The translations under genes were made by a program, and so were the position numbers. A stretch of 32,637 nt of DNA from Desulfuromonadales bacterium GWC2_61_20 (GTDB taxonomy: Bacteria > Desulfobacterota > Desulfuromonadia > Desulfuromonadales > UBA2197), in contig MGTO01000140.1 of assembly GCA_001799485.1 (NCBI GenBank), forward strand, positions 1-32,637. Direction: 5' to 3'. Below the pieces are notes generated by a model. It had not been told where the DNA came from. It ran no database searches and saw only the letters and a list, made by a program, of their open reading frames with translations. The first letter of the stretch is position 1. Each line of letters opens with the position of its first letter. Shown here in pieces: positions 1 to 32,637 of this stretch.

Positions 1-876
1 GCCAGCGGATTTGTCGGCAGTGAGGTTCTACGGCAGTTGGTGGCGGCGGGACACACCCCGCGCTGTCTGCTGCGGCCGGGGTCGGAGAACAAACTGGCGG
101 TGCGGGACGGGGTGGAGATCCACCACGGCGACGCGACGGTGGCGGCGAGTCTCGCCGGCGCCCTGTCCGGCTGCGACGCCGTCATCCACCTCATCGGCAT
201 CATCCGCGAATTCCCCGGCAAGGGGATCACCTTCCGCCAACTGCACGTCGCCGCGACGGAAAACATCGTCGATGCCGCCGGGGCTCAAGGGATCCGCCGC
301 TTCCTGCACATGAGCGCCAACGGCACCCGCGCCGGCGCCCCCTCTCCCTATCACAGCAGCAAGTGGGCGGCGGAAGAACGGGTCCGCGAGGGAGATCTCG
401 ACTGGACCGTCTTTCGCCCCTCGGTGATCTTCGGCCCCGGCGACGGTTTTGTCACCATGCTCGCCGATATGATCCGGCGTTTCCCGGCGGTACCGGTCAT
501 CGGCGACGGCCAGTACACCTTCTCGCCCATCGCCGTCAGCGACGTCGCCGCCGGTTTCGTCGCTGCCCTCACCACTCCTGCGGCAGTCGGCCAGACCTAC
601 CACTGCGGTGGCCCCGAGACCTTGACCTACGACGCCATTCTTGACATCATCGGCAGCGCCCTCGGCAAAAAAAGTGTGACCAAGATTCACTATCCTCTCT
701 TCATGATGAAACCGGTCGTCGCCATGCTCGAAAGGATCCCCGCCTTCCCCCTCACCACCAGTCAACTGACCATGCTTCTGGAGGGGAACAGCTGCGACCC
801 CACCCCCTTCGCCACCGCCTTCGGCCGGACCCCGGAACCCTTCGCCACCGGGGTCCGGCGTTATCTCAAAGCGTAA
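1..876 (+). CDS. NAD(P)-binding SDR/NmrA-like protein (complex I NDUFA9 family), 5' end truncated by the window
   Basis: Frame is open from base 1 (ASGFVGSEVLRQLVAAGHTPRC...), the tail of a Rossmann GxxGxxG motif; internal H..SSKWAAEERVREGDLDWTVFRPSVIFGPGD is typical of NDUFA9/NmrA-like SDRs. Confidence 0.85.
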   Translation, partial: ASGFVGSEVLRQLVAAGHTPRCLLRPGSENKLAVRDGVEIHHGDATVAASLAGALSGCDAVIHLIGIIREFPGKGITFRQLHVAATENIVDAAGAQGIRRFLHMSANGTRAGAPSPYHSSKWAAEERVREGDLDWTVFRPSVIFGPGDGFVTMLADMIRRFPAVPVIGDGQYTFSPIAVSDVAAGFVAALTTPAAVGQTYHCGGPETLTYDAILDIIGSALGKKSVTKIHYPLFMMKPVVAMLERIPAFPLTTSQLTMLLEGNSCDPTPFATAFGRTPEPFATGVRRYLKA

Positions 877-910
877 ACTCACCCATCTCGACCACCCGAA
901 AGGATCCGCC

Positions 911-1063
911 ATGCGTCGTTTCGCCCTCCCCCTCACCCTGATCATCGCCCTCGCCTTGACCCTCCCCGCCTGCGTCATGGTCAAAGCCAAACCCGCCCCC
1001 CCCGGCCAGGTCAAGAAAGCCACCGGCTTCAACCCCGCTTCGGGCAAGGTCAAGATCAAATAG
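911..1063 (+). CDS. Small putative lipoprotein (50 aa)
   Basis: MRRFALPLTLIIALALTLPACVMVKAKPAPPGQVKKATGFNPASGKVKIK; signal peptide followed by a lipobox-like LPAC. Not in the supplied ORF track. Confidence 0.6.
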   Translation: MRRFALPLTLIIALALTLPACVMVKAKPAPPGQVKKATGFNPASGKVKIK

Positions 1064-1694
1064 TCACGCCCCCCTGCCGCAGCCGTCCGGCCTTGAAGAG
1101 CTTGAGGCGAAAGTAGGCCTCGCGCTCGCGCTCGCCGAGAAAACGGGCGATCTCGCGCATCTGCCGACGCAACGTCGGCAGCACCCGCTCTTCGAGGACG
1201 CGGATGCGGCGGGTCAGCCGCAACAGCTCATCGCCGAGGCGCTTGACCTTCCCTTCGAAAGCGGCCAGGGCGAGCATTTCGGCGACAATGCTCTCGCCGC
1301 GGTCAACCGCCTCTTCCAGATGCGGCGTGGTCCCACGATAATCGTACTCTCGCTGCCACGGTGTCCGCCGGGGATCGACCCCGGCACTGACTTCGCGGTA
1401 GCGCAAACCGAGAAAATTCCCCTCCGCTACCCGCAACTCCAGATCCCGGGCCGCCGCCATGGCCGCCGCACCAACAAAACTCTCTCCTTCCCACTGTCGC
1501 CCCCGCTCCAACTCCAAAAGCGCCTCGGCGTAAAGGAGGGCCAGGCGTTCCCGCGTTCGCAACAACGGCACCGTGGCCTGGAGAAATTCGCGCAGCAGCG
1601 CTTGCCGTCGCCCTTTGAGCAGGCCGATACTCCCGGCCACGGTGAGGGCATGTTCCTTGAGGCGCAGCAGGTTGGTGCGGGTCGGGTGGATCAT
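1056..1694 (-). CDS. atpD: V/A-type ATP synthase subunit D
   Basis: MIHPTRTNLLRLKEHALTVAGSIGLLKGRRQALLREF; subunit D signature (TRxxLLxLKxxLxxAxxGxxLLKxKRxxL); last gene of the V-ATPase cluster. Confidence 0.92.
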   Translation of the reverse strand: MIHPTRTNLLRLKEHALTVAGSIGLLKGRRQALLREFLQATVPLLRTRERLALLYAEALLELERGRQWEGESFVGAAAMAAARDLELRVAEGNFLGLRYREVSAGVDPRRTPWQREYDYRGTTPHLEEAVDRGESIVAEMLALAAFEGKVKRLGDELLRLTRRIRVLEERVLPTLRRQMREIARFLGEREREAYFRLKLFKAGRLRQGGVTI

Positions 1695-3013
1695 TTCCCC
1701 TCCTCACCGAATTCGCGCAGCAGGGCGGCGCCGGCATCGAGGGTGGCGGCGACGCTGCGCCGCTCGCTCTGGGCGATGAATGCCGCCTCGAAGCGATCGG
1801 CAAAATCGAGCAGGCGGCGATCGCCGGCGAGCATGCCGTCGCGGCCGACAATCGCTTCGAGCCGCCGCAGTTCGCGCCCACGGGCATAACAGCGGTAGAG
1901 GCCATTGGCGATGGCGCGGTGATCGGCGCGGGTGCGGCCGGCGCCGATGCCGTGCTGCATCAAACGGGAGAGGCTCGGCAGGACGTCGAGGGGGGGGAAG
2001 ATGCCGCGCTGGTGCAGGTCGCGGGAGAGAACCAACTGCCCCTCGGTGATGTAGCCGGTAAGATCGGGGATGGGGTGGGTGATGTCGTCCTCGGGCATGG
2101 TCACCACCGGCAGCAGCGTCACCGAACCGGGGCGGCCGCGGATGCGCCCGGCGCGCTCGTAGAGGGAAGCGAGGTCGGAGTAGAGATAGCCGGGGTAGCC
2201 GCGGCGGCCGGGAAGCTCCTCACGGGCGGCGGCGACCTCGCGCAGAGCGTCGCAGTAGTTGACCATGTCGGTGACCAGCACCAGCACGTCGAGGCCGCGT
2301 TCGAAGGCGAGATATTCGGCGACGGTGAGGCCGAAGCGCGGGGCGAGGAGGCGTTCGACCACGGCCTGGTCGGCGAGATTGAGGAAGGCGACGAAGCCGC
2401 CGGCCATGTTGTCGAGGACCCGGCGGTAGAAATTCGCTTCCTGGTGGGTCAGGCCGAGGGCGACGAAGACGACGACAAAGGCGCCGCCGCCGGCGAGTTG
2501 CGCCTGGCTGAGGATACCGGCGACGACCTCGCGGGCGGGGAGGCCGGCGCAGGTGAAGAGGGGGAGCTTCTGTCCCTTGACCAGGGTGTTGAGGCCGTCG
2601 ATGGCGGAATAGCCGGTTTCGATGAACTCCTCGGGGCGGGCCCGGGCGGTAGGGTTGAGGGGGCGCCCGCTGACCGGGGCCCAGCGCTCGGGGAGATAGG
2701 GCGGCAGACCGTCGAGGGGACGGAAGGAGCCGTCGAAGATGCGGCCGACACACCCCGGCGCCAGGGGAGCCCGGCGCACCCGGTCGGAGAAGATCACCCG
2801 GGTCGTCGGCAGATCGAGGCCGGCGGTCTCGCCGAAGAGCTGGACCAGGACCGTGCCGCTGTCGATACGCAACACCTCGCCGGCCTGCTCGCTGCCGTCC
2901 GGGGCCACCACCCGCACCGCTTCGCCGATGCGCGCCCCGGCAATCTCTTCCAGGAGCAACAGGGGGGCGCGCACGGCGCGCAGGGTGGCATAGCTCGCTT
3001 CCATAAGTTTCAT
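1691..3013 (-). CDS. atpB: V/A-type ATP synthase subunit B
   Basis: 440 aa; LVLVTDMVNYCDALREVAAAREELPGRRGYPGYLYSDLASLYERAGRI is the classic B subunit block; 4-nt overlaps with both neighbours. Confidence 0.95.
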   Translation of the reverse strand: MKLMEASYATLRAVRAPLLLLEEIAGARIGEAVRVVAPDGSEQAGEVLRIDSGTVLVQLFGETAGLDLPTTRVIFSDRVRRAPLAPGCVGRIFDGSFRPLDGLPPYLPERWAPVSGRPLNPTARARPEEFIETGYSAIDGLNTLVKGQKLPLFTCAGLPAREVVAGILSQAQLAGGGAFVVVFVALGLTHQEANFYRRVLDNMAGGFVAFLNLADQAVVERLLAPRFGLTVAEYLAFERGLDVLVLVTDMVNYCDALREVAAAREELPGRRGYPGYLYSDLASLYERAGRIRGRPGSVTLLPVVTMPEDDITHPIPDLTGYITEGQLVLSRDLHQRGIFPPLDVLPSLSRLMQHGIGAGRTRADHRAIANGLYRCYARGRELRRLEAIVGRDGMLAGDRRLLDFADRFEAAFIAQSERRSVAATLDAGAALLREFGEEGK

Positions 3014-4620
3014 GGCCCGCCTCCGGTTGTCGCGCCAGCGGCTTCTCCGGCTAAACCGGCGACCCCGCGGTCATGGTCGGCAAGGATGCCGCGCAGGCAG
3101 GCGGCAGTCGCCTCGGGGGGAGAGAAGGCCTCGTCGCTGTAGGCGTTCTGACTGAGGAACTCGTCGCGGATGCGTCCGACGCTGGCGAGGAGGAGGCGAT
3201 CCGGTTCCTGCAAACCCTCGGGACCGACGATCTCGGCAATCTCGCGCAGCGCCTCTTCCTGACGCAACAGTTCGCGGCAGCGTTGGCGCAAGCCCCCCCA
3301 GTCGGCGGCGCGGTCACTGAAGAAACCGACCGCCTCCTGCGCATAGAGAGAATAGCTTTGCTGCCAGTTGATGGCCGGAAAGTGGCGGCGATGGGCGAGA
3401 CCGGCATCGAGCATGAAGAAGGCCCCGGCGGCGCGCAGACAGGCCTGGGTCACCGGTTCGGTGAGGTCGCCGCCGGGGGGAGAGACGGAGAGGAGCATAC
3501 TCAGGGAGCCGCGGCCGCCGCCGCAGGTCTCGACCACGCCGGCGCGTTCGAAATAGGCGGCGAGGCGCGAGCCGAGGTAGGTCGGATAGCCCTCCTCCCC
3601 CGGCATCTCCTCGAGGGAACTGGAGATCTCGCGCAGCGCCTCGGCCCAGCGCGAGATGCTGTCGGCGAGGAGGAGGACCTGCAGGCCCATGTCGCGGTAG
3701 TACTCGGCCAGGGTCACGGCGGTGTAGATCGACGCTTCCCGCGCCGCTACCGGCATGTTCGAGGTGTTGGCGATGACGATGGTCCGCTCCAGCAGCGCCC
3801 CGCCGCGCCAGGGGTCGCGCAGGGCCATGAACTCGTCGAGGAGGTCGGCCATCTCGTTGCCGCGCTCGCCACAGCCGACGTAGACGACGACATCGACATC
3901 GGCGAACTTGGCGATCGCCTGTTCGAGAACGGTCTTGCCGGTGCCGAAACCGCCGGGAAAGATGGCCGTTCCCCCCTTGACCAGGGGAAAGAGGAGGTCG
4001 ATACAGCGCTGCCCGGTGATCAGCGGCGCCGTCACCGGCAGCCGCCGCCGGCAGGGGCGTGGCCGCCGCGCCGGCCATGGCTGCCACAGGTGCAACAGGG
4101 TACCGTCGGCAAGGCGGCCAATCGGCGCCTCGACGGTGAAGTCGCCGCCGTCGAGGGCTTTGATGGTGCCGGCGGCGGCGGCGAGAATCTGGTGCTGGAT
4201 TGGTCCCTCCGCCACCGTGCCGAGGATCTGGCCGGGAGCGACGGCGGCGCCGGGGGCGAGGCACGGCGTCAAGTGCCAACGGCGGGTCAGATCGAGAGGA
4301 AAGAGCCCGCCGCCGGCCTGGAGAAAGGGGCCGTCGCGGGCGACCAGGGCCGGCAGGGGGCGTTGCAGCCCATCGAACATACCCCCGAGGAGGCCGGGCC
4401 CGAGACGGACCATCAGCGCTTCCCCCGTCGCCGTCACCGGCTCGCCGACGGCGAGACCGCGGGTCTCCTCGTAGACCTGGATGACGGCGCGCTGCGGCTC
4501 GAGGCGCACCACCTCACCGATAAGACCGGCGTGGCCGACCTGCACCTGTTCGTAGAGGCGAACCCCGACCAGATCTGCACTCACCGTCGGTCCGGAGATG
4601 CCGGTAATCGTCCCGTTCAT
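3010..4620 (-). CDS. atpA: V/A-type ATP synthase catalytic subunit A
   Basis: 536 aa; P-loop FPGGFGTGKTVLEQ; ADSISRWAEALREISSSLEEMPGEEGYPTYLGSRLAAYFERAG. Confidence 0.95.
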   Translation of the reverse strand: MNGTITGISGPTVSADLVGVRLYEQVQVGHAGLIGEVVRLEPQRAVIQVYEETRGLAVGEPVTATGEALMVRLGPGLLGGMFDGLQRPLPALVARDGPFLQAGGGLFPLDLTRRWHLTPCLAPGAAVAPGQILGTVAEGPIQHQILAAAAGTIKALDGGDFTVEAPIGRLADGTLLHLWQPWPARRPRPCRRRLPVTAPLITGQRCIDLLFPLVKGGTAIFPGGFGTGKTVLEQAIAKFADVDVVVYVGCGERGNEMADLLDEFMALRDPWRGGALLERTIVIANTSNMPVAAREASIYTAVTLAEYYRDMGLQVLLLADSISRWAEALREISSSLEEMPGEEGYPTYLGSRLAAYFERAGVVETCGGGRGSLSMLLSVSPPGGDLTEPVTQACLRAAGAFFMLDAGLAHRRHFPAINWQQSYSLYAQEAVGFFSDRAADWGGLRQRCRELLRQEEALREIAEIVGPEGLQEPDRLLLASVGRIRDEFLSQNAYSDEAFSPPEATAACLRGILADHDRGVAGLAGEAAGATTGGGP

Positions 4621-4937
4621 CGCTCCAGCCTCACCTGATAGCCGAGGACCCGCCGCAGCAGCCGGCGGATATAGTCGGGACCGGCCGCCGCCCCCAAAGC
4701 CGGCGCCGGCAGCACCAGCAGCACCCCGCGCCAGCTCCGCTCCAGGGCCCGCAGCCGCGCCTCATCCAACCCCGGCAGCAGCCGTTCGTCGACCACGATG
4801 ACGCCGGTTTCGGGGTCGGCCACGAGGTGGTGCAGCACGCTCGCGACCCCGGCGCAATCGACCACCCGCTGCTGCACCCCGGCCAGAGCGAAAGCGTCGC
4901 GACCATCCGCCGGCGTCAAAAAGACCATGCGCGTCAT
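4617..4937 (-). CDS. atpF: V/A-type ATP synthase subunit F
   Basis: 106 aa in the canonical position; VLHHLVADPETGVIVVDERLL matches the subunit F fold pattern. Confidence 0.82.
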   Translation of the reverse strand: MTRMVFLTPADGRDAFALAGVQQRVVDCAGVASVLHHLVADPETGVIVVDERLLPGLDEARLRALERSWRGVLLVLPAPALGAAAGPDYIRRLLRRVLGYQVRLER

Positions 4938-5752
4938 GGGGTTGCCTCCGCCATACCCGTCTCTGCTCCAGCCGGGGCCGACACCAGATAGCGACAGAGA
5001 CTTTCGAGCAGCAGAGAGAACTCAAGGGGATCGGGACCCAGTCGCCGCAGCCTCTGCCCCAGGGCCGCCGGCACCTGCTGCGCCCAGGCGGCGCCTGTCG
5101 CCGCCAAGCCGAAGCGCCGCTGCGCCAGCGCCGCCACTGCTGTCACCTCCCCCTGGCGCCACAGCGCCGCCAGGCGACGCGCCGGCACCTCCCCACCCGG
5201 CAGCAGGGATGGTTCGGGGCCATCCCAGCGCAACTGTTTTTGCACCGTCAGCAAATTGCGGCCATCGATGAGCCCGGCGATCACCAGCTGCACCGCCGGG
5301 TTACGCGCGGCCGCCGCAGCCGCCGTCAGCACCCTGTCGGTCAGATGCGCTTCGAATTCGCGAAGGCCGGCGACGAAGCCAAGGCCGCAGTGCTCGGCCA
5401 GGGCGGCGACAAGCTGTGCCTCCGTCATCTCCCCGGCCAGGGGCGTCACCAGCTCCACCGCCAGCAGCGTCCCGGCCAGGGCCGCCGCGCAGCCGGCAGC
5501 GTCCCCTCCCCGCCGCCGGCGCAGGGCGTTGCCGAGCTGGCGGATTTCAAGGAGGCTCAGCAGCGGCCCCAGTTCACGTCGCCAGCCGGGATCGAGACGG
5601 CGGTAGAGCCAGCGCGTCTCGGCCAGAACCGCCACCCAGGGCTCACTTTCCCGCCTCCCCGGTAGGCCTCGGCGGCGGCCGCGTACCCGCGCCAGCACAA
5701 AATCGCGGGGAACAACGGAAGCTTCAAGGGGTCGCAGCAAGCGCATCGTCAT
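4934..5752 (-). CDS. atpC: V/A-type ATP synthase subunit C (AC39 family)
   Basis: Start placed at MTMRLLRPLEASVVPRDFVLARVRGRRRG (272 aa); the 427-aa ORF in the track reads upstream out of frame over subunit E. LVIAGLIDGRNLLTVQKQLRW resembles the AC39 repeat. Confidence 0.8.
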   Translation of the reverse strand: MTMRLLRPLEASVVPRDFVLARVRGRRRGLPGRRESEPWVAVLAETRWLYRRLDPGWRRELGPLLSLLEIRQLGNALRRRRGGDAAGCAAALAGTLLAVELVTPLAGEMTEAQLVAALAEHCGLGFVAGLREFEAHLTDRVLTAAAAAARNPAVQLVIAGLIDGRNLLTVQKQLRWDGPEPSLLPGGEVPARRLAALWRQGEVTAVAALAQRRFGLAATGAAWAQQVPAALGQRLRRLGPDPLEFSLLLESLCRYLVSAPAGAETGMAEATP

Positions 5753-6311
5753 CACCTCGTTCCAGAGCGGCCAGCAATTCCGGCAGGAGATCGTCCCAAC
5801 AGCGTTCCAGGCGCTTCTCCAGACTGTTATCGATCCGCACCCGCCCCTCCGCCGTCTCTGCCACCACCCCTCCGGAAAGAGCCGGGTCGGGGAGGATTTC
5901 CGCTGACGGAAAGAGCCGGGCGGCAACCTCCCGATCCCGGGGATGAACCCGGACCTTGGCCCATGATAGCGGCGGAAGTTCCTCAGCACAGGCCCTGAGC
6001 AGAGCCGCGGGGTCGCGGCTGGCCACTTCCGGCAGCAGCTGTGCCGCCTGTTGGCGCAGGCGCTCGGCCAAGGCGTTCTCTCCGGCCAACAGCAGGGCAC
6101 AGGTCTGCCGCCGCCCGGCGGCCAGACAGCGCTGGCGCTCGGCCGCCGCCGCCATTTGCCAGTCGCGTGAGGCGGCCGCCCGCAACGCGTCCCGGCGCTG
6201 CTGCGCCGCCGCCTCACGCGCGGCCATCTCGGCGTCGTGGCGCTGGTGCAATGCCGCCAGGGCGCGCTCGCCTTCCTGGCGCAATGCTTCGAGCAATGCC
6301 TCGCGGCCCAT
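5724..6311 (-). CDS. atpE: V/A-type ATP synthase subunit E
   Basis: 195 aa, Ala/Arg-rich coiled-coil N-terminus, VVAETAEGRVRIDNSLEKRLERCWDDLLPEL in the C-terminus; position between K and C. Confidence 0.85.
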   Translation of the reverse strand: MGREALLEALRQEGERALAALHQRHDAEMAAREAAAQQRRDALRAAASRDWQMAAAAERQRCLAAGRRQTCALLLAGENALAERLRQQAAQLLPEVASRDPAALLRACAEELPPLSWAKVRVHPRDREVAARLFPSAEILPDPALSGGVVAETAEGRVRIDNSLEKRLERCWDDLLPELLAALERGDDDALAATP

Positions 6312-6317
6312 GGCCGG

Positions 6318-6533
6318 TCAGACCATGAGCAGGATCATCGCCGCAACGACAAAGCCGAGGATGACCATGGTTTCAGGAATCGCCAGGAGGATGATGACCG
6401 TCGCGGTCAGCTCCGGCTTCTCGGCCAGGGTGCCGGCCCCGGCCGCACCGATGCGCGACTGCGCCCAGGCCGTGGCCAGGGCCGGGATTCCCACCGCCAG
6501 CGCGGCGGCAAAAGCAATCAGGACCTTTTCCAT
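6318..6533 (-). CDS. atpK: V/A-type ATP synthase subunit K (c-ring proteolipid)
   Basis: MEKVLIAFAAALAVGIPALATAWAQSRIGAAGAGTLAEKPELTATVIILLAIPETMVILGFVVAAMILLMV (71 aa), two TM helices with a Glu in the second. Confidence 0.92.
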   Translation of the reverse strand: MEKVLIAFAAALAVGIPALATAWAQSRIGAAGAGTLAEKPELTATVIILLAIPETMVILGFVVAAMILLMV

Positions 6534-6549
6534 GAGTTCGCGCCTCCTT

Positions 6550-8430
6550 TTATTTTGGACGTTTCTCCAGGGGATGATAGTCGTGCCCCCCCGGCTCGAA
6601 AAACTTGCTGAAAAACTCGACGTAGTGCAAACGCAGGGCATGCACGGTCGGGGCGAAAATCCCCAGCAGGAGATTGAAGAGGTGGAGAAGTCCGGCGACG
6701 AAGATCCCGGCGACGATGCTGCCGCTGAGGCCGCCGAGCCGGTTGGCAACGGTGGCGAGGAGGACCGAGGTCAGGCCGATGGCCATGAGCCGGGCGTAGG
6801 AGACGACGTTGCCGATGGTTTTGAGCATCTCCAGCGGCGCCAGCAGCCCGCCGCTGACCAAGAGCAGCGGGATCGTCACCCCGAGACTCCACAGGGCCAC
6901 CGCCAGCAGCCCGCTCTCCGGTGCCGCCCAGCCGACCCCGACCAGCACGAGAGCCAGGAGGATGAGGAGATTGAACAGGCGCAGCCAGGCTTCGCGCCGG
7001 TGACCGGAGCGCGCCGCCACGAAAATGCCCAGAATCAGACCGAGCCCGACATGGACCAGCCCGACACTCAGGGCAAACCAGAGGAAGGGGACCAGCGATC
7101 CGCTCCTGGCGAAGAGGAGCGGTGCGAGGCCGAGACGCTGCCCCCCCTCCTCGCCGAAACATTCGCCGAAGAGGAGGCCGAAGAACATACTGCTGACAGC
7201 GCACGCCATCAGGATCCGCGCCCCATCGCGCACCGTCGGCGAAATCCGGGGCTGCATCATCACCCCGCCGGCCACGAGAGCCAGCACCCCCCCGTAACCG
7301 AGATCACCGAGCATCAAACCGAAGAGGAGGGGAAAGAAGAAGGCGACCAGGGGGGTCGGATCGATGGAAGCATAGCGCGGCAGCGGCAGCAGTCGTACCA
7401 GCAACTCGAAAGGCCGCAGGTAATAGGGATTGTGCAGCAGCACCGGTACTTGCTCCAGGTCGTGTTCGCAGACCTCCCCTTCGGTGAGGTCCACCTCGCC
7501 ACCGAAACGCGCTTCCAGCTCGTCGCGCAGTCCCGCCACCCGCGCCGCCGGCATCCACCCGTGCACACAGAAGCAGAGCTCGGTTTCGAAAACGTCGGCC
7601 GCCGCCGCCAGTACCGCCAGGCGGTCGTCGAGCCAGTCGGCGACCTTGCGGTAGAGAGGGAGCCAGCGCCGGGCGAAGCGTTCCTCCTCGGCGGCGAGCA
7701 GCAGCGCCCGCTGGCGGGCTTCCTCGCTGCGCCGGGACAGGGTCGCCACCTGTTGCTCCAGAGGCAATCCGGCCAGCTCAGCGGGAAGGGCCAATTCCGC
7801 TACCCCTTCAGCAGCCAGGGCCCCCCGCACGACCTCGGCAAAATCGTTGTCGGTGGCGATGACCCCGACGGTTGTTCCATCCGGCGCCACCGCGGTGTCG
7901 AGGTGAAAGCGGCCGCCGGTGAGCCCTTCCGCCGCTGCCGTCAACTTGCCGGCCAACTCCGGTTCGCGCAGGGTCACGCCGACGACCTGCACCAATCCGG
8001 CGGAGGTATCGCGCCCCTCCAGCAGCCCAGCCAACGTCTGCAGCAGCCCGGCCTGGCGGCTACTCTCCAGCGTCTGGCGCTGCAGCCCTTCGCGCTCGTC
8101 CCGCCGCCGCCGGCAGCTGTCGAGATGCCGGGGGAGGAGGTGCGCCAGCGCCTCCAGCGCCGCCGGCGGATCGAGGTAGGCGACTCGCAGCGGGGGTGCT
8201 GGCAGCAGGGCGCAGAGCTCGCCGATGCCGTCGCGCAGGTGGGCGAACCAGAGCTGGCGGGCGAGGCTGGCACTGTCGACATGCAACGGATGCAGACCGT
8301 GAGCGGCGGTCGCCGGCCAGGGCGCGCCCCCTTCCAGCTGGACCACGCCGATCTCGCGCAGCGCCTCGAGCACCGGCAGCAAACGCCCTTTGGGCCCGAC
8401 GATGTCAACCTTGGCCATGCGGATGATCAT
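6550..8430 (-). CDS. atpI: V/A-type ATP synthase subunit I (a-subunit homolog)
   Basis: 626 aa from MIIRMAKVDIVGPKGRLLPVLEALREIGVVQLEG; C-terminal multi-TM with LFGLMLGDLGYGGVLAL and MFFGLLFGECFGE. Upstream part of the track ORF is out of frame over subunit G. Confidence 0.93.
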   Translation of the reverse strand: MIIRMAKVDIVGPKGRLLPVLEALREIGVVQLEGGAPWPATAAHGLHPLHVDSASLARQLWFAHLRDGIGELCALLPAPPLRVAYLDPPAALEALAHLLPRHLDSCRRRRDEREGLQRQTLESSRQAGLLQTLAGLLEGRDTSAGLVQVVGVTLREPELAGKLTAAAEGLTGGRFHLDTAVAPDGTTVGVIATDNDFAEVVRGALAAEGVAELALPAELAGLPLEQQVATLSRRSEEARQRALLLAAEEERFARRWLPLYRKVADWLDDRLAVLAAAADVFETELCFCVHGWMPAARVAGLRDELEARFGGEVDLTEGEVCEHDLEQVPVLLHNPYYLRPFELLVRLLPLPRYASIDPTPLVAFFFPLLFGLMLGDLGYGGVLALVAGGVMMQPRISPTVRDGARILMACAVSSMFFGLLFGECFGEEGGQRLGLAPLLFARSGSLVPFLWFALSVGLVHVGLGLILGIFVAARSGHRREAWLRLFNLLILLALVLVGVGWAAPESGLLAVALWSLGVTIPLLLVSGGLLAPLEMLKTIGNVVSYARLMAIGLTSVLLATVANRLGGLSGSIVAGIFVAGLLHLFNLLLGIFAPTVHALRLHYVEFFSKFFEPGGHDYHPLEKRPK

Positions 8431-8749
8431 GCCACCTCCCCGGCCACAAGCGCGGCAGCTGCCGCCGCAGCACGGCGCACAGGCGGCTGTCGCTGATACC
8501 CGCCAGGGCCGCCGCCCGCGCCTGGGCCGCCGCCACTGCCGCCGTCTGGCTCTCCTCCCCGGCGCGGCAGGCGGCGGCGCGTGCCGCCGCCCCCTCGCCC
8601 TGCAGCTCCTGCTCGAGGGCCGCAAGGTCGGCGGCGAGCGCCTTGTCGCACAGCTCCAACGCCGCCCGCAGCCGGGACTCCTCGCCGTCAAGGCGCTGGC
8701 GCAGTTGACCCTCAAGGAGGAGAATGTCGTGGAGCGGGGTCTCGTTCAT
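8405..8749 (-). CDS. V-type ATPase peripheral stalk subunit G/H-like protein
   Basis: 114 aa Ala/Glu/Arg-rich helical protein, first gene of the cluster, overlaps the subunit I start by 26 nt; assignment mostly by synteny. Confidence 0.65.
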   Translation of the reverse strand: MNETPLHDILLLEGQLRQRLDGEESRLRAALELCDKALAADLAALEQELQGEGAAARAAACRAGEESQTAAVAAAQARAAALAGISDSRLCAVLRRQLPRLWPGRWHDHPHGQG

Positions 8750-8869
8750 CGCCCTTTCCCGGCACGAACAAGCGCTAACCTCTGGTCCCTATTCAGTATA
8801 GCGCCCCGCGCGCACTCCGCGAGGAGCGGCCGGGAGGTGACAGCGCTTTTCTTTTGCCCGCCCTTTCCC

Positions 8870-8875
8870 TATAAT
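8870..8875 (+). promoter_or_regulatory. Possible -10 box (TATAAT) upstream of the JAMM-DinG gene
   Basis: Perfect TATAAT 31 nt before the ATG at 8906; no convincing -35 identified. Confidence 0.35.
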
Positions 8876-8905
8876 GCCGCCTCCTCTTGAGGAGATCTTT
8901 AGCGA

Positions 8906-11440
8906 ATGGAACAATCCCTCACCCCCGCGGCACGCGCCTCCATGCGGCAGGCGATTGCCGAAGCGGGGGGGAACGAAGTCTTTTTCCTCGGCCGTACCGA
9001 CCGCGAGCGCCGCGTCGTCGAGGCTGAAGCCTTGGCCCGCGGCAGCGCCGAGGCGGTCCCCGCCATCCTCCAGCTCTGCCGCTACGGCGACGTCGTCCTG
9101 CACAACCACCCCTCCGGCCGGCTCCAGCCCTCGGGCGCCGACATCGAGATCGCTTCGCGCCTCGGCGCTCTCGGCGTCGGCTTTTACATCGTCAACAACA
9201 ACGTCGAACGGATCTATCGCGTCGTCGAAGCCTTCGCCCCGAAGGAGAAGCAGAGCCTCGACCCGGCGGCCGTCGCCGCCATCCTCGGCCCGCAAGGGAT
9301 CGTCGCCACCACCCTCCCCGGCTACGAGGAGCGCCCCGAGCAGCTGCGCATGGCCTTTGCCGCCAGCGAAGCCTTCAACGCCGGCAAGCTGGCGGTGATC
9401 GAGGCCGGCACCGGCACCGGCAAGAGCCTCGCCTACCTGGTCCCGGCGATCCTCTGGGCCATCAATAACGAAGAGCGGGTGGTGGTCTCGACCAACACCA
9501 TCAACCTGCAGGAACAGCTGATCCGCAAGGATATCCCCTTTCTCCAGCGCGCCGCCAAGCTCGACTTCCGCGCCGTCCTGGTCAAGGGACGCGCCAACTA
9601 CTTCTGCCGCCGCCGCGCCGAGACGGCGCGGCACGAGCCGGGGCTCTTCGAGGCGGAGCACGCCTTGGAGCTCGCCGCCCTCCTCGCCTGGGCCGAGAAG
9701 AGCAACGACGGCTCGCGCGAAGAGCTGCCGACGGCGCCGCGCGAGGAGATCTGGGACGAGGTCTGCTGCGAACTCGACCAGTGTTCGCGCGTCCGCTGCC
9801 CCCACTACGGCCGCTGCTTCTTCCACAAGGCTAGGCGCCAGGCGGCCCAGGCCGATCTCCTGGTAGTCAACCACAGCCTCCTTCTCGCCGACCTCGCCCT
9901 GCGCCAGCAGACCGACAACTACAGCGCCGCCGCCGTCCTTCCCCCCTTCGACCGTATCGTCCTCGACGAAGCCCATCATCTCGAGGATGTCGCCACCCGC
10001 TTCTTCGCCACCCAGACCACCCGCTTCACCTTCGGCCGCGTCCTCGGTCGCCTGCGCCACCCGCGCAAGTCGGAACGCGGACTGCTGCCGCGGCTGCAGG
10101 AGCTCCTCGCCAAAGAGTTGCCGGAGACCGAAGACACCCTCTACCGCGCCCTCTACGGCCGCATCGAGGAGCTTCTCGCCCTGCGCCAGGCCCTCCTCGA
10201 CCGCGCCGTCGCCGATCTCGACAGCGTCGGTTTCGACCTCACCGCCGTCCTCGGCCGCAGCGCCTCGCCCCAGGAGGAGTTGCGCCATCGCATCCTGCCG
10301 GCCTTTGCCGCCTCCCCCGAGTGGGGCGCCATCGCCGCCCGGGTGCGCGACCTCGGCCGCGAAAGCACCCGCCTCGCCAGCGGCCTGCGCGAGCTGCTCA
10401 AGGCCTGCGCCGCCGTTCCGGAAGAGGCCGCCGACAAACTCGTCTCGGCCCTCACCGACCTGCGCGGCATCGCCTCGCGCCTCGAAGGGATCGGCGGCGA
10501 TCTCGCCTTCTTCGCCGCCCTCGAAGCGGGGACCTGCGCCTGGCTCGAGGTGGCGCACGGCCGCATCGGCCGCGGCAACGGTCTCGTCGTCCGCCTCTGC
10601 ACCGCCCCGCTGGAGGTCGCCGCCAGCCTCAAGAGCGCCGTTTACGACCGCTACCGCACCGTCGTCATGACCAGCGCCACCCTCGCCGTCGACGGCAACT
10701 TCGACTACTTCCGCCACCGCGTCGGCCTCGACGCCAGCGAGCCGGGACGAGTCACCGAACTTCTCCTCGACTCCCCCTTTGACTTTGCCCGCCAGACCCT
10801 CCTCGCTATCCCCGCCAACATCCCCGAACCGGGGGCGCCGGGCTACGCCGAGGCGGTCAGCGAACTCTGCGAACGCGCCATCGTCGCCGCCGACGGCCGC
10901 ACCTTCGTCCTCTTCACCGCCTACTCCCTGCTGCGCCGGGTCCACGCCGAGCTGGCACCGGGGCTGCAGGCCCGTGGCTACCACTGCCTGCGCCAGGGGG
11001 ATGAAAGCCGCCACCGCCTGCTCAAACACTTTGCCGCCGACCCGACCAGCGTCCTCTTCGCTACCGACTCCTTCTGGGAAGGGGTCGATGTGCCGGGACG
11101 GGCGCTGGAACAGGTCATCATCACCCGCCTCCCCTTCAAGGTGCCGACCGAACCGGTCCTCGAAGCCCGCGCCGAAGCCATCGAGACGGCTGGCGGCGAC
11201 CCTTTTCGCGCCTACACCATCCCCCAGGCGGTCTTGCGCTTCAAGCAGGGCTTCGGTCGCCTCATCCGCCACCGTGACGACCGCGGCGTCGTCCTCATCC
11301 TCGACAGCCGGGTGGTCAAAAAGGGCTATGGCCGTATCTTCCTCCGCTCCCTCCCCCCCGCCCCGGTGGTCAGCGGTGACAGCAATGAAGTCCTGGCCGC
11401 CATTCGCACCTTCTTCACCCCTGTAGGGAAAAAGACTTGA
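8906..11440 (+). CDS. JAMM/JAB (RadC-like) domain fused to DinG/XPD-family ATP-dependent DNA helicase
   Basis: N-terminal LHNHPSGRLQPSGADIEIA fits HxHP-x6-S-x2-D; helicase Walker A AGTGTGKSLAYLVPA; DEAH box VLDEAHHLED; Fe-S cysteines CSRVRCPHYGRC (C-x4-C-x5-C) plus an upstream Cys in RANYFCRRR; C-terminal motifs FATDSFWEGVDVPG and QGFGRLIRHRDDRG. Confidence 0.93.
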   Translation: MEQSLTPAARASMRQAIAEAGGNEVFFLGRTDRERRVVEAEALARGSAEAVPAILQLCRYGDVVLHNHPSGRLQPSGADIEIASRLGALGVGFYIVNNNVERIYRVVEAFAPKEKQSLDPAAVAAILGPQGIVATTLPGYEERPEQLRMAFAASEAFNAGKLAVIEAGTGTGKSLAYLVPAILWAINNEERVVVSTNTINLQEQLIRKDIPFLQRAAKLDFRAVLVKGRANYFCRRRAETARHEPGLFEAEHALELAALLAWAEKSNDGSREELPTAPREEIWDEVCCELDQCSRVRCPHYGRCFFHKARRQAAQADLLVVNHSLLLADLALRQQTDNYSAAAVLPPFDRIVLDEAHHLEDVATRFFATQTTRFTFGRVLGRLRHPRKSERGLLPRLQELLAKELPETEDTLYRALYGRIEELLALRQALLDRAVADLDSVGFDLTAVLGRSASPQEELRHRILPAFAASPEWGAIAARVRDLGRESTRLASGLRELLKACAAVPEEAADKLVSALTDLRGIASRLEGIGGDLAFFAALEAGTCAWLEVAHGRIGRGNGLVVRLCTAPLEVAASLKSAVYDRYRTVVMTSATLAVDGNFDYFRHRVGLDASEPGRVTELLLDSPFDFARQTLLAIPANIPEPGAPGYAEAVSELCERAIVAADGRTFVLFTAYSLLRRVHAELAPGLQARGYHCLRQGDESRHRLLKHFAADPTSVLFATDSFWEGVDVPGRALEQVIITRLPFKVPTEPVLEARAEAIETAGGDPFRAYTIPQAVLRFKQGFGRLIRHRDDRGVVLILDSRVVKKGYGRIFLRSLPPAPVVSGDSNEVLAAIRTFFTPVGKKT

Positions 11441-11562
11441 CCTTCCTTGCGGAAGTGGCAAGGATGATGCACAGTTAGGCCCTGCTGCGCACGACTCGAC
11501 AACGTCGTCCCGCTGGCCGACCTTGTCACCGCTCCCCCTTCAACCCCAATGGAGACCTGACC

Positions 11563-12039
11563 ATGAGCCACTTTAGCCGTTTCTGCCTGGCGGCACTCCT
11601 GTGCCTTGGCCTGGCCAGTACCACCACGGCCGGCGACATCACCATCAAGCTGCCGCGTCCACCCCTGCCAATTTTTGTCCCCGAGCCTCCGCTCTTTCTC
11701 GTTCCGCCAAACCTCGGCTTCCATGTCTCCGTCGACACCCCCGACGACATCTTTTTCGTCAATCAGCGTTACTACGTTCCCAAGGGCGCTGTCTGGTACG
11801 TCGGCCCCGGCTACAACGGCCCGTGGCAGACCATCAAGATCGACCGTCTGCCGCCGGGGCTGCGCAAGCATCATCACGACGAAATCCGCCGGGAGCGTGA
11901 CCGCGAATACCGGCGTTACCACGACGAGGGCGAGGGCTATCACGGCAAGAAGTACCGCCCCGAAAAACGCCATGACCACGACCGGGAGCGGAACAACGGA
12001 AAACACAAGGGTAAAGACAAGGGCAGGCACGACGACTGA
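11563..12039 (+). CDS. Secreted hypothetical protein, Pro-rich N-part and His/Arg/Lys/Asp-rich tail
   Basis: Signal peptide MSHFSRFCLAALLCLGLASTTTAG; GPGYNGPWQTIKIDRLPPGLRKHHHDE; SD GGAGA before ATG. Confidence 0.75.
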   Translation: MSHFSRFCLAALLCLGLASTTTAGDITIKLPRPPLPIFVPEPPLFLVPPNLGFHVSVDTPDDIFFVNQRYYVPKGAVWYVGPGYNGPWQTIKIDRLPPGLRKHHHDEIRRERDREYRRYHDEGEGYHGKKYRPEKRHDHDRERNNGKHKGKDKGRHDD

Positions 12040-12080
12040 CCGCAGCAAGCGGCAATGAATTTATCTCCAGGAGGATGGTT

Positions 12081-12659
12081 ATGGACAAATTTCTTTTCGC
12101 CGGCTGGCTGCTGCGGCGCCTCGCCGAACCGCCCTTTTTCCGCCGCCTCTTCGCCGGGACCCTGGCGCTCCTCGCCGGCGGCGCCGGACTCTACGCGGTG
12201 GTCGTCTTTTTCATCGGCTGGAAGGGGATCTTCGACCTGGCCGCCGACGCCATGGCCGGCGGCATCGTCTATCAGCTGACCTTCGTCGTCGCCATCTACG
12301 CCGCCGTCCATGCCGCCCTGCTTCGCGCCCGCGAGCTCGACCAGGCGACCGACGGCGACAATCCGGTCCTCGCCGTCGCCGCCGCTTTCTGTCGCGCTAC
12401 CGGCGAGATCTGGGCCTTCGCCGCCATCCCCCTGGGCCTGGGCGGCGGCATCCTCAACTGGTTCGCCGGGCAGGGCGCGCAGTCGATCTACAAGCCGGTC
12501 GCCGGCGTCATCTTCTTCCTCAAGGCGGCCCCGGCCTCCTTCGCCAACGGCGGCACCATCATCGTCAAGGGGCTGGTCTACGGTATCGCCGGTCTCCTTC
12601 TCGCCTACACCGTCGCCGAACTCCTTAAACTGGCGGCGGCCCGCGCGAAGCAGCCGTAA
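12081..12659 (+). CDS. Hypothetical integral membrane protein
   Basis: About 192 aa with several hydrophobic segments; AGGAGG shortly upstream of ATG at 12081 (alternative ATG at 12075). Confidence 0.75.
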   Translation: MDKFLFAGWLLRRLAEPPFFRRLFAGTLALLAGGAGLYAVVVFFIGWKGIFDLAADAMAGGIVYQLTFVVAIYAAVHAALLRARELDQATDGDNPVLAVAAAFCRATGEIWAFAAIPLGLGGGILNWFAGQGAQSIYKPVAGVIFFLKAAPASFANGGTIIVKGLVYGIAGLLLAYTVAELLKLAAARAKQP

Positions 12660-12679
12660 AGATCCCGCGGTAGAAACAA

Positions 12680-12718
12680 AAACCCCGGTGCGCCAAGACG
12701 GCCCGCCGGGGTTTTTTT
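12680..12718 (+). terminator. Rho-independent terminator
   Basis: AAACCCCGG (12680-12688) pairs with CCGGGGTTT (12706-12714), followed by a T run. Confidence 0.85.
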
Positions 12719-12743
12719 GTATTTCGATTTTGTTGCCGGGAAG

Positions 12744-12890
12744 CTATTGCCTTACGACGCAGAGCATCACTTTACTCCCGTCCGGATACTTCTGTTGAAA
12801 GAGCCTTGCCGCTTCCGCCGGCGTTGTCGCCTCGATCAGTTCGGACTTGACCTCTTCCCCTTCGGTGTAACTGACTTCAAAGATGGCCAT
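12744..12890 (-). CDS. Small hypothetical protein (48 aa)
   Basis: MAIFEVSYTEGEEVKSELIEATTPAEAARLFQQKYPDGSKVMLCVVRQ; protein-like composition, convergent with the upstream gene across the terminator. Confidence 0.55.
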   Translation of the reverse strand: MAIFEVSYTEGEEVKSELIEATTPAEAARLFQQKYPDGSKVMLCVVRQ

Positions 12891-12928
12891 GATAAATATT
12901 CCTCTTGTCCAAACAGATAGACCATTAG

Positions 12929-13056
12929 TCACGCGGAGCCGCGAAGAACGCGGAGAGATTCAAGGGCAAGCAAATCTTCTGCGTAACCCCGACGAATGAT
13001 GATCTTTTTTTTGGAATCTAAAGGTTTTACTCCGCGTTCTTCGCGGCTCCGCGTGA
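12929..13056. repeat. Short palindrome-ended element (MITE/REP-like)
   Basis: TCACGCGGAGCCGCGAAGAACGCGGAG (12929-12955) and its perfect reverse complement (13030-13056): 27-bp perfect inverted repeats around an AT-richer 74-bp interior. Confidence 0.75.
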
Positions 13057-13225
13057 GACAGCTTTTCCAGATTTTTAGTTGTGTGCCCGGAACGGCGTGA
13101 CTATAAACCTCCCGGCGGCGCCAGGTCAACGATGAAGAAGGACATGGCGGCAGTAAAAAAACGATCCCCTTTTCTCTGCGAACAGCCTAAACTGAGGCCC
13201 CATCTTCTTTCAACAGGAGCCCGCC

Positions 13226-14131
13226 TTGACCGACAACATGCGCCCGCGCCGCAGCCTTCTCTTCATGCCCGGGGTCAACGCCCGCGCCCTGGCCAAGGCC
13301 CGGGAACTCCCCGCCGACGGCCTCATCTTCGACCTCGAGGACGCCGTCGCCCCGGCGGCCAAGGGCGAGGCCCGCGCCGCCGTCGGTACCGCCCTGGCGG
13401 CCGGCGGCTACGGCCGGCGCGAACTGGTTGTCCGGGTCAACGGACTCGATACGCCGTGGGGGCGCGACGACCTCGCCGCGGCGGCGCGCTGCGGCTGCGA
13501 CGCCGTCCTTTTGCCCAAGGTCGAAAGCGGCGCCAGCGTCCGCCGCACCCTCGATCTCCTCGAGGAATTCGCCGCCCCCGACAACCTGGAGATCTGGTGC
13601 ATGCTCGAAACCCCGCGCGGGATCCTGCGGGCCGAAGAGATCGCCACCGCCTCGACCCGGGTCGCCGCCCTGGTCATGGGGACCTCCGATCTGACCAAAG
13701 AGCTGCGCGCCCGCCACACCCCCGACCGCCGCCCTCTCCTTGCCAGCCTCGGCCACTGCCTCCTCGTCGCCCGCGCCTACGGCCTCACCGCCCTCGACGG
13801 CGTCCACCTCGATCTCCACGACGACACCGGCTTCGCCGCCGCCTGCCGCCAGGGGGTCGACCTCGGCTTCGACGGCAAGACCCTCATCCACCCCAAGACC
13901 ATCGCCGTCGCCAATAGCCTCTTCGCCCCCGATGCCGCCGCCCTCGCCTGGGCGCGCAAGGTTATTACCGTCCACAGCGCGGCGATGGAACGCGGCGAAG
14001 GGATCGTCGTCGTCGACGGCCAGTTGATCGAGAACCTCCATGTCGACGACGCCCGCCGTCTCGTCGCCCTCGCCGCCGCCATTTCCGCCCTCGAAGCCGC
14101 CAACCTCCCGGCTCCCAACGGCGGCCACTGA
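13226..14131 (+). CDS. HpcH/HpaI aldolase/citrate lyase family (CitE-like) protein
   Basis: RPRRSLLFMPGVN...DGLIFDLEDAVAPAAKGEAR; MLETPRGIL; FDGKTLIHPKTI. TTG start at 13226 or ATG at 13238. Confidence 0.92.
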   Translation: MTDNMRPRRSLLFMPGVNARALAKARELPADGLIFDLEDAVAPAAKGEARAAVGTALAAGGYGRRELVVRVNGLDTPWGRDDLAAAARCGCDAVLLPKVESGASVRRTLDLLEEFAAPDNLEIWCMLETPRGILRAEEIATASTRVAALVMGTSDLTKELRARHTPDRRPLLASLGHCLLVARAYGLTALDGVHLDLHDDTGFAAACRQGVDLGFDGKTLIHPKTIAVANSLFAPDAAALAWARKVITVHSAAMERGEGIVVVDGQLIENLHVDDARRLVALAAAISALEAANLPAPNGGH

Positions 14132-14144
14132 AAGAGGAAACCCC

Positions 14145-14597
14145 TTGCTGCATATCTATATCGACGCCGATGCCTGCCCGGTCAAGGAGGAGGTCTACCG
14201 CGTCGCCCGCCGTTACCAGTTGACCGTCACCCTCGTCGCCAACAGTCCCATGCGCCTCCCCGCCGATGCGCGAGTCTCCCTGCAAGTTGTTGGGGGCGGC
14301 CTCGACGCCGCCGACGACTGGATCGCCGAGACCGTCAGCGCCGGCGATATCGTCATCTCCAACGACATTCCGCTGGCCGCGCGCTGTCTCGCCAAGGCGG
14401 CCAAGGTCCTCGCCCCCAACGGCAAGCCCTTCACCGGAGACAATATCGGCGACGCCCTCGCCACCCGCAACCTCCTCGCCGAGCTGCGCGGCGGCGGCGA
14501 CCAGCTCGGCGGTCCGCCCCCCTTCGCGCCGCGCGACCGCTCGCGCTTTTTGCAGAGCCTCGACACCCTGATTCAGGACGTGCGCCAGGGGCGTTGA
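14145..14597 (+). CDS. YaiI/YqxD family protein (DUF188)
   Basis: LLHIYIDADACPVKEEVYRVARRY...DDWIAETVSAGDIVISNDIPLAARCLAKAAKVLAPNGKPFT; likely TTG start at 14145 after AGAGGA. Confidence 0.92.
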   Translation: MLHIYIDADACPVKEEVYRVARRYQLTVTLVANSPMRLPADARVSLQVVGGGLDAADDWIAETVSAGDIVISNDIPLAARCLAKAAKVLAPNGKPFTGDNIGDALATRNLLAELRGGGDQLGGPPPFAPRDRSRFLQSLDTLIQDVRQGR

Positions 14598-14613
14598 GGA
14601 TAAATCCGCTTAA

Positions 14614-15459
14614 TCAGGGAATATGGTGGTGCAGGGTGAAGGTGGCGCCGCGGTCGACGCCGAGGTGCTGGACGAGGTAGGGGAGGAGCCCCTGCAACGT
14701 GGCGGGGAGGGTGTAGGGGGGGTTGACGATGAAGAGACCGCTGCCGTGCATGCCGAAGCCTCCCTCCGCCGGGCGCTGCACCGCGAGGGTGACGTGGAGC
14801 CAGGCCGGGGCGTTGAGGGCGAGGAGCTGGGCCGGCAGCCCTTGCGCCTCGGCACGCTGCAGCTGGGGATACCACAGGGCATAGGTACCGGTGGCGAAGC
14901 GTTTGAGACTCCCCGCGAGGAGGGAGACGACCCGCTGGTAATCGCGCTTCTCCTCGTAGGGGGGATCGATGAGGACGAGGCCGCGCCGGGTCGGCGGCGG
15001 AAGATAGGACTTGAGCCCGGCAAAGCCGTCCTCCGCCGCGATGCGCACCTCCCGCCCCGCCGTGCGGAAGTTCTCGCGCAGAATCTCCTCGTCGCTGCCG
15101 TGCAGTTCGAAGAGGACCATGCGGTCGTCGGGACGCAGCTGCCGGTGCGCCAGCCACGGCGAGCCGGGGTAGTTGAGGAGCGCCGCGCCGGGATTGCAGT
15201 CGCGCACCGCCGCGCGATAGACATCCAGCGCCGCCGGCAGATCGTCGCGCTGCCACAGGCGGCCGATGCCGCCGGCATACTCGGCGTTCTGCGCTGCGTA
15301 GCCGCGATCAAGGGCGTAGAGCCCGGCGCCGGCGTGGGTGTCGATATAGGTAAAGGGTTTCTCCTTGCGCTGGAGGTAGGCGAGGAGTTCGAGGAGGACG
15401 GTGTGCTTGAGGACATCGGCGTGGTTGCCGGCGTGGAAGGCGTGGCGGTAGCTGAGCAT
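14614..15459 (-). CDS. rlmJ: 23S rRNA (adenine(2030)-N6)-methyltransferase RlmJ
   Basis: MLSYRHAFHAGNHADVLKHTVLLELLAYLQRKEKPFTYIDTHAGAGLY; LIDPPYEEKRDY (DPPY motif). Confidence 0.95.
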   Translation of the reverse strand: MLSYRHAFHAGNHADVLKHTVLLELLAYLQRKEKPFTYIDTHAGAGLYALDRGYAAQNAEYAGGIGRLWQRDDLPAALDVYRAAVRDCNPGAALLNYPGSPWLAHRQLRPDDRMVLFELHGSDEEILRENFRTAGREVRIAAEDGFAGLKSYLPPPTRRGLVLIDPPYEEKRDYQRVVSLLAGSLKRFATGTYALWYPQLQRAEAQGLPAQLLALNAPAWLHVTLAVQRPAEGGFGMHGSGLFIVNPPYTLPATLQGLLPYLVQHLGVDRGATFTLHHHIP

Positions 15460-15552
15460 CGCGTAACTCCGGAATGATTCTTTGCGTCTACCAATAGCAC
15501 AGTCGCCTACCTGCGGCGCAGAAAAATCCTTCCGCCGCTGCACGCATATCCC

Positions 15553-15581
15553 TTGACGATAATATCCATTCGAGATACTAT
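15553..15581 (+). promoter_or_regulatory. Sigma70-type promoter of higBA
   Basis: TTGACG (15553-15558) -17 bp- TACTAT (15576-15581); TATC-N7-GATA half-palindrome overlaps the -10. Confidence 0.7.
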
Positions 15582-15587
15582 TCAGCC

Positions 15588-15869
15588 ATGATCCAGTCGT
15601 TTCGATGCAAGGAGACCGAGAAGCTTTTCCTCGGCCGTTTTTCGGCCCGATTGCCGCAGGATATCCAGCGCACGGCGGCGATCAAACTCAAGCTGCTGCA
15701 CGCCGCGACCACCCTCGACACCCTACGGGTCCCACCCTCCAACTATCTGGAGGTGCTGCGCGGCGACAGGGAGGGGCAGCACAGCATACGCATCAACCGG
15801 CAATGGCGCGTCTGTTTCCGCTGGCAGGGAAACGACGCCTACGACGTCGAGATCGTCGACTACCACTAA
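15588..15869 (+). CDS. higB: HigB-family toxin (RelE superfamily)
   Basis: MIQSFRCKETEKLFLGRFSARLPQDIQRTAAIKLKLLHAA...SIRINRQWRVCFRWQGNDAYDVEIVDYH. Confidence 0.93.
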   Translation: MIQSFRCKETEKLFLGRFSARLPQDIQRTAAIKLKLLHAATTLDTLRVPPSNYLEVLRGDREGQHSIRINRQWRVCFRWQGNDAYDVEIVDYH

Positions 15870-15883
15870 GGCAAGGTGATCCC

Positions 15884-16189
15884 ATGAGCACTCGCGACTT
15901 TCCCCCGATCCACCCCGGCGAAATCCTGCTGACAGAATTCCTTGAACCGCTGGGCGTCACCCAGTACCGGCTGGCCAAAGACATTGGTGTCACCCCGCGC
16001 CGCATCAATGAGATCATCCACGGCCGGCGCGGCATCACCGCCGATACGGCGCTGCGCCTTGGGCGCTTTTTCAACATGGAGGCGCAATTCTGGCTCAACC
16101 TGCAGACGCATTACGACATGGAGGTGGCGCTGGAAGCCCTGCAGGATCGACTGGACAAGGAGGTTCACCCCCTGTCGCGGGCGGCGTGA
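15884..16189 (+). CDS. higA: HigA-family antitoxin (XRE HTH)
   Basis: FPPIHPGEILLTEFLEPLGVTQYRLAKDIGVTPRRINEIIHGRRGITADTALRLGRFF. Confidence 0.94.
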   Translation: MSTRDFPPIHPGEILLTEFLEPLGVTQYRLAKDIGVTPRRINEIIHGRRGITADTALRLGRFFNMEAQFWLNLQTHYDMEVALEALQDRLDKEVHPLSRAA

Positions 16190-16394
16190 GAAGACGCGTG
16201 GATGATGATGTCTCAGAATTCCCCAATCCCATGAGGACAAAAAGGGATGAATACGGAGAAGCACAAATGACCAAGAATCGCCGGCAAGCGGCCCTAAAGG
16301 AAATCCAGAATCTGGCGAAGGCGCTGAACTTGGTCGGGAAAGTTAAATGTTGCATCCTTCCGTGACAGGCACGCCGATGCCCAACCCATCATTG

Positions 16395-16430
16395 CACCGG
16401 CCTTGCGCATAAAGCCGCGCAAGGCCGGTG
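16395..16430. other. 14-bp perfect hairpin between the two TA modules
   Basis: CACCGGCCTTGCGC (16395-16408) / GCGCAAGGCCGGTG (16417-16430), 8-nt loop, no T run. Confidence 0.6.
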
Positions 16431-16454
16431 AATTCAAACATTAATACCACATAG

Positions 16455-16494
16455 TTGACATTGCCCTTCGACCAGCGTACGCTTTGCCGTACGC
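16455..16494 (+). promoter_or_regulatory. Promoter/operator of the yefM-yoeB module
   Basis: TTGACA at 16455-16460; two CGTACG cores at 16476-16481 and 16488-16493, centres 12 bp apart. Confidence 0.65.
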
Positions 16495-16507
16495 ACAGGA
16501 GGCAACC

Positions 16508-16750
16508 ATGACCACCATCACCGCGACCGAAGCCAGAAAATCCCTCTACAAACTTCTCGATGACGTAACCGAGTCACACGAACCGATCCAGATCACCGGC
16601 AAGCGCAGCAGTGCCGTCCTGATCTCCGAAGACGATTGGCGTGCCGTGCAGGAAACCCTCTATCTGCACTCGGTTCCCGGCATGCGAGAGTCAATCGTTG
16701 CCGGAATGCAAACGCCGGTCGAAGAATGCGATGAGGAACTGGACTGGTGA
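16508..16750 (+). CDS. YefM/Phd family antitoxin
   Basis: MTTITATEARKSLYKLLDDVTESHEPIQITGKRSSAVLISEDDWRAVQETLYL; SD AGGAGG. Confidence 0.94.
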   Translation: MTTITATEARKSLYKLLDDVTESHEPIQITGKRSSAVLISEDDWRAVQETLYLHSVPGMRESIVAGMQTPVEECDEELDW

Positions 16751-17010
16751 GCTGGAAGCTGGTCTACACCAAGCAGGCCCAAAAGGACGCGCAGAAGTTG
16801 GCGGCCGCTGGACTGAAGCCGAAAGCAAAACCGTTTCTCGACATCCTCACCGAGAATCCCTTCCAGAATCCGCCTCCCTACGAAAAGCTCGTCGGCGATC
16901 TGACCGGCGCCTACTCACGGCGCATCAATATCAAACATCGGCTGGTCTATCAGGTTCTCGCCGAGAGTGACACCGTCAAGGTGCTGCGCATGTGGACACA
17001 TTACGAATAG
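16747..17010 (+). CDS. Txe/YoeB family toxin
   Basis: MSWKLVYTKQAQKDAQKLAAAGLKPKAKPFLDIL...YSRRINIKHRLVYQVL...VKVLRMWTHYE; GTG start overlapping the antitoxin stop. Confidence 0.94.
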   Translation: MSWKLVYTKQAQKDAQKLAAAGLKPKAKPFLDILTENPFQNPPPYEKLVGDLTGAYSRRINIKHRLVYQVLAESDTVKVLRMWTHYE

Positions 17011-17038
17011 AGACCTCTGTAATCCACTAACTCCCCTC

Positions 17039-17067
17039 TTGGTCCCGCCGCCCACTGCTGCTATAAT
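17039..17067 (+). promoter_or_regulatory. Candidate promoter for the TerC gene
   Basis: TTGGTC (17039-17044) -17 bp- TATAAT (17062-17067). Confidence 0.5.
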
Positions 17068-17112
17068 CCCCCCCGCTTTCCCCATCCATAACATTTCAGG
17101 AGCCGTCCACCC

Positions 17113-17856
17113 ATGAGCGAAATCTTCACCGTCCAGGCCTTTCTCGCCCTCGGCACCCTCACCGCCCTCGAGATCGTCCTCGGCATCGACAACATCATCT
17201 TCATCTCCATCCTCGTCGGTCGCCTCCCCGAGGCCCAGCGCGGCAAGGCGCGCTTCTTCGGCCTGGCGTTGGCGATGTTGACCCGCATCGCGCTGCTCTT
17301 CTCCCTGACCTGGGTCATGGGGCTGACCGCGCCCCTCTTCACCGTCCTCAACCAGGCGATCTCGGGGCGCGACCTCATTCTCATCGTCGGCGGCCTCTTC
17401 CTCCTCTACAAGAGCACCGCCGAGATTCACGGCAGCCTCGAAGGGGTGGAGGAACACGGGGCGCCCAAGGGAGGCGGCACATCGTTCGGCGCGACCCTGA
17501 TGCAGATCGCCATCCTCGATATCGTCTTCTCCCTCGACTCGGTCATCACCGCTGTCGGCCTCGCCCAGCAGCTCTGGGTCATGGTCGTTGCCGTGGTCGC
17601 GGCGGTCGGGGTGATGATGTTCGCGGCCAAGAGCATCAGCGACTTCATCGAGGCCCATCCGACCTTTCAGCTTTTGGCCCTGAGTTTTCTGATGATGATC
17701 GGCGTGACCCTGATCGGCGACGGCCTCGGCTTCCATATCCCCAAAGGCTATATCTACTTCGCCATGGCCTTCTCCGTCGGCGTCGAGATTCTCAACATGC
17801 GCCTGCGCAAACGCGCCAAGCCGGTCCACCTGCACAAGGAAATCGTCGAGAATTGA
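17113..17856 (+). CDS. TerC family integral membrane protein
   Basis: LEIVLGIDNIIFISILVGRLPEAQRGKARFFGLALAMLTRIALL; second repeat ILDIVFSLDSVITAVGLAQ. Confidence 0.96.
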   Translation: MSEIFTVQAFLALGTLTALEIVLGIDNIIFISILVGRLPEAQRGKARFFGLALAMLTRIALLFSLTWVMGLTAPLFTVLNQAISGRDLILIVGGLFLLYKSTAEIHGSLEGVEEHGAPKGGGTSFGATLMQIAILDIVFSLDSVITAVGLAQQLWVMVVAVVAAVGVMMFAAKSISDFIEAHPTFQLLALSFLMMIGVTLIGDGLGFHIPKGYIYFAMAFSVGVEILNMRLRKRAKPVHLHKEIVEN

Positions 17857-17877
17857 TTTTTCAAGAAGAGGACAAAC

Positions 17878-19329
17878 ATGAGCGACCCGCTGATCATTGC
17901 CAAGGGGAGTGAACTCCTCGGCCTCCTGCCGAAAATGGCCAACCGCCACGGCCTCATCGCCGGCGCCACCGGCACCGGCAAGACTGTCACCCTGCGCGTC
18001 CTGGCCGAGCAGTTCAGTCGCGCCGGCGTCCCGGTCTTCATGGCTGACGTCAAGGGCGACCTGACCGGTCTGGCCCAGGCCGGCGGCGATCACCCCAAGG
18101 TGCAGGAGCGGGTCGCGGCGCTCAAGCTCGACGGCTACGCGGCGGAAGGCTACCCCGTCGTTTTCTGGGATCTCTTCGGCGCCGCCGGCCATCCGGTGCG
18201 CACCACCGTCTCGGAGATGGGGCCGCTGCTGCTGGCCCGTCTCTTCGACCTCAACGACACCCAGGAGGGGGTCCTTTCCCTGGTCTTCAAGATCGCCGAC
18301 GATCAGGGGATGCTCCTCCTCGATCTGAAGGACTTGCAGGAGATGGTGCGCTACGTCGGCGACCATGCCGGCGAATTCCGCACCAGCTACGGCAACATCT
18401 CGGCGGCGAGCATCGGCGCCATCCAACGCAGCCTCTTGACCCTGGAGCAGCAGGGGGGCGGGCGCTTCTTCGGCGAACCGGCCCTCGACCTCGACGACTT
18501 CATCCAGACCGGCGCGGGGGGGCGCGGGGTGATCAACATCCTCGCTGCCGACCAGCTGATGCAGACGCCGAAGCTCTACGCCACCTTCCTCCTCTGGCTT
18601 TTGGCCGAGCTCTTCGAGCGCCTGCCCGAGGCCGGCGACCCGGAGAAGCCGAAACTGGTCTTCTTCTTCGACGAGGCCCACCTCCTCTTCGACAACCCGC
18701 CCAAAGCGCTGCTGGAGAAGATCGAGCAGGTGGTGCGCCTGATCCGTTCCAAGGGGGTCGGGGTCTACTTCGTCACCCAGAACCCCCTCGATATCCCCGA
18801 AGAAATCCTCGGCCAGCTCGGCAACCGGGTGCAGCACGCCCTGCGCGCCTTCACCCCCAAGGACCAGAAGGCGGTGCGGGCGGCGGCGGAGACCTTCCGC
18901 GCCCGCCCCGGTCTCGATGTCGCCACGGCGATCATGGAACTCGGCACCGGCGAGGCCCTAGTCTCCCTCCTCGACGCCAAGGGGGCCCCAAACATGGTCG
19001 AGCGCGCCCTGGTCGCGCCGCCGCGCAGCCGCCTGCAGCCCCTCGACGCGGCGGAGAAGGCGGCGGTCATCAATGGCTCCCCGCTGGCCGGCCACTACGA
19101 AAGACAAGTCGATCGCGAATCGGCCTACGAAAAGTTGAAAACCCGTGCCGCCCAGGTCGCGGCACAACAGCCGCCGGCAGCCCCGCGCGGGCGCAGCACT
19201 GCCCCCGACAACCCCACCGGCGAGATCTTCGAAGCGGCGGCCAAGAGCGCCGCCCGCGCCATCGGCAGCCAGGTCGGGCGCCAGATCATCCGCGGCATAC
19301 TAGGCTCCCTCTTCGGCGGACGTCGCTAG
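17878..19329 (+). CDS. HerA-like ATPase, DUF853 family
   Basis: [61 protein letters not shown]-terminal [15 protein letters not shown]. Confidence 0.94.
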
Positions 19330-19452
19330 GCGGCTGAGGAAAAACGCCCATCTGCGGCGTTGCCGTCATCCGGCGTCGACGACGTACCTTGCGGTACGCC
19401 TTACTCCGCCGGATTTCCGGCGCCTTGCACCTGGGCATTTTTGCTCAGCCGC
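19330..19452. repeat. Imperfect palindromic intergenic repeat (about 123 bp)
   Basis: Starts GCGGCTGAGGAAAAACGCCCATCTGCGGCG and ends CATTTTTGCTCAGCCGC; central GACGTACCTTGCGGTACGCC hairpin. Confidence 0.75.
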
Positions 19453-19508
19453 AAGAACGATCATTTTTGACAACCTGTTAAGAGTAAAGCCCAGAGCGGG
19501 AGGGTGCG

Positions 19509-21512
19509 ATGGAGATGACCCGGGAGATCTACTGGAACGTCGGCCATGGCGTCATCGTGCCGATGTATCTGCTGGTGGCGGCGGCCTTGGCCGTCCTTTT
19601 CTGGGGAATGTGGCGACGCCACCAGGTCTGGCGCCGCGGCCAACGCCTGGTCGTGCGCAACGACGACCTCGCCGGCCGCCTGCGCCGCGCTCTGATTGAG
19701 GTCCTGAGCCAGCGCCAGCTCTTGCGTGTCCACGGCGCCGGCGATATGCACGCCCTCTTCTTCTGGGGTTTCGTCCTTCTCACCATCGGCACCACATTAG
19801 TCTTTCTCCAGGCCGACTTCACCGATCCCTTTTTCGCCTGGCGCTTCCTCACCGGCCCCTTCTACCTCGGCTTTTCCCTGGTCCTCGACCTCGCCGGCCT
19901 CGCCGCCATCCTCACCCTCCTCGGCCTCGCCTGGCGCCGCTTCGTCCTCCGTCCCGAGGGGCTGATCACCGGCCGCGACGACGTCATCATGCACACGTTG
20001 CTCCTGATCATCCTCGTCAGCGGCTTCGTCGTCGAAGGGTTGCGCCTGGCGGTGACCGAACTCGGCACGCCCCTGGCGCCATGGTCGCCGGTCGGCTGGG
20101 CGATCGCCACCCTCTTTGCCGGCGGGGAGCCGGAGAGTCTGCGCACCCTGCACAAAACGGTGTGGTGGGGACACCTGGGCCTCGTCGCCGCTTTCTTCGT
20201 CGCCGTCCCTTTTACCCGCCTGCGCCACCTCCTCACCACCAGCAGCAACTACATCTTCGTCGACCAGGCGCCGAAAGGGACCATCGCCACCCCCGATCTC
20301 GAAGCCGAGGGAGTCGAATCCTTCGGTGTCGGCACCATCGCCGAGGCGAGCTGGAAGGATCTCCTCGACGGCGACGCCTGCACCCTGTGCAAGCGCTGCC
20401 AGGATCGCTGCCCGGCCTGGGCCACGAGCAAGCCGCTCTCTCCCATGCAGGTCATCAACCAGGTCCAGGCGGTCGCCTTCACCGCCCCCGAGGCCAATCT
20501 GGTCGATACCGTCAGCCGCGACGTCCTCTGGGCCTGCACCACCTGCCGCGCCTGCCAGGAGATCTGCCCGGCCGCCATCGAACACGTCAACCAGATCATC
20601 GAGATGCGCCGCCACCTGGCCCTCATGGCCGGGGAGTTCCCCGGTCCCGAAGTCGCCGCCGCCATGAACCACACCGAGATCAACGGCAACCCCTTGGGTT
20701 CCGCCTTCGCCGGCCGCGGCGACTGGGCGGCGGAACTCGGGGTCAAGTCTCTCGCCGACGATTCCGAGGTCGACCTCCTCTACTTCGTCGGCTGCTACGC
20801 CTCCTTCGACCCCCGCAACATCAAGGTCGCCAAGAGCTTCATCCGCCTCTGCCAGGCCGCCGGGCTCAAGGTCGGCATCCTCGGCAAGGAGGAGAAGTGC
20901 TGCGGCGAGCCGGCGCGCAAACTCGGCAACGAATACCTCTACCAGAGCGTCGCCGCCGAGAACATCGCGAAGATCCAGAAGTACGGGATCAAGCGCATTG
21001 TCGCCACCTGCCCCCACTGCTTCAACACCCTCGGCCGCGACTACCGCGACCTCGGCCTGGAGCTGCCGGTGGAGCACCACACCACCTTCCTCGCCGAGTT
21101 GCTGCAAGCGGGCAAGCTCCCCCTCAAAGCCGCAGCTTTTACCTGCACCTACCACGATTCGTGCTACCTCGGCCGCTACGCCGACATCTACGCCGCCCCC
21201 CGCGCATTGATCGCCGCCGCCGGCGGCACCATCAGCGAAATGGCGCAGCACGGCAGCAACAGCTTCTGTTGCGGCGGCGGGGGGGGGCGCGTCCTCGCCG
21301 AAGAGAAGCTCGGCAGCCGCATCTGCGAGGCCCGGGCGAAGATGGCCGCCGCCACCGGCGCACCGCTGCTCATCTCCAACTGTCCCTTCTGCCTGACCAT
21401 GTTCGAGGATGGAATCAAGGGGGGGGGATTTGAAGAGCAGCTGGCGCCCAGGGATCTTGCCGAGCTCCTGGTCGAGCGGCTGCTAGCGCCGGCGGCGATG
21501 GGCCGGGGATGA
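19509..21512 (+). CDS. Membrane heterodisulfide-reductase-related Fe-S protein (DUF224; EMO-like ETF:menaquinone oxidoreductase)
   Basis: N-terminal NarI-like TM region; ferredoxin motifs CTLCKRCQDRCP and CTTCRACQEICP; CCG-domain motifs EEKCCGEPARKLG and NSFCCGGGGGRV; adjacent acyl-CoA dehydrogenase. Confidence 0.87.
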   Translation: MEMTREIYWNVGHGVIVPMYLLVAAALAVLFWGMWRRHQVWRRGQRLVVRNDDLAGRLRRALIEVLSQRQLLRVHGAGDMHALFFWGFVLLTIGTTLVFLQADFTDPFFAWRFLTGPFYLGFSLVLDLAGLAAILTLLGLAWRRFVLRPEGLITGRDDVIMHTLLLIILVSGFVVEGLRLAVTELGTPLAPWSPVGWAIATLFAGGEPESLRTLHKTVWWGHLGLVAAFFVAVPFTRLRHLLTTSSNYIFVDQAPKGTIATPDLEAEGVESFGVGTIAEASWKDLLDGDACTLCKRCQDRCPAWATSKPLSPMQVINQVQAVAFTAPEANLVDTVSRDVLWACTTCRACQEICPAAIEHVNQIIEMRRHLALMAGEFPGPEVAAAMNHTEINGNPLGSAFAGRGDWAAELGVKSLADDSEVDLLYFVGCYASFDPRNIKVAKSFIRLCQAAGLKVGILGKEEKCCGEPARKLGNEYLYQSVAAENIAKIQKYGIKRIVATCPHCFNTLGRDYRDLGLELPVEHHTTFLAELLQAGKLPLKAAAFTCTYHDSCYLGRYADIYAAPRALIAAAGGTISEMAQHGSNSFCCGGGGGRVLAEEKLGSRICEARAKMAAATGAPLLISNCPFCLTMFEDGIKGGGFEEQLAPRDLAELLVERLLAPAAMGRG

Positions 21513-21629
21513 CTGAATATCCGTCCCGAACCGCAACCGCCGCTCCCTAATCGCCCTGACCGATGGTATGATCATCACGCGGCCCCTGCAAAAAAGAGCT
21601 GCTGGCACCCTTAGCAAAGGAGATAAATC

Positions 21630-23408
21630 ATGACCGTGCGCCTGCGCAAAGGCTGCGAATACCTGCTGGCCGACATCGGCCCCGACGAGGTCTTCACCCC
21701 GGAAGAGTTTTCCCTGGAGCAGAAGCAGATCGCCGAGACGACCGAGCAGTTCGTCCACAACGAGATCCTCCCCCACGCCGAGGCGATCGAGCACCAGGAC
21801 TTCACCAAGGTGGTCGCGGGGATTCGCAAGGCCGGCGAACTCGGCCTGCTGATGATCGACGTCCCCGAGGTCTACGGCGGCCTCGAACTGGACAAGGCGA
21901 CGAGCATGCTGGTGGCGGAGAAGATCGGCCCCTCGGCCTCCTTCTCCGTCGCCTTCGCCGCCCACACCGGCATCGGCACCCTCCCCCTGATCTACTACGG
22001 CACCCAGGCGCAGAAGGAGCAGTATCTCGGCAAGCTCATGAGCGGCGAAGTCATCGGCGCCTACTGCCTGACCGAACCCGGCTCGGGGAGCGACGCCCTC
22101 GCCGCCCGCGCCACCGCCACCCTCTCGGCCGACGGCCAGTACTACCTCCTCGACGGCACCAAACAGTTCACCACCAACGGCGGTTTCGCCGACCTCTTCA
22201 CCATCTTCGCCAAGATCGACAAGGAGCACTTCACCGCCTTTCTCGTCGAACGCTCCTTCCCCGGCGTCAGCATCGGCCCCGAAGAGAAGAAGATGGGGAT
22301 CAAGGGCTCCTCCACCACCCAGGTCATCCTCGACCAGGCCCAGGTGCCGGTGGCCAACCTTCTCGGCGAGATCGGCAAGGGGCACAAGATCGCCTTCAAC
22401 GTCCTCAACGTCGGCCGCTTCAAGCTCGGCGCCTGCGTCACCGGCGCGGCCAAGTACGCCCTCGCCCACGCCCTCAAATATGCCAACGAGCGCAAACAGT
22501 TCGGCCAGCCGATCAGCCACTTCGGCGCCATCCGCGAAAAGCTTGCCGACATGACCGCCGACATCTACGCCGCCGAGTCCCTGGTCTACCGTCTCGCCGG
22601 TCTCCTCGACAGCAGTCTCGCCGCCATCCCCAAGGGGGGGGAGCACTACTACGAGGAATACCAGAAGGGGATCGAGGAATACGCCGGCGAGTGCGCCATC
22701 AGCAAGGTCTTCTGCAGCGAGGCGCTGTCCCGGGTGGTCGACGAGGTGGTGCAGGTCTTCGGCGGCTACGGCTTCGTCAGCGACTATCCGGCCGAGCGTT
22801 TTTACCGCGACGAGCGCATCAACCGCATCTTCGAGGGGACCAACGAGATCAACCGCATGCTCATCCCCGGCATGCTCCTGCGCAAGGCGCAAAAGGGGGA
22901 ACTGCCGCTGCAGCAGGCCTCGCTCAAGGCTTTCGAGGGGCTGATGACACCGTCCTTCGAGGAGCTCGACGAGAGTGACCCTCTCGCCCGGGAAAAGGTT
23001 CTGATCAAGAATCTCAAGACCCTCTTTCTCGTCCTCGCCGGGGCGGCGGCGCAGAAGTTCGGCGCCCAGCTCCAGCACGAGCAGGAGCTCCTCCTCGTTT
23101 GCGCCGACCTGGCGATCTGGATCTTCGCCTTGGAGAGCGCCGTGCTGCGCACGGCCAAGGCCCTGCCAACGGCCAGCGCCGAGAAACGCGCCCTCTTCCT
23201 CGCCGCAACGACGGTGGTCGCCTTCAGCGCCGCCGAGCACTGCGGCAGTGCCGGGCGCAAGGCCGCCGTCTACATTGAAGAAGGGGACACCCTGACCATG
23301 CTCCTCTCCGGGGTGCGCCGCTTCAGCCGTTACGACGCCGCCGGCCTCCTCGCCGCCAAACGTCTCCTCGCCGATGCCGCCAGCAACAAGGAAACCTATC
23401 TCTTCTAG
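21630..23408 (+). CDS. Acyl-CoA dehydrogenase (about 592 aa, C-terminally extended type)
   Basis: IGAYCLTEPGSGSDALAARATATLSADGQYYLLDGTKQFTTNGGFADLFTIFAK; QVFGGYGFVSDYPAERFYRDERINRIFEGTNEINRMLI. Confidence 0.96.
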   Translation: MTVRLRKGCEYLLADIGPDEVFTPEEFSLEQKQIAETTEQFVHNEILPHAEAIEHQDFTKVVAGIRKAGELGLLMIDVPEVYGGLELDKATSMLVAEKIGPSASFSVAFAAHTGIGTLPLIYYGTQAQKEQYLGKLMSGEVIGAYCLTEPGSGSDALAARATATLSADGQYYLLDGTKQFTTNGGFADLFTIFAKIDKEHFTAFLVERSFPGVSIGPEEKKMGIKGSSTTQVILDQAQVPVANLLGEIGKGHKIAFNVLNVGRFKLGACVTGAAKYALAHALKYANERKQFGQPISHFGAIREKLADMTADIYAAESLVYRLAGLLDSSLAAIPKGGEHYYEEYQKGIEEYAGECAISKVFCSEALSRVVDEVVQVFGGYGFVSDYPAERFYRDERINRIFEGTNEINRMLIPGMLLRKAQKGELPLQQASLKAFEGLMTPSFEELDESDPLAREKVLIKNLKTLFLVLAGAAAQKFGAQLQHEQELLLVCADLAIWIFALESAVLRTAKALPTASAEKRALFLAATTVVAFSAAEHCGSAGRKAAVYIEEGDTLTMLLSGVRRFSRYDAAGLLAAKRLLADAASNKETYLF

Positions 23409-23416
23409 GATACGCC

Positions 23417-24364
23417 ATGCGCCAGCACACCATTGCCACCCCTTTTCTCGTCGGCGACGTCCACTACTACACCGCCGAGATCAACGGTGAATCGATCCTC
23501 TTCGACACCGGCCCGTCGACCCCCGAGGCGCTGCACCATCTGCGCTCCGAGGTCAACATCAAGAAGCTCTCCTATGTCTTCGTCACCCACTGCCACGCCG
23601 ATCACTACGGTCTGGTCGACCATCTCAGCCACCACACCGTGGCGACCATCCTCCTGCCGCGGCGCGATGTCCTCAAGTTCACCCATCATCAGCGGCGGAT
23701 GGAACTGATGCAGCAGCTCATCCGCGAGCAGGGTTTCGACGAGCGCCACGTCACTCTCTTTCGCCAGGTCATCGAGAACAACATGGTGACGCCGAAACTC
23801 CCGACCCGTTATGAAATCGCCGAGGAGTCGGCCATCCCCGCCAGCCTCGGCATCGAGGTCATCCCCTGCCCCGGCCATTCGCAGAGCGATCTCGTCTACG
23901 TCTGCGGCGACGACGTCGTCAGCGGCGACGTCCTCTTGCGCAACGTCTTCCAGGTCCCTCTCCTCGACGCCGACCTCGAGACCTTTGCCGGCCGCTTCGA
24001 CAACTACGGGGCCTACTGCCAGACCCTCTTGCAGCTGCCGCGCCTCAGCGGCAAACGCATCCACCCCGGCCATCGCGGCAGCATCGACGGGGTCGAGGCG
24101 ACCATCGTCTGGTATGTGCGCAAGATGCTGGAGCGCGCCCGCCGCCTGCGCGCCCTCTCCCACACCGACGGCATCGACCTCATGCAGATCGTCCATCGCC
24201 TCTTCGGCGAGAGCTTCAGCGACATCTTCGTCGTCTATCTCAAGGTCTCCGAGATCATGTTCCTGCGCGACTTTCTCGCCGATCCCGACCTGCTGCGCAA
24301 TTCCCTGGCCCGTATCGGGCTGCTCGACGAGGTGAGGGAAACCTTCGAAGCGTTGACGGGTTGA
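23417..24364 (+). CDS. MBL-fold metallo-hydrolase
   Basis: VTHCHADHYGLVDHL (HxHxDH-type), PCPGHSQSDLVYVCGDDVVSGD, HPGHRGSI. Confidence 0.92.
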   Translation: MRQHTIATPFLVGDVHYYTAEINGESILFDTGPSTPEALHHLRSEVNIKKLSYVFVTHCHADHYGLVDHLSHHTVATILLPRRDVLKFTHHQRRMELMQQLIREQGFDERHVTLFRQVIENNMVTPKLPTRYEIAEESAIPASLGIEVIPCPGHSQSDLVYVCGDDVVSGDVLLRNVFQVPLLDADLETFAGRFDNYGAYCQTLLQLPRLSGKRIHPGHRGSIDGVEATIVWYVRKMLERARRLRALSHTDGIDLMQIVHRLFGESFSDIFVVYLKVSEIMFLRDFLADPDLLRNSLARIGLLDEVRETFEALTG

Positions 24365-24408
24365 AGGGGTGGACCCCGCAACGGTTACAAGTTTTTTCAG
24401 TAATAACG

Positions 24409-24449
24409 AAAGGGACGGGCGACTCGCCGATCGAGTCGCCCGTCCCTTT
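24409..24449. terminator. Bidirectional terminator between convergent genes
   Basis: AAAGGGACGGGCGACTCG / CGAGTCGCCCGTCCCTTT perfect 18-bp stem, 5-nt loop. Confidence 0.85.
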
Positions 24450-24489
24450 AGCCTTGTTCGTAAAAGCTCCGTTAAACGGCCTTCCCCTG

Positions 24490-26424
24490 TCAGGGTATCG
24501 CCGGCGGGACGGCATGCAGCGGACACGGCTGCGTCGGTTCGCTCCAGGCCCGATAGTACTCGCGGCGCGGATGCGGACAAGCCGGGGTCGCCAAGCCGCC
24601 GCTGATCGGGTCGATGTCGACCGAAATGACCCCTTCCGGCTGAGCAAAGTCGCGCACCTCGACCCCGGCCAGGGCCACCCGCATGAAACGCTCCCACAGC
24701 GGGGCGGCGATGGCCCCGCCGGTGAATCCCTTCCCCCCTAGGCGCGGCTGGTCGTAGCCGACCCAGACGCCGGTGAGAAGCTGCGGGGTATAGCCGATGA
24801 ACCAGGCGTCGCGGCCGTCGTCGGTGGTGCCGGTCTTGCCGGCGAGGGGGCGTTCGGCGGCAAAGGCCTTGAGGCCCCGGGCGGTGCCGGAGGTGAGGAC
24901 CTCCTGCAGCATGCGGCTGGTGATGAAGGCGCTCTCGGGGCTCAAAACCGCGGTCAACTGCAACGGCACTTCGCGCCAGGCGTTGTCACGGCGGTTGTAG
25001 ACACTGAGGAGGGTGCGCGGGGCGGGGAGCTGACCGCCGTTGGCGAAGGGGGCATAGGCGCGGGTGAGGTCGTGCAGGGTGACGTCGTCGGTGCCGAGGG
25101 CGAGGGAGAGGTTGGCCGGCCGGCGCAGGTTCAGGCCGAAGCGCCCGGCAAAGTCGGCAAAAGAGGCCGCGCCGATCTTGTCCAAGAGTTTGACGGTGAT
25201 GACGTTGCCCGAGTGGGCCAGGGCCTCGCGCAGGGTCAGGCTGCCGAAGGACTCGCCGCCGTAGTTGCGCGGCGTCCAGCGTTGCCCCTTCCCCTGCCGG
25301 TAGCCGACCGGGGTGTCGTCCCAGCGACTGCTGGCGGTAATCCCCTGCTCGAGAGCGGCGGCGTAGATCAGCGGCTTGAGCGCCGAGCCGGGCTGGCGCG
25401 CGGCGACCAGCGCCCGGTTGTAGGCGCTCTTGGCATAGTCGACGCTGCCGACGACGGCGAGGAGATCGCCGCTCTGCGGTTCGAGGCAGATCAGCGCCCC
25501 CTGCAGCTCGGGGTTGAGTTTCGCCACTCCTTCGCCGATGGTCTTCTCGGCGAGGAGCTGAAGCTTCAGATCGAGGGCGGCGACGACCTCCATCCCCCCC
25601 TGCTCGATGACCTGCTCGCCATAATCCGCCACCAGCTGGCGGCGGATCTGCGCCAGGTAGGCCGGGGCCTGGTCGAGGGGGGCGGTGACCAGCGGCACGG
25701 CGCGCAGCGCCTCGACCTGCTCGGCCGTCAGCAATTCTTCCGCGACCATGCGCGCAAGGACGATCGCCTTGCGCCGCTCGACCTCTTCGGCTTTGCCCCG
25801 GGGATTGTAGCGCCCCGGGTTCTTCGGCACCCCGGCGAGAACGGCGCACTCGGCCTCGTTCAGTTCTTCCGGCTGCTTGTCGAAGTAGAGCCGCGCCGCC
25901 TGGGCGATCCCCCAGGCACCGTTACCGTAGTAGATCTCATTGAAGTACATCTCCAGGATCTGATCCTTGGAGTATTTCGTTTCGTACTCCATGGCGAGAA
26001 AACCCTCCTTGACCTTGCGGTCGAGGGTCTTCTCCCCGGTAAGATGTTTGTTCTTGACCAATTGCTGGGTAATGGTCGAGCCCCCCTGGGCCAGACTCCC
26101 CTTGCCGACGTTGGTGACGAGGGCGCGGGCGACGCCGCGCATGTCGATGCCGCCATGCTCATAGAAGCGGGAATCTTCGACGGCGAGGAGGGCCTGCTGG
26201 AGGAAGAGGGGAATGCGGTCGAGGGTGACCCAGTGGCGCTCGACGGAGAGGATGCGGCCGACGAACTGCCCCCGGCGATCAAAGACTTTGATCGAGCTGT
26301 AATCGCGCAGCAGCGGGGTCGAGGTGGCGATGGCCTCCTCGGCGTGCGCTGCCGGGACGAGGGTCAGCAGCAGGAGGATGAAGGCGAAAACGAGGTTGCG
26401 GGACACGGGCATGGTCCTGCTCAA
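24490..26424 (-). CDS. Class A penicillin-binding protein (PBP1A-like; transglycosylase/transpeptidase)
   Basis: AVEDSRFYEHGGIDMRGVARALVTN, GGSTITQQLVKN, RQPGSALKPLIYAAALEQG (SxxK), KTGTTDDGRDAWFIGYTPQL (KTG). ATG may be at 26424 or 26412. Confidence 0.93.
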   Translation of the reverse strand: MSRTMPVSRNLVFAFILLLLTLVPAAHAEEAIATSTPLLRDYSSIKVFDRRGQFVGRILSVERHWVTLDRIPLFLQQALLAVEDSRFYEHGGIDMRGVARALVTNVGKGSLAQGGSTITQQLVKNKHLTGEKTLDRKVKEGFLAMEYETKYSKDQILEMYFNEIYYGNGAWGIAQAARLYFDKQPEELNEAECAVLAGVPKNPGRYNPRGKAEEVERRKAIVLARMVAEELLTAEQVEALRAVPLVTAPLDQAPAYLAQIRRQLVADYGEQVIEQGGMEVVAALDLKLQLLAEKTIGEGVAKLNPELQGALICLEPQSGDLLAVVGSVDYAKSAYNRALVAARQPGSALKPLIYAAALEQGITASSRWDDTPVGYRQGKGQRWTPRNYGGESFGSLTLREALAHSGNVITVKLLDKIGAASFADFAGRFGLNLRRPANLSLALGTDDVTLHDLTRAYAPFANGGQLPAPRTLLSVYNRRDNAWREVPLQLTAVLSPESAFITSRMLQEVLTSGTARGLKAFAAERPLAGKTGTTDDGRDAWFIGYTPQLLTGVWVGYDQPRLGGKGFTGGAIAAPLWERFMRVALAGVEVRDFAQPEGVISVDIDPISGGLATPACPHPRREYYRAWSEPTQPCPLHAVPPAIP

Positions 26425-26449
26425 GGGTGCGGGGAGGGACCGCGTTGCC

Positions 26450-26665
26450 TCACTTCTTGATCAGGAGGAAGAGTCCGACGACGGCGCTCACGGCGCCGCC
26501 GATGTAGCGGTACATGACCGCGTCGGGGAGGGCGCCGGAGAGGGAGCGGGAGATTTTCGCCGAAAAGGCGCCGGACATCTGGTAGCCCCAGTAGGCGACA
26601 CCGACGCCGCCCACCAGCAGGATCAGGCCGAGGACCTTGAAAACGGTATTATTGGATGCGCTCAT
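26450..26665 (-). CDS. DUF3185-like small membrane protein
   Basis: KVLGLILLVGGVGVAYWGYQMSGAFSAKISRSLSGALPDAVMYRYIGGAVSAVVGLFLL. Confidence 0.85.
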   Translation of the reverse strand: MSASNNTVFKVLGLILLVGGVGVAYWGYQMSGAFSAKISRSLSGALPDAVMYRYIGGAVSAVVGLFLLIKK

Positions 26666-26837
26666 GGATGGACTCCTTGCTGAGGGATTGACGGAACCGC
26701 TGCATTATTCCCTTTTTTGCCGCCGCTGCAAAGCTGAAAACGCATAAACGCTCCGCCAGTACCCGGCGGAGGCGCACCTGTGGCACAATGGAGCGAGAAG
26801 ATTCCCCCGGCCTCACCCTTGCGACGGGAGGTTGTTT

Positions 26838-27419
26838 ATGCAACGACTGCTGATACTTACCCTGTTTCTGCTCCTTGGCGCCGGCGGCGCCCGGGCCGAC
26901 ACGGCGATCTTCGCCGGCGGCTGCTTCTGGTGCATGGAGGCGGATTTCGAAAAACTCCCCGGCGTCGGTGAGGTCGTCTCCGGCTTCACCGGCGGCACCC
27001 TGAAAAATCCGACCTACAACGGCAACCACGCCGGGCATTACGAGGCGGTCGCGGTCAACTACGACCCCAAGCTGGTCGGCTACCGGCAGCTCCTCGACTA
27101 CTACTGGCGGCACATCGACCCCTTCGATGCCGGCGGCCAGTTCTGCGACCGCGGCGAGAGCTACCGGACGGCAATCTTCGTCGCCAATGCCAGCGAGCGG
27201 ACCCTCGCCGAGGAATCGAAGCGCCAGGTCGCCGCCCGCTTTCCGGAACAGACCATCGTCACGCCGATTCTCGCCACTGCGACCTTCTACCCGATTCAGG
27301 GGGAGGAGAGCTATCACCAGGACTTCTACAAGAAGAGTTCGCTCCGCTACCAGTACTACCGCCGGAGCTGCGGACGGGATGAGCGGGTCAAGGCGATCTG
27401 GGGAGATACGGGGCACTGA
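26838..27419 (+). CDS. msrA: Peptide-methionine (S)-S-oxide reductase, probably exported
   Basis: Signal peptide [20 protein letters not shown]; catalytic [22 protein letters not shown]-like [23 protein letters not shown] 6 nt before ATG. Confidence 0.92.
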
Positions 27420-27478
27420 ACGAAAGGGCGGCCAACCGGCCGCACTCTGCGGAGCGGGCGCCTGGAAAGGGCGAGACC

Positions 27479-27982
27479 ATGACTACGAAAAAATATGCGC
27501 GGGCCGAGCCCACCCAGGTCGCCACCCTGGCCGGCGGCTGCTTCTGGGGGATGGAGGATCTGCTGCGCCAACAGCCGGGGGTGATCGCCACCGAGGTCGG
27601 CTACACCGGCGGCAACGTGGCCAACGCCACCTACCGCAACCACGAGGGGCACGCCGAGGCGGTGCGCATCGAATTCGACCCGACCAAGACCAGCTTCGCG
27701 GCTCTGCTGCGCTTCTTCTTCCGCATGCACGACCCGACCACCCGCAATCGCCAGGGGAACGACGTCGGCTCCAGCTACCGCAGCGCCATCTTCTATCACG
27801 ACGCCGAGCAGCAGCGCATCGCCGAGCAGGTCAAAGCCGAGGTCGACGCTAGCGGCAAGTGGTCGCGGCCGCTCGTGACCGAAATCGTCCCGGCCGGGCT
27901 CTGGTGGCGGGCCGAAGAGGAGCATCAGGATTATCTGGTCAAGAACCCGGGCGGGTATACTTGCCATTGGGTGCGGGAGTAG
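27479..27982 (+). CDS. msrA: Peptide-methionine (S)-S-oxide reductase, probably cytosolic
   Basis: [50 protein letters not shown]; no signal peptide. Confidence 0.95.
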
Positions 27983-28003
27983 GGAAGGTATATTCCGGTC
28001 CGG

Positions 28004-28032
28004 TTGACGCATAATTTCGGTAATGCTATGTT
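28004..28032 (+). promoter_or_regulatory. Candidate promoter for the DUF4160/DUF2442 pair
   Basis: TTGACG (28004-28009) -17 bp- TATGTT (28027-28032). Confidence 0.5.
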
Positions 28033-28078
28033 CTGCTCACTGTGAAAGCATCCAGCCGGCAAGAAGGGGGAGCAACAG

Positions 28079-28384
28079 GTGCCGAAACAGTATGAGTACT
28101 TTGGTCTGATCGTCCTTTTTTATGCCAACGAACACGAGCCGGTTCATGTCCACGGCAAGTTTCAGGGACGGGAATCGCGGGCTGAAATTATCCTGATCAA
28201 TGGTGCTGTCGCGGAGATTCGCTACGGCGGGGTCGCAGGACGACCACCGCTTGAAAATACCGAGATGCGATCTTTCGAAGAAGTCTTGAATGCCCGCGCC
28301 GAGGAAATCGTTGCCAAGTGGATCGATTTTTTCGTTCTGCATAAACCGGTCGCGACCGAACGGATTACCAGGAGGCTCAAATGA
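28079..28384 (+). CDS. DUF4160 domain protein
   Basis: GLIVLFYANEHEPVHVHGKFQGRESRAEIILINGAV; HxPxHxH-like motif; GTG start after a GGGGG/AGG purine tract. Confidence 0.88.
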   Translation: MPKQYEYFGLIVLFYANEHEPVHVHGKFQGRESRAEIILINGAVAEIRYGGVAGRPPLENTEMRSFEEVLNARAEEIVAKWIDFFVLHKPVATERITRRLK

Positions 28385-28662
28385 TCCCCAGCATCGTAAA
28401 CATTGTCGCCGCCGAACAGGTTGCTACCTATGCCCTACACCTGCGCTTCGATGACGGGGCCGAGCGACGCGTCGATTTCGAACCGTTTCTGAACCACTCC
28501 CAACATCCCGACATCCGCAAATTTCTCGATCCGAAACTGTTCGGCGGATACCGGCTCGAGTACGGTGAACTGGTCTGGGGGGATTATGAGCTGTGTTTCC
28601 CCATTGCCGATTTGTATTACAACGATCTGGAGCACAAACTGTCACTTGAGGCTGTAGCATAG
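28381..28662 (+). CDS. DUF2442 domain protein
   Basis: LHLRFDDGAERRVDFEPFL...LFGGYRLEYGELVWGDYELCFPIADLY; 4-nt overlap with the DUF4160 gene. Confidence 0.88.
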   Translation: MIPSIVNIVAAEQVATYALHLRFDDGAERRVDFEPFLNHSQHPDIRKFLDPKLFGGYRLEYGELVWGDYELCFPIADLYYNDLEHKLSLEAVA

Positions 28663-28679
28663 GCCTGAACAGTGTAAAT

Positions 28680-28729
28680 ATCGTAACTTGAAAGGCGGCC
28701 CCCAAGATGGCCGCCTTTCAAGTTACGAT
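28680..28729. terminator. Long perfect hairpin (possible terminator)
   Basis: ATCGTAACTTGAAAGGCGGCC / GGCCGCCTTTCAAGTTACGAT, 21-bp perfect stem, 8-nt loop, just after the DUF2442 gene. Confidence 0.6.
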
Positions 28730-28790
28730 GCTGAATAAATACGTCCCGTTTTCGTCTATTTCATCCCCTCATCTCAGCGAGCCAGCAACC

Positions 28791-29174
28791 ATGACCCGAA
28801 CTCACAGCACTCCCGTCGGCTACATCCTCTGGATTTTCGGTTTCATCGGCGCGCACCGCTTCTACTTCGGCCGCCCGATCAGCGGCACCATCTGGTTCTG
28901 CACCCTCGGGCTGCTCGGCATCGGCTGGCTGATCGACCTGTTCCTGATCCCCGGCATGAACCGCGACGCCGCCACCCGCTACCGCATCGGCCCCTACGAC
29001 TACACCGTCGCCTGGGTGCTGCTCACCTTCCTCGGCCTGTTCGGCGTTCACCGCTTCTACCTGGGCAAATGGATCAGCGGCCTGATCTACCTGCTGACCG
29101 GCGGCCTGTTATTGCTCGGCGTGTTGTACGATCTGTGGACACTGAATGGGCAGGTGGACGAGCGGAACCGGTAG
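28791..29174 (+). CDS. TM2-domain membrane protein with two TM2 modules
   Basis: GYILWIFGFIGAHRFYFGRPISGTIW...LIDLFLIPGM and LLTFLGLFGVHRFYLGKWISGLIYLL...LYDLWTLN. Confidence 0.88.
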   Translation: MTRTHSTPVGYILWIFGFIGAHRFYFGRPISGTIWFCTLGLLGIGWLIDLFLIPGMNRDAATRYRIGPYDYTVAWVLLTFLGLFGVHRFYLGKWISGLIYLLTGGLLLLGVLYDLWTLNGQVDERNR

Positions 29175-29192
29175 GATAAGCGAGAATTCACC

Positions 29193-30038
29193 TCAGCCCG
29201 GCAGCGCCCCCCCATGGGAAGCGAGGGAGCGGGCGACCAGCGGATTGGCGGCCGGCGCCGGCAGCCCCAATACTTCCACCACCTGCCGGCAGAGGGCCAG
29301 GGGATCGGCGGGTGACCCGGCGCTCGCCGCGCGGTGCACCGCCGCGTCGATCTCGCGCAGCCACGCCGCTCCGGCGGCGAGGCGCGCTGCCGGCGGCTGG
29401 TGAGTCGGCGCCGTCCACGCTTCCAGCAATAGTTCCACCCCCGTCAGCGCGGCGAGACGTTCCAGCGTCGCCAGGGAGGTGCGATAGTCGTCGTAGATCG
29501 GCAGATCGTGCGGCAGCGGCACCGCGTCACCGCAAAAGAGCGCCCCCTCCCGGCGCAGGAAGTAGGCCGTGGAGCCGGCCGAGTGGCCCGGCGCGGCCAC
29601 CGCTTCCAGTTGCAGCCCGCCCCCCAGGTCGATGACATCCCCGGAATGGACGAGATGATCCACCGCCACCGGGCCGCCGACCAGGGTGGCGAAGCCGGGG
29701 ACCGGCCGCTCCCGCGCCTGCCGCTCGGTGTCCTCGATCCACGCCCGCTCCGTCGCCGGGGCGAGGACGGCGCAGCCGGTAGCGGCGCGCAGGGCGCGGG
29801 CGGCGCCGATGTGGTCGGGATGGCTGTGAGTGAGGATCAGGCGGGTGATCTCTCCACCTCGGCCGATCTCTTCCAGATAGGCGAGGATCGGCACCTCGCA
29901 GCCGGCGACGCCGCTGTCGATGAGGGTGACCTGTTGGCCGCAGATCAGGTAGACGGTGACGCTGCGGGGAATCGGCCCGGCGGGGGTGGGGACGGTAAAG
30001 GGGATGGTCAGGGCGTGGATGGTCTCGGTGATCTGCAT
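29193..30038 (-). CDS. MBL-fold metallo-hydrolase (glyoxalase II-like)
   Basis: LILTHSHPDHIGAARAL (HxHxDH), APGHSAGSTAYFL, LFCGDAVP; SD GAGGA before ATG at 30038. Confidence 0.94.
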   Translation of the reverse strand: MQITETIHALTIPFTVPTPAGPIPRSVTVYLICGQQVTLIDSGVAGCEVPILAYLEEIGRGGEITRLILTHSHPDHIGAARALRAATGCAVLAPATERAWIEDTERQARERPVPGFATLVGGPVAVDHLVHSGDVIDLGGGLQLEAVAAPGHSAGSTAYFLRREGALFCGDAVPLPHDLPIYDDYRTSLATLERLAALTGVELLLEAWTAPTHQPPAARLAAGAAWLREIDAAVHRAASAGSPADPLALCRQVVEVLGLPAPAANPLVARSLASHGGALPG

Positions 30039-30083
30039 GGTGCCTTCCTCCTCAGACAAAGGGTGATGGCCGCCCCAACACGA

Positions 30084-30108
30084 AGGCCGCGGGAAATACC
30101 CGCGGCCT
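30084..30108 (-). promoter_or_regulatory. Leader hairpin 2
   Basis: 10-bp stem AGGCCGCGGG/CCCGCGGCCT, 5-nt loop, 46 nt before the MBL-fold start on the minus strand. Confidence 0.7.
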
Positions 30109-30123
30109 CGTGAGATGCAAAAG

Positions 30124-30146
30124 AGCGCGGGCTTGTGGCCCGCGCT
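30124..30146 (-). promoter_or_regulatory. Leader hairpin 1 (followed by CTTTTGC on the minus strand)
   Basis: 9-bp stem AGCGCGGGC/GCCCGCGCT, 5-nt loop. Confidence 0.7.
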
Positions 30147-30151
30147 TCCGG

Positions 30152-30223
30152 TTATCGGCAGCGCAGAGCCGTCACAAAGGTGACGACTGCGACGACGGTG
30201 GTGGTGATGGGGTTGGTGATCAT
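30152..30223 (-). CDS. Putative attenuator leader peptide MITNPITTTVVAVVTFVTALRCR (23 aa)
   Basis: ATG at 30223, TAA at 30152; 6 Thr, 5 Val and 2 Ile out of 23 residues; followed by two GC-rich hairpins and preceded by a strong promoter. Not in the supplied ORF track. Confidence 0.65.
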   Translation of the reverse strand: MITNPITTTVVAVVTFVTALRCR

Positions 30224-30229
30224 GCCAAG

Positions 30230-30258
30230 GTTGTAAGGTATTTTCGTCTGCCTGTCAA
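30230..30258 (-). promoter_or_regulatory. Sigma70-type promoter for the leader peptide/MBL transcript
   Basis: Minus strand TTGACA (30258-30253) -17 bp- TACAAC (30235-30230), only 6 nt before the leader ATG. Confidence 0.7.
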
Positions 30259-30280
30259 TGCGCTGAAGAAAACTGCCTCT

Positions 30281-30339
30281 TTAACGGTACCCCTCGTCAT
30301 GGCTGCCGATGTCGAGGGGGACGATCTCGCGTTCAGTGA
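30281..30339 (-). pseudogene. Truncated 3' fragment of a RelE/ParE-type toxin gene
   Basis: Minus strand encodes TEREIVPLDIGSHDEGYR-stop, matching TEREIVLLDIGSHDEVYR-stop of the intact toxin at 31891-32166; 52 of 59 nt identical by hand alignment. Confidence 0.75.
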
Positions 30340-30497
30340 GCCGGATGTCCGCCTAATTGGTATTATGTCCCCGGAATTCTGTCGATGGACGCCTTTGCGA
30401 ACTAGGTATGGTGTCCGTCTATTCCGTTTTGCCGACAACAAAAACATCTTTACATCGATACAAATAATCACTATTTTGTACCTTATCGGAGGTACAA

Positions 30498-31772
30498 ATG
30501 AAACCCTGGAAACAGCTCATCACCGACTCCCTGGAGCGCGACTATTCCCGAGTCATGCCGCGTGACCTCGAAATTCCTCTCGATTCCGGCAAAATCATTT
30601 CCCTGATCGGTGTCCGCCGCAGCGGCAAGACCAATATCCTCTACTCCCTGATCCATCGGCTGCGCCAGACAATGCCGGCGGATACACTTGTCTATATCAA
30701 CCTCGAAGACGACCGTCTCTTTCCCTTGACTCCGCACGATCTGGGAGGATTCCTCGACGCCTACTTCGAGTTGTTTCCGCACAACCGCGACCGGCGGGTC
30801 TACTTTTTCTTCGACGAAATTCAGAACGCGCCGGAATGGGAACGCTTTATCCGCCGCCTGCACGATACGGAAAACTGCTCCGTCTTTGTCACCGGTTCTT
30901 CGGCCAAGTTGCTCAGCCGGGAGATTGCCACCTCCCTGCGCGGCCGCACGATCCCCTTCGAGGTTTTTCCCCTCTCCTTCAGCGAATACCTCCGCTTTCG
31001 CGAGATCAAGCCGGGTCACTCGTCGCGCGCCGTATCATTGCTCAAAAACGCCTTTGCCGAGTACTGCCGCACCGGCGGTTTTCCCGAAACCGCCGGGGTC
31101 GACGACCTGCGGGCCAAGCAGATTCTGCACGAATATCTGCAGATGATCATGTATCGCGATGTTGCCGAGCGCCACAGTGTCGGCAATCTCTTTCTGCTCA
31201 AATCGCTGATCAAGCATTGTTTCGCCAATATTGCCAATCCCCTCAGCCTCTCCAAGTTGTACAACGATTTCCGCTCACAGGGGATGCAGCTGTCGCGCAA
31301 TACTCTTTTTGACTATATCTCCTACCTTGAGGACGCTTACGCCCTCTTTCTCGTCCCCGTCAACTCCCCGTCACAACGGGAAGTCATGCGCAATCCCCGC
31401 AAGCTTTACGCCATTGATCACGGATTGAAAGGGGTCGTTGACCTGGCGACCGGCAACGATAGCGGCAGAATTTTCGAGAACATCGTTTTTCTCCAATTGC
31501 GCCGGCAAGGGCAGAACATCTGTTACGGCCGGCAAAAACAGGAGATCGATTTTGTCCTGCCCGAGAGTGAATCGCCACGACTGATCAATGTCGCCTACGA
31601 TATTTCCGCGCTCGAGACCAGAAACCGTGAGTTGAATGGGCTGGTTGAAGGGATGCAGGGACTTGGCGTCCAGGAGGCGCTGCTGCTGACCGCCGAGGTG
31701 GAGGAGACCGTTACGACGGCGGCAGGCAAGATCACCATCCTGCCGCTTTGGAAGTGGCTGGCGGGAGTGTGA
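30498..31772 (+). CDS. AAA family ATPase with DUF4143 C-terminal domain
   Basis: SLIGVRRSGKTNILYSLIHRL (Walker A), VYFFFDEIQNAPEWERFIRRLHD, VFVTGSSAKLLSREIATSLRGRTIPFEVFPLSFSEYL; C-terminal GRQKQEIDFVLP. Confidence 0.94.
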   Translation: MKPWKQLITDSLERDYSRVMPRDLEIPLDSGKIISLIGVRRSGKTNILYSLIHRLRQTMPADTLVYINLEDDRLFPLTPHDLGGFLDAYFELFPHNRDRRVYFFFDEIQNAPEWERFIRRLHDTENCSVFVTGSSAKLLSREIATSLRGRTIPFEVFPLSFSEYLRFREIKPGHSSRAVSLLKNAFAEYCRTGGFPETAGVDDLRAKQILHEYLQMIMYRDVAERHSVGNLFLLKSLIKHCFANIANPLSLSKLYNDFRSQGMQLSRNTLFDYISYLEDAYALFLVPVNSPSQREVMRNPRKLYAIDHGLKGVVDLATGNDSGRIFENIVFLQLRRQGQNICYGRQKQEIDFVLPESESPRLINVAYDISALETRNRELNGLVEGMQGLGVQEALLLTAEVEETVTTAAGKITILPLWKWLAGV

Positions 31773-31822
31773 GGGACGGCGGCGCGAACGCGCTATAAAT
31801 CTGGGGATGTACCGAATTTCTT

Positions 31823-31890
31823 TTGAAGAATGGAGAGTTGACCCCTTAGTGGCTCCTTGAAGAATGGAGAGTTGACCCCTTAGTGGCTCC
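31823..31890. repeat. Perfect 34-bp tandem duplication
   Basis: TTGAAGAATGGAGAGTTGACCCCTTAGTGGCTCC at 31823-31856 and again at 31857-31890. Confidence 0.93.
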
Positions 31891-32166
31891 TTAGCGGTAG
31901 ACCTCGTCATGACTGCCGATGTCGAGGAGAACGATCTCGCGTTCGGTGATCAGCAGGGTCAGGGTGATGCGGTAGGAATAGGTCAGCCTGACGGCATGGC
32001 ATTTGGCAAGCTTGCCGGAAAGTTGATGCAGTCCGAGGCTCGGCTGAAACGGATCCTCTTTGAGAGCCTCGAAGAGCGCGGCGAGGCGAGGCTTGAGGTC
32101 AGGGGGCTGCTTGAAGAATTTCCGTGCCTGGCGGAGGAACTGCTCCGACGTGGTAACGGTGAACAC
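31891..32166 (-). CDS. RelE/ParE superfamily (YafQ/RelE-type) toxin
   Basis: MFTVTTSEQFLRQARKFFKQPPDLKPRLAALFEAL...KCHAVRLTYSYRITLTLLITEREIVLLDIGSHDEVYR. Confidence 0.92.
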   Translation of the reverse strand: MFTVTTSEQFLRQARKFFKQPPDLKPRLAALFEALKEDPFQPSLGLHQLSGKLAKCHAVRLTYSYRITLTLLITEREIVLLDIGSHDEVYR

Positions 32167-32169
32167 GCG

Positions 32170-32439
32170 TCACTCTCCGTCGGTGTCGAGCGCTTGCAGC
32201 AGTTCCTCGGCAGAGGCAAACTTTCGTACGCGGCCGGCTTTCACATCCTGCAACGACGCCTTGACCCGGGCGACGTAGGCCTCTTCGGCCTCGGCTACCA
32301 GTTCGCGGTAGCGCTCCTCGGAGAGGACGACATACTGCGGCTGGTTGTTGCGGATGACGTGCACGTCCCCCTTGGCGATGGCCTCGTCGATGGCGGCGAG
32401 GCCGCGGCGTTTGAGTTCCTGGGCGGGGAGGGTGTTCAT
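32170..32439 (-). CDS. Phd/YefM-type antitoxin
   Basis: MNTLPAQELKRRGLAAIDEAIAKGDVHVIRNNQPQYVVLSEERYRELVAEAEEAYVARV; 3-nt gap to the toxin. Confidence 0.9.
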   Translation of the reverse strand: MNTLPAQELKRRGLAAIDEAIAKGDVHVIRNNQPQYVVLSEERYRELVAEAEEAYVARVKASLQDVKAGRVRKFASAEELLQALDTDGE

Positions 32440-32443
32440 TGTG

Positions 32444-32471
32444 GTACTCCTGTCGGTACGCGATTCGGTAC
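32444..32471 (-). promoter_or_regulatory. Candidate operator: three GTAC cores at 12-bp spacing
   Basis: GTAC at 32444-32447, 32456-32459 and 32468-32471, directly upstream of the antitoxin ATG. Confidence 0.6.
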
Positions 32472-32527
32472 TGGGATTATGGCATGGATGGGAGGCGGGG
32501 GGAAATGGATTTTTGTGCGGAAAACAT

Positions 32528-32551
32528 AAAGGCGGCCGGATGGCCGCCTTT
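32528..32551. other. 10-bp perfect hairpin
   Basis: AAAGGCGGCC / GGCCGCCTTT with GGAT loop; terminator-like core without a clear T run beyond the stem. Confidence 0.5.
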
Positions 32552-32637
32552 GAGGCAACAACTTACATAAATTACCAACGTCCCCTCTGCTGCCTTACTC
32601 ATACATGAGCGGTCAAGCATAAAGTTCATTTATCCAC

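Follow-up and report, generated by a model that had tools for sequence, protein, structure and literature searches.

A candidate valine-responsive attenuator with an MBL-fold hydrolase gene as its target in Desulfuromonadales bacterium GWC2_61_20

Why should a short reading frame rich in threonine and valine, followed by two GC hairpins, stand in front of a gene for an MBL-fold hydrolase? Amino-acid attenuators normally lie 5' of genes that make the amino acid in question, and the initial annotation of this locus offered two readings: either the hydrolase gene is under amino-acid-responsive attenuation, or the leader is a relic left after the original biosynthetic genes were replaced. We analysed contig MGTO01000140.1 from position 1 to 32,637 (32,637 nt, hereafter the window) together with related genomes. 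The best explanation of the region is an attenuator of transcription that depends on translation of the leader, responds to the supply of valine and governs a monocistronic gene for an MBL-fold hydrolase; we consider this reading probable as a whole on comparative grounds. The hydrolase gene would probably be turned on at valine shortage.

The succession of 23-codon leader ORF, two hairpins and MBL gene was confirmed. Three things had been overlooked: a protector hairpin, the promoter with its spacing, and the true leader stop of the relatives (TGA, 30174-30172). The features of the locus are as follows.

30230..30258, minus strand: predicted sigma70-type promoter, TTGACA-N17-TACAAC, strong; the -10 hexamer ends 6 nt before the leader ATG
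30152..30223, minus strand: leader peptide ORF MITNPITTTVVAVVTFVTALRCR, 23 codons, ATG 30223-30221, stop TAA 30154-30152
30168..30187, minus strand: protector hairpin (helix 1, segments 1:2), GUCGUCAC/GUGACGGC, arms 30187-30180 and 30175-30168
30172..30178, minus strand: extra T (within TTT 30178-30176; alignment A3, column 19) and the conserved TGA, out of frame
30160..30170, minus strand: segment 2, 5' side of the antiterminator, GGCUCUGCGCU
30137..30146, minus strand: segment 3, 3' side of the antiterminator and 5' arm of terminator 1, AGCGCGGGCC
30117..30146, minus strand: terminator 1 (segments 3:4) with U-tract CUUUUGC; terminator-like score
30084..30108, minus strand: hairpin 2 (segments 5:6), AGGCCGCGGG/CCCGCGGCCT, 10 bp
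30045..30052, minus strand: Shine-Dalgarno-like sequence of the MBL gene, AGGAGGAA
29193..30038, minus strand: MBL-fold metallo-hydrolase gene, 281 aa (PF00753, E = 9.5e-22)

Hairpin 1 (AGCGCGGGC/GCCCGCGCT, 30146-30124) has 9 bp and the tail CTTTTGC and scores as a terminator-like site; an intrinsic terminator with a U-tract is present 5' of the structural gene. Hairpin 2 is a second terminator with a U-tract in most relatives and has a weak tail (UUCGUGUU), that is, a poor U-tract, in the window. The fold of the 186-nt leader is better than those of its shuffles by 5 SD. The pairing noted earlier between the end of the leader frame and hairpin 1 is present and longer than described, with 30170-30160 facing 30146-30137. 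The MBL reading frame is intact with all of its metal-binding motifs (THSHPDH, PGHSAGS and CGDAV), and the protein reaches the cut-off of no specific NCBIfam family.

Relatives of the element and their helices

The closest MBL homolog in our genome collection is that of Pelotalea chapellei (Geobacteraceae), with 65% identity and the same leader, hairpins and promoter. When the Pelotalea leader was used as a blind BLASTN query, 17 of 279 genomes of the class matched; since the query recovers the window (E = 1.5e-25) as well as other genomes, the element goes beyond chance. A covariance model built from 17 copies and run over the 279 genomes gave 46 clear matches in 45 of them. Earlier BLAST matches to the leader in relatives (L003-L010) were rejected as chance low-complexity hits that fall within different coding frames or at other places: in L003, a second coding sequence overlaps the Thr/Val-rich frame, and the ORF in L009 lies at a repeated contig end behind an apparent regulator gene. 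ACC/GTC repeats by themselves yield such chance matches.

The gene directly adjoining the element is ilvB-like in 33 of the 46 cases and MBL in 10 (shortened in one, in genome G235). The remaining three comprise a truncated MBL gene (G199), a locus with no target (G208) and a contig end. Among the 28 strong matches outside the training alignment, ilvB lies directly downstream in 25. All MBL homologs of the class above 50% identity carry the leader and the five below 50% do not; at distant MBL homologs the leader was absent from 82 of 83 scanned loci. A search for plasmid-borne copies of the element found none. Some cassettes are decaying: in G235 (L204) the MBL gene is cut short beside a transposase-like ORF, and in G199 (L208) the truncated MBL gene follows an intact leader.

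The ilvB linkage is to a second, stand-alone acetolactate synthase gene. One leader-linked ilvB protein reaches the cut-off of TIGR00118 (biosynthetic-type acetolactate synthase large subunit), and each of the 13 leader-ilvB genomes tested holds another ilvB as well, at about 51-55% identity; two genomes without the leader have only the usual ilvB. At the leader-ilvB loci that we read at length, no adjoining ilvN or other ilv gene was recognised, as judged by ORFs only. The main target of the attenuator in this class is the second, apparently stand-alone IlvB. The second IlvB proteins (e.g., of G194, G187 and G015) share about 68-83% identity with the query copy, and the usual IlvB shares 51-55% with it.

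We aligned the 46 sequences with MAFFT, blind to structure (alignment A3). Helices 1:2, 3:4 and 5:6 are paired in 94.1% of cells, compared with 41-54% in slid controls, and helix 1:2 by itself in 97.5%. Eleven pairs of the three helices changed on both sides, and doubly changed cells number 32 where shuffles give 5.7; in hairpin 2, 6 of 10 pairs show such changes. The antiterminator 2:3 is paired in 89.7% of cells (slid controls, 24-50%) and has 16 doubly changed cells against 7.8 in shuffles, although the number of its pairs with double changes, two, is not above shuffles. Part of the 2:3 pairing is expected from conservation of the terminator, since segment 3 is common to both. Column pair 29:88 (G-C in 24, A-U in 10 and G-U in 8 sequences) is independent evidence for the antiterminator, because column 88 lies outside the terminator helix. 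When the region of segments 2 and 3 is folded alone, the antiterminator is the predicted structure in 43 of 46 sequences (mean z, -3.2), and in the window its predicted energy is -22.8 kcal/mol, versus -19.3 kcal/mol for terminator 1. Pairing 4:5 occurs in 90.9% of cells and is partly implied by 3:4 and 5:6. Protector, antiterminator and terminator are mutually exclusive and conserved with covariation, as in a classical branched-chain amino acid (BCAA)/ilv attenuator. Attenuation through mutually exclusive stems, the tie to ilv and the MBL-fold target, as first proposed, are therefore supported by the relatives, whose alignment shows ORF and stems to be conserved and the helices to carry compensatory changes.

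A search of the whole phylum gave weak matches to the model (L222-L243, 33-55 bits), which are other attenuator-like leaders with a tandem terminator layout. Among them, WWW-rich peptides precede genes for anthranilate synthase (trpE) and for DAHP synthase, a TrpB-like gene is also a target, and in L242 a VVVVVV leader stands 5' of a different ilvB. As the same layout recurs before all of these genes, a serial two-terminator design of attenuators is suggested to be common across the phylum.

Codons, start and stop of the leader

The control amino acid had been given as threonine or valine. Over 46 leaders (812 residues), valine makes up 33%, leucine 14% and threonine 9%, and valine is encoded by four synonymous codons (GTC, GTA, GTT and GTG). 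Valine runs are 3-8 residues long in all ilvB-linked leaders and 2-5 in MBL-linked leaders, and they reach the stop or end a few codons before it (VVVVVTM*, VVVVVVT*, VVAVVTL*; VVAVVTFVT in the window). The codon content and the place of the runs point to valine, and not threonine, as the main signal of the attenuator.

The two branches of the element differ in how the leader begins. Each of the 11 MBL-type copies has its first in-frame ATG 6-8 nt downstream of the -10 hexamer; a Shine-Dalgarno pattern test is negative in 10 of these, and what it flags in the eleventh is the -10 box. A Shine-Dalgarno-like site is present in every one of the 33 ilvB-type copies, 32 of which have 20-27 nt between -10 and start codon (for the remaining copy, the scan picked a different promoter). 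With a start codon this close to the -10 hexamer and no Shine-Dalgarno site, the leader mRNA of the MBL branch should be leaderless, although the MBL copies are of one origin and their counts are not independent events. The element offers a natural comparison of Shine-Dalgarno (ilvB) and leaderless (MBL) starts in one and the same attenuator.

In nearly all relatives, the leader ends at a conserved TGA between segments 1 and 2, where a terminating ribosome would cover segment 2. This placement is lost in the window. At column 19, where the other 45 rows have a gap, its row carries an additional T, which falls in the protector loop. This 1-nt insertion puts the TGA out of frame, so that the leader reads through segment 2 as far as the TAA at 30154-30152, shortly before position 30146, where the antiterminator/terminator arm starts. 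Ribosomes that terminate at this TAA would be expected to occlude part of segment 3 and to hinder terminator 1; the insertion may thus weaken the window's own switching. An error in the assembly of this incomplete MAG may also account for the additional T.

Proposed mechanism and competing readings

In the mechanism that we propose, transcription would start at the leader AUG or within a nucleotide or two of it, and the ribosome would begin on a leaderless mRNA. When Val-tRNA is scarce, the ribosome would stall on the valine codons in segment 1, leaving segment 2 to pair with segment 3. This pairing would block terminator 3:4 and free segment 4 for segment 5, and the polymerase would reach the hydrolase gene. 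When valine is plentiful, the ribosome would arrive at the stop between segments 1 and 2 and cover segment 2, so that terminator 3:4 could form, with 5:6 as a back-up. Without translation, 1:2 would form and lead to termination as well. In the window, the insertion would send the ribosome through segment 2 to the TAA near segment 3, and termination at high valine would be weaker.

Two other accounts of the locus fare poorly. That it consists of two ordinary tandem terminators and a chance low-complexity ORF draws on the ease with which ACC/GTC repeats find matches elsewhere by chance, but it is refuted by conservation of the whole element, by ilvB or MBL downstream, by the kept frame and stop, and by the covarying helices, and we regard it as hardly credible. 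Direct sensing of a ligand or tRNA, by a riboswitch or a T-box, would fit a structured 5' leader preceding a biosynthetic gene, as it does in relatives. Against this, no Rfam covariance model matched the window leader or the scanned relatives at the gathering score (only sub-threshold, unrelated matches were seen), nothing was found for the window's leader at E <= 1, and a Val-rich ORF is conserved that ends at a fixed place relative to the helices; direct sensing is very improbable.

The remaining alternatives concern what the switch does in the window. As an explanation of the element in general, the relic option is disfavoured, because valine codons and antiterminator are retained in nine intact MBL copies, down to ~50% amino acid identity, the antiterminator of one subgroup through a compensatory change. 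For the window's own copy, which has lost the conserved leader stop, relic status is possible: the element would be functional in relatives and would here leave the MBL gene with a promoter that is constitutive or poorly regulated. The insertion unique among 46, which moves the stop to just before terminator 1, the degraded second U-tract and the degenerate copies elsewhere (MBL truncated in G199, lost in G208 and cut short in G235) speak for such decay, whereas promoter, valine codons and pairings 1:2, 2:3 and 3:4 are intact, the antiterminator is strong in the predicted fold, and the MBL frame keeps its metal-binding motifs. On balance, we think decay of this copy unlikely, though not far-fetched. 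It is similarly doubtful that valine regulation of the MBL gene is an accident with no metabolic logic, the gene having landed downstream of an ilvB-type attenuator that is mobile. We know of no biochemical link between the enzyme and valine, and the one origin and varying neighbours of the MBL genes would suit such a capture; yet the features of an attenuator, and not a promoter alone, have been retained over a large divergence, and the antiterminator of the L115/L130 subgroup shows a compensatory change. Valine-responsive attenuation of the hydrolase gene remains our preferred reading. Beyond it, we suggest tentatively, and with more doubt than conviction, that this hydrolase family, shared with methanogens, is an unrecognised part of the valine/BCAA economy of these bacteria and that the transplanted, leaderless-switched attenuator and its gene travel as a cassette.

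The element has the structure by which a classical ilv attenuator is defined, except for the displaced stop and the non-biosynthetic target gene in the window; most of its relatives do precede ilvB. The enterobacterial ilvL and ivbL leaders carry BCAA codons and a ribosome-binding site, follow the logic of protector, antiterminator and terminator, and target ilv operons. Logic and BCAA codons are common to them and the present element; the sequences are unrelated as far as the Rfam scan goes. The attenuator of Corynebacterium glutamicum ilvBNC (ilvB-II motif; PMC11857589, PMC10272879) is alike in its Val-rich leader peptide (MTIIRLVVVTARRLP), its three-hairpin switch and its ilvB target, and its start site lies one nucleotide from the leader start codon (PMC11857589). 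It is actinobacterial and serves the ilvBNC operon, whereas the present element targets an MBL-fold gene in the window, adds a second terminator hairpin and matches no Rfam family. In Sinorhizobium meliloti, the attenuator leader peptide trpL is translated from a leaderless mRNA that starts with the ATG (PMC7298713), as predicted here, but trpL responds to tryptophan, controls trpE(G) and is a different RNA. The ilvB-OMG and ilvB (Leptospira) motifs are ilvB-linked RNAs with BCAA/Thr-rich uORFs and are proposed attenuators (PMC10272879); compared through the Rfam library only, the window and scanned relatives match neither. Of what has been published, these two and ilvB-II, as ilvB-linked motifs with uORFs rich in BCAA codons, come nearest in kind to the present element (PMC10272879). 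A literature search, with most subscription journals outside its scope, found no attenuated MBL gene and no Geobacter ilvB attenuator or leader of this kind. The element represents an RNA family spread across one bacterial class and absent from Rfam.

Origin and surroundings of the MBL copies

A tree of 92 MBL proteins places the nine whose genes bear the leader in one group (support, 85/63; one change versus 8.7 in shuffles), which sits beside mainly methanogen sequences. With this moderate support, the attenuator would have been attached to the MBL gene once. We envisage that the element descends from, or has a common ancestor with, the second-ilvB attenuator of the same class, that it was joined a single time to an MBL gene whose family is common among methanogens, and that the pair then moved between lineages. 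The window's protein groups with those of G259 and Pelotalea (99/79) despite the different order to which its genome belongs. Because all other MBL-leader genomes lie outside that order, either transfer of the cassette is likely or the contig is mis-binned. The question of mis-binning is left undecided by the penicillin-binding protein encoded nearby, whose closeness to the window's family (62-63%) and to other families (58-61%) is about the same.

The neighbours of the MBL gene vary between genomes, and synteny gave no clue to what the hydrolase does. The sole recurrent one is a YefM/RelE-type pair, which lies upstream in the window, G143 and G235, the other two RelE proteins being 49% and 82% identical to the window's. 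The leader-MBL pair looks to have been kept together across different genomic surroundings, and this, with the transplant onto an MBL-fold hydrolase, looks new, as does the predicted leaderless start in the MBL branch. Here a well-conserved attenuator has come to precede the gene of an unrelated enzyme and has retained the parts of its switch, which gives a direct lead on the function of this uncharacterised hydrolase.

The window holds several further repeats. A 66-nt direct repeat (30274-30339 and 31884-31949, 86% identical) stems from the RelE/YafQ-type toxin gene (31891-32166), whose 3' end is duplicated across an AAA_14/DUF4143 ATPase gene (30498-31772) that is placed as if inserted between the copies. 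Between the ATPase and toxin genes lies a perfect 34-bp tandem duplication (31823-31890, two copies of TTGAAGAATGGAGAGTTGACCCCTTAGTGGCTCC). A perfect 21-bp inverted repeat with an 8-nt spacer (28680-28729) adjoins a TM2-domain gene (28707-29174), and two adjacent tandem genes (26832-27419 and 27479-27982) carry MsrA-like motifs.
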